Of a stretch of 64,000 nucleotides of DNA, positions 1-64,000 are shown piece by piece (position 1 is the first letter of the stretch; every line of letters begins with the position of its first letter). A program made the position numbers and the translations under genes. The notes below the pieces were generated by a model. The model was not told the DNA's origin, made no database searches, and was given only the letters and a program-made list of their open reading frames with translations. The stretch lies in the NCBI RefSeq assembly GCF_002909235.1, contig NZ_PHQQ01000001.1, forward strand, positions 62,001 to 126,000, written 5' to 3'. This DNA is from Arenibacter catalasegens (GTDB taxonomy: Bacteria; Bacteroidota; Bacteroidia; Flavobacteriales; Flavobacteriaceae).

Positions 1-65
1 ATCCCAATTTACAAACCTTAATTTTTACATGAAAAAATTATACTACACTAAACCCATTCCTTTCC

Positions 66-3000
66 TTAATATTTTAATATCATGGAGTTAAAGTTTGCTA
101 TAATTTGTTCCTTATCCCCCTTGCCTTTAAACACCAAACATAAAACACCAAATTTAGAAGTTGGCCTTACTGGGACATTATATTTCTTCTTTGCTCCTTT
201 TTCCTTATTAAAATACTTTAAGGTACTTTCCCCAATAAGGCTTCCGGTGGGACTATTCTCCCTTATTTCAATTTCACCTTCGTATGGATAGTCGGCCCCA
301 AAATACATGGATAACTCTATATTTTTTAGCCCTTCCAAACCTATGTCATTAAATTTTAAGTAAGAATTATTTTTAATGGACCCCACAACTTCTTCCCCTT
401 CTACTTCCCAATTACTCAAGCCTCCGCTTTTTTCATCAGCATGCACGCCTTCAAATTTTGGAAATTTAAAAATTATTTGATCTCTTGCCGACAAGGTAGC
501 TTCTGGCTGTTCTTTGCTTCCCTTATCTGAATATGAAGCCATTAAAACATACTTTCCTTGACTTCTTTTAGCTTTATGGGCATTAAAATTAACCACTCCT
601 TCCAATGGTAGAAGGTTTTCTTCTTTCGAGCCCTTTGGGTTTAATGAAAGTATATAGTCCACTATTTTATCTACCTCAGTAACCTTTAACTGAGGGTGTG
701 CGGACATCATACTTTCTCCCCATACTCCAGAGCCACCTTTGATAATTTTATCTATCAGGTAATTTTTGTCTGCTGTCGTATAACGTGATGCAATTTCCTC
801 ATAAGATGGCCCATTGACCTTAACATTTATGGCATGACAGGCCTTACAGTCTGTATCGTCCATAATTAATCTACCTTCTGGTATAGTGTTCTGTTGATGA
901 CCTATGGTGGCCTTGACCATATCCTCACCTTCAGGAATATAATCAAAGGTAATTTTAACATCTTTGGGGTCAATAGCACCATTCATGGTACTACCATCCT
1001 GTTTATCGGTCACAACAACTTTGTAGGCCACTTTTCGACCATCCCAATAGTTTTTGTTCTTGGTGTCCAATTCTATTTTCAACTCGGGAATGTCATTTCC
1101 TACCAATATTTTTTGGGTCGATATATTCGTGTTTCCAGCCTCGTCCGTAACCTTTAAACGCACGGTATAGCTCCCTGGCTCCTTAAACGTAAAGCTTGGC
1201 TCCATGGAAGTATCCTGGACCTCCTCAGAGTTAAAGAACCATTCATATTTGAGTTGATCCTTATCAAAATCCTCAGAAGAACTACCAGAAAATAGTACTG
1301 TAAATGGCTGTGCACCTACCATTTTGTCCGATGTTATTCTAGACACTGGATTGCGGTTTCCGCTGCGATAACCAATCCTATTTAAACGTGCATCCATATT
1401 TTGGGAATTCCATTTTTGCCCATATTCAAGAACATAAAGATTTCCATCCGAAGCAAAAAGCATATCCATTGGATGTGAAAACTCATTGCCGGGCATAAAT
1501 GGATCTGCCTTTATATAATTGTGATTTTCATCTAAAGTCACTACATAGATCCAATCTCTCATCCATTCATACAAAAGAACCTTATTCTCAAAATACGCTG
1601 GAAATTCATTGGTAGCACTGGGATAGTTTGAAGAATGATAAATAGGCCCCGCCATAGGATTTACACCTCCTGAACCCAACCAAGGGAATTCTTCAGAAGC
1701 ACTATAAGAAAACCATATCATTGATTCCTGAGCAGGCGGAAGTTCTCTTATACCTGTATTATTCGGGGAATCATTTATTAATTTGGCAGGATTATATTTT
1801 TCCCCAGCCGTTTCGGTAGCAAAGTTATAATCGTTGTAGGGCTGATTATCCCCTCTTGTGTATGGCCATCCCCAATTCCCAGCTTTTCGAGCCTGATTAA
1901 ATTCTCCCATACCATGTGGTCCACGATTGGGGTCACCCTTACCCGCATCGGGACCAACGTCTCCCCAATAAAGATAACCCGTAGCACTATCAATAGAAAA
2001 TCTAAAAGGATTTCGACTTCCCATTACATATATTTCAGGTCTTGTTTTTGGAGTGCCTTTAGGAAATAGGTTACCCTCCGGAATAGAATAGGTACCATCA
2101 TCCTCTGGTTTAATCCGTAATATCTTCCCTCTAAGATCGTTGGCGTTGCCCGCTGATTTTTGCGCATCCCATAAAGCCCTACCTTCCCTTTCATCTATTG
2201 GGGCGAACCCAGAAGACTCAAAAGGATTGGTATTATCACCCAAGCCAATATAAAGATTACCATCAGGACCAAATTCCAAAGCCCCTCCAGCATGGCAACA
2301 TTTACGTATTGTTGGAATGGTCAATAGGTTTTTTTCAGAGGCAAAATCCAATGAATCCCCCGTCAAGGTAAATCTAGATATCCGCTGTTCTGATATTTCA
2401 CCAGGGGCAGAATAAAACAAATAAATCCAATTATTTTTCTGATAATTGGGGTCCACGGCAATACCCAACAATCCGTCTTCATTGCCATAAAACAAATTCA
2501 GCTGGGCTAATTGCCTGGTTTTCTCCTCTTTAAAATCATAAAGTTTTAAAGCCCCTCTTCTTTCTACAAACAAAATTCCCCGACCTGGTAGTTCTTCGAG
2601 TTCCATAGGCTCGTTCAGGTTAAAATCGAGCACCTTTCGCACATATCTATTTTCTTCTGGAATCCTTTGCGTTTTTGCCCTACTGTAATCCAAATTTTCA
2701 TTCCCTATAACATACCTAAGCCCACCCATAACGTGATTTAGAAAATCAGGATTTTCAAATGTGGAATCAGTATGTCCCATTTCCGTATAAAACGACCTAC
2801 CCCCATCATAGTTATGATACCAAGATATAGGATGATGCGTTCCATTTTCCCCTCCCTCGTAAGTGGTTTCGTCAATTTCGATCAACACCTTAATATCCGG
2901 ATTAATATCTTTAAAATTATACCATTCGTCTGTCTTCATCCAGGTATCAGCCATAGATTTTGTGGCCGGGTGGTTCTTGTCCAGGATATTCAACCTTGCT

Positions 3001-3416
3001 TCTTGAACTTTCGGATGCCCCTTAAAATAGGCCCCAACTAATTTATTGTACCATGGCCAAGCGTATTCCGTATCTGTGGCGGCATGAATACCCAAAAATC
3101 CTCCCCCGGCTTGAATATATCTTTCAAAATCGGCCTGTTGCACATCATTTAAAATATCTCCAGTGGTATTTAAAAATACAACCGCTGAATATTGTTTTAA
3201 TATCTCCTCGGTAAAATAGGTTGCATCTTCGGTAGCATCAACGAAAAAACCATTTTGCTCTCCCAACTTTTGAATAGCTAAGACACCTGACTCAATGGAA
3301 CCATGTCTAAATCCTTCTGTCTTACTGAATACCAATAATTTTTCCTTTTTAGATGTACAAGAGCCTAGAAAACTAGTCAGGATCAGAATTAATATAGTTT
3401 TAGAAATGTTACCCAT
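66..3416 (-). CDS. ThuA / PQQ-type sugar dehydrogenase-like propeller / PKD / cytochrome c lipoprotein
   Basis: A large secreted multidomain protein of 1116 residues. The N-terminus is a lipoprotein signal (LGSC, lipidated Cys20). In order follow a ThuA-like domain (about 27-240), a six-bladed propeller of the glucose/sorbosone dehydrogenase family (about 260-690), a PKD domain (about 700-790), a class I cytochrome c domain with the heme motif CKACH near residue 857 and a possible Met ligand in SMMSAHPQ, and a beta-sandwich, carbohydrate-binding-like tail (about 960-1116). Family knowledge suggests oxidation of a sugar or sugar derivative in the periplasm with electrons passed to the attached heme; the substrate cannot be told. 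It is transcribed away from the DUF1080 gene across a 431-bp gap, and that operon encodes a second propeller-cytochrome c protein, so the genes probably work together. Confidence 0.88.
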   Translation of the reverse strand: MGNISKTILILILTSFLGSCTSKKEKLLVFSKTEGFRHGSIESGVLAIQKLGEQNGFFVDATEDATYFTEEILKQYSAVVFLNTTGDILNDVQQADFERYIQAGGGFLGIHAATDTEYAWPWYNKLVGAYFKGHPKVQEARLNILDKNHPATKSMADTWMKTDEWYNFKDINPDIKVLIEIDETTYEGGENGTHHPISWYHNYDGGRSFYTEMGHTDSTFENPDFLNHVMGGLRYVIGNENLDYSRAKTQRIPEENRYVRKVLDFNLNEPMELEELPGRGILFVERRGALKLYDFKEEKTRQLAQLNLFYGNEDGLLGIAVDPNYQKNNWIYLFYSAPGEISEQRISRFTLTGDSLDFASEKNLLTIPTIRKCCHAGGALEFGPDGNLYIGLGDNTNPFESSGFAPIDEREGRALWDAQKSAGNANDLRGKILRIKPEDDGTYSIPEGNLFPKGTPKTRPEIYVMGSRNPFRFSIDSATGYLYWGDVGPDAGKGDPNRGPHGMGEFNQARKAGNWGWPYTRGDNQPYNDYNFATETAGEKYNPAKLINDSPNNTGIRELPPAQESMIWFSYSASEEFPWLGSGGVNPMAGPIYHSSNYPSATNEFPAYFENKVLLYEWMRDWIYVVTLDENHNYIKADPFMPGNEFSHPMDMLFASDGNLYVLEYGQKWNSQNMDARLNRIGYRSGNRNPVSRITSDKMVGAQPFTVLFSGSSSEDFDKDQLKYEWFFNSEEVQDTSMEPSFTFKEPGSYTVRLKVTDEAGNTNISTQKILVGNDIPELKIELDTKNKNYWDGRKVAYKVVVTDKQDGSTMNGAIDPKDVKITFDYIPEGEDMVKATIGHQQNTIPEGRLIMDDTDCKACHAINVKVNGPSYEEIASRYTTADKNYLIDKIIKGGSGVWGESMMSAHPQLKVTEVDKIVDYILSLNPKGSKEENLLPLEGVVNFNAHKAKRSQGKYVLMASYSDKGSKEQPEATLSARDQIIFKFPKFEGVHADEKSGGLSNWEVEGEEVVGSIKNNSYLKFNDIGLEGLKNIELSMYFGADYPYEGEIEIRENSPTGSLIGESTLKYFNKEKGAKKKYNVPVRPTSKFGVLCLVFKGKGDKEQIIANFNSMILKY

Positions 3417-3847
3417 GTTTTTTTTTAATTTGAATATTGTATTACAGAACTCCTACTCTTGGTTTAGCCATCTTATTTAGACCCTAAAATGTGCTATATA
3501 AAATAAATATATGCCTAAATTGATACTTTTTTTGCTCAAACCTTATTGTTTGACTCAATAATGCAGCAATTTAAATCATTTGAAAATAATTTTACAATAT
3601 CTTGACAAAAAATACCAGCTCGCCTACACAATTAGTTTTGTCCAGTCTGTTTCCTTTAAAACCACAATAAATCCCAAATATTAGTAGGCCTAATCTGTAC
3701 CACTCTTAAACCTGCAAGCCAATCGAGCTCTGCACCCCGATAAAAAAACATAAATCGTCACTAAATGTTAAATTCCGTCCGACTTTATTGTTAAACTCCG
3801 ATTAATGATACCTTTAGATCCTATTTTTAAAAACCAAGAATATCACA
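3417..3847. other. Divergent intergenic region of the sugar-oxidation locus
   Basis: This 431-bp gap separates the two divergent transcription units. A good promoter faces the DUF1080 gene at 3788-3816. No RNA gene, repeat or further reading frame is convincing. A weak match to the -33 element (TTTG) faces the ThuA gene near 3540, but its -7 partner is poor. Confidence 0.5.
3788..3816 (+). promoter_or_regulatory. Candidate Bacteroidetes-type promoter for the DUF1080 operon
   Basis: TTG at 3788-3790, an 18-base spacer and TACCTTTA at 3809-3816 match the TTTG / TAnnTTTG consensus at all but one -7 position. The ATG lies 31 bases further on. Confidence 0.55.
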
Positions 3848-5737
3848 ATGAAAATCAAACTATCGATCCTCTTGCTATTATCCGGATTTAGCATGTTGTC
3901 CCAGGAACAATTATCGCTGGAAAACCTAAACGATTTTAAGAGTACCTCAAGTAATTGGAAAATAGTAGGTGATGTTGTTGCCGACCGTAACATTACCGTT
4001 CACACGCATCAAGACCCAGAACCAGTTAATTTGTCCAATAAGGAAAAACGAAGGCAAAAAAAGTCAAAAGAGACCATACACCCCATTCACATTAAGCAGG
4101 GAACGGGTGTTTTGTTCAACGATTATTCCTTTACCCAAAAAGATCATATTTTATCACAGTGGCAACACGGCGATATAAAATTAGAAATGGAGGTCTTAAT
4201 ACCAAATGGCTCAAATTCGGGAATATATTTACAAGGCAGGTATGAATTGCAAATAAAGGATAGCTGGGGTGTATTAAACCCTACATCCTATGATTTTGGT
4301 GGTATCCATAGAAATTGGGAAGAAGAGCCTTCGAAGAAATTTCTAGGAATTACTCCGTTGAGCAATCCTGCCAAGGCTCCGGGATTATGGCAAAAAATAG
4401 AAATTCACTTCGAGGCACCAAAATTTAACGAATCTGGAGAAAAAGTTGCCAATGCAAAGTTTGTTTCAGTAACATTGAATGGCGTTTTAATCCATAACAA
4501 TGTAGAAGCACCATTACCAACTGGAGGTCCTATTTCTACAGAAGAAACTGCAATGGGTCCACTTATGATTCAAGGAGATCATGGTCCTATGGCGTTTAGA
4601 AATATAAAGTATCAACTGTTAAGGGAATCGGAGGTTACCATAACCGATTTAAGTTATATCACCTATAAAGGCGATATTAAAGCCTTGGAAGAATTGGAAG
4701 GTGCAGAGGCATCCGAAAAGAAATCAGGAGAGCTAATAGACATTAACGTTGTACAGGAAGAAGATCGGTACGGCATTACCTATACAGGAAAAATTAATAT
4801 TCCTGAAGCGGATGATTACCTATTTTCCGTAGGATATACCGGAGGTATAATTTTCACTATTGATGGTAAAACCATTGCCACAAATAATTCCTCTGACTCC
4901 CAAGAAGATTTGGAAAAAACGGTTTCATTAAAGGCTGGTGCACATGTATTCACATTGACCAATATAAAAAACGCAGGTTGGAGAGCTCCTAGGCTAGGCC
5001 TTTCAATTGCTACGGTCAGCACCAACCCAAAGAACTTCCATGTTTATGACTCCTACCCACCTAATATAACCTCTGTTTCCCCAATTTTAGTAAATGCAGA
5101 GGCTACACCGCGTATGTTAAGAGGTTTTGTAAGCTTCGAGGGAAAAGGAGAGCGGCTTTCCCATACTATTGGTTTAGGGACCCCTGAGGGCATTAATTTC
5201 ATCTATGATATGGGGGCCGAAAATCTTGTGGGCATGTGGCGTGGCGCTTTTGTAGATGCCACCCCAATGTGGCACAGTCGAGGCGACGGATCTTTTAAAC
5301 CTAACGGATCCGTACAATGGACTTTCTTAAATCAGCCGTTGGCAGAACTTGCGGACTTACAAAGTGCATTTCCAAAAACAGGAACTGCTCCAGATTTTAA
5401 ACCTGGGGGATATACCATGAACCCCGCCAACGGACTACCAATCTTTAAGTATACCTACAAAGGTGTTGAAGTAGAGAACAGCATTTATCCAAACGACAAA
5501 AACACCCATTTGATCAATGAGGTGAGCTTTTCTAAAACGGGAGAACTCAATTGGTATTATAAAATTGCTTCCGGCAAGGCCAATAAATTAGCCGATGGGT
5601 CTTTTGATATGAACGATCACCAATTCTACATAAACGTACTTTCCGGACAAGAACCCATTATTAGAGAGGTAAATGATGAAGCGGAAATAATCGTTCCTGT
5701 GGATGGTAGTACAATTAAATATGAAATAATTTGGTAA
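3848..5737 (+). CDS. DUF1080 (3-keto-disaccharide hydrolase family) protein with PA14-like domain
   Basis: A secreted 629-residue protein with a Sec signal peptide (about residues 1-18, ending near MLSQEQ). Residues about 20-255 form a DUF1080 / 3-keto-disaccharide hydrolase domain, a concanavalin-like fold with motifs such as GIYLQGRYELQI and the closing FRNIKYQ. Residues about 265-390 resemble a PA14 / sugar-sensing beta domain (YLFSVGYTGGIIFTIDGK). The remaining 240 residues resemble the region found beside secreted c-type cytochromes (GMWRGAFVDATPMWHSRGDG) and have no assigned role. Characterised DUF1080 enzymes cleave glycosides oxidised at C3, so this gene probably acts downstream of a sugar dehydrogenase. 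Only 5 bases separate its stop from the likely ATG of the next gene, implying one transcript. Confidence 0.85.
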   Translation: MKIKLSILLLLSGFSMLSQEQLSLENLNDFKSTSSNWKIVGDVVADRNITVHTHQDPEPVNLSNKEKRRQKKSKETIHPIHIKQGTGVLFNDYSFTQKDHILSQWQHGDIKLEMEVLIPNGSNSGIYLQGRYELQIKDSWGVLNPTSYDFGGIHRNWEEEPSKKFLGITPLSNPAKAPGLWQKIEIHFEAPKFNESGEKVANAKFVSVTLNGVLIHNNVEAPLPTGGPISTEETAMGPLMIQGDHGPMAFRNIKYQLLRESEVTITDLSYITYKGDIKALEELEGAEASEKKSGELIDINVVQEEDRYGITYTGKINIPEADDYLFSVGYTGGIIFTIDGKTIATNNSSDSQEDLEKTVSLKAGAHVFTLTNIKNAGWRAPRLGLSIATVSTNPKNFHVYDSYPPNITSVSPILVNAEATPRMLRGFVSFEGKGERLSHTIGLGTPEGINFIYDMGAENLVGMWRGAFVDATPMWHSRGDGSFKPNGSVQWTFLNQPLAELADLQSAFPKTGTAPDFKPGGYTMNPANGLPIFKYTYKGVEVENSIYPNDKNTHLINEVSFSKTGELNWYYKIASGKANKLADGSFDMNDHQFYINVLSGQEPIIREVNDEAEIIVPVDGSTIKYEIIW

Positions 5738-5742
5738 GTGAT

Positions 5743-7689
5743 ATGAGAACCATTACAAAAAATACAATTAAAGCCGTGAAATTATTCGGCTTCATAGCAT
5801 TGATGCTTTCAACGACCATCATATTGGGGCAAAATGCTTCCAATGAGGATGATTATTATAGGTTAACCACGATACCAACACCAGAAGGAATCCAAATGGA
5901 GGGCGGAGGTGTTCTATCCCTACCCAATGGCAATCTTGCCGTCTGCACCAGAAGGGGAGATGTATGGATTATTGAAAATCCTTCCATGGCCAATGGGGTA
6001 TCACCAACTTTTAAAAAATTCGCTTCAGGTTTACACGAGCCTTTGGGACTAGCTTATCACGACCAAGCTCTTTATACCGCACAAAGAGGCGAACTAACCA
6101 AACTAATCGATACGAACGGGGATGACATTGCCGATGAATATAAGACTATTTATGCCTGGCCTGTTTCCACACACTATCATGAATATTCCTTTGGACCTGT
6201 ATTGGCCCCAGACAATACCTTTTTCGTGACCGCCAATGTTGCCTTTGGCGACGAAGAATGGTGGAGAGGAGAAAGCAGGGTGCCATGGAGGGCCTGGACT
6301 ATGAAGATTACCGAGGACGGGAAAATGGAGCCATGGGCTACCGGGATGCGATCCCCAGCTGGCTATGGCTTGGTGGACGATGAATTATTCTATACGGAGA
6401 ACCAAGGGGATTGGGTAGGCTCAGGCGCCATTTGGCATCTATCCAAAGGTACATTTGCAGGTCATCCTGCAGGCCTAAGGTGGTCCGGTCATAAGGATTC
6501 GCCGATAAAACTTACGGAGGAAGAATTTTACAGCAAGGTAGACAAAAGACAAGTCAAGGTAAATGGACGGTATGTGAAACCTGAAAATATCATGGATGAA
6601 GAGAATCCCGATTTTGCATATGAATTAAAGGAATCTTTCCCTGAACTAAAATTACCTGCGGTAGTCTTACCACATGGCATTTTGGGCATATCCAATTCCG
6701 AAATAAAGGTCGATAAAACCCAAGGTAAATTTGGACCATTTGATGGCCAATTACTTGTTGGAGACATGGGACAGAGTAAGATTATGAGGGTGGTTCTCGA
6801 AAAAATAAAAGGCGAATACCAAGGTGTAGCTTTCGACTTTAGAACGGGTTTTCAATCGGGAGTTATGCGAATGGATTTTGATAGTGAGGGAAGACTTTTT
6901 GTTGGTGAAACCAATAGAGGATGGGGTTCTGCAGGTACCACCAATTCTGGTCTGGAATACCTTACTTGGACAGGGCGCACACCCTTTGAAATGAAAACGG
7001 TAACGGCCAAGCCAGATGGATTTGAAATTGAATTTACAATGCCCGTGGAAAAAGCTTCTGCGGAAGACCTAGATTCCTATTTTGGCAAGAGTTACATTTA
7101 CAAATATCACGCAGCCTACGGCAGTCCACAAACCAACATTGAAGAGATTAAAATCAAAGGGGTCAAAGTAAGTGACGACGGTATGAGTGTCCGTGTAGTT
7201 ATTGATAATCTTCGTCAATATTATGTACATGAAATTATGTTACCAGGTGTAAAGTCCAAAGCGTCCGGTAATACTATTTTACACCCAACACTGTATTACA
7301 CCTTGAACAATATACCCGAGGGAGCTAAATTACCAACAGCTGGGCTCTCCACCAAGCGCTCCAGCCTATTAAAAAAAGCAGTTAGCGCTAAAAGATCTGT
7401 ACCTAAAAAATTGACAGTGACAAATAAGGTATTGACGGACACTGAAGTACAGCCATTGTTAATGACCAATACTTGCGTGGCATGCCACCATAAGGACAAA
7501 AGGGTTATAGGACCTTCCTTTACCGAAATTTCAAAACGAAATTATGACAATGAGAAAATTGTAGAATTAATTTACAATCCACAACCTAAAAATTGGCCAG
7601 AATACGCTACACCCATGGCTCCAATGCCCCATGTACCAAAGGATGAGGCACTTAAAATAGCTGGGTGGATCAACTCATTAAAAAAATAA
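5743..7689 (+). CDS. Secreted beta-propeller protein with C-terminal cytochrome c domain
   Basis: A secreted 648-residue protein. I place the start at the ATG at 5743; an in-frame TTG at 5731 would overlap the preceding stop and add four residues before a good signal peptide (positive residues, then FGFIALMLSTTIILGQ). Most of the protein is a propeller resembling PQQ-dependent or NHL-type sugar dehydrogenases. The last 90 residues are a class I cytochrome c: heme motif CVACHH, and a probable axial Met in TPMAPMPHVP. With the upstream DUF1080 protein and the divergent ThuA protein it looks like a periplasmic electron-transferring oxidoreductase for sugars. The substrate is unknown. A strong hairpin terminator follows at 7711-7759. 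Confidence 0.83.
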   Translation: MRTITKNTIKAVKLFGFIALMLSTTIILGQNASNEDDYYRLTTIPTPEGIQMEGGGVLSLPNGNLAVCTRRGDVWIIENPSMANGVSPTFKKFASGLHEPLGLAYHDQALYTAQRGELTKLIDTNGDDIADEYKTIYAWPVSTHYHEYSFGPVLAPDNTFFVTANVAFGDEEWWRGESRVPWRAWTMKITEDGKMEPWATGMRSPAGYGLVDDELFYTENQGDWVGSGAIWHLSKGTFAGHPAGLRWSGHKDSPIKLTEEEFYSKVDKRQVKVNGRYVKPENIMDEENPDFAYELKESFPELKLPAVVLPHGILGISNSEIKVDKTQGKFGPFDGQLLVGDMGQSKIMRVVLEKIKGEYQGVAFDFRTGFQSGVMRMDFDSEGRLFVGETNRGWGSAGTTNSGLEYLTWTGRTPFEMKTVTAKPDGFEIEFTMPVEKASAEDLDSYFGKSYIYKYHAAYGSPQTNIEEIKIKGVKVSDDGMSVRVVIDNLRQYYVHEIMLPGVKSKASGNTILHPTLYYTLNNIPEGAKLPTAGLSTKRSSLLKKAVSAKRSVPKKLTVTNKVLTDTEVQPLLMTNTCVACHHKDKRVIGPSFTEISKRNYDNEKIVELIYNPQPKNWPEYATPMAPMPHVPKDEALKIAGWINSLKK

Positions 7690-7710
7690 CCAACGAACTA
7701 GTCCAACAAT

Positions 7711-7759
7711 AAAAAAGGCGGTTATAAAGTGTTCTTTGCACTTTATAACCGCCTTTTTT
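7711..7759. terminator. Bidirectional intrinsic terminator
   Basis: A perfect 21-bp inverted repeat (7711-7731 with 7739-7759) around a 7-base loop starts with six A and ends with six T. It serves the convergent cytochrome and EboA-like genes. Confidence 0.93.
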
Positions 7760-7774
7760 ATTTATTACATATGT

Positions 7775-8632
7775 TTATTCTTTGATATTCTCCCAAGTAA
7801 TATTACCATTTTCAATTCCTTTTGCAAGGTCAGGGAATTCTGCCAACAAAGCCTTAGCTCTGCTAGAATTGGAATAATAACAACACAGGCTGGCAGCTTT
7901 TCTCTCGACCAAATTATCACTCAAAAATAATCGCTTCATATCCTTTAGCAATTTTTCTTCTATAAAATTACTCACAGGTCTCCAAAAGCTAGGATCAATT
8001 TCCCTAGATGCTGCCCAACGTTCATGTGCATAGTCAGAAATAATTCTTGTAAGTTCCTTATTCGCTCTTTTATCCACTTGTACAATGTCATTGAGGTTTT
8101 GTTGCATAAACGCCGCCTTAAGGTACATTTGATTCCACTGCTGTTCATTAAAATAAAGAGCCGGATAGGGATTGTTTAGCGCTATGGCATCAAAAACAGT
8201 AGCGATATTGGTTCTAAGTGCTTCCACGGCCTGAACTTTATAATTTTCTGGATTTGGTAGCAACACTAAAAATTTCAAAAAGGTTTCCATTTCCCTCTTA
8301 TCGGCCACTTCAATAATATTGGCCACTTTTGCCTTAAAAAATTCTTCCTTGCCTTCCAATACCTTATAAAGCAAAAATATTCTACCAATCTGTTGAATAT
8401 CGGCATTTTGAACCTCCAGATAAGCTCTTAATTCATTATTATCTATTGAAAGTGAAAGATTACTTTCCAACTTAATTTTAGTTGGAACTAGGCTATAGGT
8501 CAAATATAGATCCTTAGTTGATTCAGTTTCCACAATGCTTTCTATTTTGGACAATAGCCATTGTTTATTTTCCTTATCCACATTATCCTCTAAAATTTTA
8601 AAGAGCTGTGAACCAATATTTTTAAATAACAT
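7775..8632 (-). CDS. EboA-like protein
   Basis: A soluble, mostly alpha-helical protein of 285 residues. I choose the ATG at 8632 (MLFKNIGSQLFK) over an in-frame TTG at 8692, which would add 20 atypical residues. Overall pattern and the C-terminal block (ERKAASLCCYYSNSSRAKALLAEFPDL) match my memory of the EboA family, whose cyanobacterial and algal members belong to the ebo cluster linked to export of scytonemin and other precursors. The biochemical role of EboA is not established. None of eboB-F is nearby, so the gene is either an orphan or its partners lie elsewhere. It is divergent from miaE. Confidence 0.6.
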   Translation of the reverse strand: MLFKNIGSQLFKILEDNVDKENKQWLLSKIESIVETESTKDLYLTYSLVPTKIKLESNLSLSIDNNELRAYLEVQNADIQQIGRIFLLYKVLEGKEEFFKAKVANIIEVADKREMETFLKFLVLLPNPENYKVQAVEALRTNIATVFDAIALNNPYPALYFNEQQWNQMYLKAAFMQQNLNDIVQVDKRANKELTRIISDYAHERWAASREIDPSFWRPVSNFIEEKLLKDMKRLFLSDNLVERKAASLCCYYSNSSRAKALLAEFPDLAKGIENGNITWENIKE

Positions 8633-8785
8633 ATAACAAGATACTTTTTTATGTGTTAAACCAAAAGTTCTAATAAGACCAGAGATAAGCAATTTAGGGA
8701 ATAAATAGATTTCACTTTACTTACCTAGGGGGTTTAAATATAAAACTATATCATCATAAATTACCGCGGTTTATGGTATTCTTTC

Positions 8786-8793
8786 TATTTTTG
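8786..8793 (+). promoter_or_regulatory. -7 promoter element of miaE
   Basis: TATTTTTG matches TAnnTTTG exactly, 17 bases before the ATG. No clear TTG lies at -33, and the leader would be very short. Confidence 0.4.
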
Positions 8794-8810
8794 AAACAGA
8801 AAATCGCATT

Positions 8811-9392
8811 ATGTTAGGTTTAAAATTACCCACTGACCCAAGATGGGTCAATATTGTCGAGAAAAATATAGATGAAATACTTATAGATCACGCCTATTGC
8901 GAACAAAAGGCGGCGAGTACAGCTATTTCCTTAATTGTTAGTTTTCCTGAATATACTGAGCTTACCCAAGAAATGATAGCGCTGTCCCGGGAGGAAATGG
9001 GACATTTTAAAATGGTCCACGATCGTATCTTGGCGCGTGGAAAAACATTGGGAAGGGATAGAAAAGACGAGTATGTGGTGGCGTTGCTAAAATTCTTTCC
9101 AAAAGGAGGTAGCAGAACCACGCAACTGGTACATCGCTTATTATATGCAGCCTTAATTGAAGCTCGCAGCTGTGAACGCTTCAGGCTACTCTCAGAGGAA
9201 TTAAAAGATAAAGAGTTGGCTGATTTTTATCATAAATTAATGGTCAGTGAAGCTGGCCATTACACCATGTTCCTGAATTTTGCACGGCAGTATGGAGATC
9301 GCAAAGAAGTGGACAAGAAATGGGATGAGCTGCTGTCTTATGAGGCATCCATCATGAAAGACCTGGGCAAAAATGAATCGGTTCATGGCTAA
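8811..9392 (+). CDS. miaE: tRNA-(2-methylthio-N6-isopentenyladenosine) hydroxylase MiaE
   Basis: A 193-residue diiron monooxygenase that hydroxylates the isopentenyl group of ms2i6A37 in tRNAs reading UNN codons. The ferritin-like four-helix fold carries iron ligands in DHAYCEQKAAS, in SREEMGHFKMV (ExxH), in EARSCERFRLL and in SEAGHYTMFL (ExxH). Length and motifs are typical of the bacterial family. It stands alone, convergent with the ppx gene, with 53 bases between them. Confidence 0.93.
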   Translation: MLGLKLPTDPRWVNIVEKNIDEILIDHAYCEQKAASTAISLIVSFPEYTELTQEMIALSREEMGHFKMVHDRILARGKTLGRDRKDEYVVALLKFFPKGGSRTTQLVHRLLYAALIEARSCERFRLLSEELKDKELADFYHKLMVSEAGHYTMFLNFARQYGDRKEVDKKWDELLSYEASIMKDLGKNESVHG

Positions 9393-9445
9393 TTGGCGCG
9401 GCAAGTAAAAGCGGTTTACATGCCCAATATTAATTCTATATTTCC

Positions 9446-10333
9446 TTACTCTTTGGTGTAGTACAGCGTTTTTATAATTCCATCGGACAACCCTATTTTG
9501 GGTACATGAATTTTTTTTGCTCCGATCCACTTGGCAGAAGAAACAAAAATTTTCGTTGCAGGAATTATTACATCGGCCCTGTCGGGGTTAAGTCCCAATT
9601 CTGACACCCTTTCCTCAAAAGTTAGGCTGGCCAGAAAATGATATTGTGCCCTCAGCCAAATATAAGAAAGGGACTCCCCTATCTTTCTACCCGACATTTT
9701 ATGTAATTTATTAATGTTGCCCCCAGAACCAATAATGGATAAATTGGGCAGCCCTTTAACATGTTTCTTCAACCAAAGCTCCAGTTCATCCCACATTTCG
9801 TCATTTACCATTCCATTTAGGAGTCTAACGGTTCCAATTTTGAAGGACTTGGAAATTTTTATTTTCCCTTCAGAAAAGACGGTGAACTCGGTGCTACCTC
9901 CTCCTACATCAATATAGAGATAAGTCTCGTCTTTTCTTATCAAATTCTTAAGATCTGTAGAGGCGATAATTGAAGCCTCCTTTTCCCCATCGATAAGTTG
10001 AATACTTACCCCTGAAGCCTCCAAAATAGTATCAATAACAAGCTGACCATTATCCGCCTCTCTCATAGCCGAGGTAGCACATGCCATATATTTTTCTACT
10101 CCTTGCACTTCCATTAAAAGCTGGAATGCCTTCATGGCACTTAACAAGCGTTCTTGATTGCGTTTAGAAATAGCACCATTTTTAAAGACATCCTCCCCTA
10201 ATCTGATAGGCAACCTAACCAAGGCACTTTTTCTAAATAAGGTATCTTTCCCCTCTTCTTCAATTACGTTATGGGTAAGTAAACGAACAGCGTTGGAACC
10301 GATATCTATTGCAGCATATTTCCGTACTTTCAA
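9446..10333 (-). CDS. ppx: Ppx/GppA family exopolyphosphatase
   Basis: A 295-residue ASKHA-fold phosphatase that probably removes phosphate from polyphosphate or pppGpp. Phosphate-binding loops are visible: AAIDIGSNAVRLL at the N-terminus, IDVGGGSTEF near 140 and IGSGGNINKL near 200. It is the short form without the C-terminal HD-like domain of E. coli Ppx. The start is a TTG at 10333: the frame is closed upstream by a stop and the next Met would delete the first phosphate loop. The start lies 13 bases after the ppk1 stop, in an operon sixA-ppk1-ppx that combines synthesis and breakdown of polyphosphate. Confidence 0.88.
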   Translation of the reverse strand: MKVRKYAAIDIGSNAVRLLTHNVIEEEGKDTLFRKSALVRLPIRLGEDVFKNGAISKRNQERLLSAMKAFQLLMEVQGVEKYMACATSAMREADNGQLVIDTILEASGVSIQLIDGEKEASIIASTDLKNLIRKDETYLYIDVGGGSTEFTVFSEGKIKISKSFKIGTVRLLNGMVNDEMWDELELWLKKHVKGLPNLSIIGSGGNINKLHKMSGRKIGESLSYIWLRAQYHFLASLTFEERVSELGLNPDRADVIIPATKIFVSSAKWIGAKKIHVPKIGLSDGIIKTLYYTKE

Positions 10334-10346
10334 ATTAGATTTTTAT

Positions 10347-12425
10347 TTAAGAGTTCAATTTATTCAGGTAATAATCATAGGTTGCGAATTGCGATCGCAC
10401 TTTTGGGTTATCGTTTATTCTATAGGCATTGTCATGCTTTTCAGAAAACACTCTAGCTTTTACGTTATCCCTCCAAGAGATATCAAAAGTATCCAGGAGT
10501 TCCTGTTTAATTTCTTCATCATAAATTGGAACTCCAACCTCTACCCGATAATCCAAATTCCTCGTCATCCAATCCGCAGAAGATATATATACTTTGGAAT
10601 TACCATTATTTCCAAAAACAAAAATTCTTGGGTGCTCCAAAAACTTATCCACTATACTAATGGCCTCTATATTTTCACTCATTCCTTTAACACCAGGCAC
10701 TAAACAACAAATACCTCTGATAATAAGTTGAATTTTCACTCCTGCCCTACTAGCTTCATACAGTTTGTCCACCATTTTATAGGAAGTAAAGCTGTTCATT
10801 TTTATTTTAATATACGCCTCTTTCCCGGCCTTGGCATTGTGAATTTCCTTATCGATCAATTTCTTGAACACATTTTTAGTGTAATGTGGAGAAACAATGA
10901 GATGTTTATATTTGTTAATCTTATAGGTTGTTTCAAAGAAATCGAAAACCTTGTTCAATTCCTTTAATATCCCGTCGTGGGCCGTGAATAGGGTATAATC
11001 TGTATAGATACGCGCTGTGGATTCATTAAAATTCCCGGTACTAACAAACCCATAACGTTTAGTCTGTGAGCCTTCTTCCCGCTCCACCAAACATATTTTA
11101 CTATGCACTTTTAGACCACGCACGCCAAAAATTAGCTTAACCCCTTCTGCCTGTAACTGTTCCGCATATTCTATATTGGCCTGTTCATCAAACCTAGCCT
11201 GTAACTCTATCTGTACCGTTACATGTTTTCCATTTTTCACGGCATTGATCAAGGATGCTGCTACTTGAGAATTATCTGCTAGTCTGTAAACTGTAATCTT
11301 GATATTTCTAACCTTGGGGTCCAATGCGGCCTCCCTTAAAAATTTAATGATATAGGAAAAGGTTTGGTATGGAGTGTATTGCAAGATGTCCTTTTCTGAA
11401 ATCTTTTCAAAAAGACTGCCTTCCATCGAAATTCCCTTTACCTGCAGGGGAGTAATTTTCTCATACATTAAATCGTTACGCCCCAAACTTGGAAAGCCCA
11501 TATAGTCACGTCTATTGTGGTATCTTCCACCAGGAATTACACTATCCGTGTCTTCAATGTCCATTTTTTCTTTTAAAAAATCTAGCGTATCCTTTCCTAT
11601 GCTTTTGTCGTAAACAAATCGGACCGGATCACTAATTTTGCGATGTTCTACACTCGAGGATATTTTCTCTATAAAACTTTTACTTAGATCGTTATCAATG
11701 TCCAACTCGGCATCACGTGTAATTTTGATCATATGTGCCGATATGGACTCGTAATCGAACATATTAAAAATACTCCCCAAGCAATATCGGATAAGATCAT
11801 CCAAGATCATTATATAATTTTTATCTCCCTCTTTCGGAAGCACCACAAAACGATCTATACCTTTAGGGATTTCGATAAGCGCATAGCGCTTCTCCTTGGT
11901 GGTCGATTTATTTTCCGGTTGTTGCTTTAAAATTAATTTTACCGCCAGATAGGCCGCTGTATCCTTTAACAATGGAAAGCTTGCTAAATCGTTCAAAATG
12001 ATGGTCATTAACACCGGACTTACCTTTTCGATGAAATAATTCTTAATAAACAAACATTGGGTCTCGGTTATTTTTGATTCATTAATCAAAAAAATATTCT
12101 GGGTTTCCAATTCCTTTTCAATATCACTGAGTATTTTTAAGCTATTGGTTTGCTGTTCAATAACAATCTCGGTAATTTCTTCTAACAGATCCTTGGCACT
12201 TTCTCCGCCCAAAACACTTTTTCCAGACCTACCCGCTTCTACTATTCTTTTGACAGTAGCATACCTAACCTTAAAAAATTCATCCAAATTATTGGAAAAT
12301 ATTCCTAAAAATCGAAGTCGCTCTATTAAAGGAACATTCTTATCAGCACTTTCTTGTAAGACCCTTTCATTAAAACTTAACCAACTAATTTCTCTGTTTA
12401 TATACTGATTTTTACTCTTAATCAT
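10347..12425 (-). CDS. ppk1: Polyphosphate kinase 1
   Basis: A 692-residue enzyme that reversibly transfers the ATP gamma-phosphate to polyphosphate. N, H and two PLD-like C domains are all present: the start INREISWLSFNERVLQEA-type motif (here LQESADK), the conserved VQIELQARFDEQANI, the catalytic-His region GLKVHSKICLV, and TGNFNESTARIYTDY. Length is normal for the family. The start overlaps the stop of the histidine phosphatase gene by four bases, so the two are translationally coupled. The ppx homologue follows closely. Confidence 0.96.
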   Translation of the reverse strand: MIKSKNQYINREISWLSFNERVLQESADKNVPLIERLRFLGIFSNNLDEFFKVRYATVKRIVEAGRSGKSVLGGESAKDLLEEITEIVIEQQTNSLKILSDIEKELETQNIFLINESKITETQCLFIKNYFIEKVSPVLMTIILNDLASFPLLKDTAAYLAVKLILKQQPENKSTTKEKRYALIEIPKGIDRFVVLPKEGDKNYIMILDDLIRYCLGSIFNMFDYESISAHMIKITRDAELDIDNDLSKSFIEKISSSVEHRKISDPVRFVYDKSIGKDTLDFLKEKMDIEDTDSVIPGGRYHNRRDYMGFPSLGRNDLMYEKITPLQVKGISMEGSLFEKISEKDILQYTPYQTFSYIIKFLREAALDPKVRNIKITVYRLADNSQVAASLINAVKNGKHVTVQIELQARFDEQANIEYAEQLQAEGVKLIFGVRGLKVHSKICLVEREEGSQTKRYGFVSTGNFNESTARIYTDYTLFTAHDGILKELNKVFDFFETTYKINKYKHLIVSPHYTKNVFKKLIDKEIHNAKAGKEAYIKIKMNSFTSYKMVDKLYEASRAGVKIQLIIRGICCLVPGVKGMSENIEAISIVDKFLEHPRIFVFGNNGNSKVYISSADWMTRNLDYRVEVGVPIYDEEIKQELLDTFDISWRDNVKARVFSEKHDNAYRINDNPKVRSQFATYDYYLNKLNS

Positions 12426-12910
12426 TCTTTTAATTGTTTAGGGAATAAGGTCCGCGCTGTAATACCTTTCGCCACGGCACTCCAATCATTAATGTCAAAT
12501 TTTAACTGTACCAATCCACTAGTAGGAACGTTGTCAATATACATGTTTCCTAAAGAATTGGCAATATGTGTAAAGGCTTCATTGTGCCCAAAAATAATTA
12601 CTGTATTCTTATCATTGTTTAACCTCTTGATGAACTGATAAACATCCTCCCCTGAAAAATCATATAGTTCATTGGACAATTCAAAATTGGCAAACGAAAA
12701 GTTCAAAGTTCTTAGGAAAATCATAGCCGTATGCATTGCCCTATTGGCGGGACTGGAATAGGCGGCATCAATATGCATCAAATCTGTCTGAAATGCATTT
12801 GCCACTTTATTCACATCTTTGATACCTCTTTCCATTAAGGGCCTGTCCCTATCCGAAACATTATATTCCCAAGACGATTTACCGTGCCTTACCAATATTA
12901 CTGTTTTCAT
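12422..12910 (-). CDS. SixA-like histidine phosphatase
   Basis: A 162-residue phosphohistidine phosphatase of the SixA branch. It begins with the RHG motif (LVRHGKSSWE) that holds the nucleophilic His and has the second catalytic His in FGHNEAFTH. In other bacteria SixA dephosphorylates His phosphotransfer proteins; the target here is unknown. It is the first gene of the polyphosphate operon, overlapping ppk1 by four bases. Its start context (AAGATTTAAACGTATGAAAA) is identical over 20 bases to that of mnmA 43 kb away. Confidence 0.86.
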   Translation of the reverse strand: MKTVILVRHGKSSWEYNVSDRDRPLMERGIKDVNKVANAFQTDLMHIDAAYSSPANRAMHTAMIFLRTLNFSFANFELSNELYDFSGEDVYQFIKRLNNDKNTVIIFGHNEAFTHIANSLGNMYIDNVPTSGLVQLKFDINDWSAVAKGITARTLFPKQLKE

Positions 12911-13069
12911 ACGTTTAAATCTTTTTAATTTATTGAAAAGAAAATCAAATTGAGATTATAGGTAACCTCTACGCGCTCACATTAAAAATTTATTAATGCT
13001 GGTATCATTTATTTACATTTATTTGTCAGCACTTTTCCGCTGCTATACCAATCCAATGTATTGAAGGCA

Positions 13070-13717
13070 TTAGGGTGCCAACCTTTCCAATTTCCAATCG
13101 AAATTATCCTGTAAGCTATACCGTATTCTATCATGTAACCTATTGGGCCTTCCCTGCCAGAACTCCATAGATATAGGCTTCACTATAAATCCACCCCAAT
13201 ACTTTGGCCGTTCTATCTCCTTATTTTCATATTCCTTCTCCAAATCCTTTAATTTATTCTCCAAAAACTCTCGACTTGGTATTACCTGACTCTGATTAGA
13301 TACTATGGCACCCAGTTTACTGCCGTCCGGCCTAGATTCAAAGTAGCCATCGGATAAATTTTCAGCAATTTTTTCGGCCTTTCCCTTTATAATGATCTGT
13401 CTTTCCATATTGGGCCAAAAAAATGAAATACAAATATTAGGATTATCTGCTATGGCCCTCCCTTTTTCACTTTCATAATTGGTATAAAAGATAAAACCTT
13501 CATAAGTGTACTTTTTTAATAGGACTACCCTACTCTTTGGAAATCCGTCCAAACCTATAGTGGAAACCGTCATAGCATTGGGTTCATCTACCCCTTCCGA
13601 TGCCTCTACCTCATAAAACCATTTCTGAAATAATTCCATAGGGTTATCTGAAATAACTTCTTCGGTAAGAGCGCTTTTTTCATAGGATTTTCTATAATTT
13701 CCTAGGTCTTTTTGCAT
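13070..13717 (-). CDS. pdxH: Pyridoxamine 5'-phosphate oxidase
   Basis: A 215-residue FMN enzyme that oxidises PNP or PMP to pyridoxal 5'-phosphate. Typical PdxH motifs are present: EPNAMTVSTIGLDGFPKSRVVLLK (split here across the FMN site), YTNYESEKGR, the SNQSQVIPSRE segment and the C-terminal FWQGRPNRLHDR that binds substrate. Length is standard. It appears to be a single gene with gaps of 160-250 bp on both sides. Confidence 0.96.
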   Translation of the reverse strand: MQKDLGNYRKSYEKSALTEEVISDNPMELFQKWFYEVEASEGVDEPNAMTVSTIGLDGFPKSRVVLLKKYTYEGFIFYTNYESEKGRAIADNPNICISFFWPNMERQIIIKGKAEKIAENLSDGYFESRPDGSKLGAIVSNQSQVIPSREFLENKLKDLEKEYENKEIERPKYWGGFIVKPISMEFWQGRPNRLHDRIRYSLQDNFDWKLERLAP

Positions 13718-13966
13718 GGGTAAACTTGGATATTTAAATCGTAATTAGTTACTACACAAAATTGCACAAAACAAACTGAAACACGAAAAGTAAGCCGAGT
13801 TTTTTTAGGGTCATTCACTCTAGGAATGGCAAATAAAACATTGCTTATTCAAAGACCTATAATTAGTCGCCCAAAACTGACAAGTGAACAACAATGAAGT
13901 TAAGGCCTTTCTTGCAAAACGCACTACCCATCCAATCATGATTATTACTGTTAGCCCTATTTATAC

Positions 13967-14872
13967 TTATAGATCAAACTCCTTGCCGTCGTCGGCAAGT
14001 TCCACATTCGCAAATATGGTTTTGGCTTCTTCCTTAAAAAGGTCCAATGATTTATATCTAGTAGAAAAATGACCTAATATCAACAGCCCCACATTAGCTT
14101 CCTTTGCTATGGTAGCCGCCTCCTTGGCGGTGGCATGTTTTGTTTTCGGAGCTAATTTTCTTTCGGTCTCCAGAAAGGTGGCTTCATGATACAACACATC
14201 CACATTCCTGATCCAAGGAACAATTTTCTCTGAGAAAGCGGTATCGCTACAAAAAGCATAACTCTTGGGAGCAGGTGGGTCAAAAGTTAATAAGGCATTG
14301 GATATTATCTTATTGCTCTCCAAAATAATATCCTTTCCGTTCTTGATATTCTGAAAATAGCACTTATCTATTTTGTATTTGGCAACAGCCCTAACATTCA
14401 ATTTACGTTCCGCCAACTTTTCTTTAAACAAGAACCCATTGGTGTATATCCTATGTTCCAAAGGAATTGTAGTAATGATAACTTTCCCATCTTCATAAAT
14501 CATTTCTGGTTCTGTAGATGATAACTCGTGGAAAATAAGTGGATAATTCGTCCATGAATCCCCCAATTTCAGAAATAAGGTAATAGCCTCCTTTATTCCT
14601 TTGGGTCCGTAAACATGTAATTCATTTTTTCTTCCCAACAATCTAAATGTTGAAATCAACCCAGGCAACCCAAAAAAATGATCTCCATGCAAATGGGATA
14701 TTAGAATATGATTGATTCGTGAAAATTTAATCTTACTCTTTCGCAATTGCACCTGTGTCCCTTCACCACAATCTATTAAAAACAAATGGTTCTTTATTTC
14801 CAGTACTTGGGATGTGGGATTGTTCAAAGATCTTGGCGTTGCGGCATAACAACCCAATATAGTTAGTTTCAT
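13967..14872 (-). CDS. rnz: Ribonuclease Z
   Basis: A 301-residue metallo-beta-lactamase-fold endonuclease that trims tRNA 3' ends. The zinc-binding motif SHLHGDHFFGLPG is near residue 61; later ligands lie in AFCSDTAFS, the HEATF segment (YHEATFLE) and the C-terminal LGHFSTRY. Length agrees with the short RNase Z form. It is the last gene of pyrR-pyrB-STAS-like-rnz, but a 132-bp spacer with a gene remnant precedes it, so it may have its own promoter. Confidence 0.95.
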   Translation of the reverse strand: MKLTILGCYAATPRSLNNPTSQVLEIKNHLFLIDCGEGTQVQLRKSKIKFSRINHILISHLHGDHFFGLPGLISTFRLLGRKNELHVYGPKGIKEAITLFLKLGDSWTNYPLIFHELSSTEPEMIYEDGKVIITTIPLEHRIYTNGFLFKEKLAERKLNVRAVAKYKIDKCYFQNIKNGKDIILESNKIISNALLTFDPPAPKSYAFCSDTAFSEKIVPWIRNVDVLYHEATFLETERKLAPKTKHATAKEAATIAKEANVGLLILGHFSTRYKSLDLFKEEAKTIFANVELADDGKEFDL

Positions 14873-14886
14873 AAAAATAAAATATT

Positions 14887-14912
14887 GAAAACGGAAAACG
14901 GAAAACGGAAAA
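14887..14912. repeat. Tandem repeat of a 7-mer
   Basis: About 3.7 copies of GAAAACG lie 15 bases upstream of rnz and directly next to the four-helix-bundle remnant. Confidence 0.85.
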
Positions 14913-14919
14913 TCATACC

Positions 14920-15000
14920 CTAGCCATTTAGTTTAGAGGATTTTACAATTGACGCCAACAATTTTATAATCTGAGTTAATTCTTCCTTATTCAATTTTAA
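14920..15000 (-). pseudogene. C-terminal remnant of a four-helix-bundle (23S rRNA IVS-type) gene
   Basis: The minus strand encodes about 25 residues (KEELTQIIKLLASIVKSSK, then LNG and stop) in frame with no start of its own. This resembles the C-terminal tail of four-helix-bundle proteins encoded in 23S rRNA intervening sequences and widely scattered in Bacteroidetes. The rest of that gene is missing; upstream the frame runs into the end of the STAS-like gene. The short length makes this a tentative call. Confidence 0.45.
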
Positions 15001-15004
15001 ATCC

Positions 15005-15337
15005 CTAAAGATCCAAATCCCTTTCGATCTCTTCCATCTCTATAATATCTTTCGCCTCTTGAATTGTGGGCACAACACAAATAGTATCAGGGACCTCATC
15101 ATAGGATACTTTTTCGGTAACCAAAACGAAGGATTTTTTGATTTTTCGATGTGCATCCGAAAGCTCCAAAAATTCCAAAACATCATTGGAAGTAAGTTTT
15201 GCAAAGGAAAAGAGATTAATAATAATATGATCGTTCTTAATTTTAGGATAGATGTCCCCTAAATTGGAAAGAAACTTGTTTAAAGAAATATTCTCCTGGA
15301 GAACTGTAGTCACATTTCCTTCTTTATCCAAAATCAT
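15005..15337 (-). CDS. STAS-like protein encoded between pyrB and rnz
   Basis: A 110-residue protein with an alternating beta-alpha pattern that fits a STAS-like fold (NDHIIINLFSFAKLTSNDVLEFL; KKSFVLVTEKVSYDEVP), ending in a very acidic tail. Homologues in flavobacteria sit next to rnz and are sometimes named ribonuclease Z by proximity, although no metal-binding motif is present. Function is unknown. The start lies 7 bases after the pyrB stop, so it belongs to the pyr operon. Confidence 0.75.
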   Translation of the reverse strand: MILDKEGNVTTVLQENISLNKFLSNLGDIYPKIKNDHIIINLFSFAKLTSNDVLEFLELSDAHRKIKKSFVLVTEKVSYDEVPDTICVVPTIQEAKDIIEMEEIERDLDL

Positions 15338-15344
15338 AAGCCTT

Positions 15345-16271
15345 TTATTTAATTTTTGATGCCAATAAATAGATTACAGCCATACGTATGGCCACCCCAT
15401 TTTCCACCTGATTTAATATAATGGATTGTTTTGAATCCGCTACATCACTGGTTATCTCCACACCTCGATTAATGGGCCCCGGGTGCATAATCACTATTTC
15501 TTTATCCAAACTATTCAATAATGCCTTGTTAACCCCAAACTGTTGGGTATACTCCCTTGTGGTAGGAAAATAACTAATATCCAATCGCTCATTCTGAATG
15601 CGCAGCATATTAGCAACATCGCACCAGTTTAAAGCCTTACGCAAATTGGTTTCAACAGAAACACCCAAAGATTCTATGTGTTTGGGCAGTAAAGTTTTAG
15701 GCCCACAAACCTTTACATTTGCTCCCTGCAATCGAAGTGCGAAAATATTGGACAGGGCCACTCGAGAATGAAGGATATCGCCCACAATGACTACATTTTT
15801 TCCAGCTACGTCACCTAATTTTTCCCTTATGGAATATGAATCCAATAAGGCCTGTGTCGGATGCTCATGAGCACCATCACCTGCATTGACTATAGAAGCT
15901 TTAACATTCTTGGAAAGGAAAATACCAGCTCCTGGATTAGGATGGCGCATCACCACCATATCTACCTTCATAGATAGAATATTATTTACCGTATCTATCA
16001 AGGTTTCCCCCTTCTTCACGGATGACTGTGCAGCAGAAAAATTGATAACGTCTGCAGACAACCTTTTTTCAGCCAATTCAAAGGAAAGCCGGGTACGGGT
16101 ACTATTTTCAAAAAATACATTCGCTATGGTGATATCACGAAGTGAAGGCACTTTTTTAATTGATCGGTTGATTACCTCTTTAAAATGATCTGCAGTTTCA
16201 AAAATGAGCTGAATATCCGATTCTTTCAGATACTTTATCCCTAACAAGTGTTTTACACTTAATTCGCCCAT
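15345..16271 (-). CDS. pyrB: Aspartate carbamoyltransferase catalytic subunit
   Basis: A 308-residue enzyme that joins carbamoyl phosphate and aspartate, the first committed step of pyrimidine synthesis. The carbamoyl-phosphate site ENSTRTRLSFELA is near residue 55, the HPTQALLDSY motif near 137, and HPGPINRGVEI near the C-terminus. No pyrI regulatory subunit is visible in the window. It starts 2 bases after the pyrR stop, showing co-transcription with the regulator. Confidence 0.96.
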   Translation of the reverse strand: MGELSVKHLLGIKYLKESDIQLIFETADHFKEVINRSIKKVPSLRDITIANVFFENSTRTRLSFELAEKRLSADVINFSAAQSSVKKGETLIDTVNNILSMKVDMVVMRHPNPGAGIFLSKNVKASIVNAGDGAHEHPTQALLDSYSIREKLGDVAGKNVVIVGDILHSRVALSNIFALRLQGANVKVCGPKTLLPKHIESLGVSVETNLRKALNWCDVANMLRIQNERLDISYFPTTREYTQQFGVNKALLNSLDKEIVIMHPGPINRGVEITSDVADSKQSIILNQVENGVAIRMAVIYLLASKIK

Positions 16272-16273
16272 GC

Positions 16274-16813
16274 CTATGTCTTTACTAAATATATTACATC
16301 CTCGCCGTCATTTTCCTCCCACATTACCTTCACTTTTTCTCCATTTATAGCATCAACTTGCCGTCCTCTATAATTGGGCTGTATGGGCAAGTGTCTACTA
16401 AAACGACGGTCGATTAAAGCTAGCAACTCAATCTCTAAAGGTCTTCCAAAAGATTGTATAGCCGTTAATGCCGCCCTTATACTTCTTCCCGTATACAGTA
16501 CGTCATCTACAAATACCACTTTTCTATCCTCCACAAGAAAGTCGATTTTAGTCTTATTGGCTTCCAAGGTCTTTTCCCCTCTTCTAAAGTCATCACGATA
16601 AAATGTAATGTCCAAAAAACCTAAATCGATATTTTTAACTCCGTAATCTTCTTTAAGGATCTTGGCCAAGCGTGATGCCAAAAATATGCCTCTAGGCTGT
16701 ATACCTATTAGGACTGTGTTTTTAAAATCTAGATGATTTTCTAATAATTGACAAGCCAAGCGATGCAGGATAATATTTATTTCTTTGGAAGAAAGTAATA
16801 CTTTTTGACTCAT
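16274..16813 (-). CDS. pyrR: PyrR bifunctional pyrimidine regulator / uracil phosphoribosyltransferase
   Basis: A 179-residue PRTase-fold protein with the PRPP loop VVFVDDVLYTGRSIRAAL near residue 95. In Gram-positives PyrR binds pyr mRNA leaders and also makes UMP from uracil; in this lineage the regulatory part is not demonstrated. I chose the ATG at 16813 (MSQKVLLSS). A longer frame starting at 16891 adds 26 unusual residues, and a perfect promoter -7 element lies inside that extension at 16842-16849. pyrB follows after 2 bases. Confidence 0.93.
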   Translation of the reverse strand: MSQKVLLSSKEINIILHRLACQLLENHLDFKNTVLIGIQPRGIFLASRLAKILKEDYGVKNIDLGFLDITFYRDDFRRGEKTLEANKTKIDFLVEDRKVVFVDDVLYTGRSIRAALTAIQSFGRPLEIELLALIDRRFSRHLPIQPNYRGRQVDAINGEKVKVMWEENDGEDVIYLVKT

Positions 16814-16841
16814 AGATGATTTGGCCAATGCTTTTGAATTA

Positions 16842-16849
16842 CAAAAATA
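16842..16849 (-). promoter_or_regulatory. -7 promoter element of the pyrR operon
   Basis: TATTTTTG on the minus strand matches TAnnTTTG exactly, 28 bases before the chosen pyrR ATG. It argues against the longer start. No clear -33 TTG is found. Confidence 0.5.
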
Positions 16850-17049
16850 GGGATTTCTATTTAATATTGGCGTTTTAAAGACAAAAGACAACGTAATAAC
16901 CTAAGGACGAAATTTGCACTGTGCTACAATTCACTGAGGGCCTTTGAGTTGTATTTTATATTATTACCGAAAATCCTGATCTAAAATTAAATTATACCGG
17001 CAGTAAGGTAAAAGGCTAAATATATCATTATCGGATTTATTCCAAATAA

Positions 17050-17075
17050 AAAGCCCTGACAAATGCCAGGGCTTT
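17050..17075 (-). terminator. Intrinsic terminator of rpsA
   Basis: A 9-bp stem (AAAGCCCTG with CAGGGCTTT) is followed on the minus strand by a T-rich stretch, 22 bases after the rpsA stop. Confidence 0.88.
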
Positions 17076-17097
17076 CATAAATCAATAATCTAAAAGC

Positions 17098-18939
17098 TTA
17101 CTTCTTTTTCTTATCGTTAGCTTCCATTTTATCTTTTAACGCTTGCAAAGCTTCGTTTGCGTCACCTAAAGTAGGTTTAGCTTCATCTGCAGATACTGCA
17201 GCCTTTTTAACGGCCGCTTTTACATTGCGTTGTTCTTCCTCTCTAAAGATAGCAGTATGACTGGCTACAACTCTTTTGAATTCTTTGTTGAATTCAATGA
17301 TCTTAAACTCAGCCTCTTCACCTTTTACCAATTTCTTGCCATCTTCTTTTTCTAAATGACGAGAAGGTACAAAGGCAACGATATCTTCATTAAAATCGAT
17401 AGTTGCTCCTTTATCCACTATTTCAGCTATACTTCCTTTGTGAACTGTATCCAAAGCAAATTCAGTTTCGTACTTGTCCCAAGGATTATCAGTAGTTTGT
17501 TTGTGTCCTAAACTTAATTTACGACCATCAACATCCAATTCCAATACCTCAACTTCCAAAGTGTCACCTACAGTAACAAACTCGGATGGATGTTTAATTT
17601 TCTTGGTCCAAGAAAGATCGGAGATATAGATCAATCCGTCTATTCCTTCTTCCAATTCAACAAACACACCAAAATTAGTGAAGTTACGTACAATACCTTT
17701 GTGCTTAGATCCAACAGGATATTTAGTAGTGATATCAGTCCATGGGTCTGGAGTTAATTGCTTAATTCCAAGAGACATTTTACGGTCTTCCCTATCCAAA
17801 GTCAATACTACAGCTTCAACCTGATCACCAACTTTTACGAAATCCTGAGCGGAACGTAAATGTGTAGACCAAGACATTTCAGAAACGTGAATCAATCCTT
17901 CAACACCTTCTGCAACTTCGATAAATGCACCGTAGTCTGCAATAACAACTACCTTACCTTTAACTTTGTCTCCAATTTTAATGTCTTCGCTAAGAGCATC
18001 CCAAGGATGTTTCTCCAATTGCTTAAGACCTAATTGGATTCTAGACTTGTTCTCATCAAAGTCAAGAATTACAACATTCAATTTCTGATCTAATTCCACC
18101 ACTTCATTTGGATGGTTGATTCTGCTCCAAGATAGATCGGTAATATGCACCAATCCGTCTACACCACCAAGATCAATAAAGACACCATAAGAAGTAATGT
18201 TTTTAACAACACCTTCCAATACTTGTCCTTTTTCCAATTGACCAATGATCTCTTTTTTCTGCTCTTCAATATCAGCCTCGATCAACGCTTTATGAGAAAC
18301 TACTACGTTTTTAAATTCGTGGTTTATCTTAACCACTTTAAATTCCATAGTCTTGTTTACATATTGGTCGTAATCACGGATAGGCTTAACATCGATCTGA
18401 GAACCTGGCAAGAATGCCTCAATTCCAAAAACATCGACAATCATACCTCCTTTAGTTCTGCACTTAACAAAACCACTAACAATCTCTTCTTTGTCATGGG
18501 CAGCATTTACGCGATCCCAAGCCATGATAGTTCTTGCCTTTCTGTGTGAGAGTACCAATTGTCCACTTTTATCCTCACGGATATCGATCAACACCTCTAC
18601 CTTATCACCAACTTTTAGGTCAGGATTGTAACGGAATTCGTTAAGTGAAATAACACCTTCAGATTTGGCATTTATATCAATAATTGCCTCACGCTCCGTT
18701 AGGTATACTACTGTTCCCTCTACTACTTCCGCATCGGCAGTATCTACAAAGTTTTCAGCCACTAATTCTTCAAATTCCTTTAATTTGGAGTCATCAACGC
18801 GCTCAATTCCTTGTTCGTACTTGTCCCAATCAAAACTAGCCAAAAATTCTTTTGGATCCTGTACAGGGGCCTCTACTTTTGTTTCTTGTGTAGTTGCGGC
18901 AGTTTCATCTACCTCAACTGTTGTTTTTTCTTCAGCCAT
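17098..18939 (-). CDS. rpsA: 30S ribosomal protein S1
   Basis: A 613-residue protein with six S1 (OB-fold) RNA-binding domains in succession from about residue 65 to 555. Repeats with the VHITDLSWSRINHP, IHVSEMSWS and IYISDLSWTKKIKHP signatures are clear. The N-terminus is a short acidic segment that fits ribosome docking, and the C-terminus is Lys-rich. S1 brings mRNAs to the 30S subunit, important in a lineage that lacks Shine-Dalgarno sequences. It is a single-gene unit with a strong promoter at 19060-19090, a leader of about 110 bases and a terminator. Confidence 0.97.
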   Translation of the reverse strand: MAEEKTTVEVDETAATTQETKVEAPVQDPKEFLASFDWDKYEQGIERVDDSKLKEFEELVAENFVDTADAEVVEGTVVYLTEREAIIDINAKSEGVISLNEFRYNPDLKVGDKVEVLIDIREDKSGQLVLSHRKARTIMAWDRVNAAHDKEEIVSGFVKCRTKGGMIVDVFGIEAFLPGSQIDVKPIRDYDQYVNKTMEFKVVKINHEFKNVVVSHKALIEADIEEQKKEIIGQLEKGQVLEGVVKNITSYGVFIDLGGVDGLVHITDLSWSRINHPNEVVELDQKLNVVILDFDENKSRIQLGLKQLEKHPWDALSEDIKIGDKVKGKVVVIADYGAFIEVAEGVEGLIHVSEMSWSTHLRSAQDFVKVGDQVEAVVLTLDREDRKMSLGIKQLTPDPWTDITTKYPVGSKHKGIVRNFTNFGVFVELEEGIDGLIYISDLSWTKKIKHPSEFVTVGDTLEVEVLELDVDGRKLSLGHKQTTDNPWDKYETEFALDTVHKGSIAEIVDKGATIDFNEDIVAFVPSRHLEKEDGKKLVKGEEAEFKIIEFNKEFKRVVASHTAIFREEEQRNVKAAVKKAAVSADEAKPTLGDANEALQALKDKMEANDKKKK

Positions 18940-19059
18940 TTGCTGATTATAATTTTGTATTCCATGGAGTTACAAGAGTTAACAATTACCACAGAAGAAG
19001 TTATATTGATTTTCTTTTCGTTCCTTTTTTCTCTTGATACTTTGCTAAAAAAAGGAGTG

Positions 19060-19090
19060 CAAAAATACAACTAAAAAATGGCATTACAAA
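19060..19090 (-). promoter_or_regulatory. Strong Bacteroidetes-type promoter of rpsA
   Basis: On the minus strand TTTG (19090-19087), a 19-base spacer and TATTTTTG (19067-19060) match the consensus at every fixed position. Transcription would start near 19052 and give a leader of about 110 bases. Confidence 0.8.
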
Positions 19091-19203
19091 CCTAAAAATG
19101 AGATGAGTGTCAATTACTTAACTATTTTGCGCAATTTGATGCAAAACATACCAAGAATCCTTATATTCGATTATTAAATATTAACCGTTAAATAAATACG
19201 ATT

Positions 19204-19581
19204 ATGAGTGTTAAAGCAAAGTATCAAGCTGTATTAAACCTTGGAGAAGAACTAAAAATAAAAGATGGGGATATAACCGAGGAGGCAGGTATTCTAAAAA
19301 TAAAAGGTCAGGCTGCAACCCAGTATGAGAAAAACCTTTTGTGGGATAAAATCAAAGAATTAGGTGGAGAAAATCCTTCTGATATCAAAGCAAATATTAG
19401 CGTTGCCGACGAAAGTGTTTACCACAGGCACACTGTAAAAGGCGGAGAGTCTCTTAGCAAGATTGCAAAAAAATACTATGGTGATCCTATGAAGTACAAG
19501 AAAATTTTCGAAGCCAACACCAATATCCTAAAAAATCCGGATGTTATTCATCCAGATCAAGTGTTGGTCATCCCTAATTAA
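19204..19581 (+). CDS. BON-LysM protein (YgaU/Kbp-like)
   Basis: A 125-residue protein with an N-terminal BON-like domain (about 20-65, GILKIKGQAATQYEKNLLWDKI) and a C-terminal LysM domain (about 72-124, HTVKGGESLSKIAKKYYGD to VIHPDQVLVIP). No signal peptide is visible. The architecture is that of E. coli YgaU/Kbp, a potassium-binding protein of 149 residues; whether this one binds potassium is not known. It is a single gene, convergent with cmk, with a structured inverted repeat between them. Confidence 0.85.
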   Translation: MSVKAKYQAVLNLGEELKIKDGDITEEAGILKIKGQAATQYEKNLLWDKIKELGGENPSDIKANISVADESVYHRHTVKGGESLSKIAKKYYGDPMKYKKIFEANTNILKNPDVIHPDQVLVIPN

Positions 19582-19603
19582 ATTAGAGGCTGAATTATTT
19601 CAT

Positions 19604-19661
19604 TTTGGGCGGAGTCCGGAAATAGGCCGAATCGGCAATTACTTTCCTTACTGCGCCCAAA
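19604..19661. repeat. Nested three-tier inverted repeat between convergent genes
   Basis: Outer arms TTTGGGCG (19604-19611) and CGCCCAAA (19654-19661), middle arms GGAAA (19618-19622) and TTTCC (19643-19647), inner arms GCCGA (19626-19630) and TCGGC (19632-19636) are all perfect. The element is more GC-rich than its surroundings and lacks a T-tract on either strand. It could be a folded 3' end or a small REP-like element. Confidence 0.7.
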
Positions 19662-19687
19662 TTGATTTTCACAGGATTTAAGAAACA

Positions 19688-20377
19688 TTATTCCTCAATT
19701 TTACGGAGCGCAAAATTATAAATACGTTCCAATTGTTCCTTTAAACCCATATCACTATTATCAAATTCAATGGCATCATCCGCTTTTCTCAAAGGTGAAA
19801 ATTCACGATGTGAATCTATATAATCCCGGGTTTGAACATTCTTAAGCACCTCCTCATAAGTTACCTTCTCCCCTTTATCCAAAAGCTCCTTATATCTTCT
19901 AAAGGCTCTGGTTTCAGGCGATGCGGTCATAAAAATTTTGAATTCAGCATCTGGAAAAACTACTGTACCAATATCCCTACCATCCATCACAACACCTTTA
20001 CTCTTACCCATATCTTGCTGCATAGCTACCAACTTCAATCGCACTTTCTCTATGGTAGCAATCTTACTCACTTGCTGCGAAACAGGCAGAGTCCTGATTT
20101 CTTTCTCTACATTTTCCGCATTCAAATACATTTCCGAAAATCCAAGGGATTTATTATAGACAAACCTAAGGTCTATATTGGAAAGTGAATTTACCAACCC
20201 TTCCAAATCATCAGTTTTACCCCCGACAAAACCTTCCCGCATAGCAAATAGTGTTACCGCCCTATACATGGCCCCGGTATCCACATAAACATAATCCAGT
20301 GCTTTCGCTAACTGCTTTGCTATAGTGCTCTTTCCTGTAGATGAAAATCCATCGATTGCAATAGTAATCTTTCCCAT
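19688..20377 (-). CDS. cmk: (d)CMP kinase
   Basis: A 229-residue P-loop kinase that phosphorylates CMP and dCMP. The ATP-binding loop is GFSSTGKST at residues 9-17; the NMP-binding part includes DTGAMYRAVT and the DGRDIGTVVFPDA motif. I chose the ATG at 20377 (MGKITIAIDG); a TTG-type upstream frame to 20428 adds 17 atypical residues. Length then fits the family. It stands between lon (same strand, upstream) and the convergent LysM gene. Confidence 0.95.
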   Translation of the reverse strand: MGKITIAIDGFSSTGKSTIAKQLAKALDYVYVDTGAMYRAVTLFAMREGFVGGKTDDLEGLVNSLSNIDLRFVYNKSLGFSEMYLNAENVEKEIRTLPVSQQVSKIATIEKVRLKLVAMQQDMGKSKGVVMDGRDIGTVVFPDAEFKIFMTASPETRAFRRYKELLDKGEKVTYEEVLKNVQTRDYIDSHREFSPLRKADDAIEFDNSDMGLKEQLERIYNFALRKIEE

Positions 20378-20530
20378 GGGTCTAAAAATAATAAGAATTG
20401 CCCAATTCCATAGTATGGATAATTCCAAGGTTCACAATATAACATCAAGGAGACAGCACAAGTAGACTGTTAAGAATAGCTTATCACCCTTTCTTACAGG
20501 AATTCCCCGCTTATATGATGCTTTAAAAAC

Positions 20531-20564
20531 AAAAGTACCTACCATTTACACAATAGGTACTTTT
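20531..20564 (-). terminator. Intrinsic terminator of lon
   Basis: An 11-bp stem (AAAAGTACCTA with TAGGTACTTTT) around a 12-base loop, 26 bases after the lon stop. The minus-strand side runs into T residues. Confidence 0.8.
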
Positions 20565-20589
20565 ATCCTATTTAAATTTTAAAAATTCC

Positions 20590-23040
20590 TTATAGTTGCT
20601 TCGGATTTTTTACAGAATCATCTGTGATAGCAATATCTATTACCTCCTGCATATCTGTCACATAATGAAAAGTAAGCCCTTTTAAATAGTCTTTCTTTAT
20701 TTCCAATATATCCTTCCTATTATCCTCACAAAGTATTATCTCCTTAATTCTTGCACGCTTGGCAGCCAATATCTTTTCCTTTATACCTCCCACTGGCAGC
20801 ACTTTGCCTCGTAAGGTAATTTCCCCCGTCATAGCCAAACTCTTTTTGATCTTTTTCTGGGTAAACAGCGACACCAGAGAGGTAAGCATAGTAATTCCCG
20901 CACTTGGCCCATCTTTTGGGGTCGCTCCTTCAGGAACGTGAATATGCACATTGTACTTATCGAAAATCTCAGGATCCAAACCATACCTGTCCGAATTGGA
21001 TTTAATATATTCCATGGCTATAGTGGCTGATTCTTTCATCACCGTTCCCAGATTACCAGTAATATTTAAAGTCCCTTTCCCCTTGGACAAAATGGACTCA
21101 ATAAAAAGAATATCACCACCAACACTGGTCCAAGCCAAACCTGTAACCACACCTGCAACATCATTATTCTCATATTTGTCTCTTTCCATACGCGCCGGGC
21201 CCAAAATCCTTTCAATATCCTCAGAGGAAATCTTAAGGTTATACTCCTCCTCCATTGCTATGGATTTGGCAGCATAACGAACCATCTTGGCAATTTGTTT
21301 TTCCAATGACCTAACTCCAGATTCCCTGGTATAGCCTTCAACAATTTTTTCCAATTGAGGCTTGCCAATTTTTAAATGGTTCGTTGTTAAACCATGTTCT
21401 TTTAATTGCTTGGGCAATAAATGCTTTCTAGCAATTTCTACCTTTTCCTCTATGGTATATCCCGTCACGTGAATTATTTCCATTCTATCCCGAAGGGCAG
21501 GCTGAATTTCACCTAAACTATTGGCCGTTGCAATAAACATAACCTTGGACAGATCATAACCCATTTCCAAGAAATTGTCATGGAACTCATTGTTCTGTTC
21601 CGGATCCAAAACCTCCAACATAGCCGAGGAAGGATCGCCCTGATGGCTATTGGACAGTTTATCAATTTCATCCAAAATAAAAACAGGGTTGGATTTACCC
21701 GCCTTTTTTAAACTTTGAACAATACGGCCGGGCATGGCCCCTATATATGTTTTACGATGGCCACGTATCTCTGCCTCATCCCTAAGTCCTCCAAGTGATA
21801 TCCTCACATACTCCCTACCCAAAGCTTCGGCAACAGATTTACCTAAAGAAGTTTTACCAACGCCAGGAGGTCCGTACAAACATAGAATAGGCGATTTCAT
21901 ATCGTTACGAAGTTTTAAGACTGCCAAATATTCAATAATTCGCCTCTTTACATCTTCCAAACCGTAATGATCCCTATCTAATATTTTTTGAGCTCTTTTT
22001 AAATCGAATTTATCCTTGGAGTATTCGTTCCAAGGCAACTCAATAAACAAATCCAAATAATTACGTTGAATAGAATACTCGGCAACCTGTGGGTTCATTC
22101 TTTGCAATTTTGCCAATTCCTTGTCAAAATGTTCCCCCACTTCCTTGCTCCACTTTTTCTTTTTGGCCTTTGCACGCATCTCATCCACTTCTTCATCATA
22201 CGAAATACCGCCCAATTCCTCTTGGATTGTCTTCATTTGTTGATGAAGATAGTATTCCCTTTGCTGCTGATCCATATCGGTTCTTACCTTGGACTGAATG
22301 TCATTTTTCAGTTCCAACTTCTGAAGCTCTATGTTCATATATTTAAGGGTGGCCAATGCCCGATCTTGCAGACTTCCTATTTCTAAAAGCTCTTGCTTAT
22401 CCTTTACACTTAAATTGAGATTGGAAGAAACAAAATTGATTAAAAACGAATCGCTCTGAATATTCTTTATCGCAAAGGAAGCCTCACTGGGGATATTGGG
22501 GTTATCCCTAATAATCTGCAGGGAAAGTTCTTTAATAGAATCTATAATCGCCCTAAATTCCTTGTTATCACTTTCAGGTCTTACTTCCGTTGTCTCCCTT
22601 ACCGTAGCAGTAATATATGGCTTTTCTGTAAGTACTTCGGCTACTTCAAAACGCTTCTTACCCTGAATGATTACCGTAGTATTTCCATCGGGCATCTGAA
22701 GCACCCTCAGGATTCTGGCTACCGTGCCTAAGGTATTGATATCCTTCACCCCTGGATTTTCAGTTTCCTCATCTTTTTGGGAAACTACACCAATTACCTT
22801 TGAACCGTTATTGGCATCCTTTATTAATTTAATAGATTTATCCCTACCGGCCGTAATGGGAATTACCACGCCAGGAAACAGTACAGTATTTCGCAACGGC
22901 AATATAGGTAAGGTTTCGGGTAACTTTTCATTGTTAATCTCCTCCTCATCCTCCGGGGTCATCAATGGTATTAATTCCGAATCCTCATCGATGCTATGTA
23001 ATGACATAGTGTCAAATTGTATATTTTTTGTTTTAGCCAT
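20590..23040 (-). CDS. lon: Lon endopeptidase
   Basis: An 816-residue ATP-dependent serine protease of the LonA type. The N-terminal substrate-binding domain (about 45-240; [19 protein letters not shown]) is followed by a coiled-coil helix, the AAA+ module (Walker [10 protein letters not shown] near 390, Walker [11 protein letters not shown]) and the protease domain with the catalytic Ser in [10 protein letters not shown] and Lys in the following [13 protein letters not shown]. Lon degrades damaged and regulatory proteins. It is a single-gene unit with a perfect 19-bp palindrome just in front of the start. Confidence 0.97.
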
Positions 23041-23057
23041 ATTGTTATATCGGTCAT

Positions 23058-23076
23058 TCTGTCATTAAATGACAGA
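23058..23076 (-). promoter_or_regulatory. Perfect palindrome in front of lon
   Basis: TCTGTCATT, one A, AATGACAGA: a flawless 9+1+9 inverted repeat 18-36 bases before the lon ATG. A 7-of-8 match to the -7 element (TATTTTTC on the minus strand) overlaps its upstream edge, so the palindrome would cover the transcription start. Best read as an operator; a leader hairpin is the alternative. Confidence 0.6.
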
Positions 23077-23209
23077 AAAATAATTTACATTCAATCCTAT
23101 ATCCACCTTCATTCCTTTAAAAATAAGGAGGTTATGGATTCTGTTATTTGCTTTTAATTCTAATTGGGCAATTCTTATGCCAACAAGTCAAATCTTTTTA
23201 TAAATAAAC

Positions 23210-23239
23210 TGTAACATTCCCTAAATTACTTCATCTATT
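23210..23239 (+). promoter_or_regulatory. Candidate ECF-sigma promoter (autoregulatory)
   Basis: TGTAAC, 16 bases, CATCTATT, located 19 bases before the sigma gene start. The same layout occurs before the second ECF gene (39503-39532), which suggests ECF-type -35/-10 elements. Confidence 0.5.
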
Positions 23240-23257
23240 AAGCAAACCAATTCCTTT

Positions 23258-23821
23258 TTGAGCCTAGAAAAGAAACATATTGATGAACTATTACCATTGT
23301 GCCTAAGTAATAACCGTAACGCACAAATGGAAATTTACAATCGCTATTACAAGGGAATGTACAATGTTTCCTATAGAATCGTAAAGGATAGTGTTATTGC
23401 TGAGGATGTTATGCAGGAATCGCTTTTAAGCGCACTAACCAAACTGGACACCTTTAAAGGCGAAGTAACTTTTGGGGCCTGGCTAAAGCGAATAGTTGTA
23501 AACAATAGTATTCATCAATATAGAAAACGATTAAAACGCCAGGAAGTTGATCTTGGCAATGTACTGTACAAGGTCGAAGACAATGATGGATATGTCCCAG
23601 ATAATGGTGTGATAGAACTAAAGGCTCAAAAAGTGATTGAAACCATGAAACTGCTAAAAGACAATTACAGAGTTTCTTTGACCTTACATTTAATTGAAGG
23701 CTATGATTATGAAGAAATAAGCGAAATAATGAATTTGAGCTATGCCAATTGCAGGACAATGATTTCTAGGGCCAAGGTAAGCCTACGACAAAAATTAAAT
23801 ACGATATACGATGGAAAATAA
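23258..23821 (+). CDS. RNA polymerase ECF sigma factor
   Basis: A 187-residue sigma-70 family factor with region 2 (about 20-90, RIVKDSVIAEDVMQESLLSAL and FGAWLKRIVVN) and region 4 (about 125-180, LHLIEGYDYEEISEIMNLSYANCRTMISRAK). The start is a TTG at 23258; the nearest ATG, at residue 23, would cut into region 2. It heads a four-gene unit and overlaps the next gene by 11 bases. By context it directs an envelope-related regulon with the encoded beta-repeat proteins. Confidence 0.92.
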   Translation: MSLEKKHIDELLPLCLSNNRNAQMEIYNRYYKGMYNVSYRIVKDSVIAEDVMQESLLSALTKLDTFKGEVTFGAWLKRIVVNNSIHQYRKRLKRQEVDLGNVLYKVEDNDGYVPDNGVIELKAQKVIETMKLLKDNYRVSLTLHLIEGYDYEEISEIMNLSYANCRTMISRAKVSLRQKLNTIYDGK

Positions 23822-24371
23822 CCATTTTGAAAACCTATTTAGGGAATTAAAAGACTCCTTCGACATTGTAGAGCCCAATGATGGACATCGTCAAAGATTT
23901 TTAGCAAAATTAGAGACCCCATCGGGGGTGATAACGAAAACAAAAAAAACTAGCATAAGATGGAAGGCCTTATCCATAGCAGCTGCCTTGCTTTTATTTT
24001 GCGCATTAGGATTTAATTTCTTTAAACCGGCCTTGAGCGTGCAGCAACAAGTTTCCAATATTTCACCAGAAATCACTAACACCGAATACTACTTCGCAAG
24101 TTTAATTGAGGAACAAATAAAAAAAATGCAAAGTGAAACTTCTCCTGTAACACAGAAATTGATTACAGATACCATGGGACAACTTAGAACTCTGGATACC
24201 GATTACAAGAAAATGGAACAGGATTTATTAAATGGCGGAAATAGCAAACTGATATTAAGCGCCATGATTACCAATTTTCAAACCAGAATAGATCTAATAA
24301 ACGAGGTGTTAGAACAAATAGAAGAAATTAAAATTTTAAAAAACTACAAAAATGAAAATATTACAACTTAG
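23811..24371 (+). CDS. Single-pass membrane protein, probable anti-sigma factor
   Basis: A 186-residue protein with a cytoplasmic N-terminal part of about 50 residues, one membrane helix (about 52-70, WKALSIAAALLLFCALGFNFF) and a helical periplasmic part of about 110 residues. No zinc-binding anti-sigma motif is seen and the sequence does not match a family I know. The topology and the 11-base overlap with the sigma gene suggest an anti-sigma role. It overlaps the following gene by 20 bases, so translation is coupled in both directions. Confidence 0.7.
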   Translation: MENNHFENLFRELKDSFDIVEPNDGHRQRFLAKLETPSGVITKTKKTSIRWKALSIAAALLLFCALGFNFFKPALSVQQQVSNISPEITNTEYYFASLIEEQIKKMQSETSPVTQKLITDTMGQLRTLDTDYKKMEQDLLNGGNSKLILSAMITNFQTRIDLINEVLEQIEEIKILKNYKNENITT

Positions 24372-25443
24372 ATATATACTTGTCATTTTATTGATCACCC
24401 CTTTAATTTCAGTATCCAACAACGATATACCTAGAGGCAAGTATACCAAGGAAAAAACCATTAAAAAAGAGTATAACGTAAATTCGGACGCCATATTGAA
24501 AATCTCCAATAGCTATGGTAGTTTAAATATAAGCTCCTGGAACCAAGACAGGGTTACAATTGAAGTACATATTAAAACCACCGGGGACAATGAAGAAAAA
24601 GTGCAGCGTAAGTTAGACGGAATAGCGGTGGATTTTGAGGCCAACAGCAATATGGTTTCAGCCACAACAATCTTTAACAAGGACAAGAATAGTTGGGGTT
24701 GGAATTGGGGCAATTCCAACAACGTAAATATGCAAGTGAATTATACGGTTAAAGTCCCTATAAAAAACAGTGTTAACCTAAGCAACGATTACGGAAGCAT
24801 AATTTTAGATAGAATTGACGGACATGCAAAAATTAATTGCGATTACGGCAGATTGGAAATTGGGGAATTGCGTGGACGAAGTAACCAATTATCCTTTGAC
24901 TATACCTCCAAATCTACCATAGGCTATATAAACAGTGGCAAAATCAACGCCGACTATTCCGGATTTACCATTGAAAAAGCAGGAGACCTAGATATCGTTG
25001 CAGACTATACCAATGCAACGGTCCAAACAATGAAAAACCTGACCTATGTGTGCGATTATGGCAATTTGGAAATCGGGGAAGCCAAAAATGTTCAGGGCAA
25101 TGGCGATTATATAAATGTAAAATTAGGGATAATCCACGGTAATGTGGATATAAAATCGAGCTATGGGTCTGTAAGAATTGATATGATGGCGCCCGATGCT
25201 AAAAACTTGCAAATCAGTACCGACTATACAGGTATTAAAATAGGATATTCCCCTGAATATCATTTCGATTTTGAAATCGAAACGGAATATGCAGGCGTAA
25301 GCGGAAAAGAAGATTTCGAAATAAACATAAGCCGGGAAAAATCGAACGCAAATTATTACAAAGGCTATCAAGGAAGTCAAAACAGTGGCAACCTCATGAG
25401 TATTAACAGTGAATACGGGGGAATAGCGTTTCACAAAAAATAG
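24352..25443 (+). CDS. DUF4097-type secreted beta-repeat protein
   Basis: A 363-residue protein with a signal peptide (about 1-22, YILVILLITPLISVS) and a long beta-helix-like body of short repeats (SNSYGSLNIS, SNDYGSIILD, CDYGRLEIGE, SSYGSVRID, SEYGGIAFHK). This matches DUF4097 / adhesin-like beta-strand repeats. It is probably periplasmic or surface exposed; the function is unknown. Overlap with the probable anti-sigma gene and the following GIN gene point to one envelope-stress operon. Confidence 0.78.
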   Translation: MKILQLRYILVILLITPLISVSNNDIPRGKYTKEKTIKKEYNVNSDAILKISNSYGSLNISSWNQDRVTIEVHIKTTGDNEEKVQRKLDGIAVDFEANSNMVSATTIFNKDKNSWGWNWGNSNNVNMQVNYTVKVPIKNSVNLSNDYGSIILDRIDGHAKINCDYGRLEIGELRGRSNQLSFDYTSKSTIGYINSGKINADYSGFTIEKAGDLDIVADYTNATVQTMKNLTYVCDYGNLEIGEAKNVQGNGDYINVKLGIIHGNVDIKSSYGSVRIDMMAPDAKNLQISTDYTGIKIGYSPEYHFDFEIETEYAGVSGKEDFEINISREKSNANYYKGYQGSQNSGNLMSINSEYGGIAFHKK

Positions 25444-25476
25444 CACTAAGGTTATGAAAATAAAACAACTATCCTA

Positions 25477-26178
25477 TTGGCCTTATTGGTCCTAGGCGCA
25501 TTAAACGCTCAGAAAAACAAATCAATAAGCGGTAATGGCAATATGACTACTCTAGTAAGAACCACAGCGGACTACGAACATATTGCTATTTCTGGTTCCT
25601 TTGATATTGAATTGGTAGATGGCCATGAAGGTAAAATAACCCTTAAAGGGGATGAAAACATATTGGATCATATTATTACGGAAGTCAGCAACAACAAATT
25701 AGTAATCAAGGTGGAAAAAGGTTACAACCTCAATTCATCAATTTGGAAGAAAGGGGTATTTATTACCATTCCAGTGGAGAGTATTGCCAGTCTAACTTTA
25801 TCTGGATCAGGAAATATTATAGGAAAAAAAACTATAAAATCAGATTATTTTGAAACTTCAATGTCTGGCTCTGGAGACGTTACATTAAGTCTGGATACCC
25901 AGTCTGTAAAGGCCAGTATGTCCGGATCTGGGGATATGGCCTTAAGCGGGAATACGTCAAATTTTGAAGTTAACATTTCTGGATCTGGAGACATTAACGC
26001 TTATGACCTTATTGCTGATAATGTAAATGTGGCAGTTTCCGGTTCGGCAAATGTTGAGGTTACCGCCAATCAAAGAATAGATGCAAAAGTATCTGGGTCC
26101 GGTAACATAGATTACAGAGGGAATCCCGAAAAAGTAAACAGTAAAGTTTCAGGGTCAGGGGATATTACCAAACATTAA
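25477..26178 (+). CDS. Head-GIN (DUF2807) domain protein with disrupted start
   Basis: A 233-residue reading frame with a DUF2807 / head-GIN domain: beta-helix repeats with SGSGD-like turns (SGSGNIIGKK, SGSGDVTLS, SGSGDMALS, SGSGDINAY, SGSGNIDYRG, SGSGDITKH). The frame has no ATG; its first candidate is a TTG inside the signal peptide. An ATG at 25454 lies in another frame and meets a stop after 13 codons. One extra A in the run after that ATG would give MKNKTTILLALLVLGALNAQ, a perfect signal peptide continuous with this frame. The gene is therefore frameshifted in reality or by a sequencing error. Function is unknown. Confidence 0.8.
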   Translation: MALLVLGALNAQKNKSISGNGNMTTLVRTTADYEHIAISGSFDIELVDGHEGKITLKGDENILDHIITEVSNNKLVIKVEKGYNLNSSIWKKGVFITIPVESIASLTLSGSGNIIGKKTIKSDYFETSMSGSGDVTLSLDTQSVKASMSGSGDMALSGNTSNFEVNISGSGDINAYDLIADNVNVAVSGSANVEVTANQRIDAKVSGSGNIDYRGNPEKVNSKVSGSGDITKH

Positions 26179-26258
26179 TGAACCATCGCATTCTCTAAAA
26201 TTCAGACCATTGTAGGCGTGGTTATCTACTCAAAAACCATTGAAAACATAGTTATACC

Positions 26259-27587
26259 CTATAATTTACCGACTTTATTCACTCTGGTCAAAAGAAATGC
26301 CCCCACTAAAAAAAACAATCCCAATAGAATAATGGCATATCGCATACTACCAGAATATTGTGCTGCAAAACCATATAGAAAGGTTCCGATTACTATTCCT
26401 ATCTTTTCAGCAACATCATAAAAACTAAAAAATGATGCCGTGTCTATGGTTTTCGGAATAAATTTAGAATACGTTGATCTGGAAAGTGCCTGAATCCCAC
26501 CCATGACGATTCCAACACAGCCTGCAGCAATATAAAAATCGATAGGTGTAGTTAAAAAATAAGCATAGACACATATCATTACCCACATCACATTCACGAC
26601 AATTAGCGTCCTAATATTGCCGAAAGCTCTGGAAGCCATAGCTGTTACGGTAGCCCCAATAATGGCCACTAGCTGAATAAGCAGGATACTAACAATTAAT
26701 CCTGTTGTTCGTTCGGAATCCGAATCCCATAGAATCTCTTCCTCCCCAAAATAAGTCGCAATCAGCATAACGGTCTGCACCGCCATACTATAAACAAAAA
26801 ATGCGCCCAAATATCGTTTTAATTGTTTTTGGGTCCCAAGCTGATGCCACACCCCCTTTAACTCCTTAAAACCGTTTAGAATGATATGATCTCTCTTTCC
26901 TTCTTTTTTAAATCCTTTCGGCAGAAAATAAAAGGTGTACTGTGCAAATACTATCCACCAAATGCCCACTGATAAAAACGAATATCTCATTGCCTTTATT
27001 TCGGCAATACCATCTGCATCCGTTTCAATTCCAAATAAATTGGGCTTCATGACCATTGCCAAATTAAACAATAGCAAAATAACGCTGCCGATATAACCCA
27101 ATGAAAAACCTTTTGCACTAATATCATCCTGTTGTTCCGGAAAGGCTACATCTGGCAAGTAGGAGTTATTAAATGCGAAACTCACCCAAAACCCCACCAA
27201 TCCAAAAAAATAACAAACGAGACTGAAATAAATATGATCCAAGGAAAACCAATATAATCCAATACAAGAAAATGCGCCCAGGTAACAGAATAATTTCATG
27301 AAAAGCCTTTTATTCCCCAAATAATCGGCAATACCAGATAAAATTGGTGTAATGATGGCTATAAACAAAAATGCTGCCGAGGTGACATAACTTATCAAAG
27401 GGGCCCTAGCTATTTCTCCCCCAAATAACACTACTTTCTCAATTTCGGCCACCCGAAACAAGGCTCCATAAAAAATGGGAAATATGGCTGAAGAAATTAC
27501 CAGGCTATAAACAGAATTTGCCCAATCATAAAAGGCCCAAGCATTCAACAATTTTTTACTGCCCTTTATTGGAAAAGTTCTAGCCAT
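26259..27587 (-). CDS. UMF1-family MFS transporter
   Basis: A 442-residue membrane protein with about 12 predicted helices. The opening (LLNAWAFYDWANSVYSLVISSAIFPIFYG) is the signature of the UMF1 / Atg22-like branch of the major facilitator superfamily, common in Bacteroidetes. The substrate is not known; export of small metabolites or amino acids is suggested for eukaryotic relatives. A terminator ends 9 bases before its start codon, so transcription must initiate inside that sequence or depend on read-through. Confidence 0.85.
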   Translation of the reverse strand: MARTFPIKGSKKLLNAWAFYDWANSVYSLVISSAIFPIFYGALFRVAEIEKVVLFGGEIARAPLISYVTSAAFLFIAIITPILSGIADYLGNKRLFMKLFCYLGAFSCIGLYWFSLDHIYFSLVCYFFGLVGFWVSFAFNNSYLPDVAFPEQQDDISAKGFSLGYIGSVILLLFNLAMVMKPNLFGIETDADGIAEIKAMRYSFLSVGIWWIVFAQYTFYFLPKGFKKEGKRDHIILNGFKELKGVWHQLGTQKQLKRYLGAFFVYSMAVQTVMLIATYFGEEEILWDSDSERTTGLIVSILLIQLVAIIGATVTAMASRAFGNIRTLIVVNVMWVMICVYAYFLTTPIDFYIAAGCVGIVMGGIQALSRSTYSKFIPKTIDTASFFSFYDVAEKIGIVIGTFLYGFAAQYSGSMRYAIILLGLFFLVGAFLLTRVNKVGKL

Positions 27588-27595
27588 ATATAAAA

Positions 27596-27622
27596 AAAGC
27601 TGTTCTCTATAAGAACAGCTTT
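27596..27622 (-). terminator. Intrinsic terminator after the M48 gene
   Basis: An 11-bp stem (AAAGCTGTTCT with AGAACAGCTTT) with a 5-base loop and a seven-T tract on the minus strand. It lies between the M48 stop and the transporter start and may act on both. Confidence 0.88.
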
Positions 27623-27661
27623 GTTATTGAAATTAATTTATGATTCTTATCATTAAAACCA

Positions 27662-28471
27662 CTATTGAAAAGAGGTAACCCCAAATTTGGCTGCTTCTTG
27701 TTTAGCCAAAGGTGCCCATTGCGAAAGGTTGGCAATCCTAGTGTCATTAGAGGGGTGTGTACTTAAAAACTCCGGCGGCGCACCATCTCCACTGTTGGCC
27801 TTCATTCTTTTCCAGAGTTCCGCCGCCTCATCAGGGTTATAACCAGCTATGGCCATAATTTGCAAGCCAATTCTATCGGCCTCTGTTTCATGACCTCGGC
27901 TAAAAGGAAGCATAATCCCAACTTGGGACCCTATACCATAAGCTTGGTTAAATATATTCCTCTTTTGCTCATCTTGTATTACAACATTACCTGCCACGGC
28001 TCCTAGTTGTTGTATGGCTCCTGCACTCATACGTTGTGCGCCATGATCGGCAAGAGCATGGGCAACTTCATGCCCCATTACAACAGCAACTCCTGTTTCT
28101 CCTTTACAAATGGGGAGTATTCCTGTGTAAAAAACAATTTTTCCACCAGGCATACACCAAGCATTTACAGTCTCATCATTTACCAAATTGTATTCCCACT
28201 TATAATCCTTTAAATAACCGGGATAACCATTGGCAGTCAACCATCGTTCGGCAGCTGCAGCAATTCGCTGGCCAGTTTTGGTAATCATTTTAGCATCATC
28301 AGTACCGGTAATTACCTTGTTATCACCAAGAAATTGGTCGTATTGGGCAAAAGCCGTTGGAAAAATCTGACTATTGGGATAAAAGTTCAAAACCTTTTGT
28401 CCTGTAAATGGGTTGGTCTTACAGGCCGCAACCCCTAAAAAGACCATTATTATTAAAACAACTTTTTTCAT
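27662..28471 (-). CDS. M48 family metalloprotease lipoprotein
   Basis: A 269-residue lipoprotein (signal with lipobox GVAAC, Cys17) and a zinc metalloprotease domain with HEVAH near residue 134 and the downstream glutamate in HETEADRIGLQIM. This is the family of E. coli LoiP/YggG, periplasmic proteases of outer-membrane quality control. Alignment with LoiP is by family memory. It is a single-gene unit with its own terminator. Confidence 0.93.
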   Translation of the reverse strand: MKKVVLIIMVFLGVAACKTNPFTGQKVLNFYPNSQIFPTAFAQYDQFLGDNKVITGTDDAKMITKTGQRIAAAAERWLTANGYPGYLKDYKWEYNLVNDETVNAWCMPGGKIVFYTGILPICKGETGVAVVMGHEVAHALADHGAQRMSAGAIQQLGAVAGNVVIQDEQKRNIFNQAYGIGSQVGIMLPFSRGHETEADRIGLQIMAIAGYNPDEAAELWKRMKANSGDGAPPEFLSTHPSNDTRIANLSQWAPLAKQEAAKFGVTSFQ

Positions 28472-28511
28472 TTTAGAATTATGTATTTATTCAACGAAAA
28501 TTACAAAAAAA

Positions 28512-30914
28512 TTACGCGCCAATAATGTGCAATACAGTAAAATCTTTGCTTATATGAATATTATTATTATTTCCGTTTAGCTTAACGTCCTTTAAATCAA
28601 CATACTCATTATCTACCTGAATCTGCTTTATTTTAAAAGGAAGTCCATGTAAATTTATTTTAAAGGTTTTATAAGAAGTTATAAAACTACCATCTTTAAA
28701 TTGTTGGATAACCAGCTCTTTCTCCTTACCCTTAAAATTAAAATTTCTAAGGCTGTACCTTCCTTTTTTGTAATCATATCCATCTTGTCCGTCCTCGTAA
28801 ACTGTTGAGGTTTCCACCCCGTTTTTGTAATACACATCCAGAACCAATTCCTTTATTTCCAGTTCACCAACATATTGCTGAACGGGATATTTGGGAATCA
28901 TAGCACCTTCCTTAATGAAGATTGGAATCTTATCCAATCCGGCAACTACCCATTTCTCCATTCCACCAACTACAGCTTCATTGGTCCAATAATTATACCA
29001 AATACCCCTAGGTATATACATCCTTCGTCCTTGCGCATTAGGTTCCTGTACCGGGCATATTAAAATTTGCTCCCCAAAAATAAATTCATCCGTTCTAAAA
29101 TGGGTTTGATGGTCCTCTTGGTCAAAATGGACCAATGGCTTTAACATAGGCACTCCCTCTTTGGAGTATCTATAAAACATGGTATACAAATAGGGCAACA
29201 ATTGATATCGTAATTCAATAAACTTACGTACTATATTGGTTACTTCATCGTCAAATGACCAAGGCTCTTGATCACCGTGATCTCCACTGGAATGTACTCT
29301 ACAAAAAGGATGGAATACCCCCAATTGAATCCATCTCGCAAAAAGTTCCCCGTTCGGCTGTTCGGCAAATCCACCAATATCCGAACCGACGAACGAATAT
29401 CCGCTCATACACATTCTTTGGGCCTGTACATTTGCAATCCATAGATGTTCCCATGTGGCCACATTATCGCCGGTCCATGTAGAGGAAAACCTTTGGGTTC
29501 CAGCAAATGCCGCCCTGGTAATTACAAATGGTCTCTTTGGGTAAACGTATTTCTTAATTCCCTCATAGGTTGCGCGAACCATCTGCATCCCATAAACATT
29601 GTGGGCTTTCCTGTGCGAACAGGGATGCCCGTCATAATCATGGCGAGTATCCAAAGGTGCGGTCTTGGTCGGCACCTCCATAACTGCAGGTTCGTTCATA
29701 TCGTTCCAAACGGCATGCACACCAATTTCGGTCATCATTTCCTTATAAAGCTCGGCCCACCATTCCCTTACCTTAGGGTTGGTGAAATCTGGAAAATTGC
29801 ATTCCCCGGGCCATACCTTTCCTTTCATAAAAGCACCATCGGCCCTTTTACAGAAATAGTCATTCTCCACAGCCTCCTGATAGACCCAATAATCCTTATC
29901 TATCTTAATTCCCGGATCGATCATTACTACCGTCTTAAATCCTTTCTCCTCTAAATCGGAAATCATTTTTTTCGGATTTGGAAAACGGGATTTGTCCCAA
30001 GTAAAACATCTAAATCCGTCCATATAATCTATGTCCAAATAAATTGCATCACATGGGATTCTCAATTTTCTAAAATTTTTGGCAAGTGACCTAACGTTGC
30101 TTTCCGGGTAGTAGCTCCATTTGGATTGATGGTAGCCCATGGCCCACATGGGAGGCAATTCTGGCGTCCCCGTTAAATTGGTATATGCCTTGACCACTTG
30201 GCTCATTTGGGGTCCATAGATAAAATAATAGTTCATCTCTCCCCCATCGGCCCAAAAACTGGTTACATTTCTTCGCTCGTGCGCAAAATCGAAATTGGTT
30301 TTAAAGGTATTGTCAAAGAAAATACCGTAGGATTTATTACTATGTAAGCCAATAAAAAAAGGAATTGCCTTATATAACGGATCTTGATCTTTACCATAGG
30401 CATATTGATCGGTTACCCAATTGCTAACCCGCTTGCCTTTGAGGTTGGAGTGTGTGGCTTTATCGCCCAGACCATAAAAACTTTCGGCATTTTGAGTAAT
30501 CTTACTCATTTTCACCGAATTACCCCCAAACTCATAATTTTCTTCCCAATGAAAACCAAGCTCATCCTCATTAATAATATTGCCCTCCAAATCCGATATC
30601 TGTATCCTTAAGGTTTTTTTATCTACAAGCACCCTAAGTTTGGCCGTAATTACCAGATACTCTGTTGCCGTCTCTTCTACCTTAAGGTGATTAAAGCCTA
30701 AGCTAACATCTTCACTGATAGAATAAGAGAAATCGGGTTCAAAAATATTTTCGGTAGCATATCTAAATCTAATTATACTATCACGCAAAACCGTTATCTC
30801 TAAAATAACTCCATTTGAAGTTGTGAAATACAATTTATCCGTATCCCGGTGATAATCAACAATTGTATTGGGATATAAATTGCCCTTGTATTCAAGTTCA
30901 GTATTGGTAATCAT
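28512..30914 (-). CDS. Glycoside hydrolase family 31 alpha-glucosidase
   Basis: An 800-residue GH31 enzyme. An N-terminal beta-sandwich (about 1-230) precedes the (beta/alpha)8 barrel with the nucleophile Asp in WNDMNEPAV and the acid/base Asp in WTGDNVATW, plus the substrate-binding block FVGSDIGGF. No signal peptide is visible, so it is probably cytoplasmic, hydrolysing maltose, isomaltose or related oligosaccharides. glgB lies 99 bases upstream on the same strand, which suggests a shared role in alpha-glucan turnover. Confidence 0.94.
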   Translation of the reverse strand: MITNTELEYKGNLYPNTIVDYHRDTDKLYFTTSNGVILEITVLRDSIIRFRYATENIFEPDFSYSISEDVSLGFNHLKVEETATEYLVITAKLRVLVDKKTLRIQISDLEGNIINEDELGFHWEENYEFGGNSVKMSKITQNAESFYGLGDKATHSNLKGKRVSNWVTDQYAYGKDQDPLYKAIPFFIGLHSNKSYGIFFDNTFKTNFDFAHERRNVTSFWADGGEMNYYFIYGPQMSQVVKAYTNLTGTPELPPMWAMGYHQSKWSYYPESNVRSLAKNFRKLRIPCDAIYLDIDYMDGFRCFTWDKSRFPNPKKMISDLEEKGFKTVVMIDPGIKIDKDYWVYQEAVENDYFCKRADGAFMKGKVWPGECNFPDFTNPKVREWWAELYKEMMTEIGVHAVWNDMNEPAVMEVPTKTAPLDTRHDYDGHPCSHRKAHNVYGMQMVRATYEGIKKYVYPKRPFVITRAAFAGTQRFSSTWTGDNVATWEHLWIANVQAQRMCMSGYSFVGSDIGGFAEQPNGELFARWIQLGVFHPFCRVHSSGDHGDQEPWSFDDEVTNIVRKFIELRYQLLPYLYTMFYRYSKEGVPMLKPLVHFDQEDHQTHFRTDEFIFGEQILICPVQEPNAQGRRMYIPRGIWYNYWTNEAVVGGMEKWVVAGLDKIPIFIKEGAMIPKYPVQQYVGELEIKELVLDVYYKNGVETSTVYEDGQDGYDYKKGRYSLRNFNFKGKEKELVIQQFKDGSFITSYKTFKINLHGLPFKIKQIQVDNEYVDLKDVKLNGNNNNIHISKDFTVLHIIGA

Positions 30915-31013
30915 GGCTAGTCATTTTTGCGAATACAAAAAAAGAACATTCATACGAATTAACGAAATGATATGCTTTGCAATTATACTCCGTACCGTTA
31001 TAATACTTCATAA

Positions 31014-32909
31014 TCATTTAAAAACGACCACACCCAGTGGTGGAATAGTGATTTCCACGGACTTATCAAATCCATGCCATGGGGTTTTACTAATTTTCAA
31101 TGTGCCATTTTTCATGCCGGTACCGCCGTATTTTTGGTCATCGCTATTGAAAATCTCCTTTAATTGCCCGGATTTGGAAATGCCCATTCTGTATTTCTCC
31201 CGTGGAATTGGTGTGAAATTACAAGCTATGTAGATATTTTTCTTAGGATCGATGCCCTTTCTTATGTAAGTCAAGACCGAATTTGCATGGTCTCCATAAT
31301 CTATCCATTGAAAGCCTTCAGGGCTAAATTGTTGCTCATGAAGCGCCGGATACTCTTGATAAAGTTTGTTTAAGTCCTTTATCACATTTTGGATACCAAT
31401 GTGAAAATCATATTGCAACAAGTGCCAATCCAAACTTGTTTGAAAATTCCATTCGGAAGATTGACCGAATTCGCCACCCATGAAAATTAAATTGGTACCT
31501 GGATGGGTATACATGTATCCAAAAAGTAATCTTAAGTTAGCAAATTGTTGCCATTCATCACCAGGCATCCTATACAACAGGGATTTTTTCCCATAAACCA
31601 CCTCATCATGTGAAAATGGAAGCATAAAATTCTCAGTAAACGCATAAGTAGCGCTAAAAGTTAAATCGTTTTGATGGTGCTTCCTATAAATTGGTTCCTT
31701 TTTAAAATATTCCAGAGTATCGTGCATCCAACCCATCATCCATTTCATGCCAAAACCTAGGCCTCCCATGCTTACTGGCTTGGATACCATTGAAAAAGAG
31801 GTAGATTCCTCTGCAATCATTTGTATTCCCTCGAAATTGGAATAAACGGTTTCATTTAGTTCCCTTATAAATGAAATGGCCTCCAAATTCTCATTATTCC
31901 CATAAATATTGGGTTCCCATTCACCTTCTTCCCGCGAATAATCCAAATATATCATAGAAGCTACGGCATCTACCCTTAAGGCATCTGCATGGAATTGATC
32001 TAACCAGAACATAGCATTACTGATCAAAAAGGCCCTAACCTCATTTCTACCATAATTAAATATCAAACTTTTCCAATCTGGGTGATATCCTCTTCTACTA
32101 TCCGGGTGCTCATAAAGGTGGGATCCGTCAAAAAATCCTAAGCCATGTGCATCTTCTGGAAAATGGGAAGGCACCCAATCCAAAATAACCCCAATTCCAT
32201 TTTGGTGCAAAGTATCCACTAATAATTTAAACCCTTCAGGTTTTCCAAATCTAGAAGTGGGAGCAAAATAGCCAGTTAGCTGATATCCCCAAGACGGATC
32301 ATACGGGTACTCCATGATCGGCATAAACTCCACATGGGTAAAATTCATCTCCTTAACATATTCCACAAGATCTACTGCCAGTTCCGAATAGGTTAGATAA
32401 TCATTATTCGATTTTCGCTTCCAGGAGCCCAAATGCACTTCATAAACGGCATAGGGTTTATCCAAGGCATTTTTTTCCTTTCTGGTTTTCATCCAAGTCT
32501 CATCTTTCCAATCGTGTTTGGCATCCCAAACAATTGAAGCTGTCATTGGAGGGTGTTCACAACTTTTGGCAAAGGGGTCAGCCTTTTCCGTAACTACCCC
32601 GTGATTGGAAGAATGAACAATGTATTTATATAAAGTACCCTGTCCCAATTCTGGAACAAATCCTTCCCAGATGCCACTTCCGTCCCAACGAACATTAAGT
32701 TGATGATCCGCTTCATACCAATTATTAAAGTCGCCAACCACCGAAACAGACCGCGCAGACGGAGCCCAAACTGCAAAATAAGTACCTTTAACCCCATTGA
32801 CCTCTATGAGATGAGATCCCAACTTTTCATATAATTTGAAATGCTTACCACTCTTGAATAGGTCGATATCAAAATCTGTAAATAAACTATGGGATACTAC
32901 TTTGGTCAT
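31014..32909 (-). CDS. glgB: 1,4-alpha-glucan branching enzyme
   Basis: A 631-residue GH13 enzyme that makes the alpha-1,6 branches of glycogen. A CBM48 domain (about 20-110, YFAVWAPSARSVSVVGDFNNW) leads into the catalytic barrel with the nucleophile Asp in ALRVDAVASMIYLDY, the acid Glu in MIAEESTSF and the Asp of LPFSHDEVVYGK. I chose the ATG at 32909; a TTG at 32939 would add ten residues that overlap a promoter -7 element. glgA and glgC are not in the window. GH31 follows in the same direction. Confidence 0.95.
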   Translation of the reverse strand: MTKVVSHSLFTDFDIDLFKSGKHFKLYEKLGSHLIEVNGVKGTYFAVWAPSARSVSVVGDFNNWYEADHQLNVRWDGSGIWEGFVPELGQGTLYKYIVHSSNHGVVTEKADPFAKSCEHPPMTASIVWDAKHDWKDETWMKTRKEKNALDKPYAVYEVHLGSWKRKSNNDYLTYSELAVDLVEYVKEMNFTHVEFMPIMEYPYDPSWGYQLTGYFAPTSRFGKPEGFKLLVDTLHQNGIGVILDWVPSHFPEDAHGLGFFDGSHLYEHPDSRRGYHPDWKSLIFNYGRNEVRAFLISNAMFWLDQFHADALRVDAVASMIYLDYSREEGEWEPNIYGNNENLEAISFIRELNETVYSNFEGIQMIAEESTSFSMVSKPVSMGGLGFGMKWMMGWMHDTLEYFKKEPIYRKHHQNDLTFSATYAFTENFMLPFSHDEVVYGKKSLLYRMPGDEWQQFANLRLLFGYMYTHPGTNLIFMGGEFGQSSEWNFQTSLDWHLLQYDFHIGIQNVIKDLNKLYQEYPALHEQQFSPEGFQWIDYGDHANSVLTYIRKGIDPKKNIYIACNFTPIPREKYRMGISKSGQLKEIFNSDDQKYGGTGMKNGTLKISKTPWHGFDKSVEITIPPLGVVVFK

Positions 32910-32926
32910 GATTACGTTATTTAGTA

Positions 32927-32934
32927 CAAAATTA
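32927..32934 (-). promoter_or_regulatory. -7 promoter element of glgB
   Basis: TAATTTTG on the minus strand matches TAnnTTTG exactly, 17 bases before the chosen ATG; it would lie within the longer start, which it argues against. Confidence 0.4.
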
Positions 32935-32987
32935 GACAACTTTGGTCCGTACTTACGGTATACGAACAGTAAGTTTTAACTAAAACC

Positions 32988-32995
32988 TAACTTTG
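32988..32995 (+). promoter_or_regulatory. -7 promoter element of the collagen-like lipoprotein gene
   Basis: TAACTTTG matches TAnnTTTG exactly. The leader would be about 85 bases. No clear -33 TTG. Confidence 0.4.
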
Positions 32996-33088
32996 CAAGT
33001 ATAGATATAAAATTTGGAACGCTTTTTGAAACTACTATAAAAATACAATAACAATTATACAATTCGAAAAAACGCTAAAATAAATATT

Positions 33089-33670
33089 ATGAAAAAAGTT
33101 ACCTTATTACTCGGCGCATTTATTGCTTTATTTTTTATCTCTTGTGAAGGGCCTGCAGGACCTCCTGGCTATGACGGTTTTGATGGACTGGACGGACAAA
33201 ATGGACAAAATGGAGAGGATGGTATCCAAGGGCAGGTATTTGAAGTAGACAATGTCAACTTCAATTATGATGCAGGTGGTGATATTTATTCTTACATTAT
33301 TACTTTTTCAGATTTCACTAGTTTCGAAGTTTTTGAATCCGACGCTGTTTTGGTTTATAGATTTGATGGAACTGTTGATTATCAAGATACTAGTGCAGAT
33401 GCCTGGAGCTTAATTCCACAAAATTTCTTTTTAACGGAAGGAACTATTCAATATACGAATGCCCATACCTTTATAGACGTAGAAATATTTATTGACGGAA
33501 ATTTTAATATGGCCAATTTAGATACAGCCTTTACGGATAACCAATTGTTCAGAATTGTCATTTTACCTAGCCAATATGCCGAATCAAAATTGGATAAATC
33601 AAATATTAATGCCGTAATGAGAACAATTGGCGTTGAAGAAAAAGATGTAAAGCGATTTAAGTTGAATTAA
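33089..33670 (+). CDS. Lipoprotein with short collagen-like repeat
   Basis: A 193-residue lipoprotein: signal peptide ending FFISC (Cys19), directly followed by about nine Gly-X-Y triplets (GPAGPPGYDGFDGLDGQNG and so on to residue 50). The remaining 140 residues are a predicted beta-rich domain (VDNVNFNYDAGGDIYSYIITF) with no family I recognise. Collagen-like triplets at the lipidated end suggest a stalk that keeps the domain away from the membrane, possibly as a trimer. A promoter -7 element precedes it and a terminator follows, so it is a single-gene unit. Confidence 0.83.
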   Translation: MKKVTLLLGAFIALFFISCEGPAGPPGYDGFDGLDGQNGQNGEDGIQGQVFEVDNVNFNYDAGGDIYSYIITFSDFTSFEVFESDAVLVYRFDGTVDYQDTSADAWSLIPQNFFLTEGTIQYTNAHTFIDVEIFIDGNFNMANLDTAFTDNQLFRIVILPSQYAESKLDKSNINAVMRTIGVEEKDVKRFKLN

Positions 33671-33690
33671 AAGTCGCTCTAAAATTTTCC

Positions 33691-33722
33691 TAGCCCTTAT
33701 TTCCTATTGGATTTAAGGGCTA
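33691..33722 (+). terminator. Intrinsic terminator of the collagen-like gene
   Basis: A 9-bp stem (TAGCCCTTA with TAAGGGCTA) followed by TTTTTATA, 21 bases after the stop. Confidence 0.82.
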
Positions 33723-33819
33723 TTTTTATATATTAAAACCATAACTCTAAAATTCACGTACATAAATACTGCAAGGTAGCTTCAATCATTTCGTCTAAAC
33801 CATAAAAAAGAAAAGCCTT

Positions 33820-34314
33820 ATGAAAAAAATAATATTTGCACTATGCGTTGTGTTTATTGGATGCAAGGGAACTTCTCAAGAAAAGGAAGTATCCAAAACA
33901 GATTCTAAAAAAAAGGAGCAGTTTAAAATTACCAAGACTGAAGCCGAGTGGCAAAAACAGTTGACGGATATGCAATTTTATGTGCTGCGCAAAGCAGGTA
34001 CAGAAAATCCGGGCTCAAGTGAATTGCTCAACAATAAACAAAAAGGGGTATATACTTGTGCCGCTTGTGGCACTGAGCTTTTTAAAAGCGACCACAAATT
34101 CGATTCAGGAACTGGATGGCCCAGTTTTGACAGGGAGATAAAAGGAAATGTTGCATTTGATGTGGATTACGATTTGGGCTATGCCAGGAAAGAAGAACAC
34201 TGTTCAACCTGTGGTGGGCACTTAGGCCACGTTTTTAACGATGGTCCTAAAAAAACAACTGGCGAGAGACATTGCATTAATGGGGCAGCCTTAAACTTTG
34301 TGCCGGAAAAATAA
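33820..34314 (+). CDS. msrB: Peptide methionine (R)-S-oxide reductase MsrB, lipoprotein
   Basis: A 164-residue enzyme that repairs methionine-R-sulfoxide. A lipoprotein signal (FIGCKG; Cys12) places it in the periplasm. The catalytic domain has two zinc-binding CxxC pairs (CAACG and CSTCGGHLGH), the substrate loop DSGTGWPSFD and the catalytic Cys in GERHCINGAAL. The msrA partner is not nearby. A terminator follows, so it is its own unit upstream of lpdA. Confidence 0.94.
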   Translation: MKKIIFALCVVFIGCKGTSQEKEVSKTDSKKKEQFKITKTEAEWQKQLTDMQFYVLRKAGTENPGSSELLNNKQKGVYTCAACGTELFKSDHKFDSGTGWPSFDREIKGNVAFDVDYDLGYARKEEHCSTCGGHLGHVFNDGPKKTTGERHCINGAALNFVPEK

Positions 34315-34351
34315 GTGTCGTCAATAGTTTTAAAAAATCACTTACTGTATT

Positions 34352-34383
34352 AGGCTGGCCATTTTTTTCCATTGGGCCAGCCT
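34352..34383 (+). terminator. Intrinsic terminator of msrB
   Basis: A 9-bp GC-rich stem (AGGCTGGCC with GGCCAGCCT) followed by TATTTATT, 37 bases after the msrB stop. Confidence 0.85.
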
Positions 34384-34436
34384 TATTTATTCCAATTAAT
34401 TTAAAATGGCATCCGTGTGAATTCAGTATGGTTTTG

Positions 34437-34444
34437 TAACTTTG
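34437..34444 (+). promoter_or_regulatory. -7 promoter element of lpdA
   Basis: TAACTTTG matches TAnnTTTG exactly, 34 bases before the ATG; GTG stands at the -33 position instead of TTG. Confidence 0.5.
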
Positions 34445-34478
34445 CAACTTCATAATTTATTTATCAAAAAAAATATAA

Positions 34479-35870
34479 ATGAGCAATTTCGATATTATTG
34501 TATTAGGTAGTGGTCCTGGAGGTTATGTAGCCGCAATCAGAGCCTCTCAATTGGGATTTAAGACTGCCATTATAGAAAAAGAAAGTCTTGGTGGCGTTTG
34601 TTTAAATTGGGGATGTATCCCTACCAAAGCATTATTGAAATCCGCTCAGGTTTTCGAATATTTGCTACATGCAGCCGATTATGGACTAAAGGCTGAAGGT
34701 GTGGACAAGGACTTTGACGCTGTGGTCAAAAGAAGTCGCAATGTTGCCGATGGCATGAGTAAAGGCGTTCAATTTTTGATGAAAAAAAACAAAATTGAAG
34801 TCATCAAAGGTTTCGGAACCTTAAAACCTGGCAAAAAGGTGAGCGTTAAGTCGGATGATGGTAAGGAAACCGAGTACTCGGCCAATAACATCATTATTGC
34901 TACCGGGGCTAGAAGCCGCGAACTACCAAACCTACCACAGGATGGCAAAAAAATTATAGGCTACCGTGAGGCAATGACCTTGGATAAACAACCAAAGAAA
35001 ATGCTAGTTGTAGGTAGTGGTGCCATAGGAATAGAATTTGCCTATTTCTATAATGCCATGGGTACTGACGTAACCGTAGTGGAGTTTTTGCCCAATGTGG
35101 TACCAGTAGAGGACGAAGAGATTTCAAAACAATTGGAACGCAGTCTTAAAAAGACAGGAATAAAAATTATGACTTCCTCAGAAGTAACAAAGGTAGATAC
35201 CTCTGGTGAAGGAGTTAAAGCAACCATAAAGACCAGCAAAGGCGAAGAAATTCTTGAAGCCGATATAGTTTTATCCGCCGTGGGTATTAAAACCAATATC
35301 GAAAATATTGGTCTAGAAAATGTTGGAATTGCAACGGATAGGGATAAAATCTTAGTAAACGATTATTACCAAACCAATATTCCGGGATATTTTGCCATCG
35401 GTGATGTTACACCGGGACAAGCCTTAGCCCACGTTGCCTCGGCAGAAGGTATTCTTTGTGTTGAAAAGATAGCTGATTTGCATGTGGAGCCATTAGATTA
35501 TGGCAATATTCCAGGATGCACCTACTGCTCACCTGAAATTGCATCTGTTGGACTGACCGAAAAACAGGCCATTGAAAAAGGATACGAGATAAAAGTGGGC
35601 AAATTTCCTTTCTCCGCAAGTGGAAAAGCTAGTGCTTCTGGTAACAAAGACGGATTTGTAAAGGTGATTTTCGACGCTAAATATGGTGAATGGCTTGGAT
35701 GTCATATGATCGGTGCAGGTGTTACGGACATGATAGCCGAAGCAGTAGTAGCCCGTAAATTAGAAACCACTGGCCATGAGATCATAAAAGCAGTACACCC
35801 TCATCCTACCATGAGCGAAGCGGTAATGGAGGCCGTTGCACATGCATATGGAGAAGTAATACACATATAA
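34479..35870 (+). CDS. lpdA: Dihydrolipoyl dehydrogenase (E3)
   Basis: A 463-residue flavoprotein disulfide reductase that reoxidises dihydrolipoamide of 2-oxoacid dehydrogenases and glycine cleavage. The FAD-binding GSGPGGY lies at residue 10, the redox cysteines in GGVCLNWGCIP (about 40), the NAD-binding GSGAIGIEFA near 175 and the C-terminal His-Glu in HPHPTMSEAV. Length is standard. No E1/E2 genes are adjacent. It is flanked by terminators on both sides. Confidence 0.96.
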   Translation: MSNFDIIVLGSGPGGYVAAIRASQLGFKTAIIEKESLGGVCLNWGCIPTKALLKSAQVFEYLLHAADYGLKAEGVDKDFDAVVKRSRNVADGMSKGVQFLMKKNKIEVIKGFGTLKPGKKVSVKSDDGKETEYSANNIIIATGARSRELPNLPQDGKKIIGYREAMTLDKQPKKMLVVGSGAIGIEFAYFYNAMGTDVTVVEFLPNVVPVEDEEISKQLERSLKKTGIKIMTSSEVTKVDTSGEGVKATIKTSKGEEILEADIVLSAVGIKTNIENIGLENVGIATDRDKILVNDYYQTNIPGYFAIGDVTPGQALAHVASAEGILCVEKIADLHVEPLDYGNIPGCTYCSPEIASVGLTEKQAIEKGYEIKVGKFPFSASGKASASGNKDGFVKVIFDAKYGEWLGCHMIGAGVTDMIAEAVVARKLETTGHEIIKAVHPHPTMSEAVMEAVAHAYGEVIHI

Positions 35871-35894
35871 ATAAAAGCTTAGTTCTTTTAAAAA

Positions 35895-35933
35895 TTTAGA
35901 CCCGTTAGGTTATCAAAACTTGACGGGTCTAAA
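35895..35933 (+). terminator. Intrinsic terminator of lpdA
   Basis: An 11-bp stem (TTTAGACCCGT with ACGGGTCTAAA) with a 17-base loop, 24 bases after the lpdA stop. The 3' flank is A-rich, not T-rich, so the termination strength is uncertain. Confidence 0.65.
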
Positions 35934-35968
35934 AAAATAATAAAATCACGAACAACACCGAAAAAGAT

Positions 35969-36253
35969 ATGTTGAAGTTATTTAGTTTGACCGCTATTCT
36001 CGAAGGAATATCCTATTTATTACTTTTTGGCATTGGAATGCCTTTAAAATATTTGGCCCAAATACCGGAACCCAATATCTACATTGGATATGCACATGGC
36101 TTTCTATTCATGGCCTATGTGGTCTTGGCCATACTGGTATGTGTTGAAAAGAAATGGGACTTAAAAATGTTCGTTATCCTTTTTATAGCTTCCCTTGTCC
36201 CTTTTGGCACTTTCTATATAGACAAGAAATACCTAAAGCCACAGATGGCGTAA
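35969..36253 (+). CDS. DUF3817 small membrane protein
   Basis: A 94-residue inner-membrane protein with about three helices. The opening LFSLTAILEGISYLLLFGIGMPLKY and the HGFLFMAYVV motif are typical of DUF3817, whose function is unknown. It is a short single gene between lpdA and the convergent aroQ. Confidence 0.85.
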   Translation: MLKLFSLTAILEGISYLLLFGIGMPLKYLAQIPEPNIYIGYAHGFLFMAYVVLAILVCVEKKWDLKMFVILFIASLVPFGTFYIDKKYLKPQMA

Positions 36254-36355
36254 AAAGTGAACAGTCTTCAATAAACAGTTTTATCCGTCCCCTGTTATTG
36301 TTTAATTACCGTTTTCAACTTAGATAGCTATTAATTTTTAAGGCAATCCGCAACC

Positions 36356-36781
36356 TTAGTCTTTATTCAAAAAACTTTGAATGGCCAGGTCGTAACTTTT
36401 TAGTCCGAAACCCAATACCACACCCTTGGCAACAGGGGAAATATAAGAGGTATGTCTAAATTCTTCACGTCCAAAAGTATTGCTAATATGAACCTCGACC
36501 ACGGGTGTGGTTATTCCTTTTATGGCGTCGCCAATACCAATGGAAGTATGGGTATAGGCACCTGCATTTAAAATTATGCCCTCATATCCTTCAAAACCAC
36601 AATCGTGCAATTTATTAATGATTTCCCCTTCTATGTTGGATTGATAATATTCCAATTGCACTTCCTTAAACTTAAATTGTAGGGTAACAAAATACTCCTC
36701 GAAAGTTGTTTTTCCGTAAACCTCCGGCTCACGTTTACCCAAAAGATTAAGATTAGGTCCGTTGATAATTATGATTTTCAT
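36356..36781 (-). CDS. aroQ: Type II 3-dehydroquinate dehydratase
   Basis: A 141-residue shikimate-pathway enzyme. The N-terminal INGPNLNLLGKREPEVYG holds the catalytic Arg and Tyr; GIILNAGAYTHTSIGI and VEVHISNTFGREEFRHTSY hold the other catalytic residues (Asn, His, Arg). Length matches the dodecameric type II family. It is divergent from xerD, and its leader contains a terminator-like hairpin (36820-36841) some 40 bases before the ATG. Confidence 0.96.
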   Translation of the reverse strand: MKIIIINGPNLNLLGKREPEVYGKTTFEEYFVTLQFKFKEVQLEYYQSNIEGEIINKLHDCGFEGYEGIILNAGAYTHTSIGIGDAIKGITTPVVEVHISNTFGREEFRHTSYISPVAKGVVLGFGLKSYDLAIQSFLNKD

Positions 36782-36819
36782 AGGCTAAATGTAAGAAATT
36801 GTAATTCATAAAAAAAGAG

Positions 36820-36841
36820 GGCTAAAAAATACTTTTTAGCC
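36820..36841 (-). terminator. Terminator-like hairpin in the aroQ leader
   Basis: On the minus strand GGCTAAAAA, a 4-base loop and TTTTTAGCC, then CTCTTTTTTT. It sits between divergent genes, about 40 bases before the aroQ ATG, so it faces no upstream gene on that strand. Confidence 0.6.
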
Positions 36842-37049
36842 GCCTTACAAATAAGGATAAACAATCATTTCTCAAGCTACTCTTAAATAACACATTAGTA
36901 AGTTTAGCATGTAATGATTTGCAACAAACCTATTTAGTTAACACAATACGCCATATTTAATAAATAGAAAATGTAGAATTTAGCCACTGTAATGGAGTTA
37001 TGGCACAACAATACTATTGCAACCCAAAAAAGTACTTTATATTTAACCC

Positions 37050-37952
37050 ATGAATTGGAAACAGGCCCTTCATGATTTTCAACATTATCTAAATTTGGAA
37101 AGAGGATTATCCAAAAATTCCATTAGCAACTACGTTTTGGATGTTGAGAAATTAGTTTTGTTTCTGGAAAGCCATCAACTCAAGGAATCACCAATACACA
37201 TTGACAAAAACACCATACAACAATTTATATACGAACTAGCGAATCATGTAAATCCCAGGTCACAATCTAGAATTATATCCGGGTTAAAGAGCTTTTTCAA
37301 TTACCTGGTCTTTGAAGATTATCGCAAAGACAACCCCATGGAATTAATAGAATCTCCAAAGATTGGCCGTAAACTCCCCGATACGCTATCTGAAGAAGAG
37401 ATTAATGACCTAATTAACGCCATTGACCTTTCCAAACCCGAAGGAGAGCGCAATAGGGCCATATTGGAAACACTATATGGATGCGGACTTAGGGTTTCGG
37501 AACTTATAGGTCTAAGACTTTCCGATCTTTATTTTGAGGAAGACTTTATTAAGGTTACCGGAAAAGGAGACAAACAACGCTTTGTTCCCATTAGCGAAAT
37601 CAACAAGAAATACATAAATATCTATAGAAAGGAGATACGCGTACATATGGCAATCAAAAAAGGTTTTGAAGACATATTATTTTTAAACCGCAGGGGAAGG
37701 CAGTTAACGCGCGCCATGATATTTACCATTATAAAACAGCTTGCTTTGACAATAGGGCTTCAAAAAAGCATAAGCCCGCATACATTTCGGCATTCTTTTG
37801 CCACACACTTATTACAAAATGGGGCCGATCTTCGGGCCATTCAACAAATGCTGGGCCATGAAAGTATAACCACTACTGAAGTATACATGCATGTTGATCG
37901 CACACATTTGGCAGAAGTAATGAACAAGTACCATCCTAGGAAGCGGGATTAA
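37050..37952 (+). CDS. Tyrosine recombinase XerC/XerD
   Basis: A 300-residue chromosome-dimer-resolving recombinase. The N-terminal SAM-like core-binding domain (about 1-90) is followed by the catalytic domain with Arg in GCGLRVSELIGL, Lys in KGDKQRF, the HTFRHSFATHLLQNGADLRAIQQMLGHE box (His, Arg, His) and the nucleophile in EVYMHV. It is a housekeeping form, not a phage integrase: no att site or phage gene is nearby. Assignment to C or D is not possible from the sequence alone. Confidence 0.93.
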   Translation: MNWKQALHDFQHYLNLERGLSKNSISNYVLDVEKLVLFLESHQLKESPIHIDKNTIQQFIYELANHVNPRSQSRIISGLKSFFNYLVFEDYRKDNPMELIESPKIGRKLPDTLSEEEINDLINAIDLSKPEGERNRAILETLYGCGLRVSELIGLRLSDLYFEEDFIKVTGKGDKQRFVPISEINKKYINIYRKEIRVHMAIKKGFEDILFLNRRGRQLTRAMIFTIIKQLALTIGLQKSISPHTFRHSFATHLLQNGADLRAIQQMLGHESITTTEVYMHVDRTHLAEVMNKYHPRKRD

Positions 37953-37986
37953 CCTCAATAAATATTTCTATTGGCCCCAGACCTGT

Positions 37987-39279
37987 CTAATCCTTAAAAG
38001 CACTGTAATCTCTATTGAAGGGTCTAATGATTAAGCGGGCTTCCCTATCGAATCGAATATAGTTATACACCCAATTTACAAAGACAACCATTCTATTTCT
38101 AAACCCAATAAGAAAGAAAAGGTGTACGAACATCCAAACAAACCAAGCAAAAACCCCTTGAAATCTTATGTTTTTCATATCCACCACTGCCTTGTTCCTA
38201 CCAATAGTCGCCATACTTCCCTTATCCTTGTACACAAATGGCTCCATAGGTTTGTTATCCAACAATCTCACTAGATTCTCTCCCAAATTTCTCCCCTGTT
38301 GTATGGCCGGTTGGGCCATCATAGAATGCCCTCTAGGCACTTCTTTGGTCTGCATGCAAGCTACATCGCCAACGGCGAAAATGTTGTGGTAGGCAACAAC
38401 CTGATTATATTCATTCACCGGTATCCTACTCCCTCCTACCAATAATTCTTTTGCATTTAAACCTTTAATCTCCACCCCTTTAACACCTGCAGCCCAAACC
38501 AAGGTTGCCGTTTCAAAATTAGCCCCTGAATCTGTGGTTACTGTTTTTCCATTATAACCCGTTACCCTGGTGTTTTTCCATATTTGCACCCCAAGACGGT
38601 CCAAAAAATCCTCTGCTTTTTCAGAAGCCTTATCGCTCATTTCCTTAAGAATACGATCGCCAGATTGTATAAGGTGTATTTGTACCCTTCTTGTATCCAA
38701 ATCAGGATAGTCCTTTGGTAAAATCCCCTTTTTTATTTCAGCTAAGGCACCCGCCAATTCAACTCCGGTTGGTCCTGCCCCCACAATAACAAAATTCATT
38801 AGGGCATCCCTTTCGTGATATTGATCGGTAAGCAATGCCTGCTCAAAATTTTCCAATATCAGACTTCGAAGATTTAAGGATTCGGGTATGGTTTTCATGG
38901 CCATACTGTTTATTTCAATCTCCCTATTCCCATAGTAATTTGTTTCAGAACCCGTGGCAATCACCAAATAATCATAATCCAAATTACCTATATTGGTCAC
39001 AATAGTATTTTCCTCCGTTTTTATTTCTTCAACATTTGCCAGCCTAAAGAAAAAATTTGTGAAGCCCTTTAAAACTTTGCGTATAGGATACGCTATTGAA
39101 TCGGGTTCCAGTCCCCCAGTGGATACTTGATACAGTAGTGGTTGAAAATTATGGTAATTATGTTTATCCAGAAGAACTACTTGTACTTCCTTATTTTTCA
39201 ATCTTCTGGCTATGGAAATACCAGCAAAACCACCACCTATAATAACAATTCTTGGAAAACTAGTCTTAGGAATATTCAT
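37987..39279 (-). CDS. Type II NADH dehydrogenase (NDH-2)
   Basis: A 430-residue FAD-dependent oxidoreductase that passes electrons from NADH to quinone without pumping protons. The FAD site GGGFAGISIARRL lies at residue 14, the NAD site GAGPTGVELAGAL near 170, and AVGDVACM near 305. A hydrophobic C-terminal segment (about 375-405, VFAWFVWMFVHLFFLIGFRNRM) anchors it to the membrane. It is divergent from the second ECF sigma operon. Confidence 0.9.
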   Translation of the reverse strand: MNIPKTSFPRIVIIGGGFAGISIARRLKNKEVQVVLLDKHNYHNFQPLLYQVSTGGLEPDSIAYPIRKVLKGFTNFFFRLANVEEIKTEENTIVTNIGNLDYDYLVIATGSETNYYGNREIEINSMAMKTIPESLNLRSLILENFEQALLTDQYHERDALMNFVIVGAGPTGVELAGALAEIKKGILPKDYPDLDTRRVQIHLIQSGDRILKEMSDKASEKAEDFLDRLGVQIWKNTRVTGYNGKTVTTDSGANFETATLVWAAGVKGVEIKGLNAKELLVGGSRIPVNEYNQVVAYHNIFAVGDVACMQTKEVPRGHSMMAQPAIQQGRNLGENLVRLLDNKPMEPFVYKDKGSMATIGRNKAVVDMKNIRFQGVFAWFVWMFVHLFFLIGFRNRMVVFVNWVYNYIRFDREARLIIRPFNRDYSAFKD

Positions 39280-39502
39280 ACTCGTAAATATGGTTAAAAT
39301 TAAACATTCGTCAACTAATCCAGAAGAAGAATATTGGTTTTCAGTATATTTAATCCCCTTATTTTATGATTTAAGATGCATCTACATTAATATTAGCTGC
39401 AAAACACCCGCAATTGAACAGGCTAAATGCATTGATTCTCAATATTGTACCTGCTTCAAAGAAAAATACTTTTGTCTTAATATTTAAATTCTGCATTTCT
39501 GT

Positions 39503-39532
39503 TGTAACAAAACTTAATTAATGGCTACTAAT
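39503..39532 (+). promoter_or_regulatory. Candidate ECF-sigma promoter (autoregulatory)
   Basis: TGTAAC, 16 bases, CTACTAAT, 24 bases before the sigma gene start. Spacing and C-nn-CTA-n-T pattern equal those at 23210-23239. Confidence 0.5.
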
Positions 39533-39555
39533 CATCAACTAACTACTAGAACCGA

Positions 39556-40050
39556 GTGACCAAAGATTTGGAACATCAATTCGTAACAGAATTAGAGTGC
39601 AATCAGAATATTGTACATAAGGTCTGCACATTGTACACCAATGATAGGGATTCGCATAATGATTTATTTCAGGAAATAACAATACAATTATGGAAAGCGT
39701 ATCCCAAGTTTAGGGGCGAATCCAAATTTAGTACGTGGATGTACCGGGTTGCGCTGAATACAGCAATAACACTATATAGAAAATCAAAAAAAAGTGTACC
39801 TACCCAGGATTATGAGTCGGTCATTTTTAAAATTACAGCGGATGAATATGACCCCAGCGAGGAACAACAACTTAAATTGATGTACAATGCCGTAAAGCAA
39901 TTGGGGGATATTGATAAAGCGTTGGTCTTTCTCTATCTGGAAGATAAGAACTATACAGAAATATCAGAAACTCTGGGTATTACCGAGGTAAATGCTAGAG
40001 TAAAAATGAACCGAATAAAGAACAAGCTAAAAACCATTTTAAATCCCTAG
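39556..40050 (+). CDS. RNA polymerase ECF sigma factor
   Basis: A 164-residue sigma-70 family factor. Region 2 (about 20-85, NDLFQEITIQLWKAYPKFRGESKFSTWMYRVALNTA) and region 4 (about 105-160, LVFLYLEDKNYTEISETLGITEVNARVKMNRIK) are complete. The start is a GTG at 39556 (VTKDLEHQF). The next gene begins 4 bases after its stop and encodes a membrane protein, the usual arrangement for a regulated ECF factor. Its regulon is not visible here. Confidence 0.92.
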   Translation: MTKDLEHQFVTELECNQNIVHKVCTLYTNDRDSHNDLFQEITIQLWKAYPKFRGESKFSTWMYRVALNTAITLYRKSKKSVPTQDYESVIFKITADEYDPSEEQQLKLMYNAVKQLGDIDKALVFLYLEDKNYTEISETLGITEVNARVKMNRIKNKLKTILNP

Positions 40051-40054
40051 ATAT

Positions 40055-40699
40055 ATGGATGAATTGGAACTATTAAAAAGGGATTGGCAAAAAAAGGACA
40101 AACAATTGCCACAAGTCTCTTTTGATGAAATTTATAAAATGATATGGAAGAAATCCTCCTCTATTGTTAAATGGATTTTCTTCATAAGTATTATTGAATT
40201 TGCATTGCCCCATTTATTATACTTTCTGCCCTCTATGTCCAAAAGTCTGGCTATTTGGAAAGATTTAGGCTTGGGTAATTTTTTATTGTTTTCGAATGTC
40301 GTGCAATATTCCGTGGTATTGTTTTTCATCTTTCAATTTTACAAAAGATACAAGGAAATATCTTCATTGGACAGCGCTAAACAACTATTGTCCAACATTT
40401 TAAAAACTAGAAAGACCGTAAAATACTATGTTATTTTTTGTTTATCCTTGATATTTGCGTCCTTTATGGTAATGGCAACCGGAATATATTTAAACGAGGA
40501 CCCTATGACAGCCATGGGTTACAGCTATAGGCCTGAGAATATTTCTCCCGAAAAATTAAAAACTACTTTGATTGCTACTGTAGTTGTTTTAGGGGTCGTT
40601 GTTACCCTAGTGATGGGATGCATCTATTTTTTACTTTATGGAATACTCCTCAAGAAACTTAAGAAGAATTACAGGGAACTTAGAGATATGGATATTTAA
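40055..40699 (+). CDS. Four-helix membrane protein, partner of the ECF sigma factor
   Basis: A 214-residue protein with a short soluble N-terminal part of about 45 residues (DELELLKRDWQKKD) and about four membrane helices (near 40-65, 75-95, 125-150 and 170-200). Such genes regularly follow ECF sigma genes in flavobacteria and carry misleading names. A role as anti-sigma factor is an inference from position only; no known anti-sigma motif is present. Its end overlaps the convergent acyltransferase gene by four bases. Confidence 0.7.
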   Translation: MDELELLKRDWQKKDKQLPQVSFDEIYKMIWKKSSSIVKWIFFISIIEFALPHLLYFLPSMSKSLAIWKDLGLGNFLLFSNVVQYSVVLFFIFQFYKRYKEISSLDSAKQLLSNILKTRKTVKYYVIFCLSLIFASFMVMATGIYLNEDPMTAMGYSYRPENISPEKLKTTLIATVVVLGVVVTLVMGCIYFLLYGILLKKLKKNYRELRDMDI

Positions 40700-41499
40700 A
40701 CCTTGAATTTTCGTTTTTTATTTTCCTCTTCGTAAGCCATTAATTCACTTTTAGGAATAACCTTTAAGAAAGAAGGGTGTTGCTCAATGGCATACTCCAA
40801 TTTTTCAATAATGGAGTCAAAAGATTCATTCTCATAGTCAATCTCCAATGGCTCCTTAATTACCATAGATTGTAGGATTCCTTTCTTCTTTATACGTAAC
40901 CCCTTTTTATCAAATGAACGACGAAAACCATCTATAACCACAGGAACCACAATAGGTTTGTATTTTTTTATAATATGTGATGTTCCTTTCCTCAAAGGTT
41001 TCCACGGTGTTGTAGTACCCTGCGGAAAGGTAATTACCCAACCGTCCTCAAGGGCCGTACCAATATTGGATATATCGCTAAATTTAACCTTCCGGTTAAC
41101 ATCCTTTCCTTCAGACCGCCAGGTACGTTCTACACTTATAGACCCCGCATACGCCAAAATCTTGGTCAACAGGCTCTTTTTCATGGTTTCCGCTGCGGCC
41201 ACATAATACATGTTTAATTTGGGCTGCCAGATATATCCTAAGTTTTTTATGGAATCCTCACGGCCACTTAAACTAGCATTAAAAACATGGAACATTGCCA
41301 CTACATCCGCAAAATAGGTTTGATGGTTACTAACGAAAAGTACATTCTGTGGTGGTAGTTTTCGAATAATATCCGATCCCTCAATTTCAATTGTATTAAA
41401 TCCCCTATATCTTTTGTGGGTGATAACGGCCAGTAGACGTATAAGCCACTTCTTTATAAATAAATTATGTCCGAACGGATTCTTCTTAAACAAGACCAT
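40696..41499 (-). CDS. PlsC-like 1-acylglycerol-3-phosphate acyltransferase
   Basis: A 267-residue acyltransferase of the PlsC superfamily that probably acylates lysophosphatidate or a related lipid. The first block reads NHQTYFAD, in which the His and Asp are five residues apart instead of the canonical four, and the second block is FPQGTTTP in place of FPEGTR. The same form exists in other flavobacteria as far as I recall. Function in phospholipid synthesis is inferred from the family. It overlaps the convergent membrane protein gene by four bases. Confidence 0.82.
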   Translation of the reverse strand: MVLFKKNPFGHNLFIKKWLIRLLAVITHKRYRGFNTIEIEGSDIIRKLPPQNVLFVSNHQTYFADVVAMFHVFNASLSGREDSIKNLGYIWQPKLNMYYVAAAETMKKSLLTKILAYAGSISVERTWRSEGKDVNRKVKFSDISNIGTALEDGWVITFPQGTTTPWKPLRKGTSHIIKKYKPIVVPVVIDGFRRSFDKKGLRIKKKGILQSMVIKEPLEIDYENESFDSIIEKLEYAIEQHPSFLKVIPKSELMAYEEENKKRKFKV

Positions 41500-41539
41500 A
41501 TTTTTTTTGGTTAACGTTCAAAATTACAAAATAAGTGCC

Positions 41540-42181
41540 TTATAACACTTGTTTAAACAATTCCTTAATTTCGTTCAACATCATTGCCGTTGCTCCCCAA
41601 ACCGTATAACCATTTAGTTTAAAGGCAGGTACCTCTACATTCTGTGCATATGAAGTATTCAAAACTTGATGAAATATTTTCCTGTCGTCCATAAAATCCT
41701 GTAATGGAACCTCAACTATGGCCGCTACCTCATCAGTTTGCATTAAAAATGGCTCCTCCTTTTTATAAAGCCCCAAATAAGGTGTGACTTCAAAATTGCT
41801 CGGCGGAATATAGATTTCACTCAAGGAACGGATGACCGTAATTTTATCCCGAATGACCCCCACTTCTTCATGAGTTTCACGCAAAGCAGTTTCCAAAAGG
41901 TTTTGGTCCTTTTTCTCTACCTTACCACCAGGAAAGGCTATTTGGTTACTGTGAATACCTTTATAGGTATTTCTTAATATAAGCAGAAGATTAGTCTGGT
42001 AAACTACATTTGGGTAAAAAAGGGCCATAACTGCAGCACGCTTGGGGTTTTTCTTTATAATCTTACCCGATTCCAACTCTTCAACCCTAAACTGGGGAGC
42101 CATTTTATAATGCGATGCACTCCCTGGAAGTTCTAGATTTTCTATTTTTGATATTCTATTGGAAAATTCGTCAAAATTCAC
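41540..42181 (-). CDS. Nudix hydrolase, CoA pyrophosphatase-like
   Basis: A 213-residue Nudix protein. The Nudix box GGKVEKKDQNLLETALRETHEEVGV with REtHEE is near residues 85-110; preceding sequence (LLLILRNTYKGIHSNQIAFPGGK) is characteristic of the NudL / CoA-diphosphatase branch. It likely hydrolyses CoA or related nucleotides. The start is a GTG at 42181. The gene is co-directional with the acyltransferase and separated from it by 40 bases, so the two may form one unit. Confidence 0.9.
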   Translation of the reverse strand: MNFDEFSNRISKIENLELPGSASHYKMAPQFRVEELESGKIIKKNPKRAAVMALFYPNVVYQTNLLLILRNTYKGIHSNQIAFPGGKVEKKDQNLLETALRETHEEVGVIRDKITVIRSLSEIYIPPSNFEVTPYLGLYKKEEPFLMQTDEVAAIVEVPLQDFMDDRKIFHQVLNTSYAQNVEVPAFKLNGYTVWGATAMMLNEIKELFKQVL

Positions 42182-42282
42182 AAATCCTATTTTTTGTATT
42201 TTTCAGCAAATTAATTAAAAACAACCTCCCCTAAATGGGATAATTATCATTTAACACACTAATTTAAAATAATAAAAAGTAC

Positions 42283-43002
42283 ATGGCACTTAAAGAGATT
42301 ACACTTTTTGGTATATTGTTTTTGTTTTTTTTAGGGAGCTGTAAAGATCAGCCGACCCAAAAAGAAGATGTCCTTCCCCAAAACAAGGCAAAAAAAGACA
42401 GCATAATTCCAGAAGAGCCACTTTTAGTAAAGGAGGAGGAAGAAGAAAAGGTATTTGAGCTCAATGAGGATAATGCCATTAAATTTTTCTTTGATTACAA
42501 CAAAACCTTAAAAGAAGACAAGGTAAAACTAACCACTAGTATGGGGAGCATCACTATACAATTATTTAACAACGTCCCCTATCATAAAGCCAACTTTATC
42601 TACCTTACTAAAAAGGGGTATTTTAACAACACCTACTTCCATAGGGTGGTGAAAAATTTCATAATCCAAGGAGGTAATGCCGATAACGTAGAAACCGCAG
42701 AAAAAAGATCTAAAATAGGACGTTATCTATTGCCCCCAGATACCAGGAAGGGCCATAAACACCATAGGGGAATCGTATCCATGCCTAGCAGTGACATAAA
42801 CAACCCACACAAGTTAGCGTCACCATATGAATTCTTTATAGTGGTGACCAAGCCTGGCTCCTATCATCTAGACGGTGGATATACTGCTTTTGGAAAAGTC
42901 ATAGAAGGGATGGACGTGGTGGACGAAATCAACAGCCAACCCGTGGATAACGGGGATTGGCCTTCACAAAACATATATATACTAAAAGCTGAAGCGTTTT
43001 AA
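42283..43002 (+). CDS. Cyclophilin-type peptidyl-prolyl isomerase lipoprotein
   Basis: A 239-residue lipoprotein (lipobox LGSC, Cys19) with a Lys/Glu-rich linker and a cyclophilin domain (about 85-235): FHRVVKNFIIQGG, the FFIVVTKPGSYHLDGGYTAFG segment and GMDVVDEINSQP. It should catalyse cis-trans isomerisation of proline bonds in the periplasm, helping fold exported proteins. Typical length for bacterial lipoprotein cyclophilins. A single gene, divergent from the Nudix gene. Confidence 0.93.
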   Translation: MALKEITLFGILFLFFLGSCKDQPTQKEDVLPQNKAKKDSIIPEEPLLVKEEEEEKVFELNEDNAIKFFFDYNKTLKEDKVKLTTSMGSITIQLFNNVPYHKANFIYLTKKGYFNNTYFHRVVKNFIIQGGNADNVETAEKRSKIGRYLLPPDTRKGHKHHRGIVSMPSSDINNPHKLASPYEFFIVVTKPGSYHLDGGYTAFGKVIEGMDVVDEINSQPVDNGDWPSQNIYILKAEAF

Positions 43003-43098
43003 TAATAGTGAAATAAATTTGGAACCGGACCGCAATGGTTTCTAAATGCTTATTTAATTTCAGGTCAATGTTTTCTCAATTGTCAATTATTTAAGTCA

Positions 43099-43710
43099 TC
43101 ACTTACTACTGCGGTATATATTGGGGAGCGATATCTTAAATCTTACAGCAAGTAATCGGATTCCTATAACAATAAATATGGTAGCTACAAAAGCATAAGC
43201 ATCATCATAGGGCAATTTACGGAGCAGGAAGAAGCTAACACCTCCCATTATACAGGCAGTGGCATAAATTTCCTTTCTAAATATCACAGGTATTTCATTA
43301 CATAATATATCCCGTATTACGCCTCCAAAACAAGCGGTTATCGTCCCGAGGGCAATACACATAACAGGAAGTAGGCCTGATTTAAGTCCATGTGAAATAC
43401 CAACCATGGTATACAGTCCAATGCCAATGGTATCAAAAAGAAACAGAGATTTCCGCACATATTTTAATTGGCTCCTGAATGTTATGGCAAAAACAACGGT
43501 TCCGGCAATAACGTAGACATAGATAGGTTCCTGCATCCACAAAACCGGTGTATTTCCTATAAGTAAGTCCCTTAATGTACCACCTCCAATAGCTGTAACA
43601 AAGGCAATGATAAAGACGCCGAATAAATCCAACTTCTTATCCATGGCTACCAAAACTCCGGAAATGGCAAAAGCAATTATTCCTAATATATCAGCTACAA
43701 AATAGAACAT
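43099..43710 (-). CDS. TRIC-like (UPF0126/YadS) membrane protein
   Basis: A 203-residue protein with six to seven predicted membrane helices and the glycine-rich repeats GVFIIAFVTAIGGGTLRDLLIG and ACFGGVIRDILCNEIP. These two blocks are the signature of the bacterial TRIC / UPF0126 family, homologues of trimeric cation channels. The ion is not established. The gene is followed by the RDD gene on the same strand with 3 bases between them. Confidence 0.9.
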   Translation of the reverse strand: MFYFVADILGIIAFAISGVLVAMDKKLDLFGVFIIAFVTAIGGGTLRDLLIGNTPVLWMQEPIYVYVIAGTVVFAITFRSQLKYVRKSLFLFDTIGIGLYTMVGISHGLKSGLLPVMCIALGTITACFGGVIRDILCNEIPVIFRKEIYATACIMGGVSFFLLRKLPYDDAYAFVATIFIVIGIRLLAVRFKISLPNIYRSSK

Positions 43711-43713
43711 GGG

Positions 43714-44439
43714 TTATGATTTTTGGGTATAAAAATTATAATCTTTTAATACGGTATCTAAATATTGCACATCATATAAATCGGAATTTGAGTTCAAGAG
43801 GCTTTCCACCTTGTCGCGCAAGGTTTTCATAGTTTTAAAATCATGACTTTTCCTGGCAATATAATACGTTTCCTTTATAAGGCGCACATCTTTATCTGTC
43901 AATAAAGTAACATTAACAAAATTGGGGACGTAAGCTTCCTCTACTTCTTCCAAAATAGTATGTGATATTTTCACTTTATTTTTTGTGCTTATAACTACCG
44001 TGCCTGCAGCTGCATCCCCCAAACGTTGTTTCTTATCCGTGAACAAAATGGTCAACAATCCAACAGAACCAACAAAAAGCCAAATATCTACAAATCGCAG
44101 CATCCATCTTACCAATAAATTGGACCAATGCACCGGTGAACCATCCAATCTCACTACCTTTATTTTTAAAATCATCTTTCCCACTGTTTGCCCATTGAAC
44201 AAACTGTGCATTATTAAACTATAAAACATGGCCGGCAGAAAGATAAGACTCACCAATCCTATTTGCGTCCAACTGTCATCAAACACATATCCTATGGTAC
44301 TTCCTATAAGTTGTACAAGTACCGCATAGAGGTATAATAAAAATCCATCTATCAAAAAGGCCAAGATCCTTTCACCAATACCAACTATTTTATAATCTAG
44401 GTTAACATTTTGCGTTGTATTGATTTGAAGTTTGGACAT
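43714..44439 (-). CDS. RDD family membrane protein
   Basis: A 241-residue protein with an RDD domain (three to four membrane helices, about 20-150): the Arg near RILAFLIDGFLLY and the Asp-containing second helix. I place the start at the ATG at 44439; an open frame to 44619 would add 60 residues that overlap the divergent SpoIIM gene. RDD function is unknown. It is divergent from the SpoIIM-DUF58 operon, a neighbourhood seen in other Bacteroidetes, so it may belong functionally to it. Confidence 0.85.
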   Translation of the reverse strand: MSKLQINTTQNVNLDYKIVGIGERILAFLIDGFLLYLYAVLVQLIGSTIGYVFDDSWTQIGLVSLIFLPAMFYSLIMHSLFNGQTVGKMILKIKVVRLDGSPVHWSNLLVRWMLRFVDIWLFVGSVGLLTILFTDKKQRLGDAAAGTVVISTKNKVKISHTILEEVEEAYVPNFVNVTLLTDKDVRLIKETYYIARKSHDFKTMKTLRDKVESLLNSNSDLYDVQYLDTVLKDYNFYTQKS

Positions 44440-44478
44440 ATTAGTACTATTTTTATTTTTTAAAAGGATTACCCCTGT

Positions 44479-45459
44479 ATGCGTGAGGCAGCTTTTGTGA
44501 AGCAAAATAAAGAAAAATGGATAGCATTTGAAAAGGCTATCAGTAATAATACCCACATTAACCCAAACGAACTTGCAAATGGCTATATTCAATTGACCAA
44601 TGATTTGGCCTACGCACAAACCTATTACGCTGAAAGCAAGACTTTATTGTATTTAAATTCCCTAGCATCACAGGCTCATCAAAAAATATATAAAAACAAA
44701 AAAGAGAGTCGGAATAGAATTTTAGATTTCTGGAAAACCGAATTTCCCCTTTTCTTTAGACAATATCACAAGACGTTGGGCATTGCATTTCTGATTTTTA
44801 TCATTGCCTCAGCAATTGGGTGTATTTCCGTTCTTAATGATGATACCTTTGTAAGATTAATTTTGGGGGATGCCTATGTTAATGAGACCCTCAACAATAT
44901 TGCCAATGGCGATCCAACTGCTATTTACAAAGGCGGTAGTGAAATAGGTTCTTTTTTAGGAATTACCATCAACAATATTAAAGTAGCCTTTATGGCATTT
45001 TCCTTTGGTGTAATCACTAGTATTGGTACCGCATATATTCTCTTCAGCAATGGGGTAATGCTGGGAGCATTCATAACTTTTTTTTATACCCAAGACGTCT
45101 TTTATCAGGCCAACAAGCAGATTTGGCTACACGGCACAATAGAAATATCGGTAATCATTATTGCAGGGTGCGCCGGATTGATAATGGGCAATAGTATCCT
45201 ATTCCCTAAAACCTATTCCAGACGTGTCTCTTTTATGAAAGGTGCCAAGGATGGGTTAAAAGTTGTAGTCAGCACCATACCCTTTTTTATAATTGCCGGT
45301 TTTATTGAAGGATTTATTACCCGCTATTCCAATATGCCCGCTTGGCTGGCGTTTTTAATTATAGGCAGCTCTTTATTACTAATACTATTTTATTATATCC
45401 TTTATCCCATATTGTTAAATAATTCTTATGCAAACCAAAGACCAGGAAAAATATATTGA
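44479..45459 (+). CDS. SpoIIM-like (DUF95) membrane protein
   Basis: A 326-residue protein with a soluble N-terminal part of about 95 residues and a SpoIIM-type membrane domain with six helices (about 100-320). Family members occur outside sporulating bacteria, where their role is unknown. This is the first gene of a tightly packed six-gene operon that ends in MoxR and DUF58 genes. Its last 32 bases overlap the next gene. Confidence 0.84.
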   Translation: MREAAFVKQNKEKWIAFEKAISNNTHINPNELANGYIQLTNDLAYAQTYYAESKTLLYLNSLASQAHQKIYKNKKESRNRILDFWKTEFPLFFRQYHKTLGIAFLIFIIASAIGCISVLNDDTFVRLILGDAYVNETLNNIANGDPTAIYKGGSEIGSFLGITINNIKVAFMAFSFGVITSIGTAYILFSNGVMLGAFITFFYTQDVFYQANKQIWLHGTIEISVIIIAGCAGLIMGNSILFPKTYSRRVSFMKGAKDGLKVVVSTIPFFIIAGFIEGFITRYSNMPAWLAFLIIGSSLLLILFYYILYPILLNNSYANQRPGKIY

Positions 45460-46378
45460 ACTAAGGGTAGATAGGGACTTTGGTGATATCATCAGTACCT
45501 ACTTCGACTTTTTTAAACAAAACCTTAAAAAATTTACCAATGTTTTTTTAAGCTACAATGGTATTTTCCTAATAGGGCTATTGATTGTTAGTTACTTACT
45601 AGTCTCGGGGGTGATCGGTCTAATTACCAACAACCAAAATTCAGTTTTAGAGACCTTGGAATCAAGTAGTGAAGCCTATATAATGTATTTTGTATTTGGT
45701 GGAATTTTGTTCTTTGTTATTTTCTTAATGGTGGCTGTATTAAATTATGGCTTAAGCACTTCCTATATGATAAAATACGAAGAACACCGAGGACAGAATT
45801 TTGATAAATCCGACGTTTTTGGAGAAGTTAAAAACAACTTGGGAAGCATTATTGTTTTTACTTTAATATTGATACTGCTCTTTTTAGGCGTTATGATCGC
45901 CGCCGTAATTTTGACCTTTATACCATTGGTAGGAATGTTAGCGCAATATGTAATTCAGTACTTTGTAATGGCCTGGGTAGGTGTGTCTTTTTTTGTTTTG
46001 TTGAAAGAGAAAAGAGGCGTTACCGATGCTCTTGGAGAAGGTTGGAATTTGGTGACCAAAAATTTTTGGAGAGCAATAGGGGTGAATTTTATTTTGGGAT
46101 TCTTAATTGGTATTTTATTTATGGTAGTAATAATGATACCAGGGATTCTCATTGGAATCTATACCTTTCATGTGGTTCAAAATGATGTTGACCTAGGGGC
46201 GTCGATAGTACCGACCATTATTTATACCTTGGGTACTTGTTTATTTCTAATTATAGGGGTTTATTCCCAATGTTTATCCCAATTCGTAAACGGTCTTTTA
46301 TACTTTTCACTGCACGAAAAAACGTATAATTTAAATTCGAGAAGCAAAATAGATCAAATAGGACTTGAAGACCAGTGA
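45428..46378 (+). CDS. Polytopic membrane protein of the MoxR-DUF58 operon
   Basis: A 316-residue protein with about six membrane helices separated by short loops, beginning with a 35-residue soluble stretch. I do not recognise a firm family; it resembles the membrane domain seen in bacterial DUF4013 / GDPD-membrane proteins. It begins inside the SpoIIM gene (32-base overlap) and overlaps the next gene by four bases, so translation is coupled in both directions. Confidence 0.65.
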   Translation: MQTKDQEKYIELRVDRDFGDIISTYFDFFKQNLKKFTNVFLSYNGIFLIGLLIVSYLLVSGVIGLITNNQNSVLETLESSSEAYIMYFVFGGILFFVIFLMVAVLNYGLSTSYMIKYEEHRGQNFDKSDVFGEVKNNLGSIIVFTLILILLFLGVMIAAVILTFIPLVGMLAQYVIQYFVMAWVGVSFFVLLKEKRGVTDALGEGWNLVTKNFWRAIGVNFILGFLIGILFMVVIMIPGILIGIYTFHVVQNDVDLGASIVPTIIYTLGTCLFLIIGVYSQCLSQFVNGLLYFSLHEKTYNLNSRSKIDQIGLEDQ

Positions 46379-47103
46379 TAAAATTACATTATACCCTTTA
46401 CTGTTTTTTATTCATATTCTCTGGAGCCGCCCAAGGGGAAAAAGATTCCATTGCCTTAAAGGAAGATAAAATTGGTAGTCTTGTACTGCGTTCATTGGAC
46501 GAAAACCTTGCGCAGAAATACCAAGGAAAGGAATTCAACTACGACATTAAGGACGGGGAATCACAAAATTTATTGGCGCGTGTTCTCAACTGGTTAATGA
46601 ACGGACTTAAGGATGTTTTTGGCATAGACCTTCCTCCTGGAGTTACCCAAATATTGGAGTATATCATTTACTTCCTTATGGGAGCATTGGCCATATATCT
46701 ACTCATAAAATTCTTGACCGGAGAATCTGCCTCTGCCATTTTTAGAAAAAAAGCTCCTTCATTTATAAACATTAACCTAGCAGAGGAACATATTGAGAGC
46801 CTCGATTTGGATAATTTGATTACTGATGCCATAAATCAAAAAAATTACCGCTTGGCCATACGTTACCAATACCTAAAAGTATTAAAAACGCTATCCCAAC
46901 AACAGATTATTGAATGGCATTATGAAAAAACCAATCAGGATTACACAAAAGAAATAAAAGCCCCAGGAACAAAGTTACTTTTTAAAGACGTATCCTATCT
47001 GTACGACCATATTTGGTACGGGGAACAGGAGATAGACGAGCATAAATACTTGGCCGCCCAGATGAAATTTGTCAATCTAAACCATATGGGATCCAATGGA
47101 TAA
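46375..47103 (+). CDS. DUF4129 domain membrane protein
   Basis: A 242-residue protein: signal peptide (FLFIFSGAAQG), a membrane helix near 95-115 (YIIYFLMGALAIYLLIKFL) and a C-terminal DUF4129 domain with the motif YDHIWYGEQEIDEHKY. Start is a GTG overlapping the preceding stop (GTGATAA-type junction). DUF4129 proteins accompany MoxR and DUF58 genes in many bacteria and are thought to sit beside transglutaminase-like proteins in the membrane. The gene overlaps the following one by eight bases. Confidence 0.85.
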   Translation: MIKLHYTLYCFLFIFSGAAQGEKDSIALKEDKIGSLVLRSLDENLAQKYQGKEFNYDIKDGESQNLLARVLNWLMNGLKDVFGIDLPPGVTQILEYIIYFLMGALAIYLLIKFLTGESASAIFRKKAPSFININLAEEHIESLDLDNLITDAINQKNYRLAIRYQYLKVLKTLSQQQIIEWHYEKTNQDYTKEIKAPGTKLLFKDVSYLYDHIWYGEQEIDEHKYLAAQMKFVNLNHMGSNG

Positions 47104-48307
47104 GCGTTCTAAAATAATCCTTGGGATATTTATTGTGGTACTTATGGGCATCGTAGTAACCGAAATTGTACGCCCCAAACCCTTGAATTGGAAACCGTCC
47201 TATACTTCTTCGGACAAAATACCATTTGGGTGTTATGTATTGTTCAAAGAACTTCCCAATCTCTTCCCTGAACAGGAAATTAAATCATCAAACGAAAGTT
47301 TATACAATGTTTTAATAGATAGGGACACCTCCAAAACCTCCAATTATTTATTGATCAATGATTTCTTGGATTTGGATAAGCAGGAAGCACATCAATTACT
47401 CCAATATGTACATAAAGGCAATGATACCTTTATAGCAGCCTCAAGCTTTGGCACCATCTTATCGGACACTTTAAATATTGAGGTGGAAACTCAATACTCG
47501 ATAAAGGAAGATACCGTTCTACTTCGTCTTACGAACAATACCTTTTCTAAAAAAAATTATTCCTTGACAAGGGGAATTTACAATACACATTTCACTTCTT
47601 TTGACACCATAAATACTACTATTCTGGGCTACGTTTCATTTTCCCCTGAAACAGGGCTTATAGATACGTCTTCCAAAGAAAAGACTGTAAGCCCTAATTT
47701 TTTAAGAATCAAATTCGGAAAAGGGAATTTTTACCTTAATACTACCCCCCAGACATTTACCAACTATTATATGCTCAAAGATAATGCGGACTATGTGGCC
47801 AATACCCTTTCCTATTTAAAAGACAAGGATCTATATTGGGACAACTATAAGAAATCTGGCCGTATCGTTATAGACTCGCCCATGCGGTTCGTACTTAACC
47901 AAGAATCCTTAAGATGGGCTTATTATCTTAGTCTTACCGGCCTATTAATTTTTATAATATTTAAGGCCAAGCGGGAACAACGCATTATTCCGGTCATTAA
48001 TCCCTTGGAGAATTCATCGATTGAATTTGCCAAAACGGTAGGTGGACTTTATTACGAACACAAGGATTATACTGATTTAATTTCTAAAAAAATCAACATT
48101 TTCCTAGAACATATCAGAAGTCATTACTATCTGAACACCGAAACTATAAACGAAAAAACAGCGACAGATCTATCCGCCAAATCGGGCAAACCCCTGTCTG
48201 AAGCCCAAGACATTATAGATCTGATAGTACATCTTAAAAGTAAAATACATCACAACGAACAGGATGTAATTGCACTGAACAAAAAATTGAATCAATTTAA
48301 AAAATAA
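47096..48307 (+). CDS. DUF4350 domain protein
   Basis: A 403-residue protein with an N-terminal membrane anchor (about 5-22, IILGIFIVVLMGIVVTEIV), a periplasmic DUF4350-like domain (about 45-260, PFGCYVLFKELPNLFP) and a second helix (about 275-295, YYLSLTGLLIFIIFKAKR) followed by a cytoplasmic tail of 110 residues. DUF4350 has a class I glutamine amidotransferase-like fold but its biochemical activity is unknown. The start overlaps the upstream gene by eight bases and the next gene begins 3 bases after its stop. Confidence 0.82.
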   Translation: MDKRSKIILGIFIVVLMGIVVTEIVRPKPLNWKPSYTSSDKIPFGCYVLFKELPNLFPEQEIKSSNESLYNVLIDRDTSKTSNYLLINDFLDLDKQEAHQLLQYVHKGNDTFIAASSFGTILSDTLNIEVETQYSIKEDTVLLRLTNNTFSKKNYSLTRGIYNTHFTSFDTINTTILGYVSFSPETGLIDTSSKEKTVSPNFLRIKFGKGNFYLNTTPQTFTNYYMLKDNADYVANTLSYLKDKDLYWDNYKKSGRIVIDSPMRFVLNQESLRWAYYLSLTGLLIFIIFKAKREQRIIPVINPLENSSIEFAKTVGGLYYEHKDYTDLISKKINIFLEHIRSHYYLNTETINEKTATDLSAKSGKPLSEAQDIIDLIVHLKSKIHHNEQDVIALNKKLNQFKK

Positions 48308-48310
48308 GGT

Positions 48311-49315
48311 ATGGAAGAAATTCAGAACGAGGAAGACAACAATCCGTTGGAATTTGAAAATAGAATAGACCTAGGTCAGCTACAAACCTCTGTATCACAG
48401 ATAAAATCAGAATTGGGGAAAGTGATCATTGGGCAACAAGACATGATCGAATTGCTAATTATATCTATCCTTGCCAACGGGCACTCCCTAATAGAAGGAG
48501 TTCCAGGAGTAGCCAAAACAGTTACAGCAAAACTTTTGGCAAAGACCATGGATGTTGGCTTTAGTAGGATACAGTTTACCCCAGACCTTATGCCGAGCGA
48601 CATTTTGGGTACCTCTATTTTTAATGTTAAGACCTCCGAATTTGAGTTTAAAAAAGGACCTCTTTTTTCCAATATTATTTTAATCGATGAAATAAACCGT
48701 GCCCCTGCAAAAACGCAAGCGGCCCTTTTTGAAGCTATGGCAGAACGACAAATTACTATGGATGGCCTGACCTATGTAATGGAACCACCATTTTTGGTGT
48801 TCGCTACCCAAAATCCTATAGAACAAGAAGGTACTTATAGACTTCCCGAAGCACAATTGGATAGATTCCTATTTAAAATTAAAGTAAACTATCCATCCTT
48901 GGAAGAGGAGATACAAATATTGGAAAGCAAACATCGTCAAAAAAACAAAAACACTGAATCCCTAATAACTTCCGTACTTACAGCAAGGCAAATAGCCAGT
49001 TACCAAGATACTATAAAGGAAATAATAATAGAGGATAATTTAATGAAGTACATTGCTGGTATAGTCAACAATACACGTAACAATGCCAATCTATATCTCG
49101 GCGCCTCCCCTAGAGCCTCTATAGCTATAATGGACGCGTCCAAAGCACTGGCAGCCATTAGCGGACGTGATTTTGTGACCCCGGACGATATTAAAAAAGT
49201 AGCCACACCTATTTTAGGACACAGGGTCCTATTGACTCCGGAAAGGGAAATGGAAGGCCTTACCCCTGATAAAGTGATAAAACAAATTTTGGAGACCATC
49301 GAAATTCCTAGATAA
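48311..49315 (+). CDS. MoxR family AAA+ ATPase
   Basis: A 334-residue AAA+ ATPase. Walker A is GVPGVAKTVTAK near residue 60, Walker B is ILIDEINRAPAKTQ, and sensor 1 lies at FATQNPIEQEGTYRLPEAQLDRF. C-terminal lid residues continue to 334. MoxR ATPases act as chaperone-like factors that insert metals or assemble complexes together with von Willebrand domain proteins; here the partner would be the DUF58 protein. The DUF58 gene follows after 83 bases. Confidence 0.95.
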   Translation: MEEIQNEEDNNPLEFENRIDLGQLQTSVSQIKSELGKVIIGQQDMIELLIISILANGHSLIEGVPGVAKTVTAKLLAKTMDVGFSRIQFTPDLMPSDILGTSIFNVKTSEFEFKKGPLFSNIILIDEINRAPAKTQAALFEAMAERQITMDGLTYVMEPPFLVFATQNPIEQEGTYRLPEAQLDRFLFKIKVNYPSLEEEIQILESKHRQKNKNTESLITSVLTARQIASYQDTIKEIIIEDNLMKYIAGIVNNTRNNANLYLGASPRASIAIMDASKALAAISGRDFVTPDDIKKVATPILGHRVLLTPEREMEGLTPDKVIKQILETIEIPR

Positions 49316-49398
49316 TTGGTCTATTTTTAATTTGACCATGTGTAAAGGAGAGTATCAAATGCAGTTAACAATGAGTTGATGCGTAGTATAAAAAATAC

Positions 49399-50733
49399 AT
49401 GAAAAAAATTTTCAAAAACGTTTATCTGGAAAAGCGATTTTTTATCGTGCTAGCAAGCCTGGTAATAGGTTTTTTGGTGTCTTTTATTGTTCCTAATATC
49501 CTGGGAGCTCTAAAATTATTGTATTATATTTTTCTCTTAATTTTTTTGGTTGATATTATTTTGACCTTTACCTCCAAAGGCGGAATAAATGCTGAACGTA
49601 TAGTTCCAGAAAAACTCTCCAATGGTGACGAAAATGAAATTGAAATAAGCGTAATCAATTCATATTTGTTTCCGGTCGGTTTGAAAATTTTGGATGAAAT
49701 TCCCCATCAATTTCAAAAGCGCGATTTTAGTATAATAACAAACCTTGGGAAAGGAAAGGAAAAAATATTCCGATATAACCTAAGGCCTACGGAAAGAGGG
49801 GTTTATTCTTTTGGAAATTTAAATCTCTTTGCCCGGTCCCCAATTGGATTGATTTCTAAGAAATACACTTTTGGCAACGCACGGGAGGTTCCGGTATACC
49901 CTTCATTTTTACAATTAAGGAAATACGATTTAATGGCCTTTACCAATAGATTGTTCGAATATGGTCTGAAGAAAATCCGGCGCATTGGCCATACCATGGA
50001 ATTTGAACAAATTAAGGATTATGTTCAAGGGGATGATATTAGGAACATTAACTGGAAAGCTACCGCTAAAAAGAGCCAGTTAATGGTAAACCAGTATCAA
50101 GATGAAAAATCGCAACCCATATATTCTGTAATCGATAAAGGCAGGGTTATGAAAATGCCCTTTGATGGTCTCAGGCTTCTAGATTACGCCATCAACTCCA
50201 CTCTGGTACTATCCAATATTGCCCTTAAAAAACAGGATAAGGCCGGAATGTTCGCCTTTAGTAAGAAGATTGAAAATCGGGTGGTCGCAGAAAGGCGTAG
50301 TTCCCAAATGAACCTTATTCTAGAAACCCTCTACAATTTAGATACTGATTTTGCAGAAAGTGACTTCAATCGCTTATATGCCGATATTAAGCGCACAATT
50401 AACCATAGAAGTCTATTATTACTCTATACCAATTTTGAGACCTTGGATGCCCTGCAGAGGCAACTTCCCTACCTACAAGCCATTGCCAAGCAACATTTAT
50501 TAGTGGTTATTTTCTTTGAAAACACCGAACTGACCAAGTTTGTAGATGAAAAAGCCGAGACTATCCATCAAATATTTGAAAAAACTATTGCTGAGAAGTT
50601 TGTTTATGAAAAGAAGCTTATCGTGAACGAATTAAGGAAATACGGTATTCAGACTATCCTGACGAAGCCGGAGAATCTTACTTTAAACACCATCAACAAA
50701 TATTTGGAAATAAAAGCACGGGGATTGATCTAA
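49399..50733 (+). CDS. DUF58 domain protein
   Basis: A 444-residue membrane-anchored protein: two hydrophobic helices (about 12-50) then a beta-rich middle segment and the DUF58 domain, with the hallmark GDDIRNINWKATAKKSQLMVNQY near residue 215. A von Willebrand A-like fold is predicted for the rest (ending near 440). It completes the MoxR operon, where DUF58 is the usual partner. The start ATG is preceded by an 83-base gap that may hold a secondary promoter. Confidence 0.92.
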   Translation: MKKIFKNVYLEKRFFIVLASLVIGFLVSFIVPNILGALKLLYYIFLLIFLVDIILTFTSKGGINAERIVPEKLSNGDENEIEISVINSYLFPVGLKILDEIPHQFQKRDFSIITNLGKGKEKIFRYNLRPTERGVYSFGNLNLFARSPIGLISKKYTFGNAREVPVYPSFLQLRKYDLMAFTNRLFEYGLKKIRRIGHTMEFEQIKDYVQGDDIRNINWKATAKKSQLMVNQYQDEKSQPIYSVIDKGRVMKMPFDGLRLLDYAINSTLVLSNIALKKQDKAGMFAFSKKIENRVVAERRSSQMNLILETLYNLDTDFAESDFNRLYADIKRTINHRSLLLLYTNFETLDALQRQLPYLQAIAKQHLLVVIFFENTELTKFVDEKAETIHQIFEKTIAEKFVYEKKLIVNELRKYGIQTILTKPENLTLNTINKYLEIKARGLI

Positions 50734-50779
50734 AACATTGTAGGCCTAACTGTTCAGGCTATTGCAGGTATTTCTATAA

Positions 50780-51163
50780 TCATTGCTCCCTATATACCGC
50801 CTTCCTATTAGATAAGCTAAACAACAACTCCTTGTTTCTTCTATGTTTTCTCTCTGAAAAAATATCAATGGTAATGCCAACAGTTACCCCACCCATTATT
50901 GTGGCAGTAAGGTCTCTATTGTCCCAGCCATTATAAATATGCTCATCATAGGCTTCTTTGGCCAAACCCGCCATTAAACTTGATGCTAATGCTCCTGCAA
51001 TTCTCCAATACCGGTTTCCACCAGAGATACGATCCGCTATATCGGCACCAATAGCCCCGCTCATGGCACCAGCTGCAAAATGTTTCACCTTATCCTCCTG
51101 CAGTTGTGCACGAATTGGTAAGGCTGAAAAAGAAATGAGAATACTTAGAATTATTCCTTTCAT
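50780..51163 (-). CDS. Glycine-rich periplasmic protein, YfiM-like
   Basis: A 127-residue secreted protein. I chose the ATG at 51163 (MKGIILSILISFSALPIRAQ), which gives an ideal signal peptide; the longer frame starts at 51187. The mature part has small-residue rich helices (DKVKHFAAGAMSGAIGADIADRI, AGALASSLMAGLAKEA) that recall YfiM / DUF2279-like proteins. The function is unknown. It is convergent with the DUF58 gene and divergent from the DUF2007 gene. Confidence 0.72.
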   Translation of the reverse strand: MKGIILSILISFSALPIRAQLQEDKVKHFAAGAMSGAIGADIADRISGGNRYWRIAGALASSLMAGLAKEAYDEHIYNGWDNRDLTATIMGGVTVGITIDIFSERKHRRNKELLFSLSNRKAVYREQ

Positions 51164-51257
51164 GGAGCGCAAAGATACTAAGGCCATTATGATTACCTTT
51201 AATTTATAGGCTTAAAGAATTAATGTATCTTTCTGCATATCATTAATAGCTAAGCCT

Positions 51258-51482
51258 ATGAATTCCAATTACACCAAGATATTTTCCGGCAATTTTATAG
51301 TATCACAAACAATTGTAAATCAACTTAGGGAAATTGGTATAATACCCGTGATCAAGGACGAATCGGAATCCGGACGATTGGCAGGTTTTGGTTCGCCCAT
51401 GCAGGGAGATCAGGAGATATATGTCAATATTGATGAGTTGGAAAAAGCACAGGGTATAGTGCAAAAAGTTATTGGAGCATAA
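51258..51482 (+). CDS. DUF2007 domain protein
   Basis: A 74-residue soluble protein matching DUF2007 / putative signal-transducing proteins: two beta-alpha-beta halves with IFSGNFIVSQTIVNQLREIGI and the ending INIDELEKAQGIVQKV-type helix. Function is unknown; it resembles the PII-like small domains of this family. A short single gene. Confidence 0.85.
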   Translation: MNSNYTKIFSGNFIVSQTIVNQLREIGIIPVIKDESESGRLAGFGSPMQGDQEIYVNIDELEKAQGIVQKVIGA

Positions 51483-51797
51483 AAGGAAGCCGGCCATTAG
51501 ATTACCTTTAACAATTCAAAAACAATTGACAATAAATAATATTAAACCCCTCCTTTGTCTAAAAACACCATACAAACTATTTTTACGCTAGCATAACTCC
51601 CTAGGATTCACTACTTTTAGATGTATTAAAAATCCGTTTTTCTTCCCCCACAATTGGCGTTTATAAATTCTCCCGTTGCAATTTAGCTGTTTACTATTGA
51701 GAATCTTAGCAATTCTATATTCCAACATAGGTAAACTTCACTAACACACTTAATATTTCAAATAAAGGATTAAACATCAATATAAAAATTCGACCTC
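51483..51797. other. 315-bp gap upstream of the TPR gene
   Basis: I see no RNA gene, repeat or reading frame. The composition is AT-rich without an obvious consensus promoter element in the last 80 bases. Confidence 0.5.
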
Positions 51798-53528
51798 ATG
51801 AAAACAAAATTGAGTCTCTTGATAATAGCTCTAGCGCTATTGCCTCTTGTTTATTACTGGACACCCGAACCTACACCAGAGGTTTTGGAAGTAACACAGG
51901 AAGCTAGTTTTTACTCCATGAAATGTACCGTTGCCAAATTCCTATTGAGCAATGTAGATACCACCCAACAAATTGCACCACTGTTTGAGAACCTTGGAAA
52001 TTTACATTTCGGTATAAGCACCAAAGACCAAAAGGCCCAAACTTATTTTGATCAGGGCTTAAAGCTTACTTATGCCTTTAACCATGCCGAAGCTCATCGC
52101 TCATTTATGGAGGCCTCCAGACTTGACCCCAAGGCTGCAATGGCCTTTTGGGGACAGGCATATGCCTTAGGCCCCAACATTAATGACCCCATGCCAGATG
52201 ATGAGCGTAGGACAAAATCTTACGAAGCACTTAACAAGGCCAGAAATAAGGCCCAAAATGCTACTCCAAAAGAAAAGGCTTTAATAGAAGCATTATCCCA
52301 TAGATATAGTGATGACTTAACTAAGGATATACCTACATTAAATATGGCCTACATGAATGCCATGGAAAAGGTAGTGAGTAAATTCCCGGAGGATGCAGAT
52401 GTACAAACCTTATATGCGGCATCTGTAATGAACACTATGCCCTGGAAATATTGGGACAATATCGGTAACCCAGCTCCCAATACGCTAAAGGGAAAAGCCG
52501 CCTTGGAGCGTGCCATGGTCCTGAATCCTGACCATCCAGGTGCACATCATTATTATATCCATATGGTGGAACTTCCTAAACCGGACCTCGCCATTCCCAG
52601 TGCGGATAAACTTGGGTCCCTAATGCCCGCAGCAGGCCATATTGTACATATGCCATCACATATTTATATTAGGGTTGGCAGGTATGATGATGCCGTAAAG
52701 GCAAATCAGGCCGCTATTTTGGCTGATGAGGATTATATTTCCCAATGTTATTCACAGGGTATGTACCCATTAGGGTATTATCCTCATAATTTACACTTTC
52801 TATGGTCTGCCGCTACGCTTTTGGGGAATAGTGATATTGCCATTGACGCGGCCAAAAAAACCGCAGAAAAAGTCCCTATTGGCGAGATGATAACTATGCC
52901 ATTTCTACAAGATTTCGCCTCCACACCACTTTTGGCCTATACACGGTTTGGAAAATGGAATGAAATTTTGACGATACCTTATCCTGGCGATGATTATAGA
53001 CACCTAAAACTTATATGGCACTATGCAAGAGGCATTGCCTTTATAAGAAAAAATAACATAAAAGAAGCCAAGGAAGAGCTAGAAGCCCTTACCTTAATGA
53101 AGAACGACCCAGAATTGGAAACTGTAGCTGCCAATTATACCAATCCAACGTCAGTTATTGCTCAGATTGCCCATTCCGTTGTTTCAGGTGAGATTGCCGC
53201 CGCCGAAGGCAACTTAGCAAAAGCCGTGGAGCACCTTTCAAAGGCCATTTACCTGGAAGACCATTTAATTTACAGCGAGCCTACTGCATGGCATATACCA
53301 GTAAGACAGACATTGGGTGCCGTCTTAGTTAAAGCCGAAAAATTTTCAGAGGCGGAAAAATTATATAAGGAGGACCTGGAGGTACTCCGTCAGAACGGCT
53401 GGTCTTTAATGGGTTTACACCAAAGCCTAATGGGGCAAGGTAAATTGGAGGAAGCTAAAATGATCAAACAAGAATTTGATACCGCATGGAAACATGCGGA
53501 TATAAAGATATCAACCTCTATTTTATAA
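51798..53528 (+). CDS. TPR repeat protein, membrane anchored
   Basis: A 576-residue protein with an N-terminal hydrophobic anchor or signal (about 3-22, LSLLIIALALLPLVYYW). About 11 helical TPR-like repeats follow, some ideal (AQTYFDQGLKLTYAFNHAEAHRSFMEASRLDP, residues about 80-115; YDDAVKANQAAILADEDY). No catalytic domain is seen. It probably scaffolds other proteins at the periplasmic side of the membrane. A single gene with 315 bp free on its 5' side and a convergent neighbour. Confidence 0.8.
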   Translation: MKTKLSLLIIALALLPLVYYWTPEPTPEVLEVTQEASFYSMKCTVAKFLLSNVDTTQQIAPLFENLGNLHFGISTKDQKAQTYFDQGLKLTYAFNHAEAHRSFMEASRLDPKAAMAFWGQAYALGPNINDPMPDDERRTKSYEALNKARNKAQNATPKEKALIEALSHRYSDDLTKDIPTLNMAYMNAMEKVVSKFPEDADVQTLYAASVMNTMPWKYWDNIGNPAPNTLKGKAALERAMVLNPDHPGAHHYYIHMVELPKPDLAIPSADKLGSLMPAAGHIVHMPSHIYIRVGRYDDAVKANQAAILADEDYISQCYSQGMYPLGYYPHNLHFLWSAATLLGNSDIAIDAAKKTAEKVPIGEMITMPFLQDFASTPLLAYTRFGKWNEILTIPYPGDDYRHLKLIWHYARGIAFIRKNNIKEAKEELEALTLMKNDPELETVAANYTNPTSVIAQIAHSVVSGEIAAAEGNLAKAVEHLSKAIYLEDHLIYSEPTAWHIPVRQTLGAVLVKAEKFSEAEKLYKEDLEVLRQNGWSLMGLHQSLMGQGKLEEAKMIKQEFDTAWKHADIKISTSIL

Positions 53529-53652
53529 CAGTATATATAAGAAGTATAATACTAATAGGAGGAACACTTCAAACCAAATGTGTATTCCAAAGGCTTTTCC
53601 CTATGGAGTTTTGGGACCTGAATTTAATGAAATTCATTATTTGGCATCAATT

Positions 53653-54594
53653 TTACAAACGCCCCACTTCAGCCTTTGCCTCTGTAAATTCCTTCATTAG
53701 ATCGGAAACAATTTGGGCAGCAGGTTTAATATCATGGATAATTGCGGCAACTTGGCCTATTTCCAATTCCCCTTCCTCCAAATCACCCTCGAACATACCT
53801 CTTTTGGCACGGGCGCGGCCTAATAGGGTTTTAAGTTCTTCCACAGTAGCACAAGCGGCATAGGCTTGCTCTATGTCCTTATAGAATTTGTTTTTTATTA
53901 AACGTACCGGAGCCAATTCCTTCAACGTCAATTGGGTTGCCCCTTCCCCAGCCTCTACCACTCTTTGTTTAAATAAGGTATGGGATGACGCTTCTTTACT
54001 GGCTACAAAACGACTGCCGACCTGAACCCCATCGGCCCCCAAAACCATAACGGCCAACATTGCCCTCCCAGTAGCAATACCGCCGGCTGCTATTAAAGGA
54101 ATACTTATTTTTTCTTTTACCGCAGGAATTAATGTCAATGTAGTAGTTTCATCCCTTCCATTATGTCCGCCTGCCTCAAAACCTTCAGCTACAATGGCAT
54201 CCACCCCAGCCTCCTCAGCTTTATGGGCAAATTTCACACTACTCACCACGTGAACTACAATAATCCCTTTTTCTTTTAAAAAGGCCGTCCAGGTTTTTGG
54301 ATTGCCTGCCGAAGTAAAAACTATCTTCACATCCAATTCCACAATAATATCCATTAGTTTCTCTATATCCGGATAGAGCATTGGCACATTTACCGCAAAG
54401 GGCCTCTTAGTGGCCAACTTACACTTCTCTATATGTTCACGTAGCACCTCAGGATACATGGAACCTGCTCCTATAATACCCAAGCCTCCTGCATTTGAAA
54501 CGGCTGAAGCAAGGCGCCATCCACTGGCCCAAACCATTCCAGCTTGAATTATTGGATATTCAATTCCAAAAAGATCGGTAATTCTATTTTGCAT
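53653..54594 (-). CDS. Nitronate monooxygenase family protein
   Basis: A 313-residue FMN-dependent TIM-barrel enzyme. The N-terminal IIQAGMVWASGWRLASAVSNAGGLGIIGAGSM, the catalytic-type block EGFEAGGHNGRDE and the FMN-phosphate motif AAGGIATGRAMLAVMVLGADGVQVGSRF are clear. Members oxidise nitronates or act as enoyl-ACP reductase-like enzymes (FabK); which applies here cannot be told. I placed the start at the ATG at 54594 (MQNRITDLFG); one at 54603 is also possible. Confidence 0.88.
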   Translation of the reverse strand: MQNRITDLFGIEYPIIQAGMVWASGWRLASAVSNAGGLGIIGAGSMYPEVLREHIEKCKLATKRPFAVNVPMLYPDIEKLMDIIVELDVKIVFTSAGNPKTWTAFLKEKGIIVVHVVSSVKFAHKAEEAGVDAIVAEGFEAGGHNGRDETTTLTLIPAVKEKISIPLIAAGGIATGRAMLAVMVLGADGVQVGSRFVASKEASSHTLFKQRVVEAGEGATQLTLKELAPVRLIKNKFYKDIEQAYAACATVEELKTLLGRARAKRGMFEGDLEEGELEIGQVAAIIHDIKPAAQIVSDLMKEFTEAKAEVGRL

Positions 54595-54720
54595 AAATAC
54601 CATATCTATTTCCGGACGTTCTAAAATTTAATGACAGTCCAGAAATGTTCGTTTGTTGGTTATTACCAGGTATCAAACTTTACCTAATTGATGCATCAAG
54701 TTTATATAAGCTCACTGCTG

Positions 54721-55911
54721 TTATGAGATCACCCCTGAACCCACCAATTCTTCTCCAATGTACCAGGCCACAAATTGACCTTCTGTAATGGCCGATTGCA
54801 TTTCTTCAAAATCGACATACAAACCGGCATCTACTCTATATAAGGTTGCTTTCTGCAAAGGTTGCCTATACCTTATCCTGGCCATGACACCCAAACTCTG
54901 GTCCACTTCCAAGGCCAAATCGGTACGTACCCAATGTAGTTCGTCATTATTTACAAATAAGGTCCTCCTATAAAGTCCTGGGTGACTTTTGCCTTGACCA
55001 GTGTAAATTACATTTTGGTCCACATCGGTCTCTATAACGAACAAGGGTTCTTTGGTACCACCAACATCCAATCCTTTACGTTGTCCTTTAGTAAAGTAAT
55101 GGGCTCCTTGATGTTCCCCTACCACCTTACCATCCGTTAGGTTATAATGTGGCTTTTCTGCAAAAAAGGCCAATTCCTCCAATTTGGAATTAAATTCCGG
55201 AACATAATGAGCGTATTGCTCCAATATGGCGGGCACCTCAACGATAACACCCTTTTTTGGTTTAAGCTTTTGTTGTAAAAATTCTGGCAAGCGAACTTTT
55301 CCTATAAAACAAAGACCTTGGGAGTCTTTTTTATCAGCAGTGATCAAATCATTTTCCGCGGCTATCTTTCGCACTTCAGGTTTTAACAATTCTCCAATAG
55401 GGAATAAGGTTTTGGAAAGCTGCTCCTGGGAAAGCTGACATAAAAAATAGGACTGGTCCTTATTTCCATCAGCACCGGCCAACAATTGATAGGTTTCCGT
55501 CCCATCTTCATTTTTGATAATACCTTTTCTACAGTAATGTCCAGTAGCCACGTAGTCCGCCCCGAGCTGCATGGCTATTTTCATAAACACGTCAAACTTA
55601 ATTTCGCGATTGCAAAGCACATCGGGATTGGGAGTCCTACCTTTTTCATACTCCCTAAACATATAATCCACAATACGTTCCTTATACTGGGCACTTAAAT
55701 CCACAGTCTGAAAAGGTATTCCTAACTTCTCAGCAACAATAAGGGCATCATTACTATCTTCCAACCATGGACATTCTTTAGAAATGGTAACGGAATCGTC
55801 ATGCCAGTTCTTCATAAACAAGCCTATAACCTCATATCCCTGCTCCTTTAATAGATATGCCGTAACACTGGAATCCACACCGCCGGAAAGTCCGACAACC
55901 ACCTTTTTCAT
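54721..55911 (-). CDS. mnmA: tRNA-specific 2-thiouridylase MnmA
   Basis: A 396-residue enzyme that inserts sulfur at U34 in tRNAs for Lys, Gln and Glu. The ATP-binding SGGVDSSV lies at residue 9, the catalytic Cys in [12 protein letters not shown] near 105, and the second catalytic Cys in SQGLCFIG near 205. I chose the ATG at 55911; the longer frame to 55986 would begin within the promoter -7 element at 55984-55991. Its start context is shared over 20 bases with the sixA-like gene. Confidence 0.96.
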
Positions 55912-55983
55912 ACGTTTAAATCTTCTTTTATTTACTGTATCCCCTTGGTCGTCTTTCACCAAGAACGACTTACAAATAGTATG

Positions 55984-55991
55984 CAAAAATA
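55984..55991 (-). promoter_or_regulatory. -7 promoter element of mnmA
   Basis: TATTTTTG on the minus strand matches TAnnTTTG exactly, 72 bases before the chosen ATG. No good -33 TTG. Confidence 0.5.
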
Positions 55992-56320
55992 CAAAATTGG
56001 AATTTGGTTACTTTAAAAATATAACTCAATAAGAACCAAGCAAAGATTCCAGTTTTCAGCTACTCATAAAATTATTCTTTTTAGGATATGGTTAAAAACT
56101 CAACTTGACATCGGATATCCTTTAAGGGCTACAAGCTGTTAAATAGAGCATATACTCAGTCCTAAAAAAGCAAGAATTCGATTGATTAAAATCGCTAAAC
56201 AACAAAAGCAGCTACTTTAGCATACTAAAAAGACTCCTTTACAACTATTAGTTTTATACAGTTTAAAAAAATACAATCTTTGGAGACCCAAAACTTACCA
56301 AACTAAACCAAATCAATGCT

Positions 56321-56350
56321 AAAAACCCCGACCAAATGGCCGGGGTTTTT
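56321..56350. terminator. Orphan bidirectional terminator
   Basis: Arms AAAAACCCCGACC and GGCCGGGGTTTTT around AAAT, with one mismatch, then GTTTTT on the plus strand; the minus strand also ends in T residues. No annotated gene ends here. Confidence 0.85.
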
Positions 56351-56377
56351 GTTTTTAAACTTTCCCTACAGCTATCA

Positions 56378-56392
56378 ATCCTAGATTAGGAT
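56378..56392. repeat. TCCTA/TAGGA palindrome 1
   Basis: ATCCTA, GAT, TAGGAT: a perfect 6+3+6 inverted repeat, 28 bases right of the orphan terminator. Confidence 0.7.
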
Positions 56393-56490
56393 AAATTATT
56401 CTATTTATAGGTAGTCAACTATATTAAATTAGTGATACTTGAATAATTCATATGCCCATTTAAAAATTCAACCTTTATCCAAATATTCTT

Positions 56491-56504
56491 TCCTATTAAT
56501 AGGA
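56491..56504. repeat. TCCTA/TAGGA palindrome 2
   Basis: TCCTATTAATAGGA: a perfect 14-bp palindrome without spacer, followed by a further half-site TTAGGA. Confidence 0.7.
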
Positions 56505-56518
56505 TTTAGGATTATACA

Positions 56519-56536
56519 TATCCTAGACTTAGGATA
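56519..56536. repeat. TCCTA/TAGGA palindrome 3
   Basis: TATCCTA, GACT, TAGGATA: a perfect 7+4+7 inverted repeat, nearly the same as palindrome 1. Confidence 0.7.
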
Positions 56537-56633
56537 AAAAAAGTTAAAGCACAGATTGGTCGGACAATTAAATTTAAGAACACAACTATTTTTCCTGAGA
56601 ACCAATGTAGACCCGCAAATATCCTCCAAAAAA

Positions 56634-56661
56634 AAAGTGCTTGAAAAAATTCAAGCACTTT
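56634..56661 (-). terminator. Intrinsic terminator of yidC
   Basis: A perfect 12-bp stem (AAAGTGCTTGAA with TTCAAGCACTTT) with a 4-base loop and a T-tract on the minus strand, 25 bases after the yidC stop. Confidence 0.92.
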
Positions 56662-56686
56662 AATTATTCGGAAGGCAAGTTTTGAT

Positions 56687-58543
56687 TTATTTTTTACCTA
56701 TTTTTTTTTGTTCCTCTGCCTGTTCCATCATCTCCCTCATCTTCTTCTGAAACTTGTTTTCCTTTTTAGGCTTTTTCTTATTCTCTTGGATCTGAGCATG
56801 GATCTTGTCCTCGTCCAATATAAATTTCTTAATGGCCAACATAATAAAAATGGTAATCAAGTTAGATACAAAATAGTATAAACTAAGTCCACTGGCATAG
56901 TTATTAAAGAAAACCAACATCATTAAAGGAGACAAGTACATGATAAATTTCATATTTGGCATACCTGGCTGCGTCTGCATATTTTGACCAGTGGTCATCA
57001 TCATATAAAAGAAAATGGCGACGGACGCTAAGATGGGAAACAAACTAACATGATCTCCATAAAATGGAATATTAAATGGCAATTGTGCGATAGCATCATA
57101 GGAAGAAAGGTCATCTGCCCATAAGAACGGTTTTTGCCTTAATGCAAAGGAAGTCGGAAAAAACATAAACAAGGCATAGAAAATTGGCATCTGCAGCACT
57201 GCAGGCACACAACCACTCATGGGGCTAACGCCAGCCTTGTTATACAATTTCATGGTTTCCTGTTGCTTTTTCATAGCATTGTCCTTAAACTTCTCGTTAA
57301 GCTCAGTAATTTCAGGCTTCAACACCTTCATTTTGGCTTGGGACAAATAGGACTTGTAGGTTGCAGGTGACATTATTAACCTTACCAAAATAGTCATGAC
57401 CACAATTGCAATTCCGAAAGGCAAGAATGAACTTAGGAAAGTGTATACTGGAGTAAATATGTACCTATTGATCCATCCAAAAATCCCCCAACCAAAAGGA
57501 ATGGAATCATCCAGACCTAATTCCTTGTATTGCGCTAAAACCTTGACATCTGTTGGGCCGTAGTACCAATTAAAATTATAGGCCAACTCCCCACCTTCCA
57601 ATTTCAAAGGCACTTCTGAGGCAAACTCCTTGGTAAATTGTTGGGTATGACTTTCCTCTTCAACCAAATTAATGGAGTTCAACTTGGCAGTTTCAAATTT
57701 ATTGGCATAGGTAAGAATAGAACTAAAGAAATGTTGTCTGTAGGATATCCATTTTATATCTACTTCCGTTTCCTCATCTTCACTACCTTCTGAAAGCTTA
57801 CTAATTTTATCATCCTCGTGATTGTAAGTAACCCTAGTATATCTATTTTCATACTGAATACTTTTGGAGTGTCGAATTGTCTTCAATTTCCAATCCAAAT
57901 CAACAGGCTTAGAACTATTAAGTATTCCGTTTAAACCTTGGGAGCGCACTGTAAAACCAATTAGGTATTGATTGGGTTTCACTTCATATCTATACTCCAA
58001 GAATTTATCCGAGGCCACTTTTGCCTTCATGGAAAGCACCTGATTTTCCCCAGATTTCGTAAGTGACGGCTCAAAATAAAGGTCATTCGTATTTAGAACG
58101 CGATTGTCCGAAGTGCTAAAATTAAGTGCAAAATTGGCATTGCCATCCTTAATTAGATAAACCGGAACAGAATCATAAGTAACATAACCCTTCATTCTTG
58201 CCTCAACAATCTGACCTCCTTTGTTGCTTATTTCCAAATAAACCACATCATTTTCCAAAACTGTAGTCCCTTCGGTAGGAGCTGTATAGCCAAATGCGCC
58301 AATTGCACTTTTATAACTTGCAACAGCCGTTGAATCTTGCAGATCGATAGCCTTGGGTTGAGTAACTTCTTGTTTAACCGCATTGGCCTTTTGCATTTCT
58401 GCAGCCTCTACCTGTTCTTGTTTCGCTTTCTGCGCTTCCAGCTCTTCTGGTGTTGGCTGGTTCTGCCAAAACATAAAAATAAGAATACCAAAAATCAGTA
58501 CAAAGCCGATTATGGTATTAATATCCAATTTCTTTTCCTCCAT
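56687..58543 (-). CDS. yidC: Membrane protein insertase YidC
   Basis: A 618-residue inner-membrane protein that inserts and folds other membrane proteins. An N-terminal helix (about 8-25) is followed by the large periplasmic domain (about 60-340) and the conserved C-terminal module of five helices with YKSYLSQAKMKVLKPEI and AVLQMPIFYALFMFFPTSF. The tail is very Lys-rich, as in species where YidC binds ribosomes. It lies 121 bases after pyrG on the same strand and probably shares its transcript. Confidence 0.96.
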   Translation of the reverse strand: MEEKKLDINTIIGFVLIFGILIFMFWQNQPTPEELEAQKAKQEQVEAAEMQKANAVKQEVTQPKAIDLQDSTAVASYKSAIGAFGYTAPTEGTTVLENDVVYLEISNKGGQIVEARMKGYVTYDSVPVYLIKDGNANFALNFSTSDNRVLNTNDLYFEPSLTKSGENQVLSMKAKVASDKFLEYRYEVKPNQYLIGFTVRSQGLNGILNSSKPVDLDWKLKTIRHSKSIQYENRYTRVTYNHEDDKISKLSEGSEDEETEVDIKWISYRQHFFSSILTYANKFETAKLNSINLVEEESHTQQFTKEFASEVPLKLEGGELAYNFNWYYGPTDVKVLAQYKELGLDDSIPFGWGIFGWINRYIFTPVYTFLSSFLPFGIAIVVMTILVRLIMSPATYKSYLSQAKMKVLKPEITELNEKFKDNAMKKQQETMKLYNKAGVSPMSGCVPAVLQMPIFYALFMFFPTSFALRQKPFLWADDLSSYDAIAQLPFNIPFYGDHVSLFPILASVAIFFYMMMTTGQNMQTQPGMPNMKFIMYLSPLMMLVFFNNYASGLSLYYFVSNLITIFIMLAIKKFILDEDKIHAQIQENKKKPKKENKFQKKMREMMEQAEEQKKIGKK

Positions 58544-58664
58544 CTAAAGTTTAATTTAAAAATATTCTCGGCAGGGATTCAATCAATTTCTTCGTTCCCA
58601 ACAGATTAAAAACAGCATGCAAATATATGCCCAATCAGGCTATTCCTGTCAAACTGGCACTAAT

Positions 58665-60296
<1,632 letters not shown>

Positions 60297-60319
60297 TTAG
60301 GTTGAATTCGTAACGCGAG

Positions 60320-60327
60320 CAAAAATA
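60320..60327 (-). promoter_or_regulatory. -7 promoter element of pyrG
   Basis: TATTTTTG on the minus strand matches TAnnTTTG exactly, 29 bases before the ATG. A TTG lies only 13 bases upstream, too close for the usual spacing. Confidence 0.45.
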
Positions 60328-60350
60328 CGAATTGCTATAACAATTAACTG

Positions 60351-60587
60351 CTAATATTGAGGAAAATCTTTTTGAATCTTTCTAATTAACCCCTCTAGTC
60401 CGTTAATTTTAATTTCCAACATGGATCTTAACAAATTTCCGAGTTTTCCCTCTGGAAATCCACTTTGTTGAAACCAAATCAGGTATGGTTCGGGAAGTTC
60501 CACCAAATACCTTCCCTTAAACTTCCCAAATGGCATTCTATAATGTGCCAATTCTATTAATTGCCTTTTATCCGGAACTACATTCAT
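60351..60587 (-). CDS. DUF3820 family protein
   Basis: A 79-residue soluble protein with a DUF3820 domain: MPFGKFKGRYLVELPEPYLIWF, then FPEGKLG near residue 45. These small proteins are widespread and lack an established role. I chose the ATG at 60587 (MNVVPDKRQLIELA), where homologues begin; the frame is open to 60719. It is co-directional with pyrG, with 60 bases between, but upstream of it. Confidence 0.75.
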   Translation of the reverse strand: MNVVPDKRQLIELAHYRMPFGKFKGRYLVELPEPYLIWFQQSGFPEGKLGNLLRSMLEIKINGLEGLIRKIQKDFPQY

Positions 60588-60857
60588 ATTCAAGAATCTA
60601 TCCAAATATACCATCTTCGGGTCGGCTTCCCAATTATTTGACCAAAATCTACTCCCCCATTTAAACCTTAATGTTTTGAACATTCTATTTCTAAATTGCG
60701 TAATTTTAATTGAAATCACTTATCTTTATACATGTACTTTTTACACTTATAACCAAACAACCCGAAATATGCCTTATTATTAGAATTAGGGCTATAAAAT
60801 TTAATCTACCCTACAACCTTGACAATATGACCAAAAGGGGTAGCGGAAAACAGCTCA

Positions 60858-60865
60858 TAACTTTG
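60858..60865 (+). promoter_or_regulatory. -7 promoter element of the TIM-barrel gene
   Basis: TAACTTTG matches TAnnTTTG exactly, 19 bases before the ATG. No TTG at a normal distance upstream. Confidence 0.4.
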
Positions 60866-60884
60866 AACACATACAATTAAACCA

Positions 60885-61754
60885 ATGAAAAGAAGAACAT
60901 TTATAGGAACATCAGCGGCCGCATCTGTGGGCTTGCTGGCTTGCAAAAATGGAAATGCAATGGAATCAAATAAAGAAAAAGTGGCAAAGCTACAAAATAA
61001 CATTAATCACAGCGTTTGCTATTGGTGTTATGGTAGCATCCCTCTTGAAGATTTTCTAAAATCATTAAATGACTTGGGAATACAAAGTATAGATCTTATT
61101 GGCCCTAAAGACTGGCCGTTACTTAAAAAGTACAATATTAACTCTTCCATGTGCAACGGGGCAGAAATTAGCCTTACGGAAGGCTGGAGCGACCCTAAGT
61201 ACCATGAAACCTTGATCAAAAATTACACAGATATGATTCCCAAAGTGGCAGAAGCTGGCTACACCAATCTTATCTGCTTTAGTGGCAATCGGAGGGGAAT
61301 GGATGATGCTGTTGGTCTGCAAAATTGTGTAGACGGATTAAAACAGATTATGCCCTTGGCTGAAAAACACGGGGTAGTAATACAAATGGAGTTGCTTAAT
61401 TCTAAAGTGAACCATGAAGATTATATGTGCGACCACACTGAATGGGGTGTGGAATTGTGCAAAAAATTGGGGTCCAATAATTTTAAATTATTATATGATA
61501 TCTACCATATGCAAATAATGGAAGGTGATATTATTAGGAACATTCAAGATTTCAATGAGTATTTTGGACACTACCACACTGGCGGAAACCCTGGACGCAA
61601 TGAAATTAATGAAACTCAGGAACTATATTACCCTGCTATCATGAAGGCTATTTTGGCTACTGGATATAAAGGACATGTGGCACAAGAATTTATACCTACT
61701 TGGGACGATAAAATTGCAGCCCTACAAGAAGGGGTTACCATTTGTGACGTATAA
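60885..61754 (+). CDS. Hydroxypyruvate isomerase-like TIM-barrel protein, Tat lipoprotein
   Basis: A 289-residue TIM-barrel protein of the sugar-phosphate isomerase / hydroxypyruvate isomerase family. The N-terminus is a twin-arginine signal (KRRTFIGTSAAASVG) that ends in a lipobox (LLAC, Cys20), so the enzyme is exported folded and anchored by lipid. Probable metal ligands are Glu in VVIQMELLNSK, Asp in LLYDIYHMQI, His in GHYHTGGNPGRNE and Glu in AQEFIPTW. It may act on a keto sugar or hydroxypyruvate; substrate unknown. Export of such isomerases would fit extracellular keto-sugar chemistry. Confidence 0.84.
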   Translation: MKRRTFIGTSAAASVGLLACKNGNAMESNKEKVAKLQNNINHSVCYWCYGSIPLEDFLKSLNDLGIQSIDLIGPKDWPLLKKYNINSSMCNGAEISLTEGWSDPKYHETLIKNYTDMIPKVAEAGYTNLICFSGNRRGMDDAVGLQNCVDGLKQIMPLAEKHGVVIQMELLNSKVNHEDYMCDHTEWGVELCKKLGSNNFKLLYDIYHMQIMEGDIIRNIQDFNEYFGHYHTGGNPGRNEINETQELYYPAIMKAILATGYKGHVAQEFIPTWDDKIAALQEGVTICDV

Positions 61755-61793
61755 CAGAATGTCAATCTAGAATCTTAAAGAAGATATTGATCT

Positions 61794-61823
61794 AAAAGGA
61801 GACTTTTTAAAAAGTCTCCTTTT
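61794..61823. terminator. Perfect 30-bp palindromic terminator
   Basis: AAAAGGAGACTTTTT is followed immediately by its exact reverse complement. It lies between convergent genes and ends both transcripts. Confidence 0.9.
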
Positions 61824-62352
61824 AATTGTTTAAGGCTTTTTTGATTCTTTTATTCCAAATTAATTGCTGAACCGTATCCCTTGAATAATTGGTTTCCGAA
61901 TCGTATTTATTTTGAAAATCATTTAATTCCTTAAGGACATTTCTATATATCACTTTCACCTGTGATTTTGCATTTTTATTGAATTTGGCCTTTGCCAATT
62001 CTTGCCTCATTTTACGGGCGTAAACTTCGGTGATATCAAAATGCAATTGTTCATGACTTAAAACAGTTGAATTGGTAAGTTTGTGTTTATACCAAGATTT
62101 GTTGGGATAAAAATGACAGCTTACCGTGAAATCGAGTTCCATTTTATCCGCGGTTCCTTGAGCAGAAAAACTGTAGGTAATTCCACTTGCCGTAATGGCA
62201 GCGGCATTGGAAATATTGGATGGCTTGCCCTTAAAATCGGCCCAAGTCAATTTTTTACCGGGTTGCCATTCAATAATCTCCTCCTCTTGACCAAACCCCA
62301 AGTTGAGCATGAGGCCTATAGCAAAAACAAGTATTGTCTTTAAAGTTCCCAT
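61822..62352 (-). CDS. DUF922 family zinc protease-like protein
   Basis: A 176-residue secreted protein with a signal peptide (about 1-21, LVFAIGLMLNLGFGQ). The DUF922 domain includes the putative metal site HEQLHFD near residue 102, where the pattern HExxH is present. An N-terminal WQPGKKLTWADFKG motif is typical. Family members are putative zinc proteases without known substrate. Its start overlaps the osmC gene by 13 bases. Its last two bases overlap the palindromic terminator. Confidence 0.87.
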   Translation of the reverse strand: MGTLKTILVFAIGLMLNLGFGQEEEIIEWQPGKKLTWADFKGKPSNISNAAAITASGITYSFSAQGTADKMELDFTVSCHFYPNKSWYKHKLTNSTVLSHEQLHFDITEVYARKMRQELAKAKFNKNAKSQVKVIYRNVLKELNDFQNKYDSETNYSRDTVQQLIWNKRIKKALNN

Positions 62353-62753
62353 TGAAAAGTGATATTTTTTACTATATCCGGGTGCAAGCTGTAATGTACC
62401 GGACAGGAACGTGCAGAATGCTCTAAAATTTTCCTATGTTTATCGGAGATGATTTGGGGCATTTGGAATTTAACATCGATCCTAGAAATACGTCTCGGTT
62501 CAGTCTCCATATACTTGGTGACCTCTGCAGTAGAATTCTCGAGATTTAATTCCAAATTCCTAGCCTTTATTCCCATAACAGAGAACATGCAACTAGCCAA
62601 GCCGGTAGCTACGGTGTCCGTTGGGGAAAATGCTTCCCCCAGTCCATGATTGTCCAATGGAGCATCGGTAATAAATGCATTGCCCGATCTAATATGTTCA
62701 CAATTGGTTCTAAGTCCGCCAATATAGGTCACTTTAGAGGTCATCGGCTTCAA
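62340..62753 (-). CDS. OsmC family peroxiredoxin-like protein
   Basis: A 137-residue OsmC-fold protein that probably reduces organic peroxides with two cysteines: the first in GLASCMFSVMG near residue 54, the second in RSCPVHYSLHP near 119. The N-terminal ITDAPLDNHGLGEAFSPTDTVATG is typical. It is the second gene of a three-gene operon: overlap of four bases with the upstream LysM gene and 13 bases with the downstream DUF922 gene. Confidence 0.92.
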   Translation of the reverse strand: MKPMTSKVTYIGGLRTNCEHIRSGNAFITDAPLDNHGLGEAFSPTDTVATGLASCMFSVMGIKARNLELNLENSTAEVTKYMETEPRRISRIDVKFQMPQIISDKHRKILEHSARSCPVHYSLHPDIVKNITFQWEL

Positions 62754-64000
62754 TCCTTAAGCTCTACCATTCTCATATTCTCATAGCCTAATATATAAGA
62801 AGCTCTATTAAAATATCCGGAGGAGATGTCTTTGTTAAAGTTAAACTTGTTACCAATATATTCCGTTTCCCCAATAAGCTTGGAAGCAATCACCAAATCG
62901 TTTTTATAAGCCAATTTTAAAAGCATGTCCATTGTAAGGTCAAAGCCGCGAATTGCATAGGCATCAGGATCCGATCCATATTTTTTTCTATATGAATTTA
63001 AGAAACCATTATCTTCGGCCTCTCGCGATGCGGAAGGATAGGTGAATCTTAAATTAGAAAGGTGTGAATATGAAACAACCTCACTATCAAAAGCCTTGTT
63101 TTTGTCAGTAGTGAAAAGTCGGATGCTAACTTCCTTGTTTATTAAAGAGTTGAGCAAGGACCCTACATGATACACCACATTAGCCTGATCCGTTTCCAAA
63201 AACACCCAATTTTCATTCTCAAGCGACATAATCTTTGAGATTTTATCAATGTCCACAGAGCGATCTTCCTTTAAAGCGACGATTTTAGCTCCTGGGAATT
63301 TCATCATCAAAGCGGATTCTGTAGGCTTATTCTTTTGATCGGCAATTATAATAATATTCTCTTTGGTCCGTAAGCCTTCCACATAGGTCATCATATGATC
63401 CTCCAAAACCTTTTCAGAAGGAAGGGCAAAAAACACATTGTTTAAACTTAAATCGCTTTTTTCGGTCAATGGAGCTACAACTGGAACTCCGTATTCTGCA
63501 GCCTGCATTGCCACCTCTTTTAGGGATTGGGGTTCTAAAGGACCAAAAATTGCAGAGACGCCTATCAAATTTTCCTTTTGCAATATACCCTTGGTTCGGT
63601 TCAGATCCAATTGCGTATCATAAGTTTTTACATCTACGGAGATTCCCAATTTGGCTATTGAATCCAAAGCCACCATTGCACCAGAATATAGACCTAAGCT
63701 ATATTTCACATCTTTTCTATTTTCTATGGCATTCTTAGTGGCTGCATTGTCCTTTAAGTCCAACCTATCCAACCTAAAGGGTAAAAGAAATAATATTCTT
63801 GGATGGTTTAGCCTATTGATACTGTCCCTTAAATTAATCTTATCTAAGATCAGCGCATTTTTCACATCAAAATTACCCGTCTGTGCCTTGGGTAATTTCA
63901 AAACCATTCCAGCCTTTAGCCCTTCTTTTAATTCTGGATTAAGATCCAATAATTCTTTATAGGTTACCCCAAATTTCCGGGTAAGCGAAAACTCAGTCTG
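62750..64000 (-). CDS. LysM protein with periplasmic receptor-ligand-binding domain (partial)
   Basis: A 5'-truncated protein that runs off the right edge; the frame stays open through 64000, so the TTG at 63949 is not the start. The first 40 visible residues are the end of a LysM domain (RKFGVTYKELLDLNPEL). The remaining about 370 residues resemble a type I periplasmic-binding / receptor ligand-binding domain (ISAIFGPLEPQSLKEVAMQAAEYGVPVVAPLTEKSDL), as in LivJ-like proteins. It probably binds both peptidoglycan and a small ligand. osmC follows with a four-base overlap. Confidence 0.82.
   Translation of the reverse strand, partial: QTEFSLTRKFGVTYKELLDLNPELKEGLKAGMVLKLPKAQTGNFDVKNALILDKINLRDSINRLNHPRILFLLPFRLDRLDLKDNAATKNAIENRKDVKYSLGLYSGAMVALDSIAKLGISVDVKTYDTQLDLNRTKGILQKENLIGVSAIFGPLEPQSLKEVAMQAAEYGVPVVAPLTEKSDLSLNNVFFALPSEKVLEDHMMTYVEGLRTKENIIIIADQKNKPTESALMMKFPGAKIVALKEDRSVDIDKISKIMSLENENWVFLETDQANVVYHVGSLLNSLINKEVSIRLFTTDKNKAFDSEVVSYSHLSNLRFTYPSASREAEDNGFLNSYRKKYGSDPDAYAIRGFDLTMDMLLKLAYKNDLVIASKLIGETEYIGNKFNFNKDISSGYFNRASYILGYENMRMVELKD

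Follow-up and report, generated by a model that had tools for sequence, protein, structure and literature searches.

A predicted small RNA gene between mnmA and yidC

The window analysed here, a stretch of 64,000 nucleotides from Arenibacter catalasegens, contains a gap flanked on the left by mnmA and on the right by yidC, both on the minus strand (names from the first-pass annotation and the open reading frames). The sequence of this gap points to a conserved small RNA gene on the plus strand, designated Y, covering window positions 56199-56356, with its promoter region at 56199-56282 and an RNA at approximately 56287-56356. The promoter region begins with a distal box, ACAACA (consensus ACAnCA; 56199-56204, +), which lies around position -88 relative to the predicted start and was identified from its conservation in alignments of 78 copies. 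A middle box, TTAGCATACTAAAA (consensus TTAGCATACAAAA; 56217-56230, +; approximately -70 to -57), was delimited from conservation blocks, and a proximal box, CTTTACAACT (consensus CTTKACAACT), occupies 56237-56246 (+; approximately -50 to -41). The ACAAC core of the proximal box precedes the -7 box by 34 nt, the same distance as in another RNA, Z, described below. A TTT triplet at 56252-56254 (+) is conserved at an almost constant distance from the -7 box, and its position suggests a role as -33 element. The -7 element itself, AATCTTTG (consensus CATMTTTG; 56275-56282, +), is a variant of the sigma-A box TAnnTTTG and was found without any imposed pattern in 17 aligned sequences. In Flavobacterium psychrophilum, the TAnnTTTG element sits at -12 to -5 (PMC9723704); the fit of the box in Y therefore places the predicted start of the RNA near the CCC of the seed, at 56287, give or take about 3 bases. 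Overall, the Y promoter appears to be of the flavobacterial sigma-A type, with three upstream boxes at a 21-bp pitch that look more like activator sites than like a repressor palindrome.

The predicted transcript (56287-56356, +) is about 70 nt long and folds on its own with a predicted energy of -17.4 kcal/mol. Its 5′ body, CCCAAAACTTACCAAACTAAACC (family consensus CCCAAATCTTACCAAACTAAACC; 56287-56309, +), is complementary to a second RNA, X, considered below. It is followed by an intrinsic terminator (56321-56356, +) consisting of a T tract preceded by a GC stem that contains a single A.C mismatch. The first-pass annotation had noticed a strong terminator serving no annotated gene and had proposed a small RNA of 150-250 bases next to it. 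The terminator is real, and a small RNA gene does appear to end there, with a predicted RNA of about 70 nt instead. A simple terminator scan reported only the terminator of yidC (56634-56661, -), probably missing that of Y because of the A.C mismatch. Since yidC has this terminator of its own, it does not rely on that of Y in this genome.

By sequence, Y has the makings of a trans-encoded small RNA gene: promoter blocks, a short predicted transcript, an intrinsic terminator and conservation that is independent of the flanking genes. It falls below the gathering cut-off of every family in a scan against Rfam 15 (best hit His_leader, 34 versus 49 bits), in keeping with the earlier remark that no likeness to tmRNA, SRP RNA or RNase P RNA could be seen. 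The covariance model of 6S-Flavo (RF01685) has no match in the window, its match in this genome being on another contig (C67, 95.6 bits). A phage origin of the gap was rejected, as blastn found no match among phage records. An apparent stem in the upstream region (AAAGGAGCC..GGCTCCTTT) was also discarded as an RNA structure, being hairpin-like, by eye, in two genomes only. RNAalifold predicted no pairs in 73 Y sequences, from an alignment so rough at the terminator that the terminator stem was hidden too.

Conservation and genomic setting of Y

When the gap was used as a blastn query, matches were obtained in 18 of 40 genomes, its own included; the match in one of them (G030) covers the terminator only. 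Y was found in this way in 15 of the 17 other Arenibacter genomes and was unmatched in two (G004 and G010). The strongest matches span approximately 56163 to 56365, ending at the "orphan" terminator, and further pieces correspond to the mnmA side and to the yidC end with its terminator. A pattern-free alignment of the 17 sequences found by blastn contains a succession of fixed blocks (AC.nCA, TTAGCATAC, ACAACT, TTT, ATnTTT, CCCAAAnnTTAnCAnA, the linker and the terminator). The terminator sequence varies by species while its stem and T run are kept in place, and four Arenibacter genomes (L017, L018, L020 and L021) carry a quite different hairpin at the same position.

A pattern scan of 84,980 species genomes identified 96 stretches with the Y pattern, 77 of the 80 listed being judged true. 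The listed stretches hold 82 matches; those in TMED6, Desulfonauticus and Planctomycetaceae were judged to be chance and left out, and a copy at a locus edge (L062) was omitted from later counts. The genera represented among the listed matches are Arenibacter, Maribacter, Zobellia, Pseudozobellia, Cellulophaga, Muricauda/Allomuricauda, Eudoraea, Pricia, Ulvibacterium, Muriicola and Kriegella. Kriegella aquimaris (L121:3010-3433) has three tandem copies about 200 bp apart beside yidC. Across 78 copies, the upstream boxes keep an almost constant distance from the seed and the sequence between the boxes is free, as in promoter DNA; one-base shifts occur in a few copies, e.g., L059, L094, L106 and L111. 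In these 78 copies the -7 box and most of the seed were fixed by the search pattern and the upstream boxes were not, so that counts of seed conservation on them are biased by the pattern. Alignments A3 and A4 comprise, respectively, 72 and 54 of the 78 copies plus the window, near-duplicates having been dropped by hand.

In 69 of 79 copies, yidC is the first or second gene to the right; the immediate left neighbour is, in 51 of 79, a gene from a fasciclin cluster (one member of which was scanned with Pfam). In the main Arenibacter group mnmA takes the place of the fasciclin gene, and Y is still present. Two genomes (G005 and G003) have an extra gene between Y and yidC, assigned to DUF6515 by Pfam in the G005 copy and absent from the genome of the window. 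Part of the window gap (56357-56690) may be a remnant of the neighbourhood of this DUF6515-type gene.

We also built a sequence model (R1) of the 110-nt core of Y from the pattern-scan copies and searched it in 249 Flavobacteriaceae genomes. Matches at E ≤ 0.01 were obtained in 96 genomes; Y was counted only in the 41 that match at E ≤ 1.8e-11, because the next best match reaches just 2.3e-5.

Palindromes downstream of the Y terminator

The starting point of the first-pass annotation was a group of three TCCTA/TAGGA palindromes in the yidC-mnmA gap, thought to bind a dimeric repressor that controls the small RNA. All three are where they had been placed: TCCTAGATTAGGA at 56379-56391, TCCTATTAATAGGA at 56491-56504 and TCCTAGACTTAGGA at 56521-56534, none being assigned to a strand. 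The 64-kb window has no other TCCTA-N2-6-TAGGA site, and the three cluster within 156 bases. As the repressor model might expect, this is an over-representation: three sites against a mean of 0.44 in shuffled versions of the window, only one of 100 shuffles reaching three, clustering not counted. Genome-wide, the stricter ATCCTA-N3-5-TAGGAT pattern occurs at five places, two of them in this gap, compared with three for the reversed control pattern (the sequence of two of the three other sites, L003 and L004, was viewed briefly).

The palindromes lie 3′ of the Y terminator and are not part of the conserved block. In 16 relatives retaining Y, no TCCTA-N2-6-TAGGA site occurs between -300 and +1400 bases of the conserved seed. 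By blastn the region is unmatched in relatives, except for one stretch of 75% identity in G005, and this alignable stretch contains no palindrome. Hence, of the conservation expected from the earlier model, the RNA gene has it and the palindromes do not. Being downstream of the terminator and absent from the 16 relatives, the palindromes are probably not the operator of Y, nor have we counted them as part of the RNA gene; as an operator they were rejected. Control of the small RNA by a repressor bound at these sites is thus very improbable.

A multicopy family of predicted small RNAs, X, in Flavobacteriaceae

In the weak tail of the R1 search, one kind of match recurred, spanning model positions 57-108. 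Thirteen of these places were opened; 12 carried the same conserved element, X, and one was chance. Read on the opposite strand, X has the anatomy of a small RNA: a sigma-A box, ACCATAGCATAAGTAGGTTAAGTTCATGGTAAGATTTGGGG and a terminator of variable sequence. Its predicted structure comprises a 5′ hairpin and a single-stranded linker; the body is very conserved, and X as a whole is nearly invariant. X is multicopy, with one to seven copies per genome arranged in tandem; the genome of the window has four, two on contig C28 and two on C56. A match is found in all 18 Arenibacter genomes and, with a covariance model of X (R2, whose E-values are rough), in 202 of 249 Flavobacteriaceae genomes, representing 192 of 235 genera. 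In an order-wide draw of 196 genomes, all 26 with an X match belong to Flavobacteriaceae.

X loci have a characteristic setting. Among 53 loci, most of them belonging to the clade having Y and some sharing a genome, sodA and/or purF lies within the locus in 49; both genes are present in 27, with one to five copies of X. In the window's genome the copies are split into sodA-side and purF-side loci (G000:C28:39748-40044 and G000:C56:26200-26508), and the same is seen in G009 and G015. The copies fall into three promoter types, of which types A and B have TTTCATCGA- or TTTCAAC-like words about 21 bp apart; ATCGATGAAATGCA-like words also occur upstream of several copies of Z.

Rfam scans of X (five of the 13 weak-tail loci, a piece of L219, and L251) gave scores that were all below cut-off; with FopS (RF04319) the score was 19.8 bits against a gathering cut-off of 56. 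A search for X targets used the 15-mer CCCAAATCTTACCAT, allowing two mismatches. Among the matches listed, these exceed a reversed control in 18 of 18 Arenibacter genomes, in counts that include X, X′, Y and Z and against a reversed pattern that is an imperfect control. At none of the 20 places viewed was a convincing conserved mRNA start seen; instead they yielded Z and a repeated element, X′.

X′ consists of GCGCCCTA, an inverted repeat, AGGATCC and GCGC, and ends like the 3′ half of X (GTTAAGTTATGGTAAGATTTGGG). The arms of its inverted repeat change together between copies. It was seen at L221:1900-2010 and in L262, L263, L264, L270, L276, L277 and L281, each time near base 900 of the strand read in these last seven; in L281 a gene encoding a Phage_int_SAM_5 domain ends 61 bases before it. 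X′ has no match in Rfam and may represent an attachment site, or the end, of a mobile element.

Y is complementary to X

Reverse-complemented, nearly all of the X body resembles the body of Y; the correspondence is briefly interrupted at the AUG of the X complement. Duplexes between Y and X of the same genome have predicted energies from -29.5 to -47.9 kcal/mol in 21 genomes (out of 25 with a recognised Y seed, from 30 Y loci in the 41 strong-match genomes). Five divergent or displaced Y copies, paired with X of their own genome (two) or with the consensus X (three), give -28.1 to -36.4 kcal/mol. Dinucleotide-shuffled Y sequences reach about -13 to -18 kcal/mol, and none of 200 shuffles was as good as the real duplex for any of the 26 Y sequences. 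In the genome of the window, from a pairing analysis covering 13 genomes, the predicted duplex is more stable by about 23 kcal/mol than the two RNAs folded separately; there, one seed position is mismatched, and in its 3′ half the Y body pairs with X in patches only.

In the tail of Y, outside the search pattern, the mean longest exact match to antisense X is 6.5 nt, compared with a mean of 4.3 nt and a maximum of 4.64 in 200 rounds of letter shuffling, kinship among sequences not being corrected for. In the predicted duplex, the single-stranded linker of X lies opposite the invariant part of the Y body, and the loop of the predicted X hairpin opposite a second region of Y. Of 30 model-found Y loci, 27 keep complementarity to X at 12 or more of the 13 seed positions, and the three other copies differ at two. 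Four genomes (L169, L177, L181 and L185) have TTTCC instead of TTACC in the seed. In G196, one of the four and the one where X was read, X is unchanged, and the mismatch is therefore uncompensated. Since X is nearly invariant, the complementarity is hardly open to a test by covariation.

All this could also be the trace of an old inverted duplication of an X copy, with present-day Y working on other targets. Y does look like the reverse complement of a whole X body interrupted at the AUG, as an inverted copy would, and in the window's genome the pairing is only partly left. This origin would not lead one to expect that the invariant stretch of Y, in the 17 pattern-free sequences, is the very part complementary to the X linker, nor that Z, at a separate locus, has nearly the same seed; moreover Y and X, if both are made, can hardly avoid pairing. 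We regard this explanation as improbable.

X is present in 41 of 41 strong-Y genomes versus 161 of 208 others, a comparison uncorrected for kinship. The latter figure also indicates that X does not need Y. The two Arenibacter genomes in which blastn found no Y, G004 and G010, nevertheless have X.

Z, a second predicted X-complementary RNA, and a candidate regulator

Following the X-complementary 15-mers in Arenibacter led to a third RNA, Z, composed of CCCAAATCTTATCATT and a terminator. Its seed, CCCAAATCTTATCA, departs from that of Y by one C-to-T change, which still permits a G-U pair with X and is also present in some Y copies. An exact 14-mer search gave 30 hits in 29 of 249 genomes, with seven for the control, the hits being a mixture of Y variants, Z and chance. 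Z lies at G000:C29:181 in the window's genome, close to the contig end. The Z:X duplex has a predicted energy of about -23, versus -9 for shuffles, none of 200 being as good. Rfam scans of three Z loci gave nothing above cut-off.

Two ACAACA boxes 21 bp apart precede Z in 11 of 13 aligned sequences, the distal box being altered in G010 and G004. A -7 box was recognised in 10 of the 11, and there the nearer ACAACA stands 34 nt from it, equalling the distance of ACAACT in Y. One further locus (L302), which has the Z seed and a hairpin and lacks the ACAACA boxes, was excluded from the Z count. Outside Arenibacter, Z has on its left, by eye, a gene resembling a LytTR-domain response regulator in five of six loci, and Pfam identified LytTR and Response_reg domains in the one of these five that was scanned; on its right is a gene resembling a TPR protein. 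In Arenibacter, where seen, the left neighbour is an HTH-S24 regulator, not a LytTR gene.

LytTR proteins are described as binding direct repeats about 12 bp apart, of low sequence conservation, just upstream of promoters (PMC6193735). The layout of the Z promoter fits the LytTR repeat pitch (~21 bp), and Y has three boxes at this pitch that are less alike. Together with the LytTR gene that mostly adjoins Z outside Arenibacter, this sharing of pitch is the likeness to the promoters of PMC6193735; the difference is in the repeat itself, CACAACA being, by eye, unlike the ACCNCTTAT-like sites listed there, and LytTR binding is putative here. The upstream boxes of Y probably bind an activator, for which a LytTR-type response regulator would be the most likely candidate.

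Discussion

As computed, Y and Z have long, specific complementarity to another small RNA, X, one of the properties expected of an RNA sponge. The explanation that best accommodates the data, and that we consider likely, is that Y is a trans-acting sponge titrating the X siblings from an activator-type promoter, and that Z is another. The Y gene, with its predicted sigma-A promoter and putative upstream activator boxes, would give rise to an RNA having a largely unstructured 5′ body and a terminator. Once made, this RNA would pair with X at two places, the loop of the 5′ hairpin and the single-stranded linker (CCCAAAUCUUACC with GGUAAGAUUUGGG), thereby withdrawing X from its mRNA targets. Z, whose seed is almost that of Y and whose promoter has equal spacing, would act on X likewise. 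The model builds on computed conservation, synteny, promoter and terminator anatomy, complementarity and co-occurrence, from which we infer transcription, pairing in cells, sponge function, the regulator and the direction of control.

The direction of control could be the reverse, Y and Z being regulators of mRNAs with GGUAAGAUUUGGG-like sites and the X siblings being sponges that buffer them. Pairing is symmetrical, Y and Z have conserved upstream boxes as regulated small RNAs often do, and X is multicopy, as a buffer might be. Against this, X is far more widespread than Y (202 versus 41 of 249 genomes), for which reason it probably acts without Y; its body is very conserved, and a 5′ hairpin is predicted for it; and the analogous case of CrfA and SisA-D runs the opposite way (PMC12559287). 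Such a reversal of roles therefore seems unlikely to us, if less so than the duplication discussed above.

The case just cited is that of Caulobacter crescentus, in which the small RNA CrfA pairs with the sibling small RNAs SisA-D, of the alphaR8 family, and inactivates them (PMC12559287). Like Y, CrfA is a trans-encoded small RNA matched to several conserved siblings, and an economical reading is that Y and Z would act on the X siblings as CrfA does on SisA-D. The phylum and the sequences are different, and the Caulobacter RNAs are Hfq-associated. Further differences are that the siblings here are in tandem, that the predicted antisense match covers nearly the whole sibling body, and that there is a second candidate sponge, Z, sharing the seed and the promoter layout. 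QrrX of Vibrio, described in the same source as a sponge against the multicopy Qrr siblings, is a likeness by description, also from another phylum.

X, and not Y, can be compared with FopS of Bacteroides (RF04319; PMC11697453), which are multicopy short RNAs from the same phylum with a conserved 5′ part and a terminator. X differs from them in its predicted 5′ hairpin, its tandem copies near sodA/purF and its antisense partner, as well as in its low score with the FopS model. Closer in taxonomy are the Rfp small RNAs of F. psychrophilum, from the same bacterial family, whose -7 box TAnnTTTG fits X and Z and, loosely, Y (PMC9723704). A term search of the main text of that study found no purF, superoxide or yidC. 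It may be that a flavobacterial RNA-seq study already includes X as an unnamed transcript, for example among Rfp1-89. None of X, Y and Z scored as a known family in the Rfam scans made, and the literature passages searched contain no description of Y, X or Z.

More tentatively, and with somewhat less than even confidence, we propose that these elements belong to a family-wide RNA circuit. X would be encoded in tandem near sodA/purF and, in one clade, be opposed by two unlinked sponges, Y at yidC and Z beside a LytTR gene, which share a seed and a LytTR-type promoter layout; a single two-component signal would then switch the X regulon by titration.

Flavobacteriaceae are a large family that includes many marine polysaccharide degraders. 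To our knowledge, few of their regulatory RNAs have known partners. Being present in 192 of 235 genera, with no Rfam family in the scans made, X is apparently a core RNA of the family that is unlisted there, and Y and Z are its probable antagonists, pointing to a signal. If the model is correct, it would add to Bacteroidota a circuit opposing sponges to sibling RNAs, beside those of Caulobacter and Vibrio.
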